This document shows positions 1 to 64,000 of a stretch of DNA of 64,000 bases, piece by piece; position 1 is the stretch's first letter, and every line of letters begins with the position of its first letter. This DNA comes from Candidatus Nitrosopelagicus sp. GTDB taxonomy: Archaea > Thermoproteota > Nitrososphaeria > Nitrososphaerales > Nitrosopumilaceae. A model generated the notes under the pieces. It ran no database searches. It was not told the origin of the DNA and was given only the letters and a program-made list of their open reading frames with translations. A program made the position numbers and the translations under genes. The DNA lies in the NCBI GenBank assembly GCA_028344575.1, contig JAOMBO010000002.1:1-64000 (forward strand), written 5' to 3'.

Positions 1-66
1 ACATTTTTGATCTATTTCTTCTAAAAAATAGAATATTATAGCATAATACAACTAATTATTGCAAAA

Positions 67-126
67 AACTATGTAAATTCTATAGTTTATTTTTTAACTA
101 TGTAATTTAGTAAAAACTACATAGTT
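67..126. repeat. Repeated and inverted AACTATGTA motif
   Basis: The nonamer AACTATGTA occurs at 67-75 and 96-104, and its exact reverse complement TACATAGTT at 118-126. The last two form a 9-bp inverted repeat with a 13-nt spacer. A shortened copy, AACTATG, lies near 225. Clustered repeats of this kind in an AT-rich gap suggest a protein-binding site for a gene left of the window, or a hairpin. Neither can be decided without the neighbouring sequence. Confidence 0.4.
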
Positions 127-180
127 TCTTATGCCTATCAGAATAACTAGACGAACAAGAATCAGCAAAAAATGAACAAT

Positions 181-348
181 GGATAAGTCCTCAGCGGATC
201 TTATATCCAAAAATCACTCAAATTAACTATGAAAAGCGGTTCACATAGCAAACTACAAAATTTTTGTCGTCATAGCCAACCCTTACAAGAAATGTCATTT
301 GTATGTAGAATTTTTTATTGCTAGAACCGCTTTTTGTAAAACTTATCC
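181..348. other. Nested inverted repeats: candidate structured RNA or 3' element
   Basis: Several exact complementary pairs nest inside one another: GGATAAGT 181-188 with ACTTATCC 341-348, AAAAGCGGTTC 232-242 with GAACCGCTTTT 324-334, TAGCAA 246-251 with TTGCTA 318-323, and CTACA 253-257 with TGTAG 304-308. Inside lies a further small palindrome, 255-267. The inner arms form a long stem interrupted only by short bulges. The right edge overlaps the thermosome stop codon at 343-345. The element could therefore be the 3' region of that mRNA or a separate small RNA on either strand. It matches no RNA family I recognise. Confidence 0.5.
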
Positions 349-1974
349 CATTGGTGGCATTCCAGGAGGCATACCGCCGCCAGAACCACCAGAGATTGCA
401 ATTACATCATCAATTCTAAGAATCATTGATGCAGCTTCTGTTGCAGATTTGATAATCTGTTCTTTTACTACAACCGGTTCAACAATATTTTGCGATAACA
501 TGTCTGCTACGCGTCCTTCTTTTGCATTGATTCCGGTCCATTTTTTGCCTTCACTTTGTCTTGCACGTAATTTAACCATAGTATCAATTGGATCCATACC
601 TGCATTTTCTGCAATAGTTAATGGAATAATTTCTAATGCTTCAGCAAACTTGTTAATTGCTAATTGTTGTCGACCTTCAAATCTTTCAGACCAATCTTTC
701 AAAAATGATGCTAATACAGCTTCAGGTGCACCACCACCTGCTACAATTTCTGGTTTTTCAATTACATCTTTAACAACCATTAGTGAATCATGAATAGAAC
801 GGTCTACTTCATCAACTACACGTTGAGAACCACCACGAATTAGTAATGTTACAGATTGTGGATTTTTACATCCTTCAATGAAAACCCATTTATCAGATTC
901 AACTTTCTTTTGTTGAACTAAGTTTGCTGCACCTAAATCTTTTTCAGATATATCATCAATATTTGAAGTAATACGAGCACCAGTTGCTTTTGCAAGTTTT
1001 GTCATGTCACTTTCTTTTACACGTCTTACAGCTAAAATTCCATGTTTTGACAAAAAGTGTTGTGCCATGTCATCAATTCCTTTTTGACAGATTACAACGT
1101 TTGCGCCGATTGCATGAACTTTTTCTACCATTGTTTTGATCATTCTATTTTCTTCTTCAAGGAACATTTGCATTTGTGTTGGATCATTAATTCTAATTTC
1201 TGCACTCATCTCTGTTTTTTCAACTTCCATTGCTGTGTTAAGTAAAGCAATTTTTGCTTGTTGTATTTTCTTTGGCATACCAGAGTGTACAACTTCTTTA
1301 TCCAAAACAATTCCTTTAATCAATGCAGTATCTTGAATTGAACCACCAGCTTTTTTCTCAACTTTAAGATTATCAAGATCAACAGATGATTTGTTATTAC
1401 TTGTTTCGGTAATATTCATAATTGAATCAACAACAATTTTTGAAAGAGATTCACTATCTTCTGAAATTAGTTTTGATTCCATACTTGTACTTGCAACTTG
1501 TAACAATATTTCTCTGTCATCAGGACTCACTTTTTTTGAGATTTCAGATAAAATTTCTAGTGCCTTTTCAGATGCTGCTTGAAAGCCTTCAATGATAACT
1601 GAAGAGTGTACATCTTTTTTTAGTAATTCTTCTGCTTTTGCAAGTAAAGTTCCAGCAAAGATAACAGATGATGTTGTTCCATCTCCAACTTCATTATCAA
1701 TGGTTTTAGAGATTTCAATCATCATTTTAGCAGCTGGATGTTGTGCGTCAATTTCTTTTAGAATTGTTGCACCATCATTTGTAATTGTAACGTCGCCTAA
1801 GGAATCAACAAGCATTTTGTCAAGTCCACGTGGACCTAAACTTGATTTTACAATATCACAGACCATTTTTGCAGCCATGATATTGTTTTTTTGAGCATCT
1901 CTACCTTTTTCTTGTAAAGCGCTTTCTTTTAGGACTAAAACAGGTCCGTTTGGTGTTTGTTGTATTGAGGCCAC
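343..1974 (-). CDS. ths: Thermosome subunit (group II chaperonin)
   Basis: This is an ATP-dependent cytosolic folding chaperonin subunit of 543 residues, the usual length of the family. Visible family marks are the N-terminal GRDAQKNNIMAAK segment, the nucleotide-binding SSLGPRGLDKMLVD and NDGATILKE motifs, GDGTTSSVI around residue 100, and VAGGGAPE in the C-terminal equatorial domain. The tail ends in a Gly/Met-rich GGSGGGMPPGMPPMG, typical of thermosomes. It is transcribed away from adenine deaminase's 5' side, on the same strand. Archaea often carry several paralogous subunits, so whether this is alpha or beta cannot be said from one copy. Confidence 0.97.
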   Translation of the reverse strand: MASIQQTPNGPVLVLKESALQEKGRDAQKNNIMAAKMVCDIVKSSLGPRGLDKMLVDSLGDVTITNDGATILKEIDAQHPAAKMMIEISKTIDNEVGDGTTSSVIFAGTLLAKAEELLKKDVHSSVIIEGFQAASEKALEILSEISKKVSPDDREILLQVASTSMESKLISEDSESLSKIVVDSIMNITETSNNKSSVDLDNLKVEKKAGGSIQDTALIKGIVLDKEVVHSGMPKKIQQAKIALLNTAMEVEKTEMSAEIRINDPTQMQMFLEEENRMIKTMVEKVHAIGANVVICQKGIDDMAQHFLSKHGILAVRRVKESDMTKLAKATGARITSNIDDISEKDLGAANLVQQKKVESDKWVFIEGCKNPQSVTLLIRGGSQRVVDEVDRSIHDSLMVVKDVIEKPEIVAGGGAPEAVLASFLKDWSERFEGRQQLAINKFAEALEIIPLTIAENAGMDPIDTMVKLRARQSEGKKWTGINAKEGRVADMLSQNIVEPVVVKEQIIKSATEAASMILRIDDVIAISGGSGGGMPPGMPPMG

Positions 1975-1999
1975 GGATATTTTTCTACGAATTCCCTTT

Positions 2000-3772
2000 T
2001 TATAGGTTAGTCTGGATCGTTGGGATAAACGTTCTAGACTTTACATCCACAATACCACTGTACAATATTCTAATGTCAGGTAATGCCAAGAAAGGTAGGA
2101 ATAAAGGGATTAGATGTGGTGTTTTAAATTTACAGCCAGAATCAGATAAAACATCATTAATTTTTGCAAAGTTTTTTGTTACTTTCTCAATTGGATCAGT
2201 TGAGATTATTCCTCCCATTTGAAATGGTAAAGATGCCAATGTTTTACCATCTTTTACAACAATTAATCCACCTTGAGACTTTGCGAGTTTATTACATGCA
2301 TCAGCCATGTCACTCTCGTTTGAACCAATCACTATCATATCATTTTCATGAAAACTCCACGTAGATGCAAATGCACCAATATCAGCTCCAAAATTTTCTA
2401 AAAATCCAACAGCATGAGTTTTACTACCAAACGTTCTATCTAGTGCAGCTACTTTCCAGATATCTTTATCATACGATGAAACGACATTCGAGTCTTTAAC
2501 ATCTAAATCAGAGGTACTCTTTTTTGTGACAATTTCAGTTTTCATTGAAATTATATTAACTGTTTCAGCATTATTTTTTGAATTTACATTAAAAAAATTT
2601 GCTTGTAATTTTGGAATTTTAACAGTTTTTTGTATCCAAGTTGGAACTTTAGGTGTATGAAGTTTTTGAACAAGTTTCCCATTAGAAACAACAATTTTTC
2701 CACCTAAGATTACTTTGTTAATTTTTATTTTTTTGTAGTCATCTAGAATTAAAATATCTGCAATTTTTCCAGGACCAATTCCACCAAATTCATTTCCCAT
2801 TTTATAATAATCAAAACAATTTCTTGATGCCATAGAAATAGCATCAATTGGATTCATACCAAGTTTAATTGATTCTCTAACACAATGATCAATGTGACCG
2901 ATGTTAGTAATATCAGAAGGGTCTAAACCATCGGAACAAAACATTAATCGATTTTTATATATTTTATTAGATAACACAAGTGGAACAATTTCTTTTAAGT
3001 CTCTACGAATTGAACCTTCTCTAATCATTATCCACATACCAAGACGTAATCGCTCTAATACTTGATCAAAATTTATTGGTTCATGACAAGAAAAAATTCC
3101 TGATGCAATGTAAGAATTTAATTTTTTACCACTTGCTCCAGCTGTGTGACCGTTAATTATACAATGATTCTCATGCATTTGTTTTAATGACTTTATTGTT
3201 TTAGGATCTCGTTTGGTAACTTTTGTCCAAGCAAAGACTTCACCTAGACCAACAACAGACTGTAATCCAATTGCATGTTTTTCTTCTTCTATACTAAGGG
3301 TTTTTCCGTGGCTAAATTTTCTATCGACGGGTAAACCTCCAGGAATTGTATGAAAGAATCTCATCGGTAGATTTTCAGTTTGTCGTAGAAATTCCTTAAA
3401 CCCACGATAACCGCATACACTTACAATATCAATAGAATCTGGAAAAAGCGATGTTACACCACATAGTAATGACTTTTTTACAAATTCTGCAGGAGTCAAA
3501 AAATGATCAATGTGTATGTGAGGATCAACAAAACTTGGACAAACATGCTTATTTTTTACATCTAAAACTTTGGTTTTTGGACCACGTGTGTGAGATGCAT
3601 CATTACCAACAAATGCAATTCTATCATTTTTAATTGATATCTGAATTTTTTCTTGAATTTCATTTGTATAGACATTGATTAAAGAACAATTTTCTAAAAT
3701 TAGATCTGCATGACTATCTCCAATAGATACGGAATTAATTTCAGATAATACTGAAGAAAATTTAGTGTGCAT
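2000..3772 (-). CDS. ade: Adenine deaminase
   Basis: The 590-residue protein is an amidohydrolase-superfamily enzyme converting adenine to hypoxanthine and ammonia in purine salvage. The metal-binding HIH is at residues 85-87 (SFVDPHIHIDHFL). It is followed by the Ade-type PGGLPVDRKF, GLGEVFAW and INGHTAGASG motifs, and then by FCSDGLDP with the late metal-binding aspartate. A C-terminal ade-specific domain contains the FGADIGAFASTWSFHEND region. The length fits bacterial and archaeal Ade (about 570-600). The gene lies upstream of the thermosome on the same strand and is divergent from the L44e gene; the two share the short gap at 3773-3844. Confidence 0.93.
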   Translation of the reverse strand: MHTKFSSVLSEINSVSIGDSHADLILENCSLINVYTNEIQEKIQISIKNDRIAFVGNDASHTRGPKTKVLDVKNKHVCPSFVDPHIHIDHFLTPAEFVKKSLLCGVTSLFPDSIDIVSVCGYRGFKEFLRQTENLPMRFFHTIPGGLPVDRKFSHGKTLSIEEEKHAIGLQSVVGLGEVFAWTKVTKRDPKTIKSLKQMHENHCIINGHTAGASGKKLNSYIASGIFSCHEPINFDQVLERLRLGMWIMIREGSIRRDLKEIVPLVLSNKIYKNRLMFCSDGLDPSDITNIGHIDHCVRESIKLGMNPIDAISMASRNCFDYYKMGNEFGGIGPGKIADILILDDYKKIKINKVILGGKIVVSNGKLVQKLHTPKVPTWIQKTVKIPKLQANFFNVNSKNNAETVNIISMKTEIVTKKSTSDLDVKDSNVVSSYDKDIWKVAALDRTFGSKTHAVGFLENFGADIGAFASTWSFHENDMIVIGSNESDMADACNKLAKSQGGLIVVKDGKTLASLPFQMGGIISTDPIEKVTKNFAKINDVLSDSGCKFKTPHLIPLFLPFLALPDIRILYSGIVDVKSRTFIPTIQTNL

Positions 3773-3844
3773 ATCTCAATGGAGCCTCAGATATTATTAT
3801 ACATTGAAGCGATGTTTAAATTACGGTCAACGAGGCACAATACT

Positions 3845-4126
3845 ATGAATTTGCCAAAAGAGACTAGATCATATTGTCCAAAATGTAAAAGTCATCAAAA
3901 AATGAAAGTCTCAATTTACAAAGCTGGAAAAAGAAGAGGTTCAGCAGCAGGCGAAAGAAGACATGCTTTAAGAAAAAAGGGATATGGTGGACAGAAATTC
4001 CCAAAACTTGCAAAACCTGCTAAAACTACTAAAAAAGTTACATTAATTGAAACATGTACAACATGTAAAAAGAAAATGATGAATAAAGGTATTAGAATTA
4101 GGAAATTCGAGTTGATAGCAGCATGA
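3845..4126 (+). CDS. rpl44e: Ribosomal protein L44e
   Basis: This is a 93-residue protein of the large ribosomal subunit. The start MNLPKETRSYCPKCKSHQ matches the family N-terminus; a longer frame reaching to 3767 has no similarity and overlaps the divergent gene. A CxxC pair at residues 11-14 and a second CTTCKKK pair near residue 74 form the zinc site. Between them lies the basic GKRRGSAAGERRHALRKKGY segment. The stop overlaps the start of S27e by four bases, so the two are translationally coupled. An AT-rich ATTATTATACATT at about 3791-3803 is a possible TATA element. Confidence 0.95.
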   Translation: MNLPKETRSYCPKCKSHQKMKVSIYKAGKRRGSAAGERRHALRKKGYGGQKFPKLAKPAKTTKKVTLIETCTTCKKKMMNKGIRIRKFELIAA

Positions 4127-4320
4127 AAAAAGATCACGTTTTGGTTCCAGAACCAAGTAGTAAATTCAACAAAGTGAAATGTCACGAATGTGATGAGGAA
4201 CAGATTGTATACTCTCACAGTTCTACGCAAGTAATTTGTAATTCATGTGGAAATGTTTTATCAAAAGCAACAGGTTCAGTTGCTCAGATAAATGGTAAAA
4301 TTTTAGAAACTACCGAGTAA
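4123..4320 (+). CDS. rps27e: Ribosomal protein S27e
   Basis: This 65-residue protein of the small ribosomal subunit carries a four-cysteine zinc ribbon: KCHECDEEQ (C20, C23) and VICNSCGNVL (C38, C41). Family marks include FNKVKCHECD and IVYSHSSTQVICNSCG. The gene follows L44e with a 4-bp overlap, the common archaeal order. Its 3' end overlaps the 3' end of the convergent cobY gene by about 18 bp. Confidence 0.95.
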   Translation: MKKDHVLVPEPSSKFNKVKCHECDEEQIVYSHSSTQVICNSCGNVLSKATGSVAQINGKILETTE

Positions 4321-4887
4321 TTCAAAATCAGTTTTTGTATTTACATTCAAGCATACACGTTTGTCATTAATTATGATATAATTTTCTTGAACAGAATCAA
4401 AATTTTTAATCTTACTTGCGTTTACAATAGAAATGCCAGTATGTACATGATCCTCTTCATTAAATGAAACAATACATTCAGGTTCTAAATTTAAAGAGGA
4501 TTGAAATACTTTTGTGGTAATAATACTAGTCCATATTTTTTCAGGATTTCTAGCATCTACTATTTGTTTGACTATATTTCCATCCAAAAGAGGCAAATCT
4601 CCAGAAGTGACAAATATGTGATCATCTAATTTTTTCAAAACATAGTTTAGATCTGTTACAAAATTTTCTCCTAAAGTTTCAAGAACTTCTATATCATTTT
4701 TAGTAAGAATTTTGTGTGTTTGTGGTGAATTTGGACTAGTTACCGCAATGATTTTTTCAAAACAATTTGAATTTTTTAATGCATCAATAACATGCAAGAT
4801 AAGTGGTTTTTTGTATTCAAGCAGTAATTTTTCTTGATCACTTTGCATTCTGGTTCCTTTTCCACCAGCCATAATAAGACCAATCAT
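4303..4887 (-). CDS. cobY: GTP:adenosylcobinamide-phosphate guanylyltransferase
   Basis: This nucleotidyltransferase of 194 residues activates adenosylcobinamide-phosphate with GTP in the late part of B12 synthesis. The N-terminal IGLIMAGGKGTRMQ is the GTP-binding loop of the nucleotidyltransferase fold. VTSGDLPLLDG near residue 95 holds the metal-binding aspartate. Archaea use CobY in place of bacterial CobU, and the size fits CobY. It is the last gene of a five-gene operon. Its start overlaps the stop of cobS by 4 bp, and the operon context is the main reason for choosing CobY over MobA-like enzymes. Confidence 0.88.
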   Translation of the reverse strand: MIGLIMAGGKGTRMQSDQEKLLLEYKKPLILHVIDALKNSNCFEKIIAVTSPNSPQTHKILTKNDIEVLETLGENFVTDLNYVLKKLDDHIFVTSGDLPLLDGNIVKQIVDARNPEKIWTSIITTKVFQSSLNLEPECIVSFNEEDHVHTGISIVNASKIKNFDSVQENYIIINDKRVCLNVNTKTDFELLGSF

Positions 4888-5609
4888 AATGAAACAAAGA
4901 TCAACAAAGAGGATAATCTAGTTAATTCGTTACTTGCGCCCATAACATCACCAGTAATTCCTCCAAAACTTTTTGTGGATAATCCAACTAGGAACATTGT
5001 AAGAATAATTCCAGATGCAAAAACTATCAATCCATTCATTTCACCAATAACAATCAATGGAATAATTGTAATTATTCCAGCTACTAACAACCGTTTTTTA
5101 TCTTTCATAGAATCCATGAAAGGAGAGTTTGAACCTATTGATGCAGAATTTCCTAATCCAGCCATCAAAACCATCGAGAATTTTGCCATTATTTCACTAA
5201 GTAATATGATTTTGAATAGCTCCATTCCGCTACTAAATGATAATGCAATAATCATGCCTATTGCATAAAGCACTATTGAAAATATTCCAGCAGAACCTAC
5301 AGAAAGATCCTTCATTGCTTTGCGTTTTTTTTCTTTTGTTCCTTTAGTCATTAAACCGTCTGAAAAATCAGCAAGACCATCAGTATGGTGAATTCCAGTT
5401 ATTACTGCAAGGGATGCAACAACAACCAAAGATACAACAAGTGGTTCAAGATAAAGAGATAATCCATAACCTAAACTTCCAACGATAAGTCCTATTACAA
5501 TTCCAACAATTGGAAAAAGAAACATGTTTTTTGCAATAGAATTAAGATCTGAATTTGATGTAGGAATAATTGTCAAAAATGAAAAAACAGAACCAATTTG
5601 CTTAAGCAA
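4884..5609 (-). CDS. cobS: Adenosylcobinamide-GDP ribazoletransferase (cobalamin synthase)
   Basis: This membrane enzyme of 241 residues joins adenosylcobinamide-GDP to alpha-ribazole (or its phosphate). The motif HHTDGLADFSDGLM near residue 75 is the acidic active-site signature of the CobS family. Several hydrophobic segments follow, and FGGITGDVMGASNELTRL near the C-terminus is also characteristic. The start overlaps the end of cbiB by 8 bp, indicating coupled translation in the B12 operon. Confidence 0.95.
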   Translation of the reverse strand: MLKQIGSVFSFLTIIPTSNSDLNSIAKNMFLFPIVGIVIGLIVGSLGYGLSLYLEPLVVSLVVVASLAVITGIHHTDGLADFSDGLMTKGTKEKKRKAMKDLSVGSAGIFSIVLYAIGMIIALSFSSGMELFKIILLSEIMAKFSMVLMAGLGNSASIGSNSPFMDSMKDKKRLLVAGIITIIPLIVIGEMNGLIVFASGIILTMFLVGLSTKSFGGITGDVMGASNELTRLSSLLIFVSL

Positions 5610-6573
5610 TGAAAATCAACTCCACAAGTGAAATAAAGAAGATTATAGGAATGGATATAATTCCAAAGAAGAGTAAAGATGTAACCTTCATCAACGTAAT
5701 TGCGTCTTTAACTTTTTTTGAAGTGATTTCACTATCACCAGTTCCCAAAGAATAATGTTCAAGTTTTTCAAATTTAGTTTCCAATGCACCAGCAAAAGCA
5801 GCCATTGGATATCCTGCATTTGGACTATCTGTTTTTTTTCCATCTCGTTTGAAAATTTCATAACAGTTTTTCCAATCATGTCCTAACAGCATTGAGCCAA
5901 GTACAATTATGAGACCAGTTAATCGTGAAGGAATGTAGTTTAAAATATTATCACAATTTGCGCCAAACCAACCTAAATTTTTAAACATTTGAGTTTTGTA
6001 TCCGACCATAGAATCAACAGTATTTACAATACGATATGCAAATGCACCAGGTAAACCAAATATGGCGAAGTAAAACATTGGACCAGTAATTCCATCTACA
6101 ATATTTTCACTTAGGCTCTCTAAAGTTCCAGATAATATGTGATTTTTATCTAAATTTTTTGTATTTCTCTTCACGATCATTGACAAATTGGTTCTTGCAT
6201 TGTTTAGATCATTCTTTTCAACAGCATCCAAAACTGCTAAAGCATGACGTTCCATTCCTTTAATTGCAATTGTCAATTTGAATAATATTATTCCAGAAAT
6301 AATAGAAACTAAGATTGATAAAAATTCAATATTAATAAAATCAATACTATATTGTAAACAAAGTAAAATAATAATAGAGATAGAAACAGGAACTAAAACA
6401 ATAAAAATTCCACTAAATTTTTCTAAATTTTGATTTTCATTTTTAATACGAGTTGTTATTGTTCCAATTAAATTTCCAATCCAAGCAGTTGGATGATAAC
6501 GATTCTTTGGATCACCTAAAACAAGATCTAAGGATATAGCAAGCCCAATTATAATAATCGATTCCAGCATCAT
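5602..6573 (-). CDS. cbiB: Adenosylcobinamide-phosphate synthase
   Basis: This integral membrane protein of 323 residues attaches aminopropanol (or its phosphate) to adenosylcobyric acid. The family N-terminus LDLVLGDPKNRYHPTAWIG is clear. Later marks are LSENIVDGITGPMFYFAIFG and the DSMVGYKT and SPNAGYPMAAFAGAL motifs. Four to five hydrophobic segments are visible. The start codon overlaps the cobQ stop in an ATGA arrangement, and the 3' end overlaps cobS. Confidence 0.95.
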   Translation of the reverse strand: MMLESIIIIGLAISLDLVLGDPKNRYHPTAWIGNLIGTITTRIKNENQNLEKFSGIFIVLVPVSISIIILLCLQYSIDFINIEFLSILVSIISGIILFKLTIAIKGMERHALAVLDAVEKNDLNNARTNLSMIVKRNTKNLDKNHILSGTLESLSENIVDGITGPMFYFAIFGLPGAFAYRIVNTVDSMVGYKTQMFKNLGWFGANCDNILNYIPSRLTGLIIVLGSMLLGHDWKNCYEIFKRDGKKTDSPNAGYPMAAFAGALETKFEKLEHYSLGTGDSEITSKKVKDAITLMKVTSLLFFGIISIPIIFFISLVELIFIA

Positions 6574-7412
6574 TTCAAAAGTTTCTCCACCTGACGGATA
6601 TTAAGACTTGACTTTACAACTTTAGCAATTTTGTTTATTTCAGTATCTAATTTTTTTAAATTTGAGGCATTCCAATTCAAATTTTTAGGAGAATTACCAA
6701 TAGAATCTTCATCAGGTATTTCAAAATCAGTCATTGGAATTGTTGCAAAAATAGGTAATCCCGTTTTTTGTTTTAATTTTTTATATCCAGGTTTTAAAAT
6801 TTCAATATCTCCTCGAAATTTATTTATGATAAATCCTTTAACAAGTTCAAGATATTTTTTTTCAATTAACTCCATAGTTCCCACAATACTTGCAAATGCA
6901 CCACCTCTTTCAATATCTGTAATTAATAGTACAGGTGATTTTGTTTTTTGAGCAATTTTCATGTTTGTGATGTCAAATTTCTGCAAATTAATTTCAGCAG
7001 GAGAACCTGCACCTTCAAGAAAAATTATTTCATGTGATTCTGAAAGTTTGTTAAAGGAATCCATTGATGTTTTAAGACCAGTTTTTAGAACAAAATTTTC
7101 ATAGTAATCATTAGCATGCATTTTTTTCAAGAATTTTCCATTCACAAATACAGAACTCCTATAATTTCCTAGTGGTTTTAGCAATATTGGGTTTTGAGCA
7201 GGAATTATGTCAGTACGTGCAGCAACTGCTTGTATTGCTTGTGCTCTAGAAATTTCAAAATTTTTACCAATGTATGAAAAATTAGACATATTTTGTGCTT
7301 TGAATGGTGATACAGTATAACCAAGATCAGAAAAAATTCTACATAATGCAGTGACAAGTATTGTTTTACCAGCACCTGAAGAAGTTCCTTGAATCATTAG
7401 TGACTTTACCAT
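6570..7412 (-). CDS. cobQ: Cobyric acid synthase, N-terminal ATPase domain only
   Basis: The protein starts as a normal CobQ/CbiP: a P-loop MIQGTSSGAGKTILVTALC at residues 6-24, PFKAQNMSNFSY, the EISRAQAIQA segment, LEGAGSPAEINL near residue 135 and TDIERGGAFASI. Family members are normally near 480-500 residues and carry a C-terminal class I glutamine amidotransferase domain. Here the protein ends at 280 residues, just past the linker (FEIPDEDSIGN). Its stop codon overlaps the cbiB start, so the end is not an obvious frameshift. It may use free ammonia or a separate glutaminase to amidate the corrin ring. B12-operon membership supports the assignment. Confidence 0.88.
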   Translation of the reverse strand: MVKSLMIQGTSSGAGKTILVTALCRIFSDLGYTVSPFKAQNMSNFSYIGKNFEISRAQAIQAVAARTDIIPAQNPILLKPLGNYRSSVFVNGKFLKKMHANDYYENFVLKTGLKTSMDSFNKLSESHEIIFLEGAGSPAEINLQKFDITNMKIAQKTKSPVLLITDIERGGAFASIVGTMELIEKKYLELVKGFIINKFRGDIEILKPGYKKLKQKTGLPIFATIPMTDFEIPDEDSIGNSPKNLNWNASNLKKLDTEINKIAKVVKSSLNIRQVEKLLK

Positions 7413-8494
7413 TTTATTTCTCCAAGTGCTTTTACAAGTAATTTATTTTGAACTCTATTTTTTACAGCTATTCGAATATAATTTTCATCAAGACCACAAA
7501 ATGTACTACAATCTCTAACAAGAATATTTTTTTTAAGTAATTTTTTTTGAAGTAATTTTGAATTAATTTTTGTTTTAATTAGTATAAAGTTTGTAGAAGA
7601 GGAAAAACATGATAACCATTCAAATTTTGATAAAGAGTTCATTAAAAATAAATTTTCTTTTTTAATATTTTTTCGTGACTTTTCTAGAAAATTTGAATAA
7701 CATAATGCAGCACTTGCAGCAGTTTGTGCAATATAATTTACATTCCAAGGTATTTTGACTTTTTGTAAAATTTCAATTATTTTTTTACTACCAAGTCCAT
7801 AACCAATACGTAACCCAGCCAATCCAAATGATTTTGTAAAAGAGCGTAAAATGAATAAATTTTGATATGATTTTAGAGATTTTACAAGAGAGGGATTCGA
7901 ATCTGGTACTAATTCAATAAATGTTTCATCGACAAATACAAGAGTAGATTTTTTTTCAGCAAGTTTTACAATTTGTTCCATATTCTTTTTTGATAAAATT
8001 TCACCAGTAGGATTATTTGGATTACAAATAAAGACAATCCCTTTTGTTGGGATTTTTTTCATGAATTTTTGGAGATCTAGATTAAGATTTAGAGTTCGAA
8101 ATGGGATGGTTTTACCACCAAAAAAATTCACTGCTTTTTCATATTCAGAAAATGTTGGACATGGAATCAATACTTTGGATTTTTTATTTACAAAAGTACT
8201 ACAAAAATTATAAATTATTTCAGTAGCACCATTACCAATTAGAATTTGGGATGTGTTTATTCCAGTAAACCATTTTAAATTTGAACGTAATCGTGTTGAT
8301 TCTGAATCAGGATAGACATGAATCTGATTTAATTGATTTTTAAGATATTTTTTTACACCAGGATGGCAACCTAATGGATTTACATTTGAACTAAAATCAA
8401 CTATTTTCTCATCCGGATTTTTAATGGAAAATATACCACCGTGTGCAGCAGGTATGTGTTTGACTGTATTTGGATTTGGCGTTATTTTCAACAT
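7406..8494 (-). CDS. cobD: Threonine-phosphate decarboxylase / histidinol-phosphate aminotransferase family, B12-associated
   Basis: This is a class I/II PLP enzyme of 362 residues. AAHGG near the N-terminus, IVDFSSNVNPLG and LIGNGATEIIYNF match the CobD/HisC group. PNNPTGEI holds the cofactor-contacting asparagine, FVDETFIE the aspartate, and RSFTKSFGLAGLRIGYG the lysine that binds PLP. CobD makes aminopropanol phosphate for the B12 nucleotide loop, and the HxGG plus FSxNxNPxG start is typical of CobD. Position at the head of the B12 operon favours this over histidine synthesis. The 3' end overlaps cobQ by 7 bp. Confidence 0.85.
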   Translation of the reverse strand: MLKITPNPNTVKHIPAAHGGIFSIKNPDEKIVDFSSNVNPLGCHPGVKKYLKNQLNQIHVYPDSESTRLRSNLKWFTGINTSQILIGNGATEIIYNFCSTFVNKKSKVLIPCPTFSEYEKAVNFFGGKTIPFRTLNLNLDLQKFMKKIPTKGIVFICNPNNPTGEILSKKNMEQIVKLAEKKSTLVFVDETFIELVPDSNPSLVKSLKSYQNLFILRSFTKSFGLAGLRIGYGLGSKKIIEILQKVKIPWNVNYIAQTAASAALCYSNFLEKSRKNIKKENLFLMNSLSKFEWLSCFSSSTNFILIKTKINSKLLQKKLLKKNILVRDCSTFCGLDENYIRIAVKNRVQNKLLVKALGEIKW

Positions 8495-8573
8495 TTGAAA
8501 TAAAGTAATTCAGTATAGTATTCTTTTGGTTCTGGCTAAAGGATTATTAACAGAAAATTACCAAATTTGATCG

Positions 8574-9647
8574 ATGAAAAAAAGAGTTGCCATAATAGGT
8601 GTGACAGGTTCAGTAGGTCAAGAATTTGTACAATCACTTCATAATCATCCATGGTTTGAAGTAACTCAAATTGCTGCATCAGAACGTTCAGCAGGAAAAA
8701 TGTATCTAGATGCAATTAGAGACGCCAGCGGAATTATCGCATGGGATGTTGGCGGAGAAATTCCAGAGTATATCAAAAGTATGAAAGTTCTTAAAGTTGA
8801 AGAAATTAATGTGCAAGAATTAGATTTAATCTTTTCAGCAGTTGAATCAGAAGCTGCTAGAGATATAGAAACAAATTTTGCAAAAGATTTACCGGTAATT
8901 TCAACATCATCTGCATATAGATACGAAGAAGATGTACCAATTTTGATTCCAGGAATTAATGATGAACAGGCCGAATTATTAGAAGTTCAAAAGAAAAATA
9001 GAGATTGGAAAGGATGGGTTGCACCATTACCAAACTGTACAACTACAGGTTTGGCAATTACACTAAAACCACTAGTAGAAAAATATGGTGCAAAGAAAGT
9101 TATGATGACTTCAATGCAAGCAATTTCAGGTGGAGGAAAATCAGGAGTATCAGCAATGGGAATTACAGATAATATTTTACCATACATACCAAAAGAAGAA
9201 GGAAAAGTTAGAATAGAAACTAGAAAAATTCTTGGTAAATTAAAAGATGGTAAAATTGAAGATGCCGACATCAAAGTTAGTTGTACATGTACACGAGTTC
9301 CAGTAATTGATGGACATACAGAATCAGTATTTGTTGAAACTGAAAAAGAAATTGATCCTAATCAAGCAAAGGATACGTTCAATGATTATAATAAAGATAT
9401 TTCAGTAGCAGGATTACCTTCTGCACCTGAAAAATATTATGCATTTCATGAAGACCCAACCAGACCACAACCTAGAATGGAAAGAGAAGTAGGAGATGGA
9501 ATGACTACATCAATAGGAAGAGTTGAAAAAGAAGAATTATTTGATAATGGATTAAAGTATATGTTATTTTCACATAACAAAAAAATGGGCTCTGCAAAAG
9601 GTGCAGTTTTGTTAGCAGAGATGTTATACAAGAAAGAGAAGATTTAG
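8574..9647 (+). CDS. asd: Aspartate-semialdehyde dehydrogenase family protein
   Basis: This 357-residue protein resembles the archaeal/fungal type of aspartate-semialdehyde dehydrogenase. The nucleotide-binding loop is IIGVTGSVGQEFVQSL at the N-terminus. The catalytic cysteine lies in APLPNCTTTGLAI near residue 150, and MTSMQAISGGGKSG and VPVIDGHTESVFVE follow. It would reduce aspartyl phosphate to the semialdehyde for lysine, threonine and methionine. In Sulfolobales a paralog of this family is the malonyl-CoA/succinyl-CoA reductase of carbon fixation, so that role cannot be excluded. It is monocistronic, and divergent from the B12 operon. Confidence 0.88.
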   Translation: MKKRVAIIGVTGSVGQEFVQSLHNHPWFEVTQIAASERSAGKMYLDAIRDASGIIAWDVGGEIPEYIKSMKVLKVEEINVQELDLIFSAVESEAARDIETNFAKDLPVISTSSAYRYEEDVPILIPGINDEQAELLEVQKKNRDWKGWVAPLPNCTTTGLAITLKPLVEKYGAKKVMMTSMQAISGGGKSGVSAMGITDNILPYIPKEEGKVRIETRKILGKLKDGKIEDADIKVSCTCTRVPVIDGHTESVFVETEKEIDPNQAKDTFNDYNKDISVAGLPSAPEKYYAFHEDPTRPQPRMEREVGDGMTTSIGRVEKEELFDNGLKYMLFSHNKKMGSAKGAVLLAEMLYKKEKI

Positions 9648-9718
9648 TCAAAAATTTTAGAAGATTTTCAATAATATCTTTATTAAAGGTAGTAATTTCT
9701 ATAATGCCGGAGAATTAA

Positions 9719-10174
9719 ATGGCAAAAATTGATGACCTTGATTTAAAAATTTTATCAGAATTAAGTAATGATGCATCAATATCAGTTCCAAAATTATCTG
9801 AAAAAATTAATATCAATTCATCAGTAGTTTATAGCAGAATTAAACGACTTTTAAAACAAAAACTAATTCAAAGATACACGATAGATGTCAATGACAAAGA
9901 ATTGGGTTATTCAGTAAAATCCGTTACAGGAATTAATATGGATTCTAAAAGACGAGATACGATAATTGATGAATTGTTCAAAATTGATGGTGTAAGAGAG
10001 ATTTCAGAAGTTACAGGAAGATTTGATATAATGGTTACAATGTATGCAAAATCATTAAATGACATGCATAAGGTGGTTTCAGAGAAAATTGGCAAAATTG
10101 AGGGAATTTTAGGTTCTGAGAGCTTCATAGAGATGAAAAGAAGGACAAAACCGATGCCTTACATGCCAGAGTAA
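9719..10174 (+). CDS. Lrp/AsnC-family transcriptional regulator
   Basis: This DNA-binding regulator of 151 residues has an N-terminal helix-turn-helix (residues 5-60: LDLKILSELSNDASISVPKL, then VVYSRIKRLLKQKLIQRYT). A C-terminal RAM/AsnC ligand-binding domain follows (GVREISEVTGRFDIMVTMYA). It probably forms dimers or octamers and senses an amino acid or other small molecule. A GGAG lies just upstream of the ATG. It is 70 bp downstream of asd and 40 bp upstream of the prenyltransferase gene, but whether it controls either is unknown. Confidence 0.92.
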   Translation: MAKIDDLDLKILSELSNDASISVPKLSEKININSSVVYSRIKRLLKQKLIQRYTIDVNDKELGYSVKSVTGINMDSKRRDTIIDELFKIDGVREISEVTGRFDIMVTMYAKSLNDMHKVVSEKIGKIEGILGSESFIEMKRRTKPMPYMPE

Positions 10175-10213
10175 ACGCGTGATATTTATTTTTCTGAGAA
10201 TGTGAGTGATTAG

Positions 10214-11143
10214 ATGCAAGAAACTACTACTAAAATTAAAATAAAAACATACTATGAGTTAACAAAACCAAAAATTTGGTATTTGTTAGTTTTTACAGCA
10301 TTTGGTACCGCAATTACTGCATCAAATATCTATAATATTGAGATCTCAATTGCAACCTGGGCTTTGATGCTTTTTGGAGTAGCTGCAGGATCTGCATCAG
10401 CAAATACTTTGACAAATTATCATGATAGAGATATTGATGAAATTATGGAAAGAACAAAAGGCAGGCCAATTCCAAGTAAGAGAATTTTTCCTGCGGAGAA
10501 AGCAAGAGACTTTGGATTAGTTTTAGCAGGAATTTCAATTGCATGTGCATTTGGAATTGCATTTACTACTTCATTTTGGAATGGAATGTGGTGTGGAATA
10601 TTCATGGTATTTGGATTGGCAGATAATATTTTAATTTACAGTCATGCATTAAAAAGAAAAAGTCAGCTGAACATAATACTTGGAGGTTTTTCAGGAGGTG
10701 CACCTGCAATGATTGGTTATGCTGCAGTTACACTAACCGGATTATGGGACTTTGGATTAATCATGGCAGGATTAGTATTCATTTGGATTCCAATGCATAT
10801 TTGGGCATTAACATTACACTTTAGAGAAGATTACCAAAAAGTAAAAGTTCCAATGTTAACTGCAGTATTGTCTGAAAAAACATCAGCAAGAGTAATTGCT
10901 GCAACCACAGTAATGATGGTAGTATTCAGTATTGTTCCATTCTTTTTAACAACAGATACAGGTGAACCAGTAATGAGTGAAGTTTATCTATACACAGCAA
11001 TAGCATCAGGTGTTTTAATGGTTGCACTTAGTGCATGGGTTGTTTCAAAACCAACTGAACAGGCATCATGGGTTTTATTCAAATTTTCTAGTCCATATTT
11101 AGCAGTATTATTTATTGCATTAATGGTAGATTCTGCTCTGTAG
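10214..11143 (+). CDS. ctaB: Protoheme IX farnesyltransferase (heme O synthase), UbiA family
   Basis: This polytopic membrane prenyltransferase of 309 residues makes heme O for terminal oxidase assembly. The first Asp-rich motif is NTLTNYHDRDIDEIMERTKG near residue 65. RPIPSKRIFP follows, and the second polar motif region is LTLHFREDYQKVKVPML near residue 200. About nine hydrophobic segments are seen. YELTKPKIWYLLVFTAFGTA at the start is typical of CtaB. The family assignment is firm; substrate specificity is inferred from these motifs. Confidence 0.92.
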   Translation: MQETTTKIKIKTYYELTKPKIWYLLVFTAFGTAITASNIYNIEISIATWALMLFGVAAGSASANTLTNYHDRDIDEIMERTKGRPIPSKRIFPAEKARDFGLVLAGISIACAFGIAFTTSFWNGMWCGIFMVFGLADNILIYSHALKRKSQLNIILGGFSGGAPAMIGYAAVTLTGLWDFGLIMAGLVFIWIPMHIWALTLHFREDYQKVKVPMLTAVLSEKTSARVIAATTVMMVVFSIVPFFLTTDTGEPVMSEVYLYTAIASGVLMVALSAWVVSKPTEQASWVLFKFSSPYLAVLFIALMVDSAL

Positions 11144-11187
11144 TATTTTACCGAATCACTTTTTTAACCCACAATTATTCAAGAACT

Positions 11188-11364
11188 ATGACTTTTGAAA
11201 TAATTTGTAAAGACTATGGTTATGAGTGTGAATTCATAGCAAAAGGTGAAGACGGTGAATATGTAACAAAACTATTCGGTAAACATGTAGATGATGAACA
11301 TGGCATATGGTATTCAGATGAATCATTAAAGCAAATGTTTCAAAATAAATATAATAAAAAATAA
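11188..11364 (+). CDS. DUF1059 family small protein
   Basis: This open frame of 58 codons begins MTFEIICKDYGYECEFIAKG. The C-x6-C spacing (C7, C14) and the later HVDDEHG segment match the DUF1059 pattern seen in many bacteria and archaea. Function is unknown; the cysteines and histidines could bind a metal. It follows the prenyltransferase gene by 44 bp and converges with the MDR gene, whose stop begins one base after its own stop. Confidence 0.75.
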   Translation: MTFEIICKDYGYECEFIAKGEDGEYVTKLFGKHVDDEHGIWYSDESLKQMFQNKYNKK

Positions 11365-11365
11365 A

Positions 11366-12439
11366 TTATTTAGGTTTGAGAATTATCTTCCCAACTAACC
11401 CTTTTCCATTAAGCATTTTATTGTGAGCCTCTACAGCATTTTCAAATGTAAAGACAGAATCAATAATGACCTTAATCTTTCCTTGACCCATCCAGTAAAA
11501 TCCGTCTTCTAATTCAGCTCGAGTTCCTTGTGTTGAGCCCAAGATATTGATTCCCTTGAAAAATATGTGACGTAGATCTACGGGCACATCATACCCGGTT
11601 GTAGCTCCAGTAGTTACCATTGTTGCACCATATTTCAATAAAGTTAATTCTTTATTGAAATGTGAGCCACCAATGTGCTCAAAAATTACATCAATTCCAG
11701 GTGCTTCACCCTTCTTTTTTGCCAATTCTTTTGAGATTTTGAAAACTTCTTTGTTCCAGTCTTCCTTTCGGTGATCTACTGCATAATCAGCACCAAGTTC
11801 TTTTAGTTTTTCTAGTTTTTCTGGACTTGCAGTTGCAATTACAGTACAACCATACAATTTTGCAATTTGAATACCAAAAATACCAACACCAGAACTACCA
11901 CCCATCACAAGAACAATTTGTCCTGGTTTGATCTTAGCTCTTCCAACCAGCATATGCCAAGATGTTAAAAGTGTCATGGAAGCAGCAGCAGCTTCTTCAT
12001 AAGAAATTGAATCAGGAATTTTTAAAACATTAATTTCTGGTAGATGTACAATTTCACAGTATCCACCCCAAAGAGGACCTGTTTGAAATCCCCAGATTAT
12101 TCTTTTTTTGCAATCAAATTCTCTTCCAGAAGTACATCTGGAACAAACACGACAAGACATATTTCCATGAGAAACTACTCTGTCACCAACTTTGATATTT
12201 TTTACATCGTCACCAACTGCAATTACTTCACCAGCTGCATCGGTGCCGGAGATATGCGGTAATGGAACTGCCAAAGGTTTACCTCTCATTCCCCAAATAT
12301 CATCATAGTTTAGTGCAGCAGCTTTTACACGAAATAATACTTCATTTGATTTTACGATTGGTTCAGGAATATCTTTTAGTTTTAAAATTGATGCAAAATC
12401 ATTATTTTCTGCATATTTTTCATAGACTAAAGCTTTCAT
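11366..12439 (-). CDS. Zinc-type MDR oxidoreductase, enoyl-CoA reductase-like (paralog 1)
   Basis: This is a medium-chain dehydrogenase/reductase of 357 residues. A structural zinc site is seen in CRVCSRCTSGREFDC (residues about 96-110). The NAD(P)-binding MGGSSGVGIFGIQIAK is near residue 175. The usual catalytic zinc cysteine is replaced in ALNYDDIWGMRG, as in crotonyl-/acryloyl-CoA reductases, so a reductase acting on an enoyl-CoA is likelier than an alcohol dehydrogenase. Acryloyl-CoA reduction is a step of the 3-hydroxypropionate/4-hydroxybutyrate cycle used by these archaea. A close paralog lies at 25405-26481. Confidence 0.85.
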   Translation of the reverse strand: MKALVYEKYAENNDFASILKLKDIPEPIVKSNEVLFRVKAAALNYDDIWGMRGKPLAVPLPHISGTDAAGEVIAVGDDVKNIKVGDRVVSHGNMSCRVCSRCTSGREFDCKKRIIWGFQTGPLWGGYCEIVHLPEINVLKIPDSISYEEAAAASMTLLTSWHMLVGRAKIKPGQIVLVMGGSSGVGIFGIQIAKLYGCTVIATASPEKLEKLKELGADYAVDHRKEDWNKEVFKISKELAKKKGEAPGIDVIFEHIGGSHFNKELTLLKYGATMVTTGATTGYDVPVDLRHIFFKGINILGSTQGTRAELEDGFYWMGQGKIKVIIDSVFTFENAVEAHNKMLNGKGLVGKIILKPK

Positions 12440-12445
12440 TTTTTA

Positions 12446-13774
12446 TTAATAATCGTCCAAGGATATTTTGTCAAGTTTTGGAATTTTTGCAATTTCAAAT
12501 CCTTCTTTCCTTTTATTCAAAGGTCTTGTTGCATCAATTCCAAGTTTAGCTGTTTTAAGATTTTTTTGATCACTAGAAGGGTCAAGACTAGAACCTCTAA
12601 CATTTTTTATTAATACTATATCTTTATCGGCTTGAAATCTAGTAGCCATTGCATATTCAACTTGATCAGAACTAGAAGGGTCAATATCATCATCTACAAC
12701 AGTAACCATTTTCAAAGAACGATGAGATGCAAAAATTTCATTAATTATTTTTTTGACATTAGTAGAAGGTGTTTTTGCTATTTGAGCTACAGCATGAAGC
12801 CAATGTGAACCACCATTAGATAATACCACCTGTCTAGTTTTAGGGAATTTTTTCTTTATTATTCCATTGAGTTTTGATTCAATTGGCATTCCCATGAGTA
12901 AATGATGTTCACCAAATCCAGATAAGATATCATGGAAAATAGGATTATCTCTATAATACATTTTTTCTAATTCAAAGAGTGGTTGTTCTCTTGGATGATC
13001 ATAAGTGCGTAACATTTCGACCATCCATTCTTTGTCAGTTTTATCTTGTAGTATTTTTCCTTCCATAACAATTTCAGTACCTGATGGGACATGCATTCCA
13101 GAATAAGGACATTTTGAAAGTGTTAATTTATTTTGTAATAATGAATTTGCTATGTTTAATTCATCTTTTCCCCAATCTGCCTGATAAGCACCTGCAATTG
13201 ATATTGCAGGATGAACACCTACAGTAATTGCAATTTTAAGATCTTCACCATGTTCTTTTGCATTAATGAAATTTCGATGAGAATGTCTTCCTTCAACCAT
13301 TCTAATTGAAAAATGTGTTTTGTCAACTGGCATTAATCTATGAAATGAGGAGTTTTGTGTTTTGAATTCATGATTTTGAGAATAAACTATAGCAGATGTA
13401 ATGAATGGTCCTGACTCCTTCTCAAAATGGGTGACAATAGGAAGTTCTGAAAGATTCTTTGAAGAGTTTTCAAGAAACTTTCCATTAGATATGATTTTTG
13501 GTTTTTTTGCTTTTTTGATTGATGAGTAAATTGATTCATGGATTTTGTCTTCCTTTGCGTTTACCGCTAAAGCAAATCTCTTTCGTGTACCAACAAGATT
13601 ACTTACCAGATTGAAATTATTTTGTTTTATATTTTCAAAAAGTAAAGCAGAATTTCCATCGGCTTTTGCTGTAATTCCAGCAATCTCAAATTTAGTAGAA
13701 ACCTTTTTTTTAATAATTTTGATTTCTTTTGATTTTTTTAGTTTAGAAATGTATTCTCGTAAGTCTCCAGTCAT
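12446..13774 (-). CDS. UbiD-family decarboxylase, candidate anhydromevalonate phosphate decarboxylase
   Basis: The 442-residue protein belongs to the prenylated-FMN-dependent UbiD family: GDLREYISKLKK start, HRLMPVDKTHFSIRM, GVHPAISIAGAYQ and the acidic region IVMEGKILQDKTDKEW. In archaea a UbiD homologue decarboxylates trans-anhydromevalonate 5-phosphate in the modified mevalonate pathway to isoprenoid lipids, and this is the likeliest role. No pathway partner is visible nearby. Its start overlaps the end of the upstream small gene by 4 bp. Confidence 0.88.
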   Translation of the reverse strand: MTGDLREYISKLKKSKEIKIIKKKVSTKFEIAGITAKADGNSALLFENIKQNNFNLVSNLVGTRKRFALAVNAKEDKIHESIYSSIKKAKKPKIISNGKFLENSSKNLSELPIVTHFEKESGPFITSAIVYSQNHEFKTQNSSFHRLMPVDKTHFSIRMVEGRHSHRNFINAKEHGEDLKIAITVGVHPAISIAGAYQADWGKDELNIANSLLQNKLTLSKCPYSGMHVPSGTEIVMEGKILQDKTDKEWMVEMLRTYDHPREQPLFELEKMYYRDNPIFHDILSGFGEHHLLMGMPIESKLNGIIKKKFPKTRQVVLSNGGSHWLHAVAQIAKTPSTNVKKIINEIFASHRSLKMVTVVDDDIDPSSSDQVEYAMATRFQADKDIVLIKNVRGSSLDPSSDQKNLKTAKLGIDATRPLNKRKEGFEIAKIPKLDKISLDDY

Positions 13775-14103
13775 TGTTTGATTTCTCCCATTATTTCATG
13801 CATTAATTGTTTTGTGGTTTCATTATCTAATGGTTTTTCAAAATTTCCTGTAACAATACAAATTCCTTTTAAAAAAGATGAAATTTTTTCAGAAAGTAGT
13901 TTTAAAAAAAGTTCTTCAGATTTGGGTGGAATAATGATAGAAGTAGAAGGTACAGGACCTGAGCTAATTGAAATTAGCATCGGACCAATTTTTAGTGAAT
14001 TTTCAGAAATAGAGAGAATTAAACCATTTTCAAAGTTTAGCATGTTCACTAGGAAAGTACGATTATCGTAAACAACTGTCTTTGTATTACAACCAATTTC
14101 CAC
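13771..14103 (-). CDS. Small protein resembling proteasome assembly chaperone 3/4
   Basis: This 110-residue protein has alternating beta strands: KTVVYDNRTFLVNMLNFENG, LILSISENSLKIGPMLISI, then a strand and helix TSIIIPPKSEELFLKLLSEK, and a C-terminal helix KQLMHEIMGEIKQ. By eye this order follows eukaryotic PAC3 (PSMG3): a GxLxS strand, a TxxLL strand and a helix with a phenylalanine-rich face. That resemblance is a hypothesis only. The gene is coupled to the UbiD gene by a 4-bp overlap. No catalytic residues are evident. Confidence 0.6.
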   Translation of the reverse strand: MEIGCNTKTVVYDNRTFLVNMLNFENGLILSISENSLKIGPMLISISSGPVPSTSIIIPPKSEELFLKLLSEKISSFLKGICIVTGNFEKPLDNETTKQLMHEIMGEIKQ

Positions 14104-14119
14104 AACAAGACTTTTTCAA

Positions 14120-14746
14120 TTATGCCTTTATTGCTATCGGTTCAGACTTTGCTTCAAATGCTTCTTTGACTAGATCTCTTGCCTTTTTGATGGTTATACG
14201 TTCTTCAGATTTTCTGAGTTCTTCAACGGTCTTTGTCTTTGTCCATCCTTCAGAGACAGCAGTTTCTAATGTTGTTTTAACAAAATCAGATGATGATGCT
14301 GCAACTGTAACAGGAGCCTCAACTGGTGCATTCTTTGTATCAAATGCGTCTTTAGTTAATTCTCTTGCCTTTTTGATGGTCATGCGTTCTTCAGATTTTC
14401 TGAGTTCTTCAACGGTCTTTGTCTTTGTCCATCCTTCAGAGACAGCAGTTTCTAATGTTGTTTTAACAAAATCAGATGATGATGCTGCAACTGTAGCCAC
14501 TTGTGCTACCTCAATAGTTTGAGATTTGGCGGATGCTGCGTCAGCTTCAACTCGTGCTCTGAGTTTAGCCTTGTACTTCAAATTACGTGGTTTAGTTCTT
14601 AATCGGTAACCACAACATGGGCACCAAAGTCCTTCCCAATTAATGAAGATTTCGCAGATTTGACATCGTCTTTGACCAGATGCATAACGTCCAGTTCCTA
14701 CTGGTTTTTGTGCTTTGTATCTAGAACAGATTCCTTTACATGTCAT
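14120..14746 (-). CDS. Zinc-ribbon protein with duplicated C-terminal repeat
   Basis: The N-terminus of this 208-residue protein has several cysteines (MTCKGICSRYKA, RRCQICEIF, LWCPCCGYRLRTKPRN) that can form a zinc ribbon of a type I associate with Thaumarchaeota. The rest is two copies of a roughly 62-residue unit, each with SSSDFVKTTLETAVSEGWT followed by KTVEELRKSEER and a Lys-rich helix. The DNA copies are 186 bp apart and almost identical over about 130 bp, implying recent duplication or gene conversion. A nucleic-acid-binding role is plausible but not shown. Confidence 0.85.
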   Translation of the reverse strand: MTCKGICSRYKAQKPVGTGRYASGQRRCQICEIFINWEGLWCPCCGYRLRTKPRNLKYKAKLRARVEADAASAKSQTIEVAQVATVAASSSDFVKTTLETAVSEGWTKTKTVEELRKSEERMTIKKARELTKDAFDTKNAPVEAPVTVAASSSDFVKTTLETAVSEGWTKTKTVEELRKSEERITIKKARDLVKEAFEAKSEPIAIKA

Positions 14747-14775
14747 TTTGTTTGCATATATTATAGAATTTACAA

Positions 14776-14785
14776 CTATATAAAA
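14776..14785 (-). promoter_or_regulatory. TATA box of the zinc-ribbon repeat gene
   Basis: On the minus strand TTTTATATAG stands about 30 bases upstream of the ATG at 14746. This is the spacing expected for an archaeal promoter with a very short or absent leader. The rest of the gap up to 14915 is AT-rich with no frame I can support. Confidence 0.55.
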
Positions 14786-14915
14786 CGGATCGCGTGATTT
14801 TTTACAAAAAAATCAATTTTTTATGTAAAATTTTTATTGATTTATATTTAAAAACTGATCAATTTCAAAAAAAACGAAATTAAATATAAATATCTTTGTG
14901 TTTTCGGACTTTGTA

Positions 14916-15569
14916 CTAACCGGTTATAGAAAGTGGTAAAATTGATTTTGGTATTCCACTTCGTTGTGAAATAAATTGTGCAGACAACATGTCTCGTTTT
15001 CCACGTTGATTATGATTTTTAATTTTAAGCGTAGTACTTGATTCATCAACAAATTCAATTTCAAACTTTGAACAAAATTGTAGGTTTAGCATTTGAAGAA
15101 TTTTGTTAGCAGTTTTCATATCACCGTTTCCAATTTTAAGAATTTTTCTAGCTGCAGGTAATTCTGCCAAAATGGAAATTAAGTAATGAATTAATTTATC
15201 AAGTGAGACAAAAAATGCTCTAGCAATTTCATTTTCTAAATATGTTACAGAAACACCAATTCTTTGACCAGGATCGATCCCTAAAACTAGTTTGCTCGAA
15301 TTAGTTGATGAGTTTAGCATTTTTGTTATAATTCCCTTTACAACAATTGGATCTTTGTTAATAATTTCATCAAATAACATCGGTATTGAGATTTGTTTTG
15401 GGGCCTCTTTTTCAGTAGTGACTACTAAATCTCCATCAAAATCATTGATTTCACTAGGTAATATTGAATCAAATGGAATAGATAATTCTTTGAAAATTTT
15501 GGATAGTTTGAAATAGGGTTTTCCATACTCTGTGGCGATTCCAATTTTTGCGTTTTCTATACGTGTAAT
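14916..15569 (-). CDS. RuvC-like RNase H-fold protein; no canonical start codon for full frame
   Basis: The C-terminal part has LVLGIDPGQRIGVSVTY, matching the first acidic strand of RuvC-type nucleases. EFVDESSTTLKIK (E and D) and KRDMLSAQFISQRSG (late Asp) follow in the right order. The first ATG is at 15380, but the frame stays open and protein-like upstream to 15584 (IGIATEYGKPYFKLSKIFKE, then DGDLVVTTEKEA) without any ATG, GTG or TTG. Start is therefore ATT at 15569, ATA at 15560, or the gene has lost its start and now begins at 15380. The product may process nucleic acid junctions; substrate unknown. Confidence 0.7.
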   Translation of the reverse strand: MTRIENAKIGIATEYGKPYFKLSKIFKELSIPFDSILPSEINDFDGDLVVTTEKEAPKQISIPMLFDEIINKDPIVVKGIITKMLNSSTNSSKLVLGIDPGQRIGVSVTYLENEIARAFFVSLDKLIHYLISILAELPAARKILKIGNGDMKTANKILQMLNLQFCSKFEIEFVDESSTTLKIKNHNQRGKRDMLSAQFISQRSGIPKSILPLSITG

Positions 15570-15648
15570 GCTTTCTGTATTACTTCAACAAATTTAGTAC
15601 TTTTGGGCGTAAATTTGCTACATAAATTGTCAAAAATGTCTCTAAAAT

Positions 15649-15972
15649 TTAGGATTTTAGAATTGTGGAAACTGCATCGTTTACTGCAGAATCAAAGTTA
15701 GAATCAATTTTTTGCTGAATTTCAGCAACTTTAGACTCACCATCTTGGGTGATTTTTTGAGATTCTGATTCGGCGCTAGATTTAGAGTTAGAAATCATGG
15801 ATTCGGCCTCAGAAGTAGCCATTTTTCGGGTCTGTTCTAGGAGAGAATCGATCTCTTTTTGAGCAGTGGAATTTAGTGATTTTTTCATATCAGCCAAGCT
15901 CAGATTTACAGAGTCAATATCAGATTCTAGCTCAGATAATGAATTGATAATTCCATCGACTTTTTGACTCAT
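15649..15972 (-). CDS. Coiled-coil protein, possible A-ATPase peripheral-stalk (subunit H-like)
   Basis: This 107-residue, highly charged and helical protein has long heptad-like runs (SELESDIDSVNLSLADMKKS, EIDSLLEQTRKMATSEAESM) and no cysteine. Length and composition resemble subunit H/G of A/V-type ATPases, which forms the peripheral stalk with subunit E. The ATP synthase genes in this window lie more than 30 kb away, and no H gene of normal length is among them. A cytoskeletal or chaperone-like coiled coil is the alternative. Its upstream neighbour is the NAC gene, 35 bp away. Confidence 0.7.
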   Translation of the reverse strand: MSQKVDGIINSLSELESDIDSVNLSLADMKKSLNSTAQKEIDSLLEQTRKMATSEAESMISNSKSSAESESQKITQDGESKVAEIQQKIDSNFDSAVNDAVSTILKS

Positions 15973-16007
15973 TTTGATTTAAATCTCGCACTCCATTATT
16001 AAAATCT

Positions 16008-16355
16008 TCAATTTGTGGTTAGTAATAAGATCGCTCTTGCTAAATCGCCTTCGGCCTCAGCCAAAGCATTTTTGGCTGTTTCTTCATCCACATTTGCTTG
16101 CTGTGCTACTAGTGAAATATCATCATCGCTGAAAATTTGAACTTCTAATTCTTTTTCCTCTATATTTTCAGCAACCACCTGAAATATTGAATTATCCTTT
16201 GCCTTCATCTCGGTAACTGAAGGTTTGCTAATTATGATCTCTTTTTTATCAGTCTTAATTATTACTTCTTGAACATTTTGAATTTCTTCCATATCAAGAC
16301 CCATCTTATCCATCATTCTTCGCATTTCACGATTTCCGCCACGTCCACCCATCAT
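16008..16355 (-). CDS. nac: Nascent polypeptide-associated complex protein
   Basis: This 115-residue archaeal NAC binds nascent chains at the ribosome. A basic Gly/Arg/Met-rich N-terminus (GGRGGNREMRRMMDKMGLDM) is followed by the NAC beta-barrel (EVIIKTDKKEIIISKPSVTE, FQVVAENIEEKE). A C-terminal UBA domain (DISLVAQQANVDEETAKNAL) completes it. The domain order and length are standard for the archaeal homodimeric form. Its start overlaps the end of the PUA gene by one base, a common archaeal pairing. Confidence 0.95.
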   Translation of the reverse strand: MMGGRGGNREMRRMMDKMGLDMEEIQNVQEVIIKTDKKEIIISKPSVTEMKAKDNSIFQVVAENIEEKELEVQIFSDDDISLVAQQANVDEETAKNALAEAEGDLARAILLLTTN

Positions 16356-16831
16356 TATGATTGACCTCCATCAGTCTGAGATTTTAAACTATCCCGTACT
16401 CTAATTGCCATACCTCTAGATTGAGTTGTTATCATATTTGAGGAAAGAATGGATTTTCCAACAGCAATTATCTGTCTTTTGAAAAATATAGGCACGTCTG
16501 AGCCTATATCTATCTTAGATCCACATCTTTTAACATGTTGACAAAAAACTGACTTTCCTTGTTCAACAAATGGCTTTGAATCAGCATCAACTTCTATGCA
16601 ATAATCATTTGTGAATTTCTTGTTTTTTGAAAACAGTTCTGCGCAATAAATTGACATTGCAATTCCGCCATCAGTACGCGGAGTAAATAACAATAAACCA
16701 TTATGATAAACGGCTCGAATTCTTCCTGTCTTTTTTGACATTTTGAAATCAATGTCCTTTGGAATATTATTTGAAACTCCATTTCCAAATAATGCATCAA
16801 CTGAATGTGAGATTTTTTCAAAAGGGTCCAT
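16355..16831 (-). CDS. PUA-domain RNA-binding protein
   Basis: The C-terminal half of this 158-residue protein is a PUA domain: VEVDADSKPFVEQGKSVFCQ-like segment, KIDIGSDVPIFFKRQIIAVG and a C-terminal GMAIRVRDS. The N-terminal half contains RIRAVYHNGLLLFTPRTDG, seen in archaeal PUA proteins related to archaeosine transglycosylase. No catalytic domain is present, so it is likely an RNA-binding factor in translation or rRNA/tRNA maturation. The link to NAC supports a ribosome-related role. Confidence 0.85.
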   Translation of the reverse strand: MDPFEKISHSVDALFGNGVSNNIPKDIDFKMSKKTGRIRAVYHNGLLLFTPRTDGGIAMSIYCAELFSKNKKFTNDYCIEVDADSKPFVEQGKSVFCQHVKRCGSKIDIGSDVPIFFKRQIIAVGKSILSSNMITTQSRGMAIRVRDSLKSQTDGGQS

Positions 16832-16960
16832 GGTTTTTGAGAATTATTTCGTAAATATTAGTCTGAGTGAAAAATGATACAAAAAGTATGATTTTGTGAG
16901 GGGAAAATCATGGAAAATGATACTAGTTTTTGACTAAAACACATAGATCGGTAAAAAAAC

Positions 16961-16970
16961 CATATATTTA
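16961..16970 (+). promoter_or_regulatory. TATA box upstream of phoU
   Basis: CATATATTTA is centred about 30 bases before the ATG at 16996, consistent with a leaderless or very short-leader transcript. A second AT-rich element, CTATATAG, at 16978-16985 is too close to the start to serve as the main box. Confidence 0.5.
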
Positions 16971-16995
16971 TTAATTCTATATAGCACTGCGGATT

Positions 16996-18039
16996 ATGGC
17001 AGATAAAGACCAAATTAGAAAAATCCAGTTTACGGGAAAATCATCATACATTGTATCTTTACCAAAAGATTGGATTAAAGACCAAGGTCTAAAACAAGGA
17101 GACCAAGTTACAGTTGGAAGAAATGGGAGTACCATACTAGAAGTAAAGCCAGTTAGTTTTGGAAAATCTTCAATAGATGAATCATCTAATCTTGTAATTT
17201 CACCAGAAGATGACAAATCAACTATAGTTAGAAAATTAATCGCATTATACTTTCTAAACTCCAAAACAATTAATGTAAAACCAAAAACGGGAACAAGAAT
17301 TTCTCCAACTCATAGAATTGCAATAAGAAATGCCGTAAAAAAAGTTCTAATGGGAGCTGAGATTACAGCAGATTCCACAGATGGAATTACAGTCCAAGTA
17401 TTGATCAATTTAGTAGAATTATCAGTTGATGGTGCTTTCAAAAGAATGCTATCTATGGCAAAATCTATGCAAACAGATGCCCTATTATCTCTAAAAGAAA
17501 ATAACGATGAACTGGCACAAGAAGTCATCAATTCAGATGATGATGTAGATAGATTTGGTTTCTATATTATTAGACAATTAACAATAGCTATTGAAAATCA
17601 ACACATGCTTGAAGAGATGGGATTTAAAAATTCCAGAGATTGTTTAGGATATCGAGTAATTGTAAAAAATATCGAAAGAATTGGAGACCATGCAGTTACT
17701 TTGGCACAGGATGCCATAGATATCAAAAAACCAATCAAAGGCAAGATAATGACCAGTATTGAGAAAATGAATGAGTTTGCACTAACAGCAATAGACAATA
17801 CATGTTTAGCTTTATTCAAAAACGACTATCTAGAGGCAGAAAATGCAATCAGCGAATCAAATAAGATCAAAAAATACGAGGATGATGTTCTAAAAGCCTT
17901 AGATCAATCAAAGAACTCTGAAGAAGTTTTTAGAGTTAGACGAATTGCCGAAAATATACGAAGAATTGCCGAATATGCAAGCGATATTGGAGAAATTGTT
18001 CTAAACATGAATATTGAGAAAGTCACAAAGAAAGATTAG
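16996..18039 (+). CDS. phoU: PhoU-family phosphate uptake regulator with AbrB-type N-terminus
   Basis: In this 347-residue protein, residues 1-50 form a SpoVT/AbrB swapped-hairpin DNA-binding domain ([35 protein letters not shown]). Two PhoU helical-bundle repeats follow ([19 protein letters not shown] and [19 protein letters not shown], then [20 protein letters not shown]). The ERIGDHA and RRIAEYA signatures are the metal-binding helices of PhoU. Such archaeal fusions are thought to regulate phosphate uptake. It is 9 bp upstream of hflX, with which it likely forms an operon. Confidence 0.92.
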
Positions 18040-18047
18040 AGATAATT

Positions 18048-19118
18048 TTGAAATCGTGCATTTTAATCACATATGTTAATGAAAATATCAGTTCTGAGGC
18101 AAAATCGCTGTGTGAGGCAGCTCAATACAACGTACTTTACACAATAAAGGTAGAAAATTTACAAAAAAGAAAATACGGAATTACCGAATCAAAAATCGAA
18201 GAATTAGAAGAAAAAATAGAGAAATTAAAACCAGATGTCATAGTATTTGATGAACTTTTGAAACCGAATCAAAATTACAGCCTTGCTGGAAAATTAAAGT
18301 TAGAAATTGTAGATAGAGAATCATTAATTCTAGAAATTTTTGAGAGTAGAGCAAGCAGTGCAGAATCAAAGTTGCAAGTAAAATTAGCACAGTTACGATA
18401 TGAAAGAGCAAGAGCAAAAGAACGAGTTAGATTGGCAAAAGGTGGAGAGCAACCAGGCTTTATGGGAATCGGCAAGTATGACATTGATGCATATTATGAT
18501 GACATAAAAAATAGAGGCAAAGTAATTAAAGGAAAATTAGAAAAAGCAGGAAAGCAAAGAGCATTACACAGACAAGGGAGAGACAGATTAGGATTTAAAA
18601 CAATTTCATTAGCAGGTTATACATCTGCAGGAAAAACTACTTTATTCAATAATGTAACTGGAGAAACAAAAGAGAGAAGCGAATCACTATTTACAACACT
18701 AACAACTACAACTAGACGATTAAAGCTTGGAAGAGAAATTTCATTAATTACAGATACTGTAGGTTTTATCAGTAAATTACCTGCATACATGATTGATGCA
18801 TTCAAATCAACATTAGAAGAGTTGCTTTTTACAGACATCATCTTGTTAGTCATAGATTCACTAGATGATGATGAATTAATGAAAAAGAAATTTTCAACTT
18901 GTTATAAAACACTAGTTGAGTTAGGAGTAGAAAGGAAAAATATGATTTTTCTATTTAACAAATCAGAAACAATAGATGATAAAAAAATATTACACATTAT
19001 GAATAATTTAAAAATTGATGAGATTGAAAATTGTTTAGACATATCAGCGCTAACAGGAAAAAATTTGATTGAACTAAAACAACTATTACAAGAAAGATTT
19101 TATGGAAAAACTGAATAA
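18048..19118 (+). CDS. hflX: Ribosome-associated GTPase HflX
   Basis: The start is TTG, 8 bases after the phoU stop. The protein has 356 residues. The N-terminal HflX domain is followed by the Gly-rich linker [20 protein letters not shown]. The G domain shows G1 [13 protein letters not shown]3 [10 protein letters not shown] and G4 NKSE in place of the usual NKxD. HflX binds the large ribosomal subunit and rescues or splits stalled ribosomes in bacteria; the archaeal role is less clear. The 3' end overlaps or abuts the aTrm56 gene. Confidence 0.94.
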
Positions 19119-19119
19119 A

Positions 19120-19638
19120 ATGAAGATTGAAGTTTTAAGAATTGGACAGCGAGTTATTCGAGATGATAGAGTGACAACTCATGTTGCACTGGTAGCCAGA
19201 GCATTTGGAGCATCTAAAATTTACATGAATGAAGTTGATCCTGAGATTGAAAACACCATCAAGAGAATGAATAAAACATGGGGAGGAGATTTTGAGGTAG
19301 AGTTTTTTGATGACTGGAAAAAAGTTCTAAACTCAAAGATCAAAGAATTCAAAATTGTCCATTTGACGATGTATGGTGAGAAAATTGATGATGTTGCTAA
19401 AGAGATTAGAAAAAATCAGAATATTTTGATTGTAGTGGGAGCAGAAAAGGTACCTAGAACAATTTATGAAAAATCTGATTATAACGTATCAGTTTCAAAT
19501 CAACCACATTCAGAAATTAGCGCATTGGGAATTGTCTTAGATCGTCTTCATAAAGGAAAACAGTTTGATATGAAATTCGATAATTCTACAAGAAAGATTA
19601 TTCCTACTAAAAAAGGGAAAAAAGTTGTTTCAAAGTAA
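19120..19638 (+). CDS. trm56: tRNA (cytidine-56-2'-O)-methyltransferase
   Basis: This archaeal SPOUT methyltransferase methylates C56 in the tRNA T-loop. The family start MKIEVLRIGQRVIRDDRVTT lies at 19120, so the six upstream codons from 19102, inside hflX, are probably not used. THVALVARAFGASKIYM, IVVGAEKVPRTIYE and SVSNQPHSEISALGI form the SAM-binding knot. The product is about 172 residues. It follows hflX directly, then TFE. Confidence 0.92.
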   Translation: MKIEVLRIGQRVIRDDRVTTHVALVARAFGASKIYMNEVDPEIENTIKRMNKTWGGDFEVEFFDDWKKVLNSKIKEFKIVHLTMYGEKIDDVAKEIRKNQNILIVVGAEKVPRTIYEKSDYNVSVSNQPHSEISALGIVLDRLHKGKQFDMKFDNSTRKIIPTKKGKKVVSK

Positions 19639-19664
19639 AAATAGAGGGCAAAATGTGAGTAAAT

Positions 19665-20189
19665 ATGGTTGACAAGTATGAAGACCCTTTTGTAAAAATT
19701 GCAGCAATGATTGGTGGAGATGAATATCTCAAAGTTGCACGTTCTTTGTTAAAGACTGAAGATGCGACTGATGAAGAAATTGCTAGTTCAACAGGTCTTA
19801 GAATTAACATGGTTAGAAGAGTATTGTATGATTTGTTTGGAAAGGGATTGATTACGGGTGTTCGTGTAAAAGATGAAAGAAAAGGCTGGTTTGTTTATAG
19901 ATGGCGCTCAAGAAGAGATGAGGTTGAAAATTTCATAGAAAATCAAAAAAAGAAAATTCTCAATAGACTACAACAAAGATTAGATTATGAAAATTCTTCT
20001 GACTTTTACCATTGTGGTAATGAGGATTGTTCAAGAGCAACATTTGAAGATGCATTAGAATTATTTTTCAAATGTCCATCATGCGGACAAGTTCTAAAAC
20101 GTGGTGATTCAGATATAAGAAAACATGAAAAGACAAGAAAAAGCTTTTCAAAGAAAATTGATCAAATTAAAGGCGACTTGAGAGTTTAA
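19665..20189 (+). CDS. tfe: Transcription factor E (TFE alpha)
   Basis: This 174-residue homologue of the TFIIE alpha subunit stabilises the open promoter complex of archaeal RNA polymerase. An N-terminal winged helix (SLLKTEDATDEEIASSTGLR, MVRRVLYDLFGKGLI) is followed by a basic linker with WFVYRWRSRRDEVENFI. A zinc ribbon has C114-type cysteines in YHCGNEDCSRATFEDA and FKCPSCGQVL. Domain order and length are standard. The gene is convergent with arfC, overlapping it by 4 bp. Confidence 0.95.
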   Translation: MVDKYEDPFVKIAAMIGGDEYLKVARSLLKTEDATDEEIASSTGLRINMVRRVLYDLFGKGLITGVRVKDERKGWFVYRWRSRRDEVENFIENQKKKILNRLQQRLDYENSSDFYHCGNEDCSRATFEDALELFFKCPSCGQVLKRGDSDIRKHEKTRKSFSKKIDQIKGDLRV

Positions 20190-20839
20190 AATTTATAATT
20201 TAAAATAATTTCATTACCACTCTTCTGAACTTTTTTTAATTTTAAAGGTAATTTTGTTTTTAATTCTGGAAATGACATTCCTTCAAACAAACTAACAGTA
20301 TTTTTTGAGCCTAAAACATAAGGAGTTAAAGCAATAATCATTTCATCAATTAAATTTTTTTTTAAAAATGAGCGATTTAATGTTCCACCTCCTTCTAAAA
20401 GTACAGTCTTAATTCCCTTTTTTGATAAGATGGATAATAGTTTTGTTATGTTTACTTGATTTTTTCCACAAACAATTACATCAAGAGGTAATTTCTGTAA
20501 TCGATTTAGATTTGATTTCAATATAATTTCAGATGTCACAATCATTGTTGGAACATGTTTACACGTTTTAATTATTCTTGAATCATTCTTGATTGTTCCA
20601 TGGGAATCAAGAATTATTCTAATTGGGTTTTTTCCTTTAGCGTATCTGACTGTTAAGAGCGGATCATCTTCCTCTACAGTATTTTTACCAACAAGTATGG
20701 CATCAGATTTTGAGCGAAGTTTATGAACTCGTATTTTATCATCTTTTGAGGATAATACAATATGTTTATTTTTTTGGCCAATCTTTCCATCAAGAGTTAT
20801 TGCTGCACTAAGAGTAACTTTTGTTTTAGAGTTTGCCAT
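20186..20839 (-). CDS. arfC: 2,5-diamino-6-ribosylamino-pyrimidinone 5'-phosphate reductase
   Basis: This RibD C-terminal-type reductase of 217 residues reduces the ribosyl side chain of the pyrimidine intermediate in riboflavin synthesis. KVTLSAAITLDGKI is the family N-terminus. AILVGKNTVEEDDPLLTVR and TVLLEGGGTLNRSFL are the NADPH and substrate motifs. Its start overlaps the end of the amidohydrolase gene by 14 bp. It is the last gene of the riboflavin operon, with no deaminase domain of its own. Confidence 0.92.
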   Translation of the reverse strand: MANSKTKVTLSAAITLDGKIGQKNKHIVLSSKDDKIRVHKLRSKSDAILVGKNTVEEDDPLLTVRYAKGKNPIRIILDSHGTIKNDSRIIKTCKHVPTMIVTSEIILKSNLNRLQKLPLDVIVCGKNQVNITKLLSILSKKGIKTVLLEGGGTLNRSFLKKNLIDEMIIALTPYVLGSKNTVSLFEGMSFPELKTKLPLKLKKVQKSGNEIILNYKF

Positions 20840-22010
20840 TTACAATTTCACCTCCAATCATTACAGCTTTGATAGATTTTTCAGAAGCACGATGAACTAT
20901 AGATGCATGAACATTATTCATTGGTTCTAAATCAAGTGAATTTTTGTCTATGAAAATACAATCTGCAAGATAATTTTCTTTGATACAACCAATTTTCTGA
21001 TTAAGCATTTTACCTGCATTAACAGTAGCCATTTTCAATATATCTTTTGGATCAAATCTATCTTGCGACATCCCCATGGTTACCTTCCAGAGATAATCCA
21101 TTTCTCTAAAAATATCTGGAGAATTAATCATCACGTTATCTGTTCCAATTGTAAGGTTACAACCAAACTTTTGCATTAATGAAATTTTGGGAATACCTTC
21201 AGATAATGCAGAATTTGCGCGAGGACAAACAACAATTCCACGTGTGTTTTTTGCTGCAAGTTTCAAGTCATTGTTTGTTGCAAAAGTCATGTGAATTAGA
21301 AATGATGGATTAAGCAACATTGCCCTTTGAACTTCTGTTTTTCCAGTTACCTTCTTTGATGTATTTGCACTATCTTTTGTTTCAGCTGCATGAATTGCAC
21401 GAATTTTTTTTGTTTTTGAATATGATTTTAGGTTTGAATTACTATTTTCATTAGTTCCACTGATACCAATTCCATCACAGTTTTTCAATAATCGTGTTAA
21501 TTTTTCGATATTTTCATCAGGGAAAGGAAGATTTTGTTTGATTTCATTTTTCGTATTGTAATAATCAATTCGTCCTAAAATTACATAGCGAATAGGAATA
21601 TTATGTAATGCAGATTTTAGTAGAAATATACCGTCTAAACCACCTTCTCTAAAATCAATAAAAGTTGTAATTCCTTTTTTTATCATTGATTTTGCAGAAT
21701 TACGAATATATTTTGCTAGAGATTTTTTTGGAGTTTCTTTGAGCAACTTTTGTTTTAATCCAAACATTGGATGAATTTTTGAATCAACATCTGCATTAAT
21801 TGACAAATCTTTCCCAATTGAATCTGCAATATGTGTATGAGAATTGATGAAGCCAGGAATTAATAATAAATTTGAACAATCAATTGTTTTTTCTTTTGAA
21901 GAGATGTTTTTTGAAATTTTTTGAAATTTTTTATTTTTAATCTGCACATTAGTAGATTCCATTAATTTTAATTCATTTCCATATAATACGCTAATGTTTT
22001 TTAGAATCAA
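20826..22010 (-). CDS. Amidohydrolase (deaminase-type) inside the riboflavin operon
   Basis: This 394-residue amidohydrolase-superfamily enzyme is most like the cytosine/SAH/triazine deaminase branch. Metal ligands are visible as HTH in GFINSHTHIADSIG (about residue 57), the H and E of IRAIHAAETKD, H in FLIHMTFATN and D in LTIGTDNVM. The gene sits between arfA and arfC with overlaps of 4 and 14 bp. Archaeal riboflavin synthesis needs a formamide hydrolase (ArfB) and a pyrimidine deaminase; neither is otherwise present here. Either role would suit this enzyme, though a guanine/SAH-type salvage function remains possible. Confidence 0.85.
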   Translation of the reverse strand: MILKNISVLYGNELKLMESTNVQIKNKKFQKISKNISSKEKTIDCSNLLLIPGFINSHTHIADSIGKDLSINADVDSKIHPMFGLKQKLLKETPKKSLAKYIRNSAKSMIKKGITTFIDFREGGLDGIFLLKSALHNIPIRYVILGRIDYYNTKNEIKQNLPFPDENIEKLTRLLKNCDGIGISGTNENSNSNLKSYSKTKKIRAIHAAETKDSANTSKKVTGKTEVQRAMLLNPSFLIHMTFATNNDLKLAAKNTRGIVVCPRANSALSEGIPKISLMQKFGCNLTIGTDNVMINSPDIFREMDYLWKVTMGMSQDRFDPKDILKMATVNAGKMLNQKIGCIKENYLADCIFIDKNSLDLEPMNNVHASIVHRASEKSIKAVMIGGEIVNGKL

Positions 22011-22759
22011 TTTAATTCATAGATTTCAGGTTTTTCTTTTCCTGCATCTCTAATTTCTCTAATTGTATCAAGAGATTCAGTTGCAAGTTTAACAGCATCT
22101 CTTGAAGTTGATGCAGTACCTATTCCACAATTTAGCTCAATTTGAAATTCATCTTTACATATCTGGATGAAATCTTTTGCAAAAGTTTTGAATTCAGAGT
22201 TTGTTACAACCATGAAATTATCACCACCCATGAAAAATGTCAGTGAATTTTTTGAAAGAAAGTATTCAGACATTCTTGAATAAATTTTGAACATCAATGA
22301 AGAAGTGTCATATGGAGACATGCTCTTTTTTCTTATAGATGTTATATCATCAACATCCAAGTGCATTACAGTAACAGAATGTTCTGAATGTCCATTTAGT
22401 ATTCCAAAAATAGAATATTGTTCATTTAGGAATTTTTGAGATTTTTTTGCTTCATATGCATCTAAATTTGCATCATATGGATTATCACCATTTCCAATTG
22501 ACATTGAGAGTTTTATATCAAAAGTTGATTCCAATTCCTTTTGGATTTGAATGTGATCATCAAGTGAAAGGCCATTTGTGACTGAGAAATATTCATCAGA
22601 GCGATTGAGAAATACCAAACAATTTTTCTTTGAGAATAACTCTTGAAGCTTGTTGTATAATTTTGATTGTAACATTTGTAATTCATGTTCACGGTCAAAT
22701 CCTAAAGTTAGAGTCCAAGGACCGTATCCTGTGATTTTCATTATTGTTAATTGAATCAT
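22007..22759 (-). CDS. arfA: GTP cyclohydrolase III (archaeal FAPy-forming type)
   Basis: This 250-residue enzyme opens GTP to the formamidopyrimidine nucleotide, the first step of archaeal riboflavin synthesis. The N-terminus ITGYGPWTLTLGFDREHELQ and LQSKLYNKLQELF match the Methanocaldococcus enzyme family. FFMGGDNFMVV (near residue 190) and ELNCGIGTASTSRDA are the second cyclase-like motifs. The fold is that of nucleotidyl cyclases, duplicated. It has 4-bp overlaps with both ribH upstream and the amidohydrolase downstream. Confidence 0.92.
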   Translation of the reverse strand: MIQLTIMKITGYGPWTLTLGFDREHELQMLQSKLYNKLQELFSKKNCLVFLNRSDEYFSVTNGLSLDDHIQIQKELESTFDIKLSMSIGNGDNPYDANLDAYEAKKSQKFLNEQYSIFGILNGHSEHSVTVMHLDVDDITSIRKKSMSPYDTSSLMFKIYSRMSEYFLSKNSLTFFMGGDNFMVVTNSEFKTFAKDFIQICKDEFQIELNCGIGTASTSRDAVKLATESLDTIREIRDAGKEKPEIYELN

Positions 22760-23172
22760 TTTTCTATCTCCTTAATCTCATTGTATACTTTGAATACAGC
22801 ATTGACAGCATTTTCAGAAACTGGTCTTATTCTTGCATATGCTTGTCTTACCTGCATACCTGGACCTGAAATTCCAAGTGAAACAGGTTTTTGATGTTTG
22901 AGGGATAATTTAGCTATATTTCTTGCAGTTGAATGTGCAATTACTTCATCATGTTTTGTCTGACCTTTAATTACTGCACCCAAAGTTACTACAGCATCTA
23001 TATCACTTCTTTGTAATAACTTATCAATAATTAATGGCATATCAAAAATTCCTGTAACATTACTTGTATGTACAACATCAACATTAAGTTTTTTTGCAGT
23101 TTCTAATGCAACATCATACATACGTGATGTAATCTTTTGGTTGAATTCTGCTACCACTATTGCAATTTTCAA
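22756..23172 (-). CDS. ribH: 6,7-dimethyl-8-ribityllumazine synthase
   Basis: This 138-residue enzyme condenses the ribitylaminouracil with dihydroxybutanone phosphate. It is somewhat shorter than bacterial RibH, as is common in archaea. Visible motifs are IAIVVAEFNQKITSRM, TSNVTGIFDMPLIIDKLL, VTLGAVIKGQTKHDEVI and KPVSLGISGPGM. The gene lies 2 bp after ribB and overlaps arfA by 4 bp. Confidence 0.95.
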   Translation of the reverse strand: MKIAIVVAEFNQKITSRMYDVALETAKKLNVDVVHTSNVTGIFDMPLIIDKLLQRSDIDAVVTLGAVIKGQTKHDEVIAHSTARNIAKLSLKHQKPVSLGISGPGMQVRQAYARIRPVSENAVNAVFKVYNEIKEIEK

Positions 23173-23174
23173 AA

Positions 23175-23849
23175 TTAATTCACCTTGGCAAATTCAAGTA
23201 ATTCTTTGCCATCAATGAAAGGAATTGCATTTTCTTTTGCATATTTTTCTGCTTTATCAACGGATAATGCAGAATATGTTTCAGAATCCATCATTTCACA
23301 GATAGCAGTAATTGGAGAAAGATTTGCTAATTGAGCCAAGTATACTGACATTTCTGTATGACCAGTTCTAGAAGAAAGAAGACCGTTTGATGCAATCAGT
23401 AATGGAACATGCCCAGGAGTTTTAAAAGTTGAATTGAAATATTGTTTTGGATTTTCATTTTTGTATAATGTTGACATTTCTTTGATAGTTAATGCTCTAT
23501 CTCTATCAGTAATTCCAGTATAGGTTTGTTTATGATTAATACTAATTGAAAATGTCGGATGATCACCATATGGAGCAGTACCCATAATCATTTTTTTGGA
23601 TTCTTCATCAAGTTCATTTGAGGAAGATAACATGTTATGCATGTATTTCAGTTGTAATTTTTCTGCAAGTAAATTATCAATAGCCAAACAGAGTAAACCG
23701 CCAGCATGTTTTCTCATTCGGACAATGTGTTCGGGTGTTACAAACTCTGCTGCTACCACCATATCAATTTCATTTTCACGACCATCAGAATCATGAATCA
23801 TTACAAATTCACCTCGTTTTAATGACGAAAGTGCAGAATCAAAGGTCAT
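23175..23849 (-). CDS. ribB: 3,4-dihydroxy-2-butanone 4-phosphate synthase
   Basis: This enzyme makes the four-carbon unit of riboflavin from ribulose 5-phosphate. The start MTFDSALSSLKRGEFVMIHD at 23849 is preferred over an upstream codon at 23906. It fits the family N-terminus, and a TATA-like TTTATAAT about 26-30 bases upstream suggests a leaderless mRNA. DGRENEIDMVVAAEFVTPEH is the catalytic acidic loop. TDRDRALTI, TPGHVPLL and GHTEMSVYLAQLA follow. The product is about 224 residues and monofunctional; no GTP cyclohydrolase II domain is attached. Confidence 0.93.
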   Translation of the reverse strand: MTFDSALSSLKRGEFVMIHDSDGRENEIDMVVAAEFVTPEHIVRMRKHAGGLLCLAIDNLLAEKLQLKYMHNMLSSSNELDEESKKMIMGTAPYGDHPTFSISINHKQTYTGITDRDRALTIKEMSTLYKNENPKQYFNSTFKTPGHVPLLIASNGLLSSRTGHTEMSVYLAQLANLSPITAICEMMDSETYSALSVDKAEKYAKENAIPFIDGKELLEFAKVN

Positions 23850-23924
23850 AGAAAAAAATGAATTTTTAGTTATTATAAAGTTTACTAGATTTATTGTTAT
23901 TACCAATAAATTGGTAGTTAGAAT

Positions 23925-24509
23925 TTATTTTAAAATGTATTTTCCAAGTACATCAGTCTCGATGTTTAGTTTATCTTCAATATTTTTTGTTTTAAAATTA
24001 GTAATTTGAATTGTATGTGGGATGAGACAAACAGAACCTAAGTCATTTTTTACATCAACAACTGTTAAACTTATTCCATCTAATGCAATGGAACCTTTTT
24101 CAACAACATATTTTTTTAAATTTTTTGGAATCTTAAACCAAATTTTTACTTCCTTTGATTTTTTCTCAATTTTTTTAATTTGTGCTACACCGTCAACATG
24201 ACCTAATACAAAATGTCCTTCTAATCTTTCACCTACTTTCAAACTTCGTTCAACATTTACAATACTTCCAACCTTAAGATTTCCCAAATCTGTTTTTTTC
24301 ATTGTTTCATCAATCATTTCAAATGTAGAGATATTTTTTACAATTTTTGTTGCACTAAGACATACACCATTTAATGCAACACTTTGACCAATTTTTAATC
24401 CCTTTGAATCTTTACCAAGATCAACAGATACTTTAATTGCACTACGATTTTTTGTATTTTGTTCTATTTTCTTAATTTTTCCAGTACTAGTAATTATTCC
24501 AGTAAACAT
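23925..24509 (-). CDS. ribE: Riboflavin synthase, bacterial alpha-chain type
   Basis: This 194-residue two-barrel protein dismutates lumazine to riboflavin. MFTGIITSTGKIK is the family start. SVALNGVCLSAT in the first barrel and GSIALDGISLTVVDVKND in the second show the duplicated domain. Euryarchaeal methanogens use a different, lumazine-synthase-like enzyme (RibC), so the bacterial-type enzyme here is a difference from that group. It is the head of the riboflavin gene run, 75 bp upstream of ribB. Confidence 0.93.
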   Translation of the reverse strand: MFTGIITSTGKIKKIEQNTKNRSAIKVSVDLGKDSKGLKIGQSVALNGVCLSATKIVKNISTFEMIDETMKKTDLGNLKVGSIVNVERSLKVGERLEGHFVLGHVDGVAQIKKIEKKSKEVKIWFKIPKNLKKYVVEKGSIALDGISLTVVDVKNDLGSVCLIPHTIQITNFKTKNIEDKLNIETDVLGKYILK

Positions 24510-24542
24510 ACTACATCAGTATATTTTCTGTATAAATAATGT

Positions 24543-25397
24543 TTAGATAATTTCTAATAATGCTTTAGCACGTTTATAATGAACTTCGTCAATCATTTTT
24601 CCATCCACTACAATCGCACCTCTTCCCTTCTTTGTTGATTTTTCATATTCTTTAACTACTAATTTAGACCAAGAAATTTCTGAAGAGTTAGGATGAAATA
24701 TTTTATGAGTTATTTTTATTTGATCAGGATGGATAATGCTTTTTCCTGAATAGCCTAATTCTTTTCCTAGTTTACAGTCTTTCTCTAAACCCCCTTCATC
24801 TTTAATTTCTTGCCAAATTCCATCTATAGCAGCAACTCCTGCCGCAGCTGCTGCAACCGACACTTTGTATCTAGAATATTTTCCACCGAGTGGATTTCCT
24901 TTTGTATATTCAATTTGCATATCATTCAACAAATCAAATATTCCAAATACTATGGCATCAATTCTCTTACTTGATGATGAAATTTCATAGCAGTTTATCA
25001 CACCTAAAGCAGATTCTATAGAAGGAATTAGGCGTATTTTTTTCAATTTTCTTTTCTTTTCCAAGCTTGAAATAATTTTTTCAATTTTTTTCAGTTCTTT
25101 TGCTGAATCAACTTTAGGTATGACTATTCCATCCAACCCTTTTTGAACAATTTTTTCTAAATCACTAGGAACTTTTCCAGATTGTGGCGAATTAGTTCTA
25201 ACAAAGACTGATGCCTTGAAATCTTTACGCTCTTTCAATTTTTTTGCGATTAAAGTTCTAGCATTTTGTTTTTCTTTATCAGGTACAGAATCTTCTAAAT
25301 CAAAACATACAATATCTCCAGAAAGTGATTTTGCTTTTTCTAAGAATCGTGGATTATTTCCGGGTACAAAAATTAGACTTCGAAAAAGATTTGTCAT
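24543..25397 (-). CDS. HpcH/HpaI aldolase family, CitE-like acyl-CoA lyase
   Basis: This 284-residue TIM-barrel lyase is of the citrate lyase beta/malyl-CoA lyase group. LIFVPGNNPRFLEKA and CFDLEDSVPDKEKQNAR hold the CoA- and metal-binding residues. VFVRTNSPQSG, IVIPKVDSAKEL and LIPSIESALGV are conserved barrel strands, and KSIIHPDQIKITH closes the site. Family members act as malyl-CoA or citramalyl-CoA lyases or thioesterases; no partner subunit is nearby to decide. It lies 7 bp downstream of the second MDR gene and may be co-transcribed with it. Confidence 0.85.
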   Translation of the reverse strand: MTNLFRSLIFVPGNNPRFLEKAKSLSGDIVCFDLEDSVPDKEKQNARTLIAKKLKERKDFKASVFVRTNSPQSGKVPSDLEKIVQKGLDGIVIPKVDSAKELKKIEKIISSLEKKRKLKKIRLIPSIESALGVINCYEISSSSKRIDAIVFGIFDLLNDMQIEYTKGNPLGGKYSRYKVSVAAAAAGVAAIDGIWQEIKDEGGLEKDCKLGKELGYSGKSIIHPDQIKITHKIFHPNSSEISWSKLVVKEYEKSTKKGRGAIVVDGKMIDEVHYKRAKALLEII

Positions 25398-25404
25398 TAA
25401 ATGA

Positions 25405-26481
25405 CTATGCGCCTTCAGGCTTCAAAAGGATTTTGCCGAAGAACTTACCAGATAACATTTTTGTGTGAGCCTCTGCTGCTTGCTCAAATGTATAAACTGA
25501 GTCAACTGCGGCTTTAATTTTTCCTTGACCCATCCAGTATAGACCTTCATCAAGTTCAGCCTTTGTTCCTTGTGTTGAACCTAGAACATTAATTCCTTTG
25601 AAAAATATGTGTCTAAGATCTATTTTTGCGTCATAACCGGTTGTTGCGCCACATGAAACTAGAGTTGCACCGTATTTGAGCAATTGTAGTTGCTTGTTAA
25701 AGTGAGTTTCACCAATATGATCAAATGATAAATCAATTCCTGGTGCTTGACCTTTTGTTTTAGCAATTTCTTTTGAAATTTTGAAGACTTGTTTACTCCA
25801 GTCTTCTTGTCTATGATCTACTGCATGATCTGCACCTAATTCAAGACATTTATCAAGTTTGTCAGGACTAGCAGTTGCAATAACATCACAGTTGTATAAT
25901 TTAGCAATTTGAATTGCAAAACTTCCAACACCAGAACCACCACCCATAACAAGTACGGTTTGACCTGGAGTAATTTTTGCTCTTCCAACTAACATGTGCC
26001 ATGAGGTTAAAATTGTCATGGATGCTGCGGCTGCATCTTCATATGATACTCCTTCTGGAATATGTGAAACATTAACTTCTGGTAAATGAACTTCTTCACT
26101 GTATGCACCCCATAGTGGGCCGGTTTGGAAACCCCAAACTTGTCTTCGTGTACAATCGAATTCTCTTCCACTTGTACAAGCACTACAAACTCTACATGCT
26201 AAATTAGAATGAGAAACAACTCTATCACCAACTTTGAAACCTTTTACATCTTCACCAACTGCAATAACATCTCCTGCAACATCAGAACCTGAAACGTGTG
26301 GTAGAGGAATTGCAATTGGAACACCTCTCATTCCCCAAATATCATTATAGTTTAGAGCAGATGCTTTATTTGTAAAAACTACCTCATCTGGTTTTGGTTT
26401 TGGTGAATCAATATCTTCAACCTTGAGGATTTTTGCATAATCGTCATCAGGTGCATATTCACGATAAACAACTGCTTTCAT
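25405..26481 (-). CDS. Zinc-type MDR oxidoreductase, enoyl-CoA reductase-like (paralog 2)
   Basis: This 358-residue paralog of the gene at 11366-12439 shares most positions with it. The same CRVCSACTSGREFDC zinc motif, the same ALNYNDIWGMRG without catalytic zinc ligand, and MGGGSGVGSFAIQIAK for NAD(P) are present. It ends KILLKPEGA. As an acryloyl-CoA or other enoyl-CoA reductase it would fit the carbon-fixation cycle of ammonia-oxidising archaea. It precedes the CitE-like lyase by 7 bp. Which of the two paralogs does which reaction is not readable from sequence. Confidence 0.87.
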   Translation of the reverse strand: MKAVVYREYAPDDDYAKILKVEDIDSPKPKPDEVVFTNKASALNYNDIWGMRGVPIAIPLPHVSGSDVAGDVIAVGEDVKGFKVGDRVVSHSNLACRVCSACTSGREFDCTRRQVWGFQTGPLWGAYSEEVHLPEVNVSHIPEGVSYEDAAAASMTILTSWHMLVGRAKITPGQTVLVMGGGSGVGSFAIQIAKLYNCDVIATASPDKLDKCLELGADHAVDHRQEDWSKQVFKISKEIAKTKGQAPGIDLSFDHIGETHFNKQLQLLKYGATLVSCGATTGYDAKIDLRHIFFKGINVLGSTQGTKAELDEGLYWMGQGKIKAAVDSVYTFEQAAEAHTKMLSGKFFGKILLKPEGA

Positions 26482-26521
26482 AATTTCAACCTGATTTACC
26501 CCTAATTATATTTTTTTGAGA

Positions 26522-26809
26522 TCAGATTCTGTTGATTTTAAAATCTTTTTTTGGTTGTTGAGCAGATAGAAGGATTTGTTTTAATTGATCGTCTGTGATT
26601 TGGCCAGGAGATCTACCTTGACTGGCAAGACCCAATAGATAATTTTCAACCATATTTGCTAGATCAGGTTTTACCATTTTGACATTATTTAATCTCAATC
26701 TAGCTTCGGAACTTAGAATTTGTTTTAGTAGCAAATCTTTTTGTGCATTAACTTGATCCTCATTTGGTTGATCATTTACATCAGGTGCTGGTTCACTCAT
26801 TTCTAACAC
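26522..26809 (-). CDS. PDCD5-family DNA-binding protein
   Basis: This 95-residue helical protein of the archaeal/eukaryotic PDCD5 (TFAR19) family has the core KQILSSEARLRLNNVKMVKP followed by LANMVENYLLGLASQGR and ITDDQLKQIL. It is thought to bind nucleic acid or chaperonins; the exact role is unknown. The start overlaps the S19e stop by one base, and the rps19e-pdcd5 order is conserved in archaea. Confidence 0.92.
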   Translation of the reverse strand: MLEMSEPAPDVNDQPNEDQVNAQKDLLLKQILSSEARLRLNNVKMVKPDLANMVENYLLGLASQGRSPGQITDDQLKQILLSAQQPKKDFKINRI

Positions 26810-27264
26810 TAAGAATAGATTTTTAGTTTTGGAGTTGTCTGAATTAATTCTGCTAAAATTTCAGTTGCAAGTTTATCTAATTTTTGCATTCCTTGACGAC
26901 TAACAACTCTACCTTTTTTTTCTACTTGTTCAAGATAACCTAATTTTTCTAGTCCATGAATTGCATTTCTAACTACTGCACCACTAGCATCTCTGTGATG
27001 ACGTGCACCATAATACATTTTACGTTTACCATCGCCATAAATTGTTCTAAGATCATTTACAGTGAGAGGACCATGAAGGTATATTTTTCTCATTATTGAT
27101 GCACATCTAGTATACCACCAATCAGGTTGCTGTGGAGGTTTATCTGCATGTGAACCAGTTTTTACAAATGATGACCAAACAGGTGCAGGAATCTCTTCAT
27201 TTTTCAATATCTCAGTAAGTCGTGAGATAAATTCCTGCTGTGGTACATCGTAAACTTTAGCCAT
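26809..27264 (-). CDS. rps19e: Ribosomal protein S19e
   Basis: This 151-residue small-subunit protein is present in archaea and eukaryotes only. Marks are AKVYDVPQQEFISRL, the tryptophan-rich PDWWYTRCASIMRKIYLHG, and ARHHRDASGAVVRNAIHGLE. KKGRVVSRQGMQKLD precedes the C-terminus. It is the first gene of a pair with pdcd5 and lies 30 bp downstream of the RNase P gene. Confidence 0.96.
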   Translation of the reverse strand: MAKVYDVPQQEFISRLTEILKNEEIPAPVWSSFVKTGSHADKPPQQPDWWYTRCASIMRKIYLHGPLTVNDLRTIYGDGKRKMYYGARHHRDASGAVVRNAIHGLEKLGYLEQVEKKGRVVSRQGMQKLDKLATEILAELIQTTPKLKIYS

Positions 27265-27294
27265 TGCAAAAAATCTCGATAATCGTCTTATAAA

Positions 27295-27594
27295 TCATTG
27301 AGAAATAATCTTCCGATATGTGTGATTACAGTACGAACATGTTATTCGTATAGACTTTGGTTTTGAACCAAGACGTATTTTTGATGCGATCCCAGGTGCA
27401 ATGAATTTTTTACATTTTTTACAGAAACTTGAACTAATTTCAAATGGCATTTTAATTTTAAATTTTAAACTAATTCTTTTGGCAATTTCAGCCTGTCTTT
27501 CAGATAACCTAGGATTATTTTTTGCATTTGATAGTGCATTGTTGAATAGAATTTCCATTCGTTTCATAGCTATCTGTTTTTTTGAATTTTTCAT
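27295..27594 (-). CDS. rnp4: RNase P protein component 4 (Rpp21)
   Basis: The protein has 99 residues, with a basic N-terminal helix pair (QIAMKRMEILFNNALSNAKN, RQAEIAKRISLKFKIK) and a C-terminal zinc ribbon. The four cysteines are in SFCKKCKKFIAPG and RITCSYCNHTYRK. This is the Rpp21/Rpr2 layout; with Rpp29 it supports the substrate-binding domain of RNase P RNA. It lies directly downstream of tRNA-Gly on the same strand. Confidence 0.92.
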   Translation of the reverse strand: MKNSKKQIAMKRMEILFNNALSNAKNNPRLSERQAEIAKRISLKFKIKMPFEISSSFCKKCKKFIAPGIASKIRLGSKPKSIRITCSYCNHTYRKIISQ

Positions 27595-27634
27595 AGTGTA
27601 ATGTATTAAAATTATTTAAAAATAAATCAATAGA

Positions 27635-27708
27635 TGCAGTCAGCGGGATTCGAACCCGCGTCACAGGGTTGGAAACCCCGAATACTAACCAGGCTATACT
27701 ATGACTGC
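27635..27708 (-). tRNA. tRNA-Gly (anticodon TCC)
   Basis: On the minus strand a 74-nt cloverleaf can be drawn without gaps. It has a 7-bp acceptor stem GCAGTCA/TGACTGC with discriminator A, a 4-bp D-stem with wobble pairs, and an anticodon stem CGGGG/CCCTG with loop TTTCCAA. The T-stem is GCGGG/CCCGC with loop TTCGAAT. The anticodon TCC reads GGA glycine codons. No CCA is encoded and no intron is visible. Confidence 0.95.
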
Positions 27709-27730
27709 ATAAGGATTAAAAAAAAATCAC

Positions 27731-28399
27731 CTAAATAAAAATGGTTTTTTCGTATTCATAAACAAGTCTACTCGCTACAAGATGTGCTTCCAAAGAAGAA
27801 TCATGTATCGAAAATGATGTTTTGATTATTTTTTCATTTTCTTTATTAAAATGTCCTTTTTGAAATCCACCTATAAGAATACATGAATTTTCTTTGATTT
27901 CATGTATTAATTTTTCAAAAGTAGTTTTTTGACCTTTAGTTGTTAATCCAATTACTTCATCTGGTTTAATTTTAGATATGAATTTAGATAGAGAAGAGTT
28001 TTCCATTTCCATTAAAATTTCAGTTTCTGATTCAATTTTTTTTGTAAGAAAGAGTTTTTCCATTAATCCTTGAAATCGATGATATGATTTTGGTAAACGT
28101 GTATTATTATTTATTGAAATGATTTCATCATTAATAGTGTGAACAAATACTCTGATTTTATTTTCACAAAATGCAGGAGATGTACAAATTGATAATAATG
28201 TTAAATGTACAATATCGGGTCTTCCACGCTTAATTTCATTTTCTAATCCTTTCATAGCTCCAAAATGCCAAGAATTATCTAGTAATGTATTTGAAATATC
28301 TTTTTTAAATTTTTTTGAATATGATATGACAGATGGATGTCGAGATATTTCTGTTGGAATTAATTCAAGTGAAGATTCTACTAAAATTACAGTAAACAT
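27731..28399 (-). CDS. nep1: rRNA small-subunit pseudouridine methyltransferase Nep1
   Basis: This 222-residue SPOUT-class enzyme (Emg1/Nep1) methylates a pseudouridine in 16S rRNA during ribosome assembly. The signature NSWHFGAMKGLENEIKRGRP and DIVHLTLLSICTSP is clear. RVFVHTINDEIISI, RLPKSYHRFQGLMEKL and CILIGGFQKGHF complete the knot. The family normally has DxSxH where this protein has DNSWH, which is acceptable. It is 4 bp downstream of the secreted TIM-barrel gene on the same strand. Confidence 0.93.
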   Translation of the reverse strand: MFTVILVESSLELIPTEISRHPSVISYSKKFKKDISNTLLDNSWHFGAMKGLENEIKRGRPDIVHLTLLSICTSPAFCENKIRVFVHTINDEIISINNNTRLPKSYHRFQGLMEKLFLTKKIESETEILMEMENSSLSKFISKIKPDEVIGLTTKGQKTTFEKLIHEIKENSCILIGGFQKGHFNKENEKIIKTSFSIHDSSLEAHLVASRLVYEYEKTIFI

Positions 28400-28403
28400 T
28401 TCA

Positions 28404-29528
28404 TTATTGAGGGATATTTGTTTTTAATTGTGTCCACGAAGATTTTTTATTTTCATTTATATCAATTAAGCCAGAATTACAAACATATTCGTCTACTCTT
28501 TCAAGACGAAATGTGTTAGCAGAAAAACCAGAACCTTCTATGGATTGAATATCTTGAGAAACACAACTTCCTTTTGGTTTATCAAATAATCTGGATACGG
28601 TGAAAAATTCTATTTTAGATTCATTTTCTTCAAAAAAGTTTAAACTTAATTTAATAAATTCTGCTTGATCATCACGATTTCCATTCACAAAATCTGATGT
28701 GCTCCAACTAACTTCAAAAAATGCAATTTGGTGAGAAGGAAATATTTCAAGAGATTGTTTTAGATTATCCATTGCTTCTTGCGGAGTTCTATCTATGTCT
28801 CCAACAGCATCAACAGGTTTGAATGAAAGAGCTATAAAATCACCCATTTCTAATTTTGGAGTCATTTCAAATGAACCACCAGGCTCCATTCCTTTGTTTA
28901 AGATATTTTCAAGAGACATGCTATTTCCTATTTTTACATCAGGATGTTTTAATTTAATTTCATCATAAATGTCATCAAAAAATTCAACATATGTTGGTAT
29001 TGAGCCACTTGCTCTTTGAAAATGATAATCAATGTCTCCTGCAAATATTACATAATCTATATTTTCATATCTAGAAAGAATTGAATCCAATACACGAATT
29101 GTATCATCCTCTAATGTTTGTCCTATTCCTTGATTTCCCATCCATAATGGAAATGGGCCTAATCTGTCAGCATTAATTACTGAAAAGAAAAGAGTTGTTT
29201 TAAAATTATATTTTTCATTTAATTTCATCATGATATCAGTAACACGCCAATCAAAATTTCCTTCTTGAGGTTCAAGCTGATCCCAATGCACATACAAATT
29301 TGTTCTTCCAGCTCCAGATGTAGATGCAATTTTGTATACTTCTTCAAGATCAGCTATTTCTTTTGGAGGATTGATTGTGTTAATTACTAAACTAATTTTT
29401 TCATTTTGATATATTGGTTGATTTGAAAATGAGTTGGTATCAACTGAATCACTTTTTGTTAGAAAATAAGCTGATGAGCCACATATTGCAACAATTAAAA
29501 TTATAATTCCAATGATTTTACTATTCAA
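28404..29528 (-). CDS. Exported TIM-barrel protein, glycoside hydrolase-like
   Basis: In this 374-residue protein, residues 4-24 form one hydrophobic N-terminal segment (IIGIIILIVAICGSSAYFL) with a lysine before it, a membrane anchor or signal. The body resembles (beta/alpha)8 glycosidases: NLYVHWDQLEPQEGNFDWRV is the sugar-hydrolase-like strand 2 loop, VIFAGDIDYHF sits where a catalytic acid would be, and IAFFEVSWSTSDF gives a Glu at a late strand. No family can be named with certainty. A role in surface glycan turnover is inference. Confidence 0.7.
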   Translation of the reverse strand: MNSKIIGIIILIVAICGSSAYFLTKSDSVDTNSFSNQPIYQNEKISLVINTINPPKEIADLEEVYKIASTSGAGRTNLYVHWDQLEPQEGNFDWRVTDIMMKLNEKYNFKTTLFFSVINADRLGPFPLWMGNQGIGQTLEDDTIRVLDSILSRYENIDYVIFAGDIDYHFQRASGSIPTYVEFFDDIYDEIKLKHPDVKIGNSMSLENILNKGMEPGGSFEMTPKLEMGDFIALSFKPVDAVGDIDRTPQEAMDNLKQSLEIFPSHQIAFFEVSWSTSDFVNGNRDDQAEFIKLSLNFFEENESKIEFFTVSRLFDKPKGSCVSQDIQSIEGSGFSANTFRLERVDEYVCNSGLIDINENKKSSWTQLKTNIPQ

Positions 29529-29572
29529 TAATGTTCTGAAACTAGTTTGTATTCTAAAATGTTGTTATTTTA

Positions 29573-32227
29573 TTATCCAGACGTACAACCGCTATATCCA
29601 CATTCAATACAAATGTGACATCCTTCAGTTAAAACAAGTGTATTTTTACAAGTAGGACATAATTTTTCTTCAACATCAGGCTCTGCGATAACACGATTTT
29701 CATGAGGAAGTTCTTGTGGAGCCGTTACTTTGAGGGCTTCATTGATTTGTTTTAGGATGTATGGGTTTTTGATGTTATTTGTGATGTAATCGTGTAGATA
29801 ATCAGTTGCTGTAACTTCAAAAGTTTTTTGAGAGTTTTCACCTGTCATGTGAAGAACTTGTTTATGTCTTGAACCATCACGATAAACTGTAATTCCTTTT
29901 AGACCTAATTCATGTGCTAATAGATATGCAGCCTTAACATCTTCTGCAGATACATCATTTGGCATATTGATTGTCTTTGCAATTGCATTTCCAATCCAGT
30001 CTTGCCATACTGCTTGAGCCATTAAATGATCAGTCCAGTGAATGTCCATAGCGGTGACAAAGATGTTTTGAATCCATTCTGGAATTTCATCAATTCCTTT
30101 AACTGAACCATAGTTGTCAGCAACTTTGGCTAATAACTCCTCACTGTAAAGGCCATTTTCTCTTAAAACTTCTTCAAATATTTTATTTGTGTAAAAGAAT
30201 CTTCCAACAGTAACTCGTTTTTCAAATACAAGAGCAAATGTTGGTTCCATTCCATTTGAACAATCCGCTAACATCGACAATGTTCCAGTTGGTGCAACAG
30301 TTGTTGTAAGAACATGTCTTACACCATGTTTCTGAATTTTTGCGATTAAAGCATCCCAATCATAATAATGTCGTTGTTTTGGTTTTTCATAATATCCTGC
30401 AATTGGAATTTTACCTTCAGGATATTCTGTCTTTGAACAAAGAGGGAATGCTCCACGAGATTGTGCTAAAGCAACACTTTCTTCCATTGAATAGTATGAT
30501 AATGCTTCAGATAGTTTACCCATAAACTCGTAACCTTCTTTTGAATTATATGGAATTCTTAATTTGTATAGTAAATCTGCAACACCCATTACACCAAGAC
30601 CAATTCTTCGTGATTCTTTTGATGCAACATTAATCTCTGGAACGGGATAATGATTCACATCAATTACGTTGTCTAGGAAACGAGTTGTCTTTCTAACAAT
30701 TTCTTCATATTTCTGCCAATCAAATTCGTATTGACCATCTGCAGTTCTTTTTGTGAGATTTGCTAGATTAATTGATCCTAAATTACAAGATTCGTAAGGA
30801 TACAAACTTTGTTCACCACATGGGTTTGTTGCACGTAACGGTCCACCACGTGCTTTTGCAAATACATTGTACTTGTTAATTAAATCAAAGAAGATTAAAC
30901 CAGGTTCTGCACTTTTCCATGCAGATGTTGCAATAAGATCAATCAGGTGATGTGCATTGATTTCACGTACCGGGCTACCGTCTCTAGTGCTTCGTAGGGT
31001 ATATGCACCATCATCACTATCTACAAGTGCACTCCAAAAGTCACCCCAAACACCAACACTGACATTAAAGTTCTCTAGAACACCAGGTTCTGTTTTGTTA
31101 GTAATGAACTTCTCAATATCTGGATGAGATACATCCATAATTCCCATATTTGCACCTCTTCTCTTACCTCCTTGTTTAATGACGTCAGTTACAGTATTGA
31201 TGATATTCATGAACGAGACAGGTCCAGAAGCAACTCCAGATGTAGATGCAACAATATCACCTTCTTCTCTTAATTCCGAATAGTTTATTCCGACACCACC
31301 ACCTGATTTGAAAATTAATGCGGCATCAGAAGTTGTCTTCATGATTTTACCCATGTCATCAGGCATTCCAAGTACGAAACATGCAGACAGTTGTCCAAGA
31401 CGTCCACCAGCATTCATCATTGTAGGAGAGTTTGGTAAGAATACTTGGTTAACCATTAAGTCAAAGTATTCTGTAATTCGTGCACCATAATCAGTGAATT
31501 CTTTCGCTGCAAGTTTTGTTAAAAGATCTTTAAAGCTAATCTTTGCTTGTCCTTTTTGTGCAATGTCAATATAGCCATTTACTAAACCTCTAAAATGATA
31601 TTGGTTGAGATAATATTCGTCGATTTTAAATTTATAGTTGAATTGATCTAATTTTGTGAGATATTCTTTTGCTTCTTCAATATTTTGTGGTGTATTTCCT
31701 GCTGGATTGAATATAGAAGAATCATGTAGAAGATCACCAATTGTAATTAAAACTGCAACTCTTTCAAATAATTGAGTTGGACTTTCAGTAATTTCATTCT
31801 TATTATTTCTGAATAAGTATCTAGATGCTAATACTCTAAGACAGTTAAGATCAAATTCTTTTGAAACAGGATCCAGAACTTTAGTATTGAGAACCTTCAT
31901 TTTCTCGTCACGAATCTTTCGTCTTTCATGTCTATACAAGATATATGATTTTGCGATTTCACTATGTCCCTGTTCTATCAAGGTTGATTCAACCATATCC
32001 TGTATGTCTTCTACACTAGGTGGGTTTTCAGTACCAAATCCTTGAGATGATAATTTACCTAAAACTCCATTTGTTAAGTTTTGTGCAAGATCACGATCGC
32101 CTTCGCTTGTTGCAAGTAATGCTTTATAGATCGCGTTTGTGATTTTATCCTGATCAAACTTTGTTGTGTCTCCGTTTCTCTTTCGAATTTCTGCGAAAGA
32201 TGACTCTATCTGTGAATTTTCAACCAA
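29573..32227 (-). CDS. nrdJ: Ribonucleotide reductase, class II (adenosylcobalamin-dependent)
   Basis: This 884-residue enzyme makes deoxyribonucleotides using adenosylcobalamin. An N-terminal ATP-cone occupies residues 10-100 (EIRKRNGDTTKFDQDKITNA). Catalytic-domain marks are LSACFVLGMPDD, ATNPCGEQSLYPYESCNLGS, and VAPTGTLSMLADCSNGMEP. The C-terminus has a zinc ribbon (LCPTCKNTLV and CHICIECGYSGCTSG) whose last cysteines may re-reduce the active site. The enzyme depends on the cofactor made by the operon at 4303-8494. Its upstream gap carries perfect palindromes. Confidence 0.96.
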   Translation of the reverse strand: MVENSQIESSFAEIRKRNGDTTKFDQDKITNAIYKALLATSEGDRDLAQNLTNGVLGKLSSQGFGTENPPSVEDIQDMVESTLIEQGHSEIAKSYILYRHERRKIRDEKMKVLNTKVLDPVSKEFDLNCLRVLASRYLFRNNKNEITESPTQLFERVAVLITIGDLLHDSSIFNPAGNTPQNIEEAKEYLTKLDQFNYKFKIDEYYLNQYHFRGLVNGYIDIAQKGQAKISFKDLLTKLAAKEFTDYGARITEYFDLMVNQVFLPNSPTMMNAGGRLGQLSACFVLGMPDDMGKIMKTTSDAALIFKSGGGVGINYSELREEGDIVASTSGVASGPVSFMNIINTVTDVIKQGGKRRGANMGIMDVSHPDIEKFITNKTEPGVLENFNVSVGVWGDFWSALVDSDDGAYTLRSTRDGSPVREINAHHLIDLIATSAWKSAEPGLIFFDLINKYNVFAKARGGPLRATNPCGEQSLYPYESCNLGSINLANLTKRTADGQYEFDWQKYEEIVRKTTRFLDNVIDVNHYPVPEINVASKESRRIGLGVMGVADLLYKLRIPYNSKEGYEFMGKLSEALSYYSMEESVALAQSRGAFPLCSKTEYPEGKIPIAGYYEKPKQRHYYDWDALIAKIQKHGVRHVLTTTVAPTGTLSMLADCSNGMEPTFALVFEKRVTVGRFFYTNKIFEEVLRENGLYSEELLAKVADNYGSVKGIDEIPEWIQNIFVTAMDIHWTDHLMAQAVWQDWIGNAIAKTINMPNDVSAEDVKAAYLLAHELGLKGITVYRDGSRHKQVLHMTGENSQKTFEVTATDYLHDYITNNIKNPYILKQINEALKVTAPQELPHENRVIAEPDVEEKLCPTCKNTLVLTEGCHICIECGYSGCTSG

Positions 32228-32318
32228 TTATAATCCCCAAGTACATGTTAAACTGATGAGCTAAAAAACTCTTTGGCAATTATTTTTCTAACAATGGGTA
32301 AATTAATTTCACAACGGT

Positions 32319-32332
32319 ACGAAAAACTTCGT
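32319..32332. promoter_or_regulatory. Palindrome ACGAA-N4-TTCGT upstream of nrdJ
   Basis: A perfect inverted repeat, ACGAA (32319-32323) and TTCGT (32328-32332), lies about 90-105 bp before the nrdJ start codon. A related palindrome follows at 32397-32411 and a lone half-site CGAAAAC at about 32429-32435. This is what a dimeric repressor operator would look like. The binding protein is unknown; the upstream winged-helix gene is the obvious candidate. Confidence 0.5.
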
Positions 32333-32380
32333 TTTAGTAATTTTCATAGTGCCAATATCAAAACAAAGATTTGAGTATTA

Positions 32381-32411
32381 GATCATAAAATGATCGAAAC
32401 GAATTTCGTTT
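32381..32411. promoter_or_regulatory. Two adjacent palindromes between nrdJ and its putative regulator
   Basis: GATCAT-AAA-ATGATC (32381-32395) is followed at once by AAACGAA-T-TTCGTTT (32397-32411); both are perfect inverted repeats. The second shares its CGAA/TTCG core with the palindrome at 32319-32332. The stretch from 32228 to 32479 holds no coding frame and is otherwise AT-rich. Confidence 0.5.
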
Positions 32412-32479
32412 TGAAATTAGTACAATAACGAAAACTAAAATAAAATTAAAATTTTTGTGGCTAAGAAATACTGGATATT

Positions 32480-34555
32480 TTATTTTATTGGCTTGAATGA
32501 CGAAATTAGTGAAGAAGCTTTCTCAATTGCTTTTTGAATATCAAGTTCTTTTGCTTTTGGATCAAATGGCAATTTAACAAGTACGCCCCCATCTAATATT
32601 TTTGAGATTTTATTATAGTCAGTTATGATCTCGCTTTTAGCAGTTAATTTTCCAAGTTCTGCAGAGTTTAATTCTAATCCCTGAGAATAAAGATCCCCTT
32701 CTAGAACATCCATTATAGAATTTTTACCATACTTTTCACTGTCAAGTGTAACAAATCTTGTTAGATCATCACTATCAACCATAGAAATAGAGACATCGAT
32801 TCCCATTTCTTGACCTTTTTTATGTGCAATATCAACAGCTGTTTCTAAAACTTTATTCAAAATTTCTTTTCCTTCTTTGTCTTCCTTATGTCCAAGTATT
32901 TTATGTACTGCTTCTTTTAGTCCAACAAAATTTAGAACTATGGATGTGTTATTTTTTTGCATGAATTGTGTTTTTTCTGCTAAGATTGGATTTACACCAC
33001 GTCTAATTAGATCTGATACATCTTTTTTGCGAGTTGCCATTGCAGCAATTGCAGGTTTCATTAATAAAACAAGTCTAGCTCTAAAGTAAGTTTCATCCTT
33101 ACTTGATTCTAGTGCTAAACGTGGAAGGTTAATGGTTAATGATCCTAGTTTAATTGATGGTTCAGGAGTTTTGTTTGAATTTTTAATTGCATTAGTTGAA
33201 CATGTGCCTTTTGAGAATGTTATATTGCCACCCAATGACACAGTTTGTGCAAGTATTTGCGAATGATCTATAACTTTACCTTTTTCATAATCAATAACTA
33301 AACCTATTTTTGGTGCAGAAGTGGATTTAAGAAAAGTATTGTATGCTGAGAAAATTATATTGATTAATTTTTTATCACCTGAAAGTGGTATTCTAAAAGA
33401 TAGTATTGTTGGTGATTTATCTAAACTAGTAGATGTAGATGACATTGTGAAAACATCGACAAGCATTTTTTCAACGTCATCAGTACTCTTTGAGAACTTT
33501 CCTAGTACGGTAGTTAGATCATCAATTACTATTTCTTGTGATGATTCTTTTGATACCAAATTAAAGATCATTGGGAGTAGTTTTCTCAAATCATCAAATG
33601 TTTTTGGTGAAGAAACTCGCGTAACATCTGGACATTTACCTTTGAGATCAATTCCATCATCAATTAGTTCTTTAAGATTTAGAAATATAGTATCGGGAAT
33701 TAGTGACCATAGACCAAGATTAGAAATATGTAACTCTCCAGATAAATGAGAATCAGCTATATCTTTTGGTAGTGTATTTGTGAGTAAATATTCAGCCAGG
33801 GTGTTTTTTCCACTAGTGAAAAGTACATCTTCAACACCATTTCGGATATTTTCAACATTAGTGAACATTTCTTGAACCTCAAATACAGGCATTCCAAGTC
33901 TTGCCAGTTTATTTCGATATTCTTCATGACCGTGCTCCAATAGCACATTATTTACCATTTCACGAATTAGTGAACCAGTAAGGTATGTAGTTTGGAATTT
34001 ATATATTCTATTTTCTACTTCTTCAGTAATTTTTTGTGATAATTCAAGCGGAAGACTTCCCTCTCGAACTAGCGATTGAATTATTTTATCAGAATTGAAC
34101 TCTTCAATTGAATCATGTGATGTACGAACATACATTTTTCCACTCTCAATAATAGAACGTTCTTCGATTTGTCTTGCTAGACTAAGGACTAATTTTCCTA
34201 GATTTGTAATAGTATAACGTCTTTCAGATTTATTTAATGCAACAAGAGACTGTCTCAAAAGTTTTCTTAGATGATAGGCAAATTTTCCACTTTCCTTTTT
34301 TGATTTAAAGCCTGCCAGTGATTTTAGCTCAGAATAGGTCAAAGGACCTTTAGAATTTAGGATTCTCAAAATATCGATTCTGTTTGGGCTAGCCATAACA
34401 GAGAAGATCATTCTAACACGTTTTGATGTAGATTGTAAACGTCCATCTCCTGAAGAACCATCATCTATTTCAAGATCTAGATCATCATCGTCATCGACGC
34501 CAGCATCGACATCCATATCTAATTCTTCTTCAAAATCTGCGTCCTGCTTCCCCAT
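32480..34555 (-). CDS. Winged-helix / ATP-cone / degenerate NrdD-domain protein, candidate RNR regulator
   Basis: The 691 residues start with an acidic tail (20 Asp/Glu in the first 36). An ArsR-like winged helix follows (IFSVMASPNRIDILRILNSK, GKFAYHLRKLLRQSLVALN). Next is an ATP-cone (VRTSHDSIEEFNSDKIIQSL). A long domain then clearly follows class III reductase NrdD: LPKDIADSHLSGELHISNLG, KLGSLTINLPRLALESSKD, NFVGLKEAVHKILGHKED. The C-terminal glycyl-radical motif (RVTGY-type) and the catalytic cysteines are absent; it ends in KASSLISSFKPIK. It lies immediately upstream of nrdJ, so a nucleotide-sensing transcriptional regulator is likely. Confidence 0.85.
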   Translation of the reverse strand: MGKQDADFEEELDMDVDAGVDDDDDLDLEIDDGSSGDGRLQSTSKRVRMIFSVMASPNRIDILRILNSKGPLTYSELKSLAGFKSKKESGKFAYHLRKLLRQSLVALNKSERRYTITNLGKLVLSLARQIEERSIIESGKMYVRTSHDSIEEFNSDKIIQSLVREGSLPLELSQKITEEVENRIYKFQTTYLTGSLIREMVNNVLLEHGHEEYRNKLARLGMPVFEVQEMFTNVENIRNGVEDVLFTSGKNTLAEYLLTNTLPKDIADSHLSGELHISNLGLWSLIPDTIFLNLKELIDDGIDLKGKCPDVTRVSSPKTFDDLRKLLPMIFNLVSKESSQEIVIDDLTTVLGKFSKSTDDVEKMLVDVFTMSSTSTSLDKSPTILSFRIPLSGDKKLINIIFSAYNTFLKSTSAPKIGLVIDYEKGKVIDHSQILAQTVSLGGNITFSKGTCSTNAIKNSNKTPEPSIKLGSLTINLPRLALESSKDETYFRARLVLLMKPAIAAMATRKKDVSDLIRRGVNPILAEKTQFMQKNNTSIVLNFVGLKEAVHKILGHKEDKEGKEILNKVLETAVDIAHKKGQEMGIDVSISMVDSDDLTRFVTLDSEKYGKNSIMDVLEGDLYSQGLELNSAELGKLTAKSEIITDYNKISKILDGGVLVKLPFDPKAKELDIQKAIEKASSLISSFKPIK

Positions 34556-34619
34556 TGAATTTGTAAAGAAGAAATTAGGTATTAAGGCTTGTTGTCACTA
34601 GTACAACGAATAAAAAAGA

Positions 34620-34781
34620 TCATTTCTCTTCAACATCTAAAGAAAATTCTGACGTTGACAGAGTTTGATTACATGATGGACACTTGTTATTGTAATGTTT
34701 TAGAACATCTTTGACAGACTTTAACATTTTCATTGTAGAGATTTTTTCTCCACATTTTCCACAAACAACTTCTACTGACAT
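34620..34781 (-). CDS. Small zinc-ribbon protein
   Basis: This open frame of 53 codons begins MSVEVVCGKCGEKISTMKML and later holds NNKCPSCNQT, giving two CxxC knuckles 24 residues apart, a zinc-ribbon layout. The C-terminus is acidic. It is 64 bp upstream of the winged-helix/NrdD-like gene on the same strand and could be co-transcribed. Function unknown; a nucleic-acid or protein adaptor is possible. Confidence 0.7.
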   Translation of the reverse strand: MSVEVVCGKCGEKISTMKMLKSVKDVLKHYNNKCPSCNQTLSTSEFSLDVEEK

Positions 34782-34850
34782 AATAGATCAAGTTTTGGAT
34801 GACAATTAAAAATTATGAAAAATTTTTTTAATAAATTCAATAAAAATGAT

Positions 34851-35237
34851 TTACTGTTTTTCTAAGACAATTCCACGTTCGTCAAATCCCGTAATTTTGA
34901 CAGAAGTTCCAATTGGTAAATCTTCAGGAGTTGGTATTTTACCTAAAAAGCCAGATACTCTTATGCCTGAATCATCTAATTCCATTACAACCCAAGCATA
35001 TGGAGCCAATTCTTCAAATCCTGCTGGAGGAACGGTCATTATTGTATATGTGACAACTTTTCCAGTTCCTTTTAGAATAGTATCTTCAAATTCTTTGCTT
35101 CCACATGATTTACAATAATAAACAGTTGCCAAAAGAATCTCACCACATTTACTACATTTCCTAGCTAAAATATTACCAGCCTTTGCTGCTTCTATGAATT
35201 CAGGTTTTGCAGACAATTTACACACTTTCAAACACAT
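34851..35237 (-). CDS. DUF35 OB-fold/zinc-ribbon protein, thiolase partner
   Basis: This protein of about 128 residues contains the zinc rubredoxin-like CSKCGEILLATVYYCKSCGS followed by an OB-fold (GTGKVVTYTIMTVPPAGFEE, YAWVVMELDDSGIRVSGFLG). In archaea DUF35 proteins form a complex with acetoacetyl-CoA thiolase (and HMG-CoA synthase) that passes CoA intermediates. The start is uncertain: ATG at 35237, GTG at 35225 and TTG at 35216 are all possible, the first two overlapping the thiolase stop. It is paired with the thiolase gene. Confidence 0.85.
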   Translation of the reverse strand: MCLKVCKLSAKPEFIEAAKAGNILARKCSKCGEILLATVYYCKSCGSKEFEDTILKGTGKVVTYTIMTVPPAGFEELAPYAWVVMELDDSGIRVSGFLGKIPTPEDLPIGTSVKITGFDERGIVLEKQ

Positions 35238-36378
35238 GAACTGCACAACTTGCTCCAGTTGCACCAAAGTTTTGTGTCAATCCAATTTTTGCATCGTTAA
35301 CGGTTCGTTCACCAGATTTTCCTGTTAATTGTTCGTATACTTCAACAACTTGTCCAACACCGGTTGCACCTATTGGATGTCCTTTTGATTTTAAGCCACC
35401 AGATGGATTAATAGAAATCGAACCGTTTAGTTTAGTCTCACCGTTTCTTGCAGCTGTTGCACCTGTACCTTTTTCAAAGAAGCCCAAGTCTTCACTATCA
35501 ACTACTTCTGCAACTGTAAAGCAATCATGAACTTCAGCAAAGTCAACATCTTTTGCAGTAATTCCTGCCATTTTGTATGCAGCAGCTGCTGCAATTTTTG
35601 TACTAGGTATAGTTGTTAATTGTTCACGTCCTTGTAATGCTGCAGGAGAACCTCCACGACCAGAACCAATTACTTTGATATAATCTTTTGAATGTTCCTT
35701 AGCAAATTTTTCATTACATAAAATAACAGAACTTGCACCATCAGAAAATGGACAGCAATCATATAATTTTAAAGGACTAGCAACTACTGCAGAGTTCATT
35801 ACATCATCAATACTAATTTTTTTTCTCAAGTGTGCTTTAGGATTTAATACACCATTTTCATGATTTTTTACTGCAACGCTTGCAAGATCTTCTTCAGTTG
35901 CATCAAATTCATGTAAATATGCACGTGCCATTGATGCAAACAAACCAGGAAATGATGCACCTGCTTGACCCTCATAAAAGAAATCAGAACAATAAGAAAA
36001 GTAAGTTGTAGTCCAGTCAGTACCTGTGTGAGTAACTTTTTCAGTTCCTGTAACTAGTACTGCATCATAAAATCCTGCTGCAACATTTGCAAATGCTTCT
36101 CTAAAAGAAACAGAACCACTGCCACATGCAGATTCAATTGATAATGATGGACATTCAGAAATTCCTAGATTACTCATAACTACCGGGCCTAAGTGAACCT
36201 GCTTGTCTGCTACACCAAATACATTAGAAATGTAACCTGCTTCAATCTCTTTAGGTTCAATTCCTGCACTTTCAATTGCACCAACAGATGCTTGTAAAGT
36301 AATATCAGAGATACTATCATCAAGTTTACCATATTTCGTACTACCTCCGCCTAAAACACAAACGCTTTCTCTTTCCAC
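35218..36378 (-). CDS. Thiolase (acetyl-CoA acetyltransferase-like)
   Basis: This 386-residue archaeal, SCP-x-type thiolase carries the acyl-accepting cysteine in SIESACGSGSVSFREAF (about residue 85) and the catalytic histidines in EVHDCFTVAE and GGLKSKGHPIGATGVG. A late cysteine is in FGATGASCAVHVFE. Together with DUF35 it probably interconverts acetoacetyl-CoA and acetyl-CoA, either closing the hydroxybutyrate branch of carbon fixation or feeding the mevalonate pathway. It is divergent from the zinc-finger gene at 36451. Confidence 0.9.
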   Translation of the reverse strand: MERESVCVLGGGSTKYGKLDDSISDITLQASVGAIESAGIEPKEIEAGYISNVFGVADKQVHLGPVVMSNLGISECPSLSIESACGSGSVSFREAFANVAAGFYDAVLVTGTEKVTHTGTDWTTTYFSYCSDFFYEGQAGASFPGLFASMARAYLHEFDATEEDLASVAVKNHENGVLNPKAHLRKKISIDDVMNSAVVASPLKLYDCCPFSDGASSVILCNEKFAKEHSKDYIKVIGSGRGGSPAALQGREQLTTIPSTKIAAAAAYKMAGITAKDVDFAEVHDCFTVAEVVDSEDLGFFEKGTGATAARNGETKLNGSISINPSGGLKSKGHPIGATGVGQVVEVYEQLTGKSGERTVNDAKIGLTQNFGATGASCAVHVFESV

Positions 36379-36450
36379 GAAAATTTGCTGACCTAGTCCC
36401 TATAAAAATTGATCAAGTAATTTCATAAACTTGAATCAATCTTAAATGAT

Positions 36451-36891
36451 GTGAGAAAAAAGATCCAAGTTTCTGTTACAAAATCAGAAAAACGAAATGT
36501 AACAAAGCCAACCAAAAAGATTATAGAAAATTTCAAGATAGAAATTGATCAATACTATGATGAGAAAGGATTTGTTTCATTTTCTGCAAAGAGTAAAAAA
36601 TATACAATTTTAGGAACAAATTCGCCGAAAGAAGGCATTTGTGAATGTCCAGAATGTCACAAAGGACAATTATCAGTAATCAAATCAAATACGACAAAGA
36701 AACGATTCATTGGATGTACAAATTATCAAAATGGCTGTAAGGCATCAGCACCACTTTTACAAAGAGCAATGTTAAAGGTCCTAAAAACTAAATGTCCAGA
36801 ATGTCAATGGCCAACTGTAATTTTTAGATATACAAGAAAACAAGAGTGGAGAAGACAGTGTGCTAACATGAAATGTAAAACTAGATCTTAA
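36451..36891 (+). CDS. Topoisomerase-type zinc-finger protein
   Basis: The start is GTG. The 146-residue protein has a lysine-rich N-terminus and two four-cysteine knuckles of the kind found at the C-terminus of DNA topoisomerase I: ICECPECHKGQL with FIGCTNYQNGCKAS, and TKCPECQWPTVIF with RRQCANMKCKTRS. No topoisomerase catalytic domain is present, so it is a stand-alone DNA-binding module. It overlaps the 3' end of the convergent nitrilase gene by about 11 bp. Confidence 0.85.
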   Translation: MRKKIQVSVTKSEKRNVTKPTKKIIENFKIEIDQYYDEKGFVSFSAKSKKYTILGTNSPKEGICECPECHKGQLSVIKSNTTKKRFIGCTNYQNGCKASAPLLQRAMLKVLKTKCPECQWPTVIFRYTRKQEWRRQCANMKCKTRS

Positions 36892-37690
36892 AATCAGAGT
36901 AAATGTCTGTTCTTCGATTCTTTAGTAGTGGTAGTTTTTTTCTTATTTCATGAACTTTATCTAAAGAGATGTTAACATATCCAATTCCTTGTCGCTTTTT
37001 CATATCTAGTAAGATACGACCATAAGGATCAACTGCTAAACTTCTTCCAGAATATACATGCCCTAAATGATCTGGTGCTATCACATAACATCCATTTTCA
37101 ATTGCACGTGATTTGTTTAATGTTAGCCAATGTTCTTCTTTCATAGGACCATTCACCCATGCAGACGGTACAACTAAAATTTCTGTACCAGATGATGCCA
37201 ATGTTCTTGACATTTCAGGAAATCGTAAATCATAACAAATTAGCATTCCCATTTTTCCAACAGAAGTTTTTGTTGGTAATGGAATTTCTGTGCCAGATGA
37301 CATTTTATCAGATTCTTTAAAGCCTAAAGCATCGTAAAGGTGAATTTTTCTATATTTTCCAGTCACTTCTCCTTTTTTGTTTATGATAAATGATGTATCA
37401 TACACACGGTCTTTTTTTCTACTCTTCTCATACATTGTACCAACTATACCAATTGAGTTATCTTTTGCAGATTCCGCAACAGCAGATACAAATTCACCGT
37501 TAATTGTTTCAGCCTCTTGTGCAACTTGTTTTGCTGTTTGTTTTGATGTAGTGTAAAACATCATGTATTCAGGAAAGGTACACATGTCAGCACCATTTTT
37601 TGCTGCTTGTTTTATGTAATCTAAAATTTTTGGTAGATTTTTTTCTTTTTCAGTTGATGCTTTGAATTGAACTAATGCAATTTTTGACAT
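36881..37690 (-). CDS. Carbon-nitrogen hydrolase (Nit2/nitrilase family)
   Basis: This 269-residue enzyme has the complete Glu-Lys-Cys triad: E in MCTFPEYMMFY (about residue 41), K in GKYRKIHLYDA (about 116) and C in MGMLICYDLRFPEM (about 151). Family members hydrolyse omega-amides, N-carbamoyl compounds or deaminated glutathione. The sequence resembles the Nit1/Nit2 branch. Substrate unknown. It is followed upstream by the small tautomerase gene on the same strand. Confidence 0.92.
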   Translation of the reverse strand: MSKIALVQFKASTEKEKNLPKILDYIKQAAKNGADMCTFPEYMMFYTTSKQTAKQVAQEAETINGEFVSAVAESAKDNSIGIVGTMYEKSRKKDRVYDTSFIINKKGEVTGKYRKIHLYDALGFKESDKMSSGTEIPLPTKTSVGKMGMLICYDLRFPEMSRTLASSGTEILVVPSAWVNGPMKEEHWLTLNKSRAIENGCYVIAPDHLGHVYSGRSLAVDPYGRILLDMKKRQGIGYVNISLDKVHEIRKKLPLLKNRRTDIYSDFKI

Positions 37691-37725
37691 GATTAATCTA
37701 AAAGTTATGAAAATAAAAAGATAGT

Positions 37726-37902
37726 TTAGAGTTGGTCTCCTGCAAGAAACCAGTTCTCTTTTGGGTTTTCGTCAAAGACTATAATCACATGTTCTTTCTT
37801 TGTTTTTAGAATCTCAACTGCAGATTCAGTGACAGCCTTTGCAAATTCCTGTTTTTGTTCTTCGGAACGTCCAGGATATAGTGATACGTGTACGTATGGC
37901 AT
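37726..37902 (-). CDS. 4-oxalocrotonate tautomerase family protein
   Basis: This short frame of 58 codons begins MPYVHVSLYPGRSEEQKQ, giving the catalytic proline at position 1 after methionine removal. EQKQEFAKAVTESAVEIL is the family's amphipathic helix, and HVIIVFDENPKENW forms the second strand and loop with the conserved tryptophan. It would form hexamers. The substrate is unknown; such proteins isomerise enols or dehalogenate. It lies between the nitrilase and rhomboid genes. Confidence 0.85.
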   Translation of the reverse strand: MPYVHVSLYPGRSEEQKQEFAKAVTESAVEILKTKKEHVIIVFDENPKENWFLAGDQL

Positions 37903-37940
37903 GAATTGGAATTGTAAGAGTGATAATTTAATTGATTGAA

Positions 37941-38708
37941 TTAACGCCAGTCGTCTCTATACCCATATCTAGAACCATAAGTCTCAGAACGGTTTGTTTT
38001 TTTATAGAAATATCCAACTCCTAATCCTAAAAAGAATCCACCAATGTGCGCTAAAAATGCAACACCGCCACCTGCGACACCAAAGCCACCTATGAAAAAT
38101 GGTAACAAGTTTTGAAATATCAGCCAGAATGGTAAGAAAAATTTTGCAGGAATGTGCATCATACGCCAGAAGAATCCTAACATTACAAACGTCATGACCT
38201 TAGCTCGTGGGAACATTACCAGATATGCACCTAAAATTCCAGCAATAGCTCCTGATGCACCAACTGCAGGAATTCCACTTCCTGCATCACCATAAATGTG
38301 AATTAAACCTGCACCAACACCCCACATTAAATAAATTCCAATGTACTTTACTCTACCAAATTTAGCTTCAATATTATCACCAAAGATCCAGAGAAACAAC
38401 ATGTTTCCTCCAAGATGCATAATTCCTCCGTGCATGAACGTTGACGTAATCAAAGTCAGTTCAGGAATTGCAGGGCAATTAATAATTTCAGCACCGGTAT
38501 TGATTCCGTCAATCTGACCTGTAACACATCCAGGAACGGCACCCCAAGTCAAAAACATATTCATTGCTTCACGATTTGAAAACTCAATGAATTGACCAGT
38601 TATTGTAACCTCAATTCCAAATACTATCACATTGATAATGATTAGTGCAATTGTTAGTTTTGGTTTAAATCCTGGTGGATGTGGATTTTCATCTCTTAAT
38701 GGAAGCAT
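37941..38708 (-). CDS. Rhomboid-family intramembrane serine protease
   Basis: This 255-residue protein has about six hydrophobic segments. The catalytic serine is in GASGAIAGILGAYL (about residue 150) and the histidine in FLAHIGGFFLGLGVGY (about 220). HGGIMHLGGNMLFLWIFG is the L1-TM2 signature. It may cleave membrane-anchored proteins, possibly some of the many in the next cluster, which is inference. The C-terminus is short, Arg/Tyr-rich and cytosolic. Confidence 0.93.
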   Translation of the reverse strand: MLPLRDENPHPPGFKPKLTIALIIINVIVFGIEVTITGQFIEFSNREAMNMFLTWGAVPGCVTGQIDGINTGAEIINCPAIPELTLITSTFMHGGIMHLGGNMLFLWIFGDNIEAKFGRVKYIGIYLMWGVGAGLIHIYGDAGSGIPAVGASGAIAGILGAYLVMFPRAKVMTFVMLGFFWRMMHIPAKFFLPFWLIFQNLLPFFIGGFGVAGGGVAFLAHIGGFFLGLGVGYFYKKTNRSETYGSRYGYRDDWR

Positions 38709-38755
38709 GAATCAATCAAAGTTTGTTTGGTTTGTATAAGAATTTTCAGGTAAGT

Positions 38756-40411
38756 CTAAACTGAGATAATTCCTTCTTTAACTAAAAATTGAATTCCAGA
38801 TGCAAATGTGTTATCATCAATTTCGCCATTAGCCCACCAAGCAGCATTGTTTCTTACCCAATCAGGAATAGTTGCATTATCATTTTGTGCACCACTTGAA
38901 GTAGTTGGTACAGAGATAATTCCTTGTTTTATCATAAACTCAATTCCAGATGCAAATGTGTTATCATCAATTTCGCCATCAGACCACCACTTTGCATTGT
39001 TTTTCACCCAATCAGGAATGCTAACAGATTGTTGTGTTGATGGAGTTGGTACAAATGAACTACTAGTAGATACTCCTACCTCAAACATTTGAGATGACTG
39101 GAAAAATTCATCATAGTTAGAGAAACCTTCACCGGTTAATACCAAATTCAAGGTGTACATATTATCATCAGGTATGGTTATCATATGAGTAGCAATTCCC
39201 TCTACTGACTTTGTTCCTACAAATAGCTCAGGATTGTCACCGGTAATCAAATTGAATTGTTCACCTTCTGGATTTACCAAACCAAATGCATAGATTACAT
39301 CTTTTACTAAACCATTGTTATTATCAAAGAATGAAAACTCAAATGGAATTTCATCTCCTGCACCATATTTAGAATCCCAAGCTATGATTGCTTTGTAACC
39401 ATTATCAAATCTCATGTCAAACGAATTTTTCTCAACAGTTCCTTCGGGAACTAATTCAAAACTCATTGATTTGGATGAATAGTGAGATTCTCCTAAGAGT
39501 TCATTAATTCTTTGTAATTCAGTTCCTGTAACTAAAAAGTGAACAATGTTTTCAGTCTCAGATGAATATGGATCCATTACTAGAACTCTTTGATCAACTT
39601 CAACACCATCTACGTAGCCCTTGAATGATGTTTCAGGGTTGTATGGATCAAATGATTTAGGTACACGAATCTCTTCATGAACCATTTGAACTAGTTCGAT
39701 ATATTCAGGATCCCAATCAAAAGGCATGTCAAATGATATTGCATTATTACTTTGATTAAATGAAAAATTTTCTACATCATCATAGTATGTTTTCACTGTG
39801 ACAGGAACTTCTGCAGCTTCTGCAGTTTTAATAAAGAAACTTTGGTCTTGTGCAACACTAACAAATGTATCAAAGTTTAGTGGTTGTGCAACTAATGATC
39901 TAGGACTAGTTGCTCCTTCAATTGATACTTTAACATTATACAATCCGCCTTTTTCAAAGATTGGTCCATCAATGAGTGGGCGACCGTCACCTCTTGCAAA
40001 TAATCCACCTGCGGTTCCATGTACCTCACCATAATATTCAGTACATTTCCAAGGCTTTGCTTCGTAACAATCACCTTTTGGTCTAACCTCGACATTTAGT
40101 TCACCATCATCATCATAGAAATAATTTCTAGCTAAAAGATCACCGCTTCTCCAAACTTCAACACGATATGTTACTTGTTCCAAGTTTTCATCAGTTAACA
40201 TATCATAGAAACGAATTGCGATATTTGCTGAATCAACTTCACCTGCGGTCATATCAGCAGGATCTAATTGTGTGAAAATTGTAACCTCCATACCTTCAAA
40301 ACTAATTGGAGGAGCAGCGTCACCACCTAAACCATGACCAAAAGCATCTTCACTTAGAAATGGTAAAGTTACACAGACAGCTGCAATGAGTAAGAAACTT
40401 TTGTAGTACAA
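38756..40411 (-). CDS. Exported beta-rich protein with two C-terminal WVxNNAxWW repeats and N-terminal His
   Basis: In this 551-residue protein a signal peptide (FLLIAAVCVTLPFLSEDAFG) would leave a mature N-terminus HGLGG. The body is mostly beta strand and acidic. The C-terminus holds two copies of a 38-residue motif, IPDWVKNNAKWWSDGEIDD and IPDWVRNNAAWWANGEIDD, each ending in a GI-x7-GIIS segment. The DNA copies are 150 bp apart and share a 38-bp identical block. The same motif ends the protein at 46537-47961, and the N-terminal domains are also related (HG-G start, FYDD/FYTQDG). Surface attachment and copper binding are both plausible; function unknown. Confidence 0.8.
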   Translation of the reverse strand: MYYKSFLLIAAVCVTLPFLSEDAFGHGLGGDAAPPISFEGMEVTIFTQLDPADMTAGEVDSANIAIRFYDMLTDENLEQVTYRVEVWRSGDLLARNYFYDDDGELNVEVRPKGDCYEAKPWKCTEYYGEVHGTAGGLFARGDGRPLIDGPIFEKGGLYNVKVSIEGATSPRSLVAQPLNFDTFVSVAQDQSFFIKTAEAAEVPVTVKTYYDDVENFSFNQSNNAISFDMPFDWDPEYIELVQMVHEEIRVPKSFDPYNPETSFKGYVDGVEVDQRVLVMDPYSSETENIVHFLVTGTELQRINELLGESHYSSKSMSFELVPEGTVEKNSFDMRFDNGYKAIIAWDSKYGAGDEIPFEFSFFDNNNGLVKDVIYAFGLVNPEGEQFNLITGDNPELFVGTKSVEGIATHMITIPDDNMYTLNLVLTGEGFSNYDEFFQSSQMFEVGVSTSSSFVPTPSTQQSVSIPDWVKNNAKWWSDGEIDDNTFASGIEFMIKQGIISVPTTSSGAQNDNATIPDWVRNNAAWWANGEIDDNTFASGIQFLVKEGIISV

Positions 40412-40506
40412 TTACCATTTTTTGCCTTGAATCACCTATTAATGATTCGATGAATTTCAATAATTATTACGAGATCATTTTTATTATATTCAGATGGATT
40501 TCCACT

Positions 40507-41322
40507 ATGAAATATCTTTTAGGACTAATGTTAATTCCTTTATTCCTAGCGCCAGCCTTTGCAGAGAGCCCAGAAGAGTATGAGCAAATTTTACCATCAG
40601 AAAATGGAACACTCAACATTGGATTAACAGTTGATCCACCAGCAAAAGCAAATGAAGTTTCTAAATTACACATTGGATGGATAAAACCAGGATTTAACAA
40701 AATTCAAGAACATATTGATTATAGAATTACAGTTATTAAAGATGGTCAAAATACATTTGGACCAATTCCACTTACACACACATCTATCGGTACAGTAAAA
40801 ATTCCGGTAGAGTTTACATCAAACGGAGAACACCAGATTAAAGTAGAGATGGAGGGAATTTTATTCCAACCAATTCCATTAGAGACAACATACTTTACAA
40901 TTGAGGTTGGAGGAGAACAACCAATACAAGAAAACAATAACGAAGGTGGCGGATGTCTAATCGCAACTGCAGCATTTGGTTCTGAAATGGCACCACAAGT
41001 TCAATTCTTAAGAGAAATTAGAGATAACACCGTAATGACAACACAATCCGGTACAGCATTCATGACCGGCTTCAACCAATTCTACTACTCTTTCTCACCA
41101 GCAGTTGCTGACTATGAAAGAGAAAACCCAGTTTTCAAAGAAGCAGTCAAAGTTACACTAACTCCAATGTTAACATCACTAACACTACTCAACTATGTTG
41201 ATGTTGACACCGAAGAAGAAATGTTGGGATACGGAATTAGTATAATCCTACTTAACATTGGAATGTACTTTGTAGCACCGGCAGCAGTAATTGTTGTAAT
41301 AAAAAAGAAACTTAGAAAATAA
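40507..41322 (+). CDS. Exported protein with CFI-box-like C-terminal domain
   Basis: The start at 40507 (MKYLLGLMLIPLFLAPAFA) gives a good signal peptide; an upstream ATG at 40450 would bury it. The middle is an immunoglobulin-like beta domain (NIGLTVDPPAKANEVSKLHI). The C-terminus begins GGGCLIATAAFGSEMAPQVQ, matching the CFI-box sorting motif, followed by helices and a final membrane span ending KKKLRK. The product is 271 residues. It is divergent from the 38756 gene and convergent with the 41325 gene. Confidence 0.8.
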   Translation: MKYLLGLMLIPLFLAPAFAESPEEYEQILPSENGTLNIGLTVDPPAKANEVSKLHIGWIKPGFNKIQEHIDYRITVIKDGQNTFGPIPLTHTSIGTVKIPVEFTSNGEHQIKVEMEGILFQPIPLETTYFTIEVGGEQPIQENNNEGGGCLIATAAFGSEMAPQVQFLREIRDNTVMTTQSGTAFMTGFNQFYYSFSPAVADYERENPVFKEAVKVTLTPMLTSLTLLNYVDVDTEEEMLGYGISIILLNIGMYFVAPAAVIVVIKKKLRK

Positions 41323-41324
41323 AA

Positions 41325-41981
41325 TTATTTTTTCTTTGCAAGAGATGCCGCACCTAAAGTAATTCCAGCAATTCCTAATCCTATAGCAACAATTAACATA
41401 ATACCACTCATTCCATTATCAATTTCAGTTTGTTCTTTTAATTCATTAATTGTTTCTTGTAATTCTCTAATATCACCACGTAAATCATTAATCTCACGTT
41501 CAAAGTCACCAGATTCAACAACAGTTGATTCAACTGGAGGGAATTGCAAAATCTCTTGTTCCTGTACCTTTAGTGGATGTAACGCTAAATTCACATTTTG
41601 TTCGTTAATTGTTCCAAGAAAGTTTAGTTGAGACCAACCAGAAAACGTAGGAGTGATTGCTGACTCATATTTTCCGGGAATGTCAGTTGGTTGTAATGGT
41701 AGAGTAATTGATTCTTCTTCAACAATTAATTTTATTTTCAAAGTTTTTTTCAAACCTTCAACTCCTGTATTAGAATTAAATGGTTGATCTGCTGCTTCTT
41801 TGCTCTTATCCATTAAACTAACATAAACAATAATTGCATTTGATTCGCCAGTTACAATCGGCTTATTCTTCCAATCAATCTCAATTCTATAATCACCAAC
41901 AGAATCAGACTGATGTGCAAATGCGGCATTAAGGAATAAAGGAGATATCAAAAGTAAAGCAATTAGATGTGTTTTTTTCAT
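41325..41981 (-). CDS. Membrane-anchored exported protein with N-terminal His (paralog A)
   Basis: This 218-residue protein has a signal peptide ending NAAFA, after which the mature chain starts HQSDSVGDYRIEIDWKNKP. It has a beta-sandwich-like domain, then a coiled coil (EREINDLRGDIRELQETINE), and a C-terminal membrane span with a lysine tail (AASLAKKK). The layout and the YxIExxW segment match the 42993-43643 protein. It resembles YtkA/FixH- or CopC-like Ig domains in outline only. Possible copper handling at the outer face; not proven. Confidence 0.75.
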   Translation of the reverse strand: MKKTHLIALLLISPLFLNAAFAHQSDSVGDYRIEIDWKNKPIVTGESNAIIVYVSLMDKSKEAADQPFNSNTGVEGLKKTLKIKLIVEEESITLPLQPTDIPGKYESAITPTFSGWSQLNFLGTINEQNVNLALHPLKVQEQEILQFPPVESTVVESGDFEREINDLRGDIRELQETINELKEQTEIDNGMSGIMLIVAIGLGIAGITLGAASLAKKK

Positions 41982-42087
41982 AAATTATGGAATAATGGTT
42001 TGAATAAAAGTCAAAGTAGTACAATTTTCAATCATTTAGACTGAAAATTGGAGATCATTTTTATTATCAAAGTTCAAATTTTATCTA

Positions 42088-42966
42088 ATGAATAACAAGA
42101 CTGTAAGTTCCTTATTCGTTCTTTTTGCAATTGTTTCAATCGGAATGACTGCAGCACCTGGTGCATTTGCTGAACACAGCATGAATGCAACAGTAGAGAA
42201 CGCAGCAGGTTCTTCAACCCCGGGATGTGAACCAGATTGTTTCATCCCAGCAACAGTTACCATTGGTGTGGGTGGAATGGTTACATTCGCTAACAATGAT
42301 TCCGCAGCACACACATCTACAGCTGGTACTCCAGCAGATGGACCAAGTGGTGTATGGGACAGCTCATTAGTAATGATGGGAGCAGCATACACAACTCCAG
42401 CATTAGATGCAGGTGAATATCCTTACTTCTGCATGGTACATCCATGGATGGAAGGATTAGTAATTGTTGAAGAAGAAAGTCACGATGATCACGGTGATGA
42501 ACATGGCGACGAACACGGCGACATGAAAGATCACGGTGAAATGGAAATGCAAACACTAACTGCAGCAGATATCTCAATTGATATCGCAGATGGTGCAAAA
42601 GCAGGTGAAAGAGTATCAATTGATGTTACAATTAGCGGTGAACACGTTAACTATGACATTGTTGCAACTCACGGTGGTGAAGAAATCCTAAATGAAAGTG
42701 GTAATCACTCACATACAGGAGAAGGTCAACACATTACATCAGCACTCGCAGCAGATGCATCTGATGATTTGCCAATTGACGTCACTGTAACATTCCAAGG
42801 ATTTGGTGTACCAGGTGAAGAATTCACTGGCCCAATTGGATTAACCAGCGATGCTCAAGCAGTTCCAGAATTTGGTACAATAGCAGCCATGATTCTAGCA
42901 GTAGCAATTGTTTCAATAATTGCAGTATCTGCAAAATCAAGACTTAGCTTTATGCCAAGAATCTAG
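42088..42966 (+). CDS. Plastocyanin-like blue copper protein with His/Asp-rich linker
   Basis: The 292-residue protein has a signal peptide (SSLFVLFAIVSIGMTAAPGA). A cupredoxin domain follows with the copper ligands His in NNDSAAHTSTAG and Cys-His-Met in YPYFCMVHPWMEG (type 1 site). A linker of alternating His and Asp (DDHGDEHGDEHGD) could bind further metal. A second beta domain then leads to a C-terminal PEFGTIAAMILAVAIVSIIA span, a PEF-type sorting signal with basic tail. It probably carries electrons at the cell surface in ammonia oxidation. Confidence 0.92.
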   Translation: MNNKTVSSLFVLFAIVSIGMTAAPGAFAEHSMNATVENAAGSSTPGCEPDCFIPATVTIGVGGMVTFANNDSAAHTSTAGTPADGPSGVWDSSLVMMGAAYTTPALDAGEYPYFCMVHPWMEGLVIVEEESHDDHGDEHGDEHGDMKDHGEMEMQTLTAADISIDIADGAKAGERVSIDVTISGEHVNYDIVATHGGEEILNESGNHSHTGEGQHITSALAADASDDLPIDVTVTFQGFGVPGEEFTGPIGLTSDAQAVPEFGTIAAMILAVAIVSIIAVSAKSRLSFMPRI

Positions 42967-42970
42967 AAAA

Positions 42971-42992
42971 GACTTTTTTTCTCTTTTTATTT
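42971..42992 (+). terminator. T-rich terminator after the plastocyanin gene
   Basis: Immediately after the plastocyanin stop the plus strand runs GACTTTTTTTCTCTTTTTAT. Such T-tracts terminate archaeal RNA polymerase without a hairpin. The convergent gene's stop lies just beyond. Confidence 0.5.
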
Positions 42993-43643
42993 TTATTTTC
43001 TTCTAAGCATTGCTATAACTGCTAGAATAACACCAGCAGCACCCAGTGATAAACCAAATACACCAAAGTTGTAAGCATTTTGAATGTCAACTCCACCTGC
43101 TGTAAGACTTACTTCACCAACATTTGATTTTATGTTAGAGACATCTTTTTGTAATGATGATAATGCATTTTTTACCGCACTAATTTCACCAGCAGAAGAT
43201 GAACCGCTAACTGGTGGAAACGCAATAACTGATTGACTCTCAACATCTTCTATAGGAATTACAACATCAATTGGTAATCCATTTAGTTCACCTACCAATT
43301 TTACAGACATTGAACCTGTTTTAGTTGGTAGAATTTTTGCATAATAGTGACCAGGACGAGGATCAGAGTTGATGTCTAACTCTTTAGTTGCACCACCTGC
43401 AACTAGAGTTGCGGTCATACTTTTGAAAGCGCTATTTACTCCAATTCTTAGTCCTTCTTTTTCGCCAGATTCTGCAACCTCAATTACAATTTTGTTAGGT
43501 AAATTAACGACTGGAGGTTCATCTCCCCAACCTGCCTCAATCTCATATTGGTCGATGTAAATGGTCGTGTGTGCAAATGCTGAAGACATTCCAAAACCTG
43601 AAATTAAAAGAATGCTTAGTAGGAGAAAAGATTTTTTCAACAA
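42993..43643 (-). CDS. Membrane-anchored exported protein with N-terminal His (paralog B)
   Basis: This 216-residue protein has a signal peptide ending SSAFA and then a mature N-terminus HTTIYIDQYEIEAGWGDEPP. The beta domain ends in FPPVSGSSS, a short coiled coil (SAVKNALSSLQKDVSNIK) follows, and a single C-terminal span ends AMLRRK. This repeats the architecture of 41325-41981. Two membrane-anchored Ig-like proteins beside copper genes suggest a shared role in copper capture or transfer, which is inference. Confidence 0.75.
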   Translation of the reverse strand: MLKKSFLLLSILLISGFGMSSAFAHTTIYIDQYEIEAGWGDEPPVVNLPNKIVIEVAESGEKEGLRIGVNSAFKSMTATLVAGGATKELDINSDPRPGHYYAKILPTKTGSMSVKLVGELNGLPIDVVIPIEDVESQSVIAFPPVSGSSSAGEISAVKNALSSLQKDVSNIKSNVGEVSLTAGGVDIQNAYNFGVFGLSLGAAGVILAVIAMLRRK

Positions 43644-43738
43644 ATATCATTTTCTTCATTACATTATTATCTTTACTAAGATGGTATAATTTTCAAATAG
43701 GCATTTCTTTAAATTATAAGTAAACGAATTTCATACAA

Positions 43739-46510
43739 TTGAAAAAAATTTGGATTCTGCCTGTGCTAGTATTCTTTTTAGGATTTCCTTTAGCAAGCGC
43801 ACACCCATTTTTGTTAGATTCTGAACCTGGACAAGGTCAAAATGCGCCAGCAGGAACCATCCAAATTATTACAAATTATTCCGAAGCAGTAGAGATTGGT
43901 TTTTCTGAATTAAAAGTATATGATGCAAATGGAAATCAAATTGATAACAGAGATACAGCATACAATGATGGAGAAACATCACTGATAATTACTACACAAC
44001 CTCTTGAAGATGGAGTTTATACAATAACTAGCAAAGTTTTATCAAAAGTTGATGGTCATTTAGTTCAAGCAGCAATAGTATTTGGAGTTGGAGATGTAAA
44101 AATTGATTCAGCTTTATTAGAAAAACAAGAAACCTCAGAGAGTACATTCATTCCAGAATCAATTGCAAGATTTCCAGGATTGGTTGGACAAACAATAGTT
44201 TTAGGTGGAGTTATAGTTTCAATTACAATTTGGTCATCACAACAAACAAGATTTAGAGAAGTTTTTGCTGACATTAATGAACAATTCAAACTAAAATTTT
44301 CAAAAATTATCGGGTATGGAGTTATTGCAACCTTTGCATCAAATTTCATAATGCTAGGTGTTCAAACATGGAGATTAGAAACTTCTCCATTAGATGTTAT
44401 TGGAACTACATTTGGTACAACATGGCTAATTCGAATGATTATCACAATAGTCATAATTGGACTTTGGTTCTGGATGGAAAGAAAAAAACAGATTACAATA
44501 AAAGGACAAATTCCGTTGTTAGTAGCATCATTAATTTTGATTGCAACTACTACAATGATGGGGCATGGTGCATCAACTGAATTAGAAGCTCCATGGATTT
44601 TAGATTACACTCACAATTTGTTATCATCAATATGGATTGGTGGATTAATATTTTTTGCATTTGTTGCATTACCAACAATTACAAAAACTGATAATTCAAC
44701 AAAAGAAAAAATTGCGCTAAGTTTGATTCCAAGATTTTCAGGATTATTCATAATTGCAATCGGAATTTTAATCATAACAGGTCCAACTTTACTATGGTTC
44801 CTAGATGATAATGTAGCCTCACTCACTGACTCCACATATGGAAAATTGATTTTAATAAAAATTGGAATTGCTGCAGTAATGATTGCATTTGGTGGTTTGT
44901 ATCAAGTCAAATTCTTAAAAAATATACACGATTTTGAGAAATTGAACATTTCGAAAAAAATTAGCAAGCCGTTAAAATTTGAAGCCGGGTTAGGAATTGC
45001 CTTACTAGCAGTTGTGGCACTTTTAGTAAATTCTTCATTACCTGCAGGAGAAATTCAATCAGCTGATGCGCTACAAGGAACGTTTGGATTTGAATCTACA
45101 TTATTTTCTGAAAATGCAAAGTTTGATGTCAAAGTATTACCAGCAGGTATTGGATCAAATACAATTTCAGTTATAGTTTCATCATACGATAATAAACCAC
45201 TTGCAGATATTTCTGGCGTAAAAATCAAAGTTTCAAATCCACAAAAAAATATTTCACCAATAGAAGCTGATGTTACAGAGAACATACAAGATTCAATTAC
45301 AAAGTATTCAGGAGATGCAACATTTGGATTTGCAGGAAATTGGCAAATTGAGTTAGAAGCCCAAAGAACAGAAAACTCTAATGAAAATGCAATATTCAAT
45401 CTTCAGATAAAACCATCATTAAATGATATTAGAACTGAGATTACTGAATATGATTTTCCGGCAGACGAGGTAGCACCATTATTCCCAGTTTATGATGGAG
45501 AAAATATTTGGATTTCTGATGCACAAAAACCACGACTTTGGAAGTTTTCAATAGAAGATGAACAATTTACACCATACACATTTGATGGATTAACAACAAT
45601 TTTCATGGATATCGGTAAAGATGGTAAAATTTGGTTTACAGATACACCTAATTCAAAAATTGGAAGTTTTGATCCTAAAACAGAAAAATTTGAAACAATT
45701 CAATTACCACAATTTAGTTTAGCGATAAAAAAATCATTGCCAACATCTGTAGCAGTTGATAATGACAATGATGTTTGGGTGGCAGTAATTGATCAATCAT
45801 TATTGTTAGAGTATAATCAATCTACAAAAAAATTCAAAATAGTAAATACAATCACACCTGAAGCAGGTCCAACTGCAATTGAAATTGATAGTTCAAACAA
45901 CGTGTGGTTTGCCGAATCACTAGTAGGAAAACTTGGAAAAATTGATGCAAATACAAAAGAGGTAACTGAATTTACCCCTCAAATAGAACCGATGGCAGAA
46001 CCGTTTGCACTAATGATTGACAAGGAAGAAAATGTGTGGATTGCAGAACATATTGGTCCTGCAATAACAAAATTCAATCCAATTTTAGAAGACTTTGAGC
46101 AAGTAAAAATTTCAAATCCAGACTCATTGCCATTTGGAATGGCCTTTGATAAATATGATAACATGTGGGTGGCACAACATGTGATAGACAGTTTAGTTGT
46201 GTATGATCAAAGCAGTAATCAAATTATTGAAATTGCTATACCAACTGAAGGTTCATTCACACAATTTGTTGTTGCAGACGATAATGGAGATATTTGGTTT
46301 GTAGAACAACGAGGAGGAAAACTTGGTAAAGTTTCAATCAGTGCAGTACCTAGTCAGATAGTAACAGTTCAAGAAGAAACATCTCAAAGTATAATGTATG
46401 TAGAATTAGTAGCTCCAATTATTGCAGCAGGAATTATTGCAACATCGTTGTTTTATGTTAAGAGTATAAGAGATAAGAGAAAAATTGACGAGTTAATTTC
46501 CACTAAGTAA
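43739..46510 (+). CDS. CopC-CopD fusion with C-terminal Vgb-like beta-propeller
   Basis: The start is TTG. The protein has 923 residues. A signal peptide ending PLASA exposes HPFLLDSEPGQGQ, the CopC start whose first histidine binds Cu(II) in known CopC. CopC continues to KVDGHLVQAAIVFGVG. Residues about 140-420 contain eight membrane spans of CopD type. After a beta domain, residues about 560-860 are a propeller of the streptogramin-lyase/NHL kind with repeats such as DGKIWFTDTPNSKIGSFDP and SSNNVWFAESLVGKLGKID. A last membrane span ends in a basic tail. It likely binds copper outside and moves it in. Confidence 0.9.
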   Translation: MKKIWILPVLVFFLGFPLASAHPFLLDSEPGQGQNAPAGTIQIITNYSEAVEIGFSELKVYDANGNQIDNRDTAYNDGETSLIITTQPLEDGVYTITSKVLSKVDGHLVQAAIVFGVGDVKIDSALLEKQETSESTFIPESIARFPGLVGQTIVLGGVIVSITIWSSQQTRFREVFADINEQFKLKFSKIIGYGVIATFASNFIMLGVQTWRLETSPLDVIGTTFGTTWLIRMIITIVIIGLWFWMERKKQITIKGQIPLLVASLILIATTTMMGHGASTELEAPWILDYTHNLLSSIWIGGLIFFAFVALPTITKTDNSTKEKIALSLIPRFSGLFIIAIGILIITGPTLLWFLDDNVASLTDSTYGKLILIKIGIAAVMIAFGGLYQVKFLKNIHDFEKLNISKKISKPLKFEAGLGIALLAVVALLVNSSLPAGEIQSADALQGTFGFESTLFSENAKFDVKVLPAGIGSNTISVIVSSYDNKPLADISGVKIKVSNPQKNISPIEADVTENIQDSITKYSGDATFGFAGNWQIELEAQRTENSNENAIFNLQIKPSLNDIRTEITEYDFPADEVAPLFPVYDGENIWISDAQKPRLWKFSIEDEQFTPYTFDGLTTIFMDIGKDGKIWFTDTPNSKIGSFDPKTEKFETIQLPQFSLAIKKSLPTSVAVDNDNDVWVAVIDQSLLLEYNQSTKKFKIVNTITPEAGPTAIEIDSSNNVWFAESLVGKLGKIDANTKEVTEFTPQIEPMAEPFALMIDKEENVWIAEHIGPAITKFNPILEDFEQVKISNPDSLPFGMAFDKYDNMWVAQHVIDSLVVYDQSSNQIIEIAIPTEGSFTQFVVADDNGDIWFVEQRGGKLGKVSISAVPSQIVTVQEETSQSIMYVELVAPIIAAGIIATSLFYVKSIRDKRKIDELISTK

Positions 46511-46536
46511 AATAAGAGTAAGAATAATTTTACAAT

Positions 46537-47961
46537 ATGAAGATCATATTCGGAATACTATTAGCTTTTTTTGTTACATTTTCAATTGGAACAGCATATG
46601 GTCATGGTGCAGGTATTGAAGCATCACCATTAATTTTCACTAATGATAGACAAGTCAAGGTTACAGTAGAATTACTGCCAGCCGATTTTTACAAATCAGA
46701 TGAGAAAATAATCAAGATTGATGCGTATGACCATACAAACCGTGAAACCATTACAAATGCTAGTTTCAAAGTTCAAATTTTCAATGATAATCAGTTAATG
46801 TTAGATGAATGGTTTTACACACAAGACGGAAATTTAATTTTAAAAGTTGATCCAGATGTAATTGTTACAAGTAGGGATACTATTGAGATTTCTGGAGAGA
46901 AAAATGATTTTGGATTATGGGAAAAAACAGATACAACACCATTAATTGTAACTGGGCCGATTTTTGACAAAGGTGGAATATACACATTCAAGATTATACT
47001 TGATGCACAAGACGAGATTGGAATAATCAGTAATGTTGAGTTTGAAGTACAAGTAAGCGTAACTGATGTATCATATTATCAAGAAAATACAGGGCAAAAA
47101 GACACAGAGTTTAGAGTAAAATCATACTATGATAAAATTAGCAGTTTTGAGTATGATGCAAAAGAAAACGTTGCGAAGATTAGTTTTCCATTTGATTTTT
47201 CTGAAACAAACATTTCACATACAAATGTAATACACACAGAAATAATGTTTCCAAAAAATACACTAGAATTTCTTTCGCCAAATTATTCAGGGACAGGTAA
47301 TGGTGTAGAATTATTCAAATCATCTATATTTATCGACGATTATTCTGAAGAAGATAATCGTATAGTTCATTTTGTACTACTGCCAGATCATCTAAGACAC
47401 ATCAAGAATCAATTAAAAAAGATGGATACAGATAGTTCATCTGTAGTATTACCTAATTCAATTGATTTAGTGCTCAATAAGGGAAAAGAAATAGAATTTC
47501 CATTACGGACCTTAACACTTAGTGAAGAATATCAAGTTGATTTATCATGGGATCCTAAAGTTATCATTCCTGGAGAGAAAGTCAAGTTCATCTATACATT
47601 CAGAGATACGACAGACTTGGGTCCAATTAGAAATTCGGATTACACATTTACAATATTACAAGATGGTAAAACAATTTTTTCTGAAGATAGATTTGCAAAA
47701 ATTGGTGCAGACTTTACAGACTTTACATTTACAGAAGAACAAACAGGGTTAACGGTTGCTAGATTTTCAAATATCTCAGGTAGTGGACAGCAAACAGAAT
47801 TTGCATTCGTAGTTGGTGGACAAACAGAATCAAAATCATCATCAGTTCCAGAGTGGGTGAAGAACAATGCTGGATGGTGGGCTGATGGACGAATACCAGA
47901 CTCTGCATTCATTGATGGAATTGAATATTTGATCAAAGATGGAATTATAAAAATAAATTAA
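46537..47961 (+). CDS. Exported beta-rich protein with one C-terminal WVKNNAxWW motif and N-terminal His
   Basis: This 474-residue paralog of the 38756-40411 protein has a signal peptide ending GTAYG that leaves HGAGIEASPLIF as mature start. The N-terminal domains match in outline (LLPADF versus LDPADM; GPIFDKGGIY versus GPIFEKGGLY). It ends with one copy of the motif VPEWVKNNAGWWADGRIPDS followed by GIEYLIKDGIIKIN. It lies 27 bp after the CopC-CopD gene on the same strand, suggesting co-expression. Function unknown. Confidence 0.8.
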   Translation: MKIIFGILLAFFVTFSIGTAYGHGAGIEASPLIFTNDRQVKVTVELLPADFYKSDEKIIKIDAYDHTNRETITNASFKVQIFNDNQLMLDEWFYTQDGNLILKVDPDVIVTSRDTIEISGEKNDFGLWEKTDTTPLIVTGPIFDKGGIYTFKIILDAQDEIGIISNVEFEVQVSVTDVSYYQENTGQKDTEFRVKSYYDKISSFEYDAKENVAKISFPFDFSETNISHTNVIHTEIMFPKNTLEFLSPNYSGTGNGVELFKSSIFIDDYSEEDNRIVHFVLLPDHLRHIKNQLKKMDTDSSSVVLPNSIDLVLNKGKEIEFPLRTLTLSEEYQVDLSWDPKVIIPGEKVKFIYTFRDTTDLGPIRNSDYTFTILQDGKTIFSEDRFAKIGADFTDFTFTEEQTGLTVARFSNISGSGQQTEFAFVVGGQTESKSSSVPEWVKNNAGWWADGRIPDSAFIDGIEYLIKDGIIKIN

Positions 47962-47973
47962 AAAAAATCTTAG

Positions 47974-48105
47974 TTACTCAAAAGCTGAAACAAAACTAGA
48001 TTCTTCAACTTTTGATTTTGTACATTTACATCGATTAGAGTCTTCACCACACTCGAAGCAAATTAGGAGATTTCCTTTTTTGTAGTCATAAAGTGACATT
48101 TCCAT
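47974..48105 (-). CDS. Small cysteine-rich protein
   Basis: This frame of 43 codons begins MEMSLYDYKKGNLLICFECG and continues with NRCKCTKSK. The C-x2-C and C-x-C pairs form a possible zinc or copper knuckle. It lies between the copper cluster and pyrB with no other gene in the gap. Coding character is moderate, and the case rests on the cysteine spacing. Confidence 0.55.
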   Translation of the reverse strand: MEMSLYDYKKGNLLICFECGEDSNRCKCTKSKVEESSFVSAFE

Positions 48106-48170
48106 GTATTATTACAAAATTTGTATTTAATGATACTTGGGCATATAGATCAAGTATGACTACTGTTTTC

Positions 48171-49088
48171 TTATTTTAAGAGTAGACTTAAAATTGCTGC
48201 ACGAGTAAATTTTCCGTATTCAGCTTGTTGGAAGTATTTTGCTTGTTTTGTAGAATCAACATCTGTAGAAATTTCGTCAATTCTTGGAAGAGGATGTAAT
48301 AATATAGAATCTTCTTTCATTTTATTTACAACATCTTGACCTATTACATAACTACCCTTTACTTTGACATATTCTTCTTCATCAGGAAACCTTTCTTTTT
48401 GAATTCTTGTTACATACAAGACATCTAGATCTTCTATGTACTCATCAAGATTTTCAGATTCAGTATATGATAAATTTTCTTTAAGATTGTATGTAGAATC
48501 ACTTCTAATTTTTAATGATTCAGGAGATATCAGATGTACATTAACATCATAATGGCTTAATCCATACAACAAAGAGTAAACTGTTCTTCCATATTTCAGA
48601 TCACCAACTATTCCAATATTTTTTCCATCGATTTTACCTAATTCTTTTTTTATCGTATACAAATCTTGAATTGCTTGTGTAGGATGTTCTTCCGTTCCAC
48701 TACCTGCATTAATTACAGGTTTTGTTGATACTTCTGCTGCAAATTTACTGGAACCATCTAAGGAATGGCGCAGAACAATTGCGTCAGTGTATCCAGCCAT
48801 TATTCTTACAGTATCAGCTAGACTTTCACCTTTTTGAACAGAAGAAGATGTTGCATCGGCAATTCCAAATGATGTTCCCCCAATCAAAGCCATCGCAGAT
48901 TGAAAGCTAAGTCTAGTTCTAGTACTTGGTTCGAAGAAAAGATATCCTAAAGTTTTTCCTCTGGCTATTTCCCGTCTTTGTTCTGCCTTCATTTCGATTA
49001 TTTCATTAGTTTTAGAGTAGATTTGCTCTAGATCATCCTTGGATAAATCACGTATAGATATGATATTTTCTTGAGAAAAATTATTCAT
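48171..49088 (-). CDS. pyrB: Aspartate carbamoyltransferase catalytic subunit
   Basis: This enzyme makes carbamoyl aspartate in pyrimidine synthesis. The carbamoyl-phosphate loop is FFEPSTRTRLSFQSAM. Further marks are QKGESLADTVRIM, HPTQAIQDLY and LLHPLPRIDEIS. The start at 49088 (MNNFSQENIISIRDL) is preferred over 49100 because a TATA-like box at 49111-49119 would then place the transcription start at the ATG. The product has about 305 residues. The gene is head to head with pyrI, only 40 bp apart. Confidence 0.95.
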   Translation of the reverse strand: MNNFSQENIISIRDLSKDDLEQIYSKTNEIIEMKAEQRREIARGKTLGYLFFEPSTRTRLSFQSAMALIGGTSFGIADATSSSVQKGESLADTVRIMAGYTDAIVLRHSLDGSSKFAAEVSTKPVINAGSGTEEHPTQAIQDLYTIKKELGKIDGKNIGIVGDLKYGRTVYSLLYGLSHYDVNVHLISPESLKIRSDSTYNLKENLSYTESENLDEYIEDLDVLYVTRIQKERFPDEEEYVKVKGSYVIGQDVVNKMKEDSILLHPLPRIDEISTDVDSTKQAKYFQQAEYGKFTRAAILSLLLK

Positions 49089-49096
49089 TCTTTGAA

Positions 49097-49120
49097 TCAT
49101 ATATAGTGGCAGATATACAA
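49097..49120. promoter_or_regulatory. Compact divergent promoter of pyrB and pyrI
   Basis: A plus-strand TATA-like CATATATAG (49098-49106) sits about 26 bases before the pyrI ATG at 49129. A minus-strand TTTGTATATC (49111-49120) sits about 25-30 bases before the pyrB ATG at 49088. Both genes would have leaderless mRNAs, with both boxes squeezed into 24 bp. Confidence 0.5.
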
Positions 49121-49128
49121 ACTATTCT

Positions 49129-49599
49129 ATGGAACAATCTGATCTTATAGTCAGACGTATCAAAGATGGGACGGTAATTGATCATATTAACGAGGGAAAA
49201 GGCCTCAATGTTTTAGAAGCACTTGAAATTGACGGTAGTCGTGGAAATGTAATAACAATTGCATTAAACATGCCTAGCGGTAAATTAAAGAAAAAAGACA
49301 TGATAAAGGTAGAAGGTAGATTTCTAGAAGACGATGATACAAACAAGCTAGCCGTAATTGCTCCGTCTTCGACTGTAAATATTATCAAGAATTACAAATT
49401 GGTTGAAAAAAGACGAGTTTCACTACCAAATCAGATAGAACAAATTTTTAGATGCTCAAATCCAGATTGCATAACTAACAGTCAAGAACACATTGAATCT
49501 ACAATGGAGGTCATGGATAAAGAAAATCTTGTGCTAAAGTGTAGATACTGTGGAAGAATTTTAGATGTTAATGATCTAAAAATCAGCAAAAAGAATTAA
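49129..49599 (+). CDS. pyrI: Aspartate carbamoyltransferase regulatory subunit
   Basis: This 156-residue subunit gives allosteric control by CTP/ATP. The N-terminal allosteric domain has IVRRIKDGTVIDHINEGKGL and KKDMIKVEGRFLED. The C-terminal zinc domain shows the four cysteines FRCSNPDCITN and LKCRYCGRIL. It is transcribed away from pyrB rather than in a pyrBI operon as in many archaea and bacteria. Confidence 0.95.
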   Translation: MEQSDLIVRRIKDGTVIDHINEGKGLNVLEALEIDGSRGNVITIALNMPSGKLKKKDMIKVEGRFLEDDDTNKLAVIAPSSTVNIIKNYKLVEKRRVSLPNQIEQIFRCSNPDCITNSQEHIESTMEVMDKENLVLKCRYCGRILDVNDLKISKKN

Positions 49600-49627
49600 A
49601 AAATTTTAAAAAAATTATTTTTTTTGA
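49600..49627. terminator. Bidirectional A/T-tract terminator between pyrI and atpK
   Basis: The gap between the convergent stops consists of A-runs followed by T-runs (AATTTTAAAAAAATTATTTTTT-like). It offers a T-tract to each strand and matches intrinsic termination in archaea. No other feature is present. Confidence 0.5.
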
Positions 49628-49966
49628 TTATTGTCCTAAGATAATGAACATCATGACGATACCGTAGATTGCAATTGATTCTACCATTCCGATGAAGATG
49701 AACACTTTGGATTGTAATGCTGGGTTTTCAGTAATTACTGCTAAACCTGCAGAACCAACATAACCTAAACCAATTCCTGCACCCATTGCGGCAAGACCAA
49801 ATGCAAGACCTGCACCGATTAATTTTGAACCATCACCGCTACCAGAAGAAGCGTCTCCTTCCTGAGCATGTGCTACGCCGGTTAGTCCTGTAAATGAAAC
49901 TGCGATGACTGCAAGTAAGAATATTGATAGGGGTCTCATTTTCAATTTTTGAATTCTAGTAACCAT
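49628..49966 (-). CDS. atpK: A-type ATP synthase subunit K (proteolipid c ring)
   Basis: After an N-terminal hydrophobic segment that reads as a cleavable signal (RPLSIFLLAVIAVSFTG, then AHAQEG), a single helical hairpin is present. GAGLAFGLAAMGAGIGLGYV is helix 1, and FIFIGMVESIAIYGIVMMFI is helix 2 with the ion-binding glutamate. One carboxylate per hairpin implies a one-Glu-per-hairpin rotor. Start at 49966 (ATG) is preferred; TTG at 49984 and ATG at 49939 are alternatives. It is last in the ATP synthase operon. Confidence 0.93.
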   Translation of the reverse strand: MVTRIQKLKMRPLSIFLLAVIAVSFTGLTGVAHAQEGDASSGSGDGSKLIGAGLAFGLAAMGAGIGLGYVGSAGLAVITENPALQSKVFIFIGMVESIAIYGIVMMFIILGQ

Positions 49967-49989
49967 ATTTAAACCAACACCCAATTTTA

Positions 49990-50121
49990 TTAGATCTTAT
50001 CCAAAGTTTTCTTTTTTGCAGTTTGGAGTTTATCTTTAATTGATTTTGATGAATTTTCGTATTCTTGATCTAAAGTTTTCTTAGAATTTTCAAGTAATCT
50101 TTTAATTTCGTCTTTTGCCAT
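49990..50121 (-). CDS. 43-residue charged helical protein in the ATP synthase operon
   Basis: An ATG frame starts one base after the atpD stop and ends 23 bp before atpK. The product is nearly all charged or polar and helical (MAKDEIKRLLENSKKTLDQE, then KDKLQTAKKKTLDKI). The tight spacing argues for translation. It has no known family that I recognise; it might be a stalk or assembly helper of the ATPase. Confidence 0.65.
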   Translation of the reverse strand: MAKDEIKRLLENSKKTLDQEYENSSKSIKDKLQTAKKKTLDKI

Positions 50122-50122
50122 T

Positions 50123-50755
50123 TTATTGCCTTTTCTCCATTGAAGCTTTCACTTTTTTTAACCTTGCGAATTCCTCTCTTTCTCTTTCTTCTAGGGTAGC
50201 AAGTATAAAGCGAACTCGCTGTTTGTATTGAGGAATAATTACATTTTCTAAAGCATTTAGAAGTTTTTGTGTCTTTTCAAGAGCTTTTGCTAGACTAAAA
50301 ATAGAATTTTCATATTCGGCAGCCTTACAAATTTTTGGAAGTAAATCTTTGATTAATTTTGCACCACGATCAATTGATGCATTTGTATCTGCAAATCCAT
50401 AAGGAATTGATTTTGTGTCTTTTTCAGTGACACTTAGTACAGGAATAGTCACATCTACTACACGTTTTACATCAGATTCTACCTCCATTACACCAGGTGT
50501 AGATTGTGCTACAGAATCAACTGTTGCTACACCTAAAGATAGGTATGATTCGTTAACGGATTTGTAAATATCTTGTAAGGGCTCCCAAATTCCACCTCTA
50601 GTTTTTTGTGCTTCAGCAATCATTTCTTCAATATTTTTTAGTAAAACTTTACGTTTATCATCTAAAATTCCCTGTACCATAGTAGCAACTTGACTAGAAC
50701 GTTTGTACTTGAAAAGCTCAATCTTTGTTGCTGTTACGTTTTGTCCAAATGACAT
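50123..50755 (-). CDS. atpD: A-type ATP synthase subunit D
   Basis: This central-stalk subunit of 210 residues has two long helices. NVTATKIELFKYKRSSQVAT and VQGILDDKRKVLLKNIEEMI form the first, and LEKTQKLLNALENVIIPQYK with RVRFILATLEEREREEFARL the second, with the conserved RLKKVK end. The gene is 6 bp after atpB in the operon. Confidence 0.95.
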   Translation of the reverse strand: MSFGQNVTATKIELFKYKRSSQVATMVQGILDDKRKVLLKNIEEMIAEAQKTRGGIWEPLQDIYKSVNESYLSLGVATVDSVAQSTPGVMEVESDVKRVVDVTIPVLSVTEKDTKSIPYGFADTNASIDRGAKLIKDLLPKICKAAEYENSIFSLAKALEKTQKLLNALENVIIPQYKQRVRFILATLEEREREEFARLKKVKASMEKRQ

Positions 50756-50760
50756 TAGAA

Positions 50761-52143
50761 TTATTCCTTGTAGTATTGGTCTACGTATTTGTCTTTAACT
50801 TTGGTTAATTCATTCTTTGGAAGTTTTGAAACACAGTTCCATTGTAAGCCCAGTGTTTCTTCAATTGTTCTATTTTCATCAATTGCCTGTGTCAAGAATT
50901 TCTTTTCAAATTCATCACCAAAGTTCATGTAATTAAGATCAACTGGTGTAAGTCCTGCTTTTCCTACAATTCCTGCTAATGCTCTTACTTCTTGAGCACG
51001 AGAATATGCATCATAATTTTGATTTGAGATTTCTTGATGATCAGCACGTGTACTTCCTTCACCAATTCCGTCTTTCATGATTCTAGAAAGACTCATCAAG
51101 ATATTGATTGGCGGGTAAACTCCTTGTCTAAACAAATCACGTCCTAGTACAAGTTGTCCTTCTGTAATGTATCCAGTAAGATCTGGAATTGGATGTGTAA
51201 TATCATCAGATGGCATTGTTAAGATAGGTACTTGTGTTACGCTTCCTTTTTTGCCTTTTAATCGTCCTGCTCTTTCATAAATTGTAGAAAGGTCAGTGTA
51301 GAGATAACCTGGATAACCTTTTCTTCCCGGTACTTCTTCTCTTGCTGCACTAATTTCACGAAGTGCTTCTGCATAGTTTGTCATATCAGTAAGAATAACC
51401 AGTACATGCATTCCTAAGTCATATGCAAGATATTCTGCTACAGTTAATGCAACTCTAGGTGTGATAATTCTCTCAATTGCAGGATCATCTGCAAGATTCA
51501 AAAATAGTACACTTCTTTTGAGTGCACCAGATTCTTCTAGACTTCTTTTGAAATATTCTGCTTCACTGTATTGCACACCAATTGCTGCAAATACTACAGC
51601 GAAACTATCGTCTGTTCCAATAATTGCTGCTTGACGTGCAATTTGTGCAGCCAAGATGTTATGTGACATACCAGAGCCTGAAAATATTGGAAGTTTTTGT
51701 CCTCTTACAAGAGTGAGCATTCCATCAATAACAGAAACTCCTGTTTGAATGAAATCTTTTGGATATTCTCTTTGTTCAGGATTCATTGGTGCTCCGTTAA
51801 TATCTAAAAATGAGTCTGCAACTGGTTCAGGTAGACCATCTTTTGCTCTTCCTAAACCATCGAAAACTCTACCAAGTACTTGTTCTGATACTGGCATTTC
51901 CATAACTTTGCCAACAAATTTTGCATTTGTTCCAGATACAGAAAGACCTGTTGTTCCTTCAAAGACTTGTACAACTGCTTTACCGTTTCCAACTTCTAAG
52001 ACTTTACCTAGACGTCTTTCACCTTCAGTTGTTTCAATCTCAACAAGTTCATCAAATGCTGCATTATCAACACCGTCAACAATTACAAGTGGTCCTTTAA
52101 TCTCAGCAATTTTGCTGTATTGAACTCCACCTTGATTACTCAA
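50761..52143 (-). CDS. atpB: A-type ATP synthase subunit B
   Basis: This non-catalytic, nucleotide-binding subunit of 460 residues alternates with A in the A3B3 head. Its site lacks a P-loop: [19 protein letters not shown] stands where A has GxxGx[23 protein letters not shown] and [18 protein letters not shown] are highly conserved. It overlaps atpA by 4 bp. Confidence 0.97.
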
Positions 52144-53918
52144 TTTTGAACCTTTACTCCTGTAACACTATTGAATTGTTCTATCATATCAGTTTCTATT
52201 TTATCTAATTTTGGCATCTCATCATCTTTGACATCCATTCTTGCTTTTAGTAATAATGAGATTACATTCATGGAACGAATGTCAGCTAGTGATGCACCAT
52301 CTTTTAGTGCTTGTTGGCCTTTATTGTAAAAGTCAACTTGTAATTTCATTAATTTGAATTGTTTTTCAGGACTACAATAGGTATCGACATCATCAAAGGA
52401 GTTTTGTTGTAGGATTCCAATCTTAATCATTCTTGCAACTTCGAGAATTAATTTTTCTTCATCTGGAAGTGCTTCTGGTCCTAGCAGTTTGACGATTTCT
52501 TTTAGTGTATCTTCTCTTTGTAAGATTCCATATGTTTGACTCCTGATATCTAACCAATCTTTACTGATGTTTTCTGACCACCATTTTGCAATATCTGCAA
52601 GATATCCAGAATAGGAGTTCATCCAGTTAATTGATGGATAATGTCTTGAATATGCTAAACTGGCGTCTAAAGCCCAGAATGTTTTGATAAATCTCATTGT
52701 GTGGGTTGTAACTGGTTCGGTAAAGTCACCACCAGATGGAGATACTGCACCTACCAGAGATACTGAACCGTCTCTTTCAGGAGAACCTCTTGCTTGAACA
52801 CGTCCTGCTCTTTCATAAAATTCTGCTAATCTTGATGCAAGATATGATGGATAACCTTCTTCTGCAGGCATCTCTTCTAGTCTTCCTGACATTTCACGAA
52901 GTGCTTCTGCCCATCTGCTTGTAGAATCTGCTACAAGCACAACGTCATAACCCATATCACGATAATATTCTGCAATTGTTACACCAGTGTAGATACTTGC
53001 TTCTCTTGCTGCTACTGGCATGTTACTTGTATTTGCAACAAGGACAGTTCTGTCCATGAGTGGTTTTCCGGTTCTTGGGTCTTTGAGTTCCGGAAACTCA
53101 ACTAATACTTCAGTCATCTCATTACCTCTTTCGCCACAACCAATGTAGACTACAACTTGAGAGTCAGCCCATTTTGCAATTTGATGCAGTGTTACAGTTT
53201 TTCCAGTACCAAATGCTCCTGGAATAGAGCCGGTACCACCTTTTGCTAATGGGAAAAATGTATCGATAACTCTTTGACCAGTAAGTAATGGAACGGTTGG
53301 ATCATATCGTTTAAGATATGGACGTGGTTGTCTTACAGGCCATTTATGCCACATCATTAGTGTCGATGTTTGACCATCTTTTTCCACGGTTGCAATTTCT
53401 GTATCTAAATTATAATCTCCTTCTGAAACAATTTTTGTAATTTTCCCACCTTGATGATCTGGCGGAACTAGAATTTTGTGTTCAATTAATGATGATTCTG
53501 GAACGGTTCCAATAATGTTACCGGCTTCAACTTCATCGCCAACTGCAACAGTTGGATTAAAGTGATATTCTTTTGTCATATCAACAGGAGTGGTTGTTAT
53601 ACCTCTACCAATGAATGAGCCTGATTTTGCAGCTAAGTCTTTTAGCGGTCTTTGAATTCCATCGTAAATTTGACCAATAATTCCAGGTCCTAAGAAAACA
53701 CTAAGAGGGTCTCCAGTACCAACTACCGGTTCACCTGGTTTTAGACCAGATGTTGATTCATAAACTTGAATAAATGCTACATCGCCAGTAAGACGAATTA
53801 CTTCACCAATTAATTTTGAGTCACCAACAGATACGGTTTCGTACATTTTTGCATCAGCCATACCATCAGCTTTTACAGCCGGTCCGCTAATCCATACAAT
53901 TTTGCCTTGTGCTACCAT
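52140..53918 (-). CDS. atpA: A-type ATP synthase subunit A
   Basis: This catalytic subunit of 592 residues has the P-loop [20 protein letters not shown] (about residue 230). [39 protein letters not shown] and [19 protein letters not shown] follow. The A-specific insertion lies at residues about 110-200 ([20 protein letters not shown]). No intein is present. It is one base from atpE. Confidence 0.97.
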
Positions 53919-53919
53919 A

Positions 53920-54522
53920 TCAATTATTACCTAAGTTGAATTGTGCTGCAATATCTTTTCTAATTAAAGGTTTCAATAATTCAATTCTTGCATCGATGGT
54001 ATTATCAAAACTCATAGATCCATCTTTTGAAGTTACTTTAACTCCACCCATACAATCAATTGTATCATTTGATAGTTCTGCACCAGAGATATTTGAAACT
54101 GCAGATTGAACTACATCCTTGTCTTTAGAATTTGTGAAAACTATAACGTCACTAGTGTTTAGTGCGGAGGTTGCTTCAGTAAGTAATTTTGAGATTAAGC
54201 TTGAATATTCAGAATTTCTATCCATATTTGAGATCTTTTCTTTTGCTTTTTCAAGAACCTTATCAGTAGATTCTTGGACAATTAGAAGAGTTTTGTTTCT
54301 AGATTGTAGATCAGCACTTCCAATAATCTGTTTTTCAATCTTGTCTGCTTCTTTTTTACCATCAGCAATGATTTTTTCATACTCTTCTTCAAGCATTGGT
54401 AATGAGTCTGAAAGTGTTTTTTGGGCATCTGTGAGTGAATTTTTCAGACTTTGTGAAAATTCAGATGAATTACGTTCTAAAACTTGATCGATAGTAGATT
54501 CCAAACCAGAATTAGAAGACAA
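53920..54522 (-). CDS. atpE: A-type ATP synthase subunit E
   Basis: This peripheral-stalk subunit of 200 residues has a long charged N-terminal helix ([20 protein letters not shown]) and a C-terminal globular domain with [20 protein letters not shown] and [20 protein letters not shown], both family hallmarks. It is the first gene of the minus-strand operon and divergent from atpI, with 82 bp between them. Confidence 0.93.
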
Positions 54523-54604
54523 TGAATGCCGTTTTAAAGAATTGAATTTTAATGTTGGGGTTTTGGAAAGATTTTAAACATACACGTTTCACAACATCGA
54601 TATC

Positions 54605-56704
54605 TTGGTAGTAGCAGATCTAAAAATCGGGACGGTTGTTTTGCCTAGATCGGAGACACCGCAGATTGTTTCTAGATTAACAGAATTTGAGTGGTTTCAC
54701 AAAATAGATTCTACATCAGAGACCGTTACTCCCGAAGTTGATGATATTTTGCTTAAAGCCCAACAGACATTCCAAGAGGTCGATGAGGTAATCAAGGGAT
54801 TAGGAATTCCAAGAGAGGTTGGAATGATTGAGATTTTGTTTAAAGGAACTGTATTCAAAAAAGAGAATCAAGAATTAGATGAATTAGAGAAGATGGTCGA
54901 TGATGTCATGAAAAAGGCACCCGGAATAATTGACGCCCCTGCAAAATTACTCAAAGAGCAAGAGGAGTACAAAAAAGAGATTGGTGATTATACCACATTA
55001 AAAGAAACATTAGAAATTGTAAAGAAGCTAAACATTGATCTTGCCGGATTTGGACTAATGAAGCAATTTTACACAAACTTGTTTATTGTTCAAACAAAAG
55101 ATATTGATGAAATTAAAAGGACACTAGATAACATTACAATTAATCAATATGATTTGAATACAAAAGAAGAATCAGCAATTATGATTATTGCAGATGTTGC
55201 AAACTTGGAGAAAATTCTCAAAGTGATGCGTAGTTTTAACGCAAATCCATTTTCTATTCCAGAAGGCGTAGAACAGGTTCCAACAAAGGCATATGCAACT
55301 GCAGAATTAAAAATTAAAGAATTTGAGGAAAAACACAAAAAAGTATCAAAAGAACTTGCAAAATTAACTGCAAAGGTTAGAAAAGACATACTAACACTAC
55401 ATGAAAAGGCACAGGTTGCAAAAGATATTTTAGAATTATTAAGAAAACCTGGTGGAACAAAAAACTTTGCGGTAATTCAAGGATACATTCCAAAGAAGAT
55501 GGAGAAGAAATTCAAAGATGTTACAAGTAAATGGATGTCTGTTGTAGAAGATGTTTCAGATCCGGAACTAGTAAAAAAGACACCAACTCTATTTGATAAT
55601 AAAATTTTTGTTAGAACATTTGAGGTAATCACACAAAGTCAGGGAATTCCAAAGAAAGGAGAATCAGACCCAACACCAATGATTGCATTGATGTGGCCAA
55701 TCTTTTATGGACTGATGTTTGCAGATGTAGGTCACGGATTATTACTAATGGGATTAGGTTTAGTCTTCAAATTAAAAGGACAAGGAAATCTTTCTAGATG
55801 GGGAATGCTGATTGCAATCTCTGGTGCAGCGGCAGCAATAGCGGGAGTTGGAACAGGTGAAGCATTTGGATTCCATATAGACCACATACAACCATTTGAA
55901 GGACTCTTAGAAGAGGGCGGAGCATTATATTCAATCTCATGGCTAGTAGGCGTGATTAGTGTAGCAGAACTAAACTTTGAACAAGTAATTATGATTCTAA
56001 AGGTTTCATTATTTTTGGGAATAATTCACATTGTTTGGGCATTTTTGCTACACATCAAAAAATTGGCAAAAGAGGGTAAGAAAACTACAATGTTTACAGA
56101 AGCAATTCCAAATGTTACACTTTACGGTGGAATCGTTGTAATCATGATGTGTGCAATTGGTTCAGGTTATGATGTAATGAACATGTATTCAAAAATACAC
56201 ACAGAGGCTGTACCATGGGTAACTGTTTTCTTAGGAGATTGGGCTCAGGTTTGGATTATTACAAGAATTGCAGGAGTTATAGTAATTGCATCAATTGTAG
56301 TTATGATGATTGGTGGATTAAAACACATCAAAGCACACCCAGAAGAAGGAGGAAGTCCCGCAAACGTCTTCATGGAAGTTTTACTTGGAAAAAGTGTAGA
56401 GTGTCTTGCACATACAATTAGTTATGCTCGGCTTGGAATCATGTTGCTTGTACATGCAGCGCTATTACTTACAGTCAATAATTCATTTGTTTCATTAGGC
56501 GGAGTAGAATCTCCAGGAGCATTAGCACTACTTATCGGAGGAAATATCGGAATCATGATGATTGAAGGATTAATTGTTTACATCCAATCATTAAGACTTC
56601 ATTTGTATGAATTTTTCACCAAATGGTATGATGGCGGTGCACAACCATTCAGACAAGTGGTTCCAGAAATGCTCTATAACCAATTCAAGTGGAATAAAAA
56701 ATAA
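54605..56704 (+). CDS. atpI: A-type ATP synthase subunit I (a subunit)
   Basis: The start is TTG. The 699-residue protein has a soluble N-terminal half with helical hairpins (KIKEFEEKHKKVSKELAKLT) and a membrane half with about seven spans. PMIALMWPIFYGLMFADVGH marks the transition. SYARLGIMLLVHAALLL holds the essential arginine of the proton channel. LRLHLYEFFTKWYDGGAQPF is the C-terminal signature. It is divergent from the rest of the operon rather than part of it. Confidence 0.96.
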   Translation: MVVADLKIGTVVLPRSETPQIVSRLTEFEWFHKIDSTSETVTPEVDDILLKAQQTFQEVDEVIKGLGIPREVGMIEILFKGTVFKKENQELDELEKMVDDVMKKAPGIIDAPAKLLKEQEEYKKEIGDYTTLKETLEIVKKLNIDLAGFGLMKQFYTNLFIVQTKDIDEIKRTLDNITINQYDLNTKEESAIMIIADVANLEKILKVMRSFNANPFSIPEGVEQVPTKAYATAELKIKEFEEKHKKVSKELAKLTAKVRKDILTLHEKAQVAKDILELLRKPGGTKNFAVIQGYIPKKMEKKFKDVTSKWMSVVEDVSDPELVKKTPTLFDNKIFVRTFEVITQSQGIPKKGESDPTPMIALMWPIFYGLMFADVGHGLLLMGLGLVFKLKGQGNLSRWGMLIAISGAAAAIAGVGTGEAFGFHIDHIQPFEGLLEEGGALYSISWLVGVISVAELNFEQVIMILKVSLFLGIIHIVWAFLLHIKKLAKEGKKTTMFTEAIPNVTLYGGIVVIMMCAIGSGYDVMNMYSKIHTEAVPWVTVFLGDWAQVWIITRIAGVIVIASIVVMMIGGLKHIKAHPEEGGSPANVFMEVLLGKSVECLAHTISYARLGIMLLVHAALLLTVNNSFVSLGGVESPGALALLIGGNIGIMMIEGLIVYIQSLRLHLYEFFTKWYDGGAQPFRQVVPEMLYNQFKWNKK

Positions 56705-56712
56705 TTATTTTT

Positions 56713-56916
56713 TTACATTTCAGTTCTAACATCATTCATTTTATGAGCAAAAACAAAACAAACTACAGTACCAATAACACCCCCAACAATAAACGGGATG
56801 GATATGGTAAAAGTTTCAGTTGTGAATCCATAAAACATAATCAGATTACTTGGAACAATTCCGGCTATACTTCCAGAGAAACAACCTAGAAACATTACAA
56901 GAAATTTCGGTATCAT
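56713..56916 (-). CDS. Small two-span membrane protein
   Basis: The 67-residue product is almost all hydrophobic, with two predicted spans (FLVMFLGCFSGSIAGIVPS and IPFIVGGVIGTVVCFVFAH) and a short charged tail. No family is recognised. It is convergent with atpI, starting 9 bp after its stop, and lies downstream of the rhodanese gene. Confidence 0.65.
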   Translation of the reverse strand: MIPKFLVMFLGCFSGSIAGIVPSNLIMFYGFTTETFTISIPFIVGGVIGTVVCFVFAHKMNDVRTEM

Positions 56917-56952
56917 TACTATTTTATCACTTGAAGATGATATAGAGATTCT

Positions 56953-57729
56953 CTATTTTTCTATAGGAAGAACCAAGTTATTTCCCCATTCTCCCCAAGA
57001 CCCCAAATACACTTTGACATTTTTGAAGCCTATTTTTTTCAAAGACAGATAGCTGTTTGCAGCACGATATGCACCCTGGCAATAAGTAACAATTGGTGCA
57101 TCTTTATTCATTTGATATAGAGATTCTAATTCTTCATCAGGTTTGAGTTTGCCAGAACCATCAAGGTTGTTGTTCCAATCGATATTTTTTGCAGTTGGAA
57201 TATGTCCACCACGAGCAGCTCTAGGAGTAGTTCCATCAAACTCATCAGAAGAACGAGCATCAATTATTGTGACTTTTCCAATATTTTCATTTAATTCTTC
57301 AAATCCAATTATGATTGAAGGATCAATTTGTGTAGTAAGATTCGATGGTTTGTAAATAGTAGATTCAGTAACAGTTGGTAAGTTTTCTCCAATCCATTTT
57401 GAGATACCGCCATCTAATAACTGGACATCTGGATGTGAAAAGTAAAGACACATCCAAACACCTCTAGCTGCAAGCATTCCAGAAGTATTATCATAAAAAA
57501 TTATTTTCTTATTTTCATCAACTCCTGCATAAGATAAGATCTTTCTCATATGTTCACCAAAACTTACCAGACCCTTTTGAGAGGTATCTGCCCAATGGAA
57601 TGAGAATAGATCTAAACTGACAGAACCAGGAATATGACCAGCAGAATAATCCTTGTATGAGCGAGCATCCAAAATCAAAACAGAATTATCTTGGTGGATT
57701 TTTTCCAAGTCCTGAGTTGAGATAAACAT
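56953..57729 (-). CDS. Two-domain sulfurtransferase (rhodanese type)
   Basis: This 258-residue protein has tandem rhodanese domains. The first (VLILDARSYKDYSAGHIPGS) is inactive; the second has the catalytic cysteine in IVTYCQGAYRAANSYLSL. AARGGHIPTAKNIDWNNNLD precedes it. Substrate may be thiosulfate or mercaptopyruvate; the active loop CQGAYRA does not settle this. It is 89 bp downstream of the Amt gene on the same strand. Confidence 0.92.
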   Translation of the reverse strand: MFISTQDLEKIHQDNSVLILDARSYKDYSAGHIPGSVSLDLFSFHWADTSQKGLVSFGEHMRKILSYAGVDENKKIIFYDNTSGMLAARGVWMCLYFSHPDVQLLDGGISKWIGENLPTVTESTIYKPSNLTTQIDPSIIIGFEELNENIGKVTIIDARSSDEFDGTTPRAARGGHIPTAKNIDWNNNLDGSGKLKPDEELESLYQMNKDAPIVTYCQGAYRAANSYLSLKKIGFKNVKVYLGSWGEWGNNLVLPIEK

Positions 57730-57780
57730 GAATAATTCTTTGTGGTGTGGAATAAAAATTAGTTTAGCATCCGCTGTTTG

Positions 57781-57817
57781 GTAAAATTAAAAAAAGAAAA
57801 AAAGAAAAGTATTTTTT
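57781..57817 (-). terminator. T-tract terminator after the Amt gene
   Basis: On the minus strand, directly after the amt stop, the sequence is rich in T (ACTTTTCTTTTTTTCTTTTTTT). This fits intrinsic archaeal termination of a strongly expressed gene. Confidence 0.5.
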
Positions 57818-57818
57818 T

Positions 57819-59399
57819 CTATTCGTTTACGTATGCTCTTTCACCGTTTTGTGAGAGATCGAGTCCGATTTCCTCTTCTTTAGGAGTGACTCTGATTCCT
57901 CCAGGCCAAACTGCATCCATTACCTTGAAGATTACAATGGAGACACCAAATGCATATGCAATTGACATTCCTGCAGCAACTATAGAAATTGCTTGTTGTT
58001 CGTAACCTTCTGGTGTGCCTGTCCATGCGCCGATACCGTCACCTGTGTCCCAGATATGTGGACTAGCTAGTGTACCTGTTAAGATAGCACCGGTTAAACC
58101 ACCCATACCGTGAACTCCCCATACATCGAGGGCATCGTCCCACTTTCGAGCGTTCTTGAATGCAACACATCCATAACAAACTGTACCTGCAGCAATACCG
58201 ATAATTATTGCAGCCATTGGTCCAACCCAACCAGATGCTGGTGTGATTGCGACTAAGCCTGCGACGGCTCCTGTTGCGGCACCTACTATACTAGGTTTGC
58301 CTGTGTGTGCCCATGACATCAACACCCACGTTACTGTCGCCATACCGGTGGCAGTATTTGTGACTGTCCATGCGCTTACAGTGATTCCATCTACCATTAC
58401 TTCACTTCCAGCGTTAAAGCCGAACCATCCGAACCATAGAATTGATGCACCAAGAACTACCATAGGTACATTGTGTGGTTCCATTGGAACTTTGCCATAA
58501 CCTAATCTTCTTCCGAGGATTAAGGCTCCTGCAAGTGCTGTAAATCCAGATGAAATGTGAACCACAGTTCCGCCTGCGAAGTCAAGTGCATATGATGGTG
58601 ATAAGTCAGGGTTGAAGTCTAAGCTTCCTCCGCCGATGTAACCACCGCCCCATACCCAATGACAAATTGGGTCATAGACGAATGTTCCCCATAAGAGAAC
58701 AAAGACTACAATTGCACTGAATTTCATACGGTCAACTAAACCACCAACAATTAGTGCTGGTGTGATGATTGCGAAGGTTGCTTGGAACATAGCAAATAGT
58801 TGGTGAGGCACTGTGCCTGGCCATGTATCACTACATACATCTCCCTCCTTCATCGTTTGCATTTGGTAATAGTGTGCCCAAGTATCTTCACAAGGACTTG
58901 GAGCACCTAGTGGTGCCCAGTGTGAAACTTGGTTGAAGCCAACATAATCAAGGTTGCCCATGAACATGTTTGCATCATTATCTATTCCGCCGAATGCAAG
59001 TGAATAACCCCACAATACCCATTGTACACTCATGAGACCCATGATAATGAACACCATGCCAATTGTATTGACTGCGTTCTTTGATCTTGCTAATCCTCCG
59101 TAGAAGAATGCAACACCTGGAGTCATGAAAAGTACTAGAGAGCTTGCGGTTAGCATCCAAGCCATGTCACCTGTATCTACATAACAGTACATGTCTGGGA
59201 CGCCGTCATCATCAGTGTCGTACCAACATTCGTTTGGGTTACCGGTATAGATACCAGCACCACCATCGGGATCACCGACTACATAGCCATCCATACCATC
59301 AGAGGTTTGTTGGGCATATGCTGTTGATAGAGCACCTGTTGCCGTCATAGCGACTGCGGCCATAAGTATTAGAGCATACTTATGGTTTCGAGATTTCAT
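57819..59399 (-). CDS. amt: Ammonium transporter (Amt family) with signal peptide
   Basis: The protein has 526 residues, longer than the usual 400-450 because of a cleavable N-terminal signal (ALILMAAVAMTATGALSTAY) and an acidic extracellular segment rich in Asp, Gly and Cys (PNECWYDTDDDGVPDMYCYV). Amt marks include TPGVAFFYGGLARSKNAVNT, DFAGGTVVHISSGFTALAGA with the pore histidine, and DDALDVWGVHGMGGLTGAIL with the second. Its codons favour C at third positions more than its neighbours, a sign of high expression. It imports ammonium for assimilation. Confidence 0.96.
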   Translation of the reverse strand: MKSRNHKYALILMAAVAMTATGALSTAYAQQTSDGMDGYVVGDPDGGAGIYTGNPNECWYDTDDDGVPDMYCYVDTGDMAWMLTASSLVLFMTPGVAFFYGGLARSKNAVNTIGMVFIIMGLMSVQWVLWGYSLAFGGIDNDANMFMGNLDYVGFNQVSHWAPLGAPSPCEDTWAHYYQMQTMKEGDVCSDTWPGTVPHQLFAMFQATFAIITPALIVGGLVDRMKFSAIVVFVLLWGTFVYDPICHWVWGGGYIGGGSLDFNPDLSPSYALDFAGGTVVHISSGFTALAGALILGRRLGYGKVPMEPHNVPMVVLGASILWFGWFGFNAGSEVMVDGITVSAWTVTNTATGMATVTWVLMSWAHTGKPSIVGAATGAVAGLVAITPASGWVGPMAAIIIGIAAGTVCYGCVAFKNARKWDDALDVWGVHGMGGLTGAILTGTLASPHIWDTGDGIGAWTGTPEGYEQQAISIVAAGMSIAYAFGVSIVIFKVMDAVWPGGIRVTPKEEEIGLDLSQNGERAYVNE

Positions 59400-59420
59400 T
59401 GATCAAAACCGCTGGATGAA

Positions 59421-59430
59421 TGTATATAAC
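59421..59430 (-). promoter_or_regulatory. TATA box of the Amt gene
   Basis: On the minus strand GTTATATACA lies 22-31 bases before the amt ATG at 59399, the spacing of a leaderless or short-leader archaeal promoter. Confidence 0.55.
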
Positions 59431-59487
59431 AATTAAGATTTAAATTCTGTACATGGTGTAAATTATTATATTCTAGTATATTGTGAT

Positions 59488-59517
59488 AGTAACATAAAAT
59501 GAATAAATCATGTTACT
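59488..59517. promoter_or_regulatory. Inverted repeat AGTAACAT-N14-ATGTTACT
   Basis: Perfect 8-bp arms at 59488-59495 and 59510-59517 lie between amt and the divergent unknown gene at 59537. The second arm ends 20 bp before that gene's ATG, so a repressor bound here would block it. The bound factor is unknown. Confidence 0.45.
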
Positions 59518-59536
59518 TAATGAGGCAAAATAAGAA

Positions 59537-60205
59537 ATGAAATCTGAAAAAACACGATTGGCAATATTTGATACCTTCAAAACAAAAAAACAGCAGATAA
59601 CAGGGGAGGCAATTAGACAAAGAGCAATTATACATCATCTATCAAATTCGACTAATTCTGCATCAAAAACGAGAACTGCGATATCTCAAAGCATAGCAGA
59701 GGAAAATAAAATCTTGTGGAAGAATATCTATTCAGGAATATTCAGAGATTTGGATGAAGTTTTAATTCCATTAGGAATAGTAGCAGAAGAAGGAAGACTT
59801 CCTCTCAAAAGAGGACCAAAAGCACTGCAGCAAAATGGAATGCCATTTTATCATTTAACAAAAAAAGGAATGATTGTATCTTTAGCTATCGACAAGATTT
59901 CAGATAGGAAAAAAATTCTCAAAGCAATAGTGCATCAGGCAGCAGATGATAATGAAAAACAGGCATTCGAGATCATGGAAAAATTAGTTAAGATTGCACC
60001 TCATTTTGGTTTCTCAGTTTTTGAAAGATATGTCAAAGCATATTGTGAAAGTAACATAGACGATCTGCTTCCATTTACGGTAGAAAATGTGAGTAAATCT
60101 GCAGATAATTCAGCTCAACTTCAGATGGAGTTGTTAGAAGGATTTTCAAAGCTTTCAAAGGCAGATCGGGATCAAACTATCGATTTTCTAAAGAAGATTG
60201 ACTGA
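59537..60205 (+). CDS. Conserved hypothetical protein, possible DNA-binding
   Basis: The 222-residue product has no family I recognise. The N-terminal third is basic (TRLAIFDTFKTKKQQITGEA, RQRAIIHHLSN) and the middle has a winged-helix-like stretch LPLKRGPKALQQNGMPFYHL followed by TKKGMIVSLA, the pattern of a wing plus helix. The C-terminal half is helical and acidic. It is divergent from amt across 137 bp. A link to nitrogen control is only a guess from position. Confidence 0.7.
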   Translation: MKSEKTRLAIFDTFKTKKQQITGEAIRQRAIIHHLSNSTNSASKTRTAISQSIAEENKILWKNIYSGIFRDLDEVLIPLGIVAEEGRLPLKRGPKALQQNGMPFYHLTKKGMIVSLAIDKISDRKKILKAIVHQAADDNEKQAFEIMEKLVKIAPHFGFSVFERYVKAYCESNIDDLLPFTVENVSKSADNSAQLQMELLEGFSKLSKADRDQTIDFLKKID

Positions 60206-60251
60206 GATATTTAACAAACATTTAAAATCAGTTCGGCGTGAGAAAAGCTAA

Positions 60252-61301
60252 ATGGGCTCTGGAGGTTCTCAGAAAATTTTCGTTACTGTAAAATCCTATA
60301 GTAAGCGTGGTCAATTACTAAAAAGACCAGATCTCCAAACATTAGCCGAATCTCGTGATCTAGATGAATTAGTTACTAGAATTAAAAATACAAAATATCT
60401 TGAAGCAGTCAACTCTGTCTCAAAGCCATATACAGCCGAAAAATTGGAAATGGCTCTAAAGACATATCTTGCAAACCAGCAATTTAAGATTGCAAAAGCC
60501 TCTGGAAACGCAAAAATTCTTGATGCCTTTTTTCAGAAATTTCTTATATCAAATCTAAAACTTATTTTGAAAGGAAAAATTCTTGGAAAAACTCAAGAGG
60601 AAATTTCAGCCTACTTTAACATGCATGCTGAAGAATTAACAAAACAAAGAGATACCGTAGTCAAAGCGCTAGTTGCAAAGGATTTGGAAGAAGCAGTATC
60701 TTCATTAGGTTCATCACCATTTAATGCAGAAATTCAAAAAGCAGTTGAACTGTACAATGAAACTAAAAACATTCAAGCATTTGATATCTATTTTGATAAG
60801 ATGTTTTACCAAAATATCTCAAAATCACTACGTAGTGAAAATGACCAAGACATATCTCATGTCTTTGGAATGGAAATTGACTTTTACAATGTGATGAGCG
60901 TTGTTAGAGGAAAATTCTGGGGATTAGATGATGAGAGAATTCAAGATTTGAGTTGTTCTGCAACACTAAACATTCCAAACCAGGTAATGGATAGAATGAG
61001 AGCAGCAGAGAGTGTCAAAGATGCACTAGATGAATTAGCATCAACACGATACAAGGATTTGGTACCAGAAACAGAAGATGAAGTAGAAGCAATTGCAGAG
61101 TTTGAACATGCATTTGAAATGGCATATTACAAAGCCATTAACGGATCATTTTCAAAAATGTTTAGTTTTGCAACAGTCATAGGAATTTCAAAATTAATAG
61201 GATATGAAGTAAGAAACATTGGGGCAATTGCATTTGCAGTTGAACAAAAAATACCAGTTGAAACCACAATGTCAAAATTAATCATAAAAGAAGCTGAATA
61301 G
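60252..61301 (+). CDS. atpC: A-type ATP synthase subunit C
   Basis: This all-helical socket subunit of 349 residues joins the central stalk to the c-ring. Family marks are ARSYS-like FVTVKSYSKRGQLLKRPDLQ and LAESRDLDELVTRIKNTKYL. GMEIDFYNVMSVVRGKFWGL lies about residue 210, and FSFATVIGISKLIGYEVRNI near the C-terminus. It is not with the other ATP synthase genes but about 3.5 kb beyond atpI, followed 3 bp later by a membrane-protein gene. Subunit F is not seen in this window. Confidence 0.9.
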   Translation: MGSGGSQKIFVTVKSYSKRGQLLKRPDLQTLAESRDLDELVTRIKNTKYLEAVNSVSKPYTAEKLEMALKTYLANQQFKIAKASGNAKILDAFFQKFLISNLKLILKGKILGKTQEEISAYFNMHAEELTKQRDTVVKALVAKDLEEAVSSLGSSPFNAEIQKAVELYNETKNIQAFDIYFDKMFYQNISKSLRSENDQDISHVFGMEIDFYNVMSVVRGKFWGLDDERIQDLSCSATLNIPNQVMDRMRAAESVKDALDELASTRYKDLVPETEDEVEAIAEFEHAFEMAYYKAINGSFSKMFSFATVIGISKLIGYEVRNIGAIAFAVEQKIPVETTMSKLIIKEAE

Positions 61302-61304
61302 AAT

Positions 61305-61808
61305 ATGCAACTAAGAGTAATTCCAAATAATAAACTGTATTATGTAATCAAGGAACGAGCTCAACCAGAAATCAAAAGGGTAATGAGCCCATACAAAGAT
61401 GCACAAATTGATTTTCTTGCGTTAGGAGTTTGGGTAAGTTCTATTTTAGGAGTAATTTTGGCCGTTCCATCAATAGGAGTTTTTGTATACTTTTACGTAG
61501 TTTTAGATAATCTTATACTTGGTGCAGTACTTGCAGTAGGCACTCATTTTGCGCTCTTATTGGTGTCAGATAAGATTTCACATTTTCTGACAAATCTCAT
61601 AGATGATAAGAAAAAGAAAGCAGATATCCACGGATTCATGTCAAGTGACTTTCTCACATTTGAAACAGATGAGGAAAATGTGGTAGTATTGAGCATTAAG
61701 GAAAACGGAAAGGACAAAAAAGACGTCCACAGTTACATGCTTGAACACCAGGTATTCCATGTGGCATTAAACAAGTATTCTAAAAAGACGCCTAAACTAA
61801 CCTACTAG
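61305..61808 (+). CDS. Membrane protein of unknown function
   Basis: The 167-residue product has two adjoining hydrophobic spans (VWVSSILGVILAVPSIGVFV and NLILGAVLAVGTHFALLLVS). A basic N-terminal region precedes them, and a soluble charged C-terminal domain (HGFMSSDFLTFETDEENVVV) follows. No family is recognised. It starts 3 bp after the atpC stop, so it may be co-translated and act with the ATP synthase or in its assembly. Confidence 0.75.
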   Translation: MQLRVIPNNKLYYVIKERAQPEIKRVMSPYKDAQIDFLALGVWVSSILGVILAVPSIGVFVYFYVVLDNLILGAVLAVGTHFALLLVSDKISHFLTNLIDDKKKKADIHGFMSSDFLTFETDEENVVVLSIKENGKDKKDVHSYMLEHQVFHVALNKYSKKTPKLTY

Positions 61809-61878
61809 TCTCGTATATTCAGATTATACGCCTATTATGAACAACTTTAAAACACTGATGGATTGCAGTTGATCTACA

Positions 61879-62535
61879 ATGATGGGAGATCGCGACTATA
61901 GGTCGGTTATTCAAAATTCAGTCGAATCAGTTGGAAGAGAGCTAGAATATAGATTCAAGAAAGATGACATATCAAAAATCCATGCAAGTGAAGTAACAGG
62001 ATGCCTCAGAAGAGCATTTTATGATAGAACAGATGAAATTGAAAAAGATAGAACCAGTTTTTCAGATCTAATAGGAGGTATGTTTAGACAGTTAGATTAT
62101 GGTGCAAAACCTCAAGATTTTTCCCTAGAAGATATCAATCTACAAGCTCAAGCAGACCTGATTGTAGATGATTTAGTAATGGTTTTCAGATCAACTGGAG
62201 ATTTTCCAGAGAGCCCAAATGCAAAAGATTTGTTGTACATTAACGCATGTATGTACGCATACGAAAAGGTTGATGGAGTTATAATTTACATAAACGGAAA
62301 AGGTGATGAGATATCATTTTCAGTTACAAAACATAAGAAAATGTTCGAAGAAACTATCAGAAGAGTTCGCGTACTAAACGATTTACTAAAAGAGAAAAAG
62401 ACCCCAATTTTAGAGACATCTGTAGAATGTACAGATTGTCAATATTTTGAAAGATGTTATACAAATAGGAAGGCTGGGAAGACCATCAACTTCTTTGGTG
62501 CAGGAAAAGACTTCCTCGACAGCATGAAATCTTAG
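61879..62535 (+). CDS. Cas4/RecB-like Fe-S protein with degraded nuclease site
   Basis: This 218-residue protein has the Cas4 layout: a lone cysteine early in SEVTGCLRRAFYDRTDE (about 43) and a cluster VECTDCQYFERCYTNRKAG near the C-terminus, giving four ligands for a 4Fe-4S cluster. The PD-(D/E)XK core aspartate is in LQAQADLIVDD. The following strand, where E-x-K is expected, reads VMVFRSTGDF, so the Glu and Lys are replaced. It is therefore probably a non-cutting DNA-binding relative. No CRISPR array or other cas gene is nearby. Confidence 0.75.
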   Translation: MMGDRDYRSVIQNSVESVGRELEYRFKKDDISKIHASEVTGCLRRAFYDRTDEIEKDRTSFSDLIGGMFRQLDYGAKPQDFSLEDINLQAQADLIVDDLVMVFRSTGDFPESPNAKDLLYINACMYAYEKVDGVIIYINGKGDEISFSVTKHKKMFEETIRRVRVLNDLLKEKKTPILETSVECTDCQYFERCYTNRKAGKTINFFGAGKDFLDSMKS

Positions 62536-62579
62536 ATAAAAATAAGAAAAAGAAAAGAAAATTCTTTTGTGGTTTTAGT

Positions 62580-62693
62580 TTATTCGCCTGGTTCTTCTGG
62601 GTGGCCTTTGCCTCTAAGTGCAAATGTAACTACTGCTAATGCGATTGCTACGCCAATTGCTGAACCGAATGCGGCCATATCTGCTTCTGCCAT
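62580..62693 (-). CDS. Small single-span membrane protein
   Basis: This 37-codon frame begins MAEADMAAFGSAIGVAIALA. It has one membrane span (GSAIGVAIALAVVTFALRG) and a polar tail rich in Pro and Glu (KGHPEEPGE). Third positions use C in several Gly and Ala codons, as in amt, which suggests strong expression. It could be a small subunit of a membrane complex; no partner is identified. Confidence 0.6.
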   Translation of the reverse strand: MAEADMAAFGSAIGVAIALAVVTFALRGKGHPEEPGE

Positions 62694-62757
62694 GGTGAAA
62701 TCTTTTAGAAATAGAATATAACGTGTTGTATCATAATTTTGAAAAATTGTGATACTA

Positions 62758-63309
62758 TTACTTAGTGAATTCGAAGAATACTTCGTTTTCTCCGCCTGCA
62801 GTCATAGAACTGAGGTTGTAGTATGCCTCACCAGTAACTCTCCACTTAGGATCGCCATTTTCTAATGCACTCCACAATTCAGGAATATTGCCATTATTCT
62901 TGATAGTAAACTCATCTGAGATAATACTTGGTCTATCACTTAGAATTGTGAAGTAATTTGATGCAGATACTATTCCACCAGGAGCGGCTCTATCGCCAAT
63001 TGATTTTACACCAATCTTCATATCATCTTCATAGACAGTATAACGAATCATTTCCAAGATTACACCTTTGTAATTTGGGTTTGTGACCTTGAATGAGATT
63101 TCAACAAATGCGGTTCTTTCATCAACGTCTAGAATCTCTACATCTTCAAGCTCAATGATTAATGGAATTAATGTAGGCATTCCACCAGAAGTACCGATAC
63201 GAACCTCGCTTGAGGTATCATCGATAATTGAGGTACCTGAATATGCAATTATCAGAATTACTACCGCAAATGCGCCAATAACTCCAAGAACAGGTATTTT
63301 TGGATTCAA
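62758..63309 (-). CDS. Membrane-anchored protein with LEA14/WHy-like domain
   Basis: In this 183-residue protein an N-terminal span (PVLGVIGAFAVVILIIAYSG) is followed by a beta-sandwich with the LEA type-2 pattern: FVEISFKVTNPNYKGVILEM, then RYTVYEDDMKIGVKSIGDRA, and a C-terminal VTGEAYYNLSSM strand. Such domains are stress or lipid-related in plants and of unknown role in archaea. It is divergent from the 63376 gene. Confidence 0.75.
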   Translation of the reverse strand: MNPKIPVLGVIGAFAVVILIIAYSGTSIIDDTSSEVRIGTSGGMPTLIPLIIELEDVEILDVDERTAFVEISFKVTNPNYKGVILEMIRYTVYEDDMKIGVKSIGDRAAPGGIVSASNYFTILSDRPSIISDEFTIKNNGNIPELWSALENGDPKWRVTGEAYYNLSSMTAGGENEVFFEFTK

Positions 63310-63375
63310 TAAAAATTTCTTGTTTTTTGTTCATAAAAAGGAACCTAAAATATAGCACTAGTACTGAAGGAGATT

Positions 63376-63729
63376 ATGCAGTATTTTCAGGCGGTTCAGG
63401 AAGGCAAAAAACGAGCAAATGAAGCTCAAATGAAATTATTTGATGTTGCAGGATTTGCCATGTTAACTCTGACTACAAAAAAGAAGGATGGAAAATTTAT
63501 TCCCATAGGAGTGGAGAACTACTGTGCTGCAATACATCGACCTGAGGGGTATTTGGTAATCTTAGTTGATGCAGAAGGCTATACCAAAGCACAGACAAAG
63601 GATTTAGAAAAAGAAGAGGCTGCAAAGATTTATTCCAAAGTTGAAGAATCAGGAATTGAGCAATTTCCCGGAAATCAAATTACAATTTGGACAGAGACAT
63701 TTGATACGATTCAATCAGAATTCAAATAA
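63376..63729 (+). CDS. Conserved hypothetical protein
   Basis: This 117-residue soluble protein has a mixed alpha/beta pattern (RANEAQMKLFDVAGFAMLTL, PEGYLVILVDAEGYTKAQTK). No family is recognised. The sequence is compact, acidic at the C-terminus and lacks cysteine pairs beyond a single Cys. Strand pattern and clean start (GGAG before the ATG) support a real gene. Its 3' end converges with the TPR gene. Confidence 0.7.
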   Translation: MQYFQAVQEGKKRANEAQMKLFDVAGFAMLTLTTKKKDGKFIPIGVENYCAAIHRPEGYLVILVDAEGYTKAQTKDLEKEEAAKIYSKVEESGIEQFPGNQITIWTETFDTIQSEFK

Positions 63730-63736
63730 TATAATT

Positions 63737-64000
63737 TTAGATTGTAACTGCTTTAAACTCATTTAGATTTTTGATATCAATAAAATCAATATCACATTTT
63801 GCTTGTTCCTTGTATGCAGCATCTAATTTTATCAATTGAGATAATACCTCTAATCCCTCTGTGAGTTTCCCGGATTTGATTAAAGATGATGCCATATTGT
63901 ACATTCCAGTCTTACTGTCTGGTTTTACCTTCAAAACTAAATCAAAACATTCTATGGCCGGATTATACTGTTCAATTTTGTGATAGCATAATCCCTTATT
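63737..64000 (-). CDS. Tetratricopeptide-repeat protein, cut by window edge
   Basis: The minus-strand frame stays open to the end of the window, so the 5' part is missing. Visible are one TPR-like unit (GLCYHKIEQYNPAIECFDLV, LKVKPDS) and a second (KTGMYNMASSLIKSGKLTEG, LEVLSQLIKLD). It ends in a charged tail. TPR proteins mediate protein-protein contacts; the partner is unknown. A TTG at 63934 could be read as a start, but upstream codons continue the repeat, so it is internal. Confidence 0.75.
   Translation of the reverse strand, partial: NKGLCYHKIEQYNPAIECFDLVLKVKPDSKTGMYNMASSLIKSGKLTEGLEVLSQLIKLDAAYKEQAKCDIDFIDIKNLNEFKAVTI

Follow-up and report, generated by a model that had tools for sequence, protein, structure and literature searches.

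A COG0402-type amidohydrolase of the riboflavin operon as the candidate pyrimidine deaminase of archaeal riboflavin and F420 biosynthesis

The riboflavin operon of the window

The window, i.e., the whole stretch of 64,000 nt that was analysed, comes from a Nitrosopelagicus-like archaeon, a marine ammonia oxidiser, and carries on its minus strand a run of genes in the order ribE-ribB-ribH-arfA-AMH-arfC, where AMH is the label used here for a COG0402-type amidohydrolase of 394 residues. Each member of the operon is identified by Pfam and NCBIfam profiles, which confirms the gene assignments proposed earlier in a sequence-only reading of the same DNA. The first gene (23925..24509) encodes a bacterial-type riboflavin synthase, RibE (NF006767, 216.4 bits against a cut-off of 155; Pfam Lum_binding), and is followed by the genes of the DHBP synthase RibB (23175..23906; TIGR00506, 219.6 bits against a cut-off of 177.45; Pfam DHBP_synthase), which likely has a later start near 23849, and of the lumazine synthase RibH (22756..23172; TIGR00114, 127 bits against a cut-off of 84.6; Pfam DMRL_synthase). 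Next come the GTP cyclohydrolase III, ArfA (22007..22759; GCH_III, 2.5e-51), and AMH itself (20826..22010), a clean frame with a TTG start and the predicted 2,5-diamino-6-(ribitylamino)-4(3H)-pyrimidinone 5'-phosphate deaminase. The operon closes with ArfC (20186..20839), a RibD_C-type pyrimidine reductase without a deaminase domain (RibD_C, 9.5e-50), which scores 189.5 bits on TIGR00227, above its cut-off, and 174.9 bits on TIGR01508, slightly below the cut-off of 186.45. From ribH to arfC the gene ends overlap, by 4 nt between RibH and ArfA, 4 nt between ArfA and AMH, and 14 nt between AMH and ArfC. A sigma-70 promoter scan gave nothing above shuffled sequences, the sigma-70 model not being applicable to archaea.

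Just upstream of ribE, and on the same strand, lie a gene for a CitE/HpcH-like lyase (24543-25397) and a zinc alcohol-dehydrogenase/acryloyl-CoA-reductase-like gene (25405-26481); ORFs of similar size precede ribE in many loci of the Nitrososphaerales (e.g., L043, L046, L049, L051, L055, L206).

Family, conserved residues and predicted fold

AMH matches Amidohydro_1 (PF01979) over residues 50-390 (2.4e-39) and the NF005552/PRK07213 “chlorohydrolase” family at 344.5 bits, where the cut-off is 294. Its nearest named records, 93-95% identical, come from Candidatus Nitrosopelagicus. The creatininase (PF02633) and ArfB (NF033501) profiles are absent among the matches listed for AMH, and the Pfam/NCBIfam search gave no match to a cytidine-deaminase-like domain (PF00383). 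The AlphaFold2 model (pLDDT 96, pTM 0.94) retrieves adenosine, MTA/SAH, guanine and isocytosine deaminases from the PDB in a Foldseek search, the highest query TM-score among the matches listed being 0.87, for the isocytosine deaminase 7ww2; the triazine chlorohydrolases AtzA and TrzN also rank high. AMH is therefore placed in COG0402/Amidohydro_1 by a near-full-length profile match, by the TIM-barrel fold of the predicted model and by its HxH, HxxE, H and D residues.

These residues were compared across 35 AMH orthologues, 5 divergent AMH sequences and 12 COG0402 paralogues found in the same genomes or in related ones, the paralogues forming one clade in the tree (support 100/100). The metal-binding HxH motif, H58-T-H60 (21831..21839, minus strand, as for all residues given here), is invariant in 35/35 orthologues and likewise present in 12/12 paralogues. 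Equally invariant are the HAAE motif (21381..21392), with H207 as predicted metal ligand and E210 as predicted general acid/base of a deaminase, H240 (21291..21293), a predicted metal or active-site histidine, and D291 within GTDN (21138..21140), the predicted metal ligand or catalytic aspartate. The earlier observation that all deaminase-type metal ligands are kept thus holds throughout the 35 orthologues, and H58, H60, H207, E210, H240 and D291 are all common to these and the 12 paralogues.

A second set of residues is particular to AMH. D63, K86, E122 and N292 are fixed in the 35 orthologues and the 5 divergent sequences, as is R264 in all but one of the divergent ones, and none of the five is found at its position in the 12 paralogues. 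K86 (21753..21755), a candidate phosphate or substrate contact, is lysine in 35/35 AMH and 5/5 divergent AMH sequences and in 0/12 paralogues; R264 in the motif CPRxN (21219..21221), a candidate phosphate contact, is arginine in 35/35, 4/5 and 0/12, respectively. At the position of N292 the paralogues have G or S.

Co-occurrence with ArfA within the class

The class was surveyed in 120 genomes, all at least 80% complete except that of the window, which is 65.8% complete. ArfA (PF05165) occurs in 99 of them, and an ArfC-type reductase is found in the same 99. Every ArfA-bearing genome (99/99) also has AMH, and in 98 of these AMH lies directly downstream of ArfA, at 27-120 bp as measured between profile matches; the one exception is a split assembly with ArfA and AMH on different contigs. 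Conversely, 21 genomes have no ArfA: the best COG0402 protein was read in 19 of them and shows the AMH signature in 0/19, and the remaining two, judged by score only, are at paralogue level. One complete genome of 1.5 Mb from the same order (G084) is without ArfA, AMH, ArfC and creatininase all together, which suggests that it has lost riboflavin synthesis. The NF005552 cut-off is exceeded in 93/120 genomes of the class, and most genomes of the order have no COG0402 protein besides AMH that matches the profile strongly.

A RibD-type or cytidine-deaminase-fold enzyme was also considered as the main route to deamination and was rejected. RibD scores above its cut-off in 0/120 genomes of the class; the strong matches to the RibD model in these 120 genomes span the reductase half only (positions about 97-342), with a few weak short matches elsewhere, and the sole PF00383 match in the genome of the window is dCMP-deaminase-like.

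AMH in other classes and in F420 clusters

In 11 genomes from other classes AMH immediately follows ArfA, as it does in two named records, Bathyarchaeota JdFR-04 (L135) and archaeon isolate H03B2 (L136). Related genomes are not independent, yet the ArfA-AMH arrangement recurs in several classes. In L136 RibB, RibC, RibH, ArfA, AMH, ArfC and a creatininase-family ArfB candidate are encoded in one run; the operon of L135 comprises RibH, ArfA, AMH, ArfC and creatininase. The riboflavin synthase differs between the two kinds of operon, being the bacterial-type RibE (23925-24509) in that of the ammonia-oxidising archaea and the archaeal-type RibC in L136 (L136:4278-4748), where it adjoins RibH; the rest of the L136 operon matches that of the ammonia-oxidising archaea. 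Of the known steps of the pathway, L136 leaves only those of the deaminase and the phosphatase to be filled, and since AMH belongs to a superfamily of deaminases, deamination is the natural reading of its role.

A further group of loci links AMH to the cofactor F420 and makes a separate line of evidence. Two loci (L040, L041) have the order cofG-cofH-arfA-AMH-arfC and are without ribB, ribH and ribE; AMH-arfC-cofG-cofH is found in G206 (L115) and G135 (L116), which have AMH without a recognised ArfA, and AMH-ArfC-creatininase-CofG-CofH in G267. In G206 a DUF447 protein lies directly before AMH. The substrate of CofH is 5-amino-6-(D-ribitylamino)uracil, a deaminated intermediate, and the presence of AMH in F420 clusters thus places its action at or before the split between flavin and F420 synthesis.

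In the Methanobacteria, represented by the phylum of a Methanobacteriaceae record, AMH is strong, with the NF005552 cut-off exceeded in 65/66 genomes, a Methanobacteriota sample that contained no identified Methanocaldococcus; in the loci examined it does not lie beside rib genes. Not every genome that uses ArfA has AMH, since the genomes of family f19 (G127, G134, G173; L129, L130, L131) have ArfA-ArfC-RibB with a divergent creatininase next door, and no AMH orthologue was found in them. To judge from this gene content, a different deaminase must act in that family.

Proposed reaction and its alternatives

When these lines of evidence are taken together, AMH is very probably the enzyme that deaminates the pyrimidine in archaeal riboflavin and F420 biosynthesis, a reading that is well supported because operon position, co-occurrence with ArfA, F420 operons, the absence of a RibD deaminase, the deaminase fold and the metal ligands all point to it. 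We infer the following reaction, including the substrate, its phosphorylation state, whether ArfC acts first and what K86 and R264 do. ArfA would open GTP, ArfB would remove the formyl group and ArfC would reduce the ribosyl chain; AMH would act next, hydrolysing the 2-amino group on the isocytosine ring of 2,5-diamino-6-(ribitylamino)-4(3H)-pyrimidinone 5'-phosphate to give ammonia and 5-amino-6-(ribitylamino)uracil 5'-phosphate. The water would be activated by a mononuclear metal held by H58, H60, H207 and D291; E210 and H240 would assist in the way known from guanine and adenosine deaminases, and K86 and R264 are plausible contacts for the ribityl phosphate. Isocytosine is 2-amino-4-oxopyrimidine, and guanine and isocytosine deaminases of the same superfamily remove this very amino group; on the other hand, TIM-barrel deaminases switch substrate easily, which counts against the assignment, as do the f19 genomes with ArfA but no AMH, the two genomes with AMH but no recognised ArfA, the methanobacterial loci where AMH lies away from rib genes, the ArfA/AMH/ArfC genomes in which no creatininase is recognised, the high Foldseek rank of chlorohydrolases and the 65.8% completeness of the genome of the window.

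A variant of this scheme, which we regard as unlikely, has AMH deaminate the ribosyl compound before ArfC acts, as does bacterial RibD, which deaminates before reduction. The gene order arfA-AMH-arfC would agree with it, but the order in M. jannaschii is reduction and then deamination, as Graupner and colleagues reportedly found in 2002. It is decidedly unlikely that AMH is instead a salvage or repair deaminase (of SAH, 5'-deoxyadenosine or guanine) that came to lie in the operon by chance: although MTA/SAH and adenosine deaminases are among its nearest relatives of known structure, and COG0402 members frequently act on SAH-, 5'-deoxyadenosine- or guanine-type substrates, it keeps its place in several classes and in F420 operons as well, its loss tracks that of ArfA, and its signature is absent from the paralogues in genomes that also have AMH.

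The creatininase-family protein and the ArfB step

The sequence-only reading had left two functions open to AMH, pyrimidine deaminase or a non-homologous ArfB, on the grounds that neither an ArfB nor a deaminase appeared in the operon. This is correct for the operon, but not for ArfB in the genome as a whole: the genome search proposed at the time was run and returned one creatininase-family (PF02633) protein of 231 residues on another contig (G000:C14:18500-19147, equivalent to L001:1474-2169). The gene abuts one for a PurU-like formyltetrahydrofolate deformylase (L001:621-1472). With the ArfB model NF033501, whose cut-off is 180, the protein reaches 57 bits, so it is a candidate ArfB by family and distribution rather than by the model. 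Proteins of the creatininase family occur in 94 of the 99 ArfA-bearing genomes of the class, mostly in single copy, and in the creatininase tree the copies within the order group into a single clade (100/99), except for additional ones in family f3; this tree neither supports nor rejects the single thaumarchaeal copy as sister to the operonic ArfB candidates. The creatininase-family gene of ammonia-oxidising archaea, which tracks ArfA, is probably ArfB.

AMH and a creatininase-family ArfB candidate also share one cluster in L137 and are encoded near each other in G008 and G285, the creatininase of G008 being very divergent (89 bits). Four genomes (G012, G016, G031, G039; L037-L041) have ArfA, AMH and ArfC and show no creatininase at E <= 0.001; in three of them cofG/cofH is shown or likely beside these genes. 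They are the basis for supposing that AMH performs both deformylation and deamination, at least in creatininase-less lineages, which we hold to be very improbable, as these genomes are 82-95% complete and the divergence of the G008 creatininase makes a missed or unassembled ArfB likelier; besides, other formamidases exist. That AMH is simply a non-homologous ArfB deformylating the ArfA product is scarcely tenable, since its place as a hydrolase directly after ArfA and the four genomes without a recognised creatininase are outweighed by the creatininase-family protein in nearly all ArfA genomes, that of the window included, by the deaminase type of its metal site and by the loci L136, L135, L137 and G267 (and, at close distance, G008 and G285), where AMH has the ArfB candidate beside it and is hence unlikely to substitute for it. 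Of the two functions first proposed, deaminase is therefore the one that is well supported, by operon, co-occurrence with ArfA, fold and ligands, and ArfB the one that is not.

Significance

The Thaumarchaeota have been described as universally carrying a creatininase (COG1402/PF02633), which is read together with a COG0402 “cytosine deaminase” as creatinine degradation (PMC7848895). In the class both proteins track ArfA, and they are probably ArfB and the riboflavin deaminase, which is the simplest reading of the two genes. We consider it reasonably likely that, with the single creatininase-family gene as ArfB and AMH as the deaminase, both predicted hydrolases of the archaeal riboflavin/F420 trunk are identified in ammonia-oxidising archaea, that the inference of creatinine degradation in Thaumarchaeota stems from two misread genes of vitamin B2 synthesis, and that the deaminase is a widespread and unrelated replacement of RibD. 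If the deaminase is confirmed, “chlorohydrolase” and “cytosine deaminase” annotations would be replaced across archaea, an unrelated enzyme would be seen at an indispensable point of vitamin synthesis, and the claim, made from gene content, that ammonia-oxidising archaea use creatinine would be undercut (PMC7848895). The case is unusually clean, combining an operon, a single copy, signature residues and full-pathway operons in relatives, and a single protein, together with enzymes in current use, would suffice for a direct test of the deaminase step.

Comparison with known systems

The archaeal deaminase had been called unassigned in the sequence-only reading, but according to Table 6 of PMC8305020 MJ0699/HVO_2483 was predicted as the archaeal pyrimidine deaminase by Rodionova et al. 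2017 (NAR). There HVO_2483, 34% identical to MJ0699, is tabulated as a “prediction” between arfC and the missing phosphatase. The earlier statement is right in so far as the literature, as far as could be found, holds no enzyme assay for the archaeal deaminase step. We regard AMH as the putative thaumarchaeal orthologue of this predicted enzyme because NF005552 has matches at E <= 1e-20 in the genomes of both M. jannaschii and H. volcanii, a genome-level result in which the matching gene may not be MJ0699 or HVO_2483. AMH would share with the tabulated pair the pathway position between ArfC and the phosphatase, and shows the ArfA/ArfC linkage and co-occurrence in 99/99 genomes, adjacent in 98. 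New in the present analysis are the survey of the class, the operons that span the full pathway or belong to F420, the arguments against ArfB and the residue signature. With respect to NF005552/PRK07213, AMH exceeds the cut-off, but the family name implies a chlorohydrolase, whereas the context of AMH points to riboflavin and F420; no evidence was seen for a chlorohydrolase activity behind the name.

AMH shares the TIM-barrel (query TM-score 0.78-0.87, predicted model) and the HxH, HxxE, H and D ligands with the COG0402 deaminases, such as the isocytosine deaminase Vcz (7ww2), guanine deaminase, the MTA/SAH deaminase TM0936 and the adenosine deaminase of P. aeruginosa (4gbd). It differs from them in being only 13-20% identical and in D63, K86, E122 and N292, which among the sequences compared are fixed in AMH alone, as R264 nearly is. 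ArfB (NF033501)/BrbF, of the creatininase family, is a pathway partner and also a hydrolase; its fold and family differ from those of AMH, and both co-occur. Finally, the deaminase domain of bacterial RibD takes the 2-amino group off the pyrimidine in the equivalent step, but with an unrelated cytidine-deaminase fold, and AMH would be its unrelated TIM-barrel replacement.
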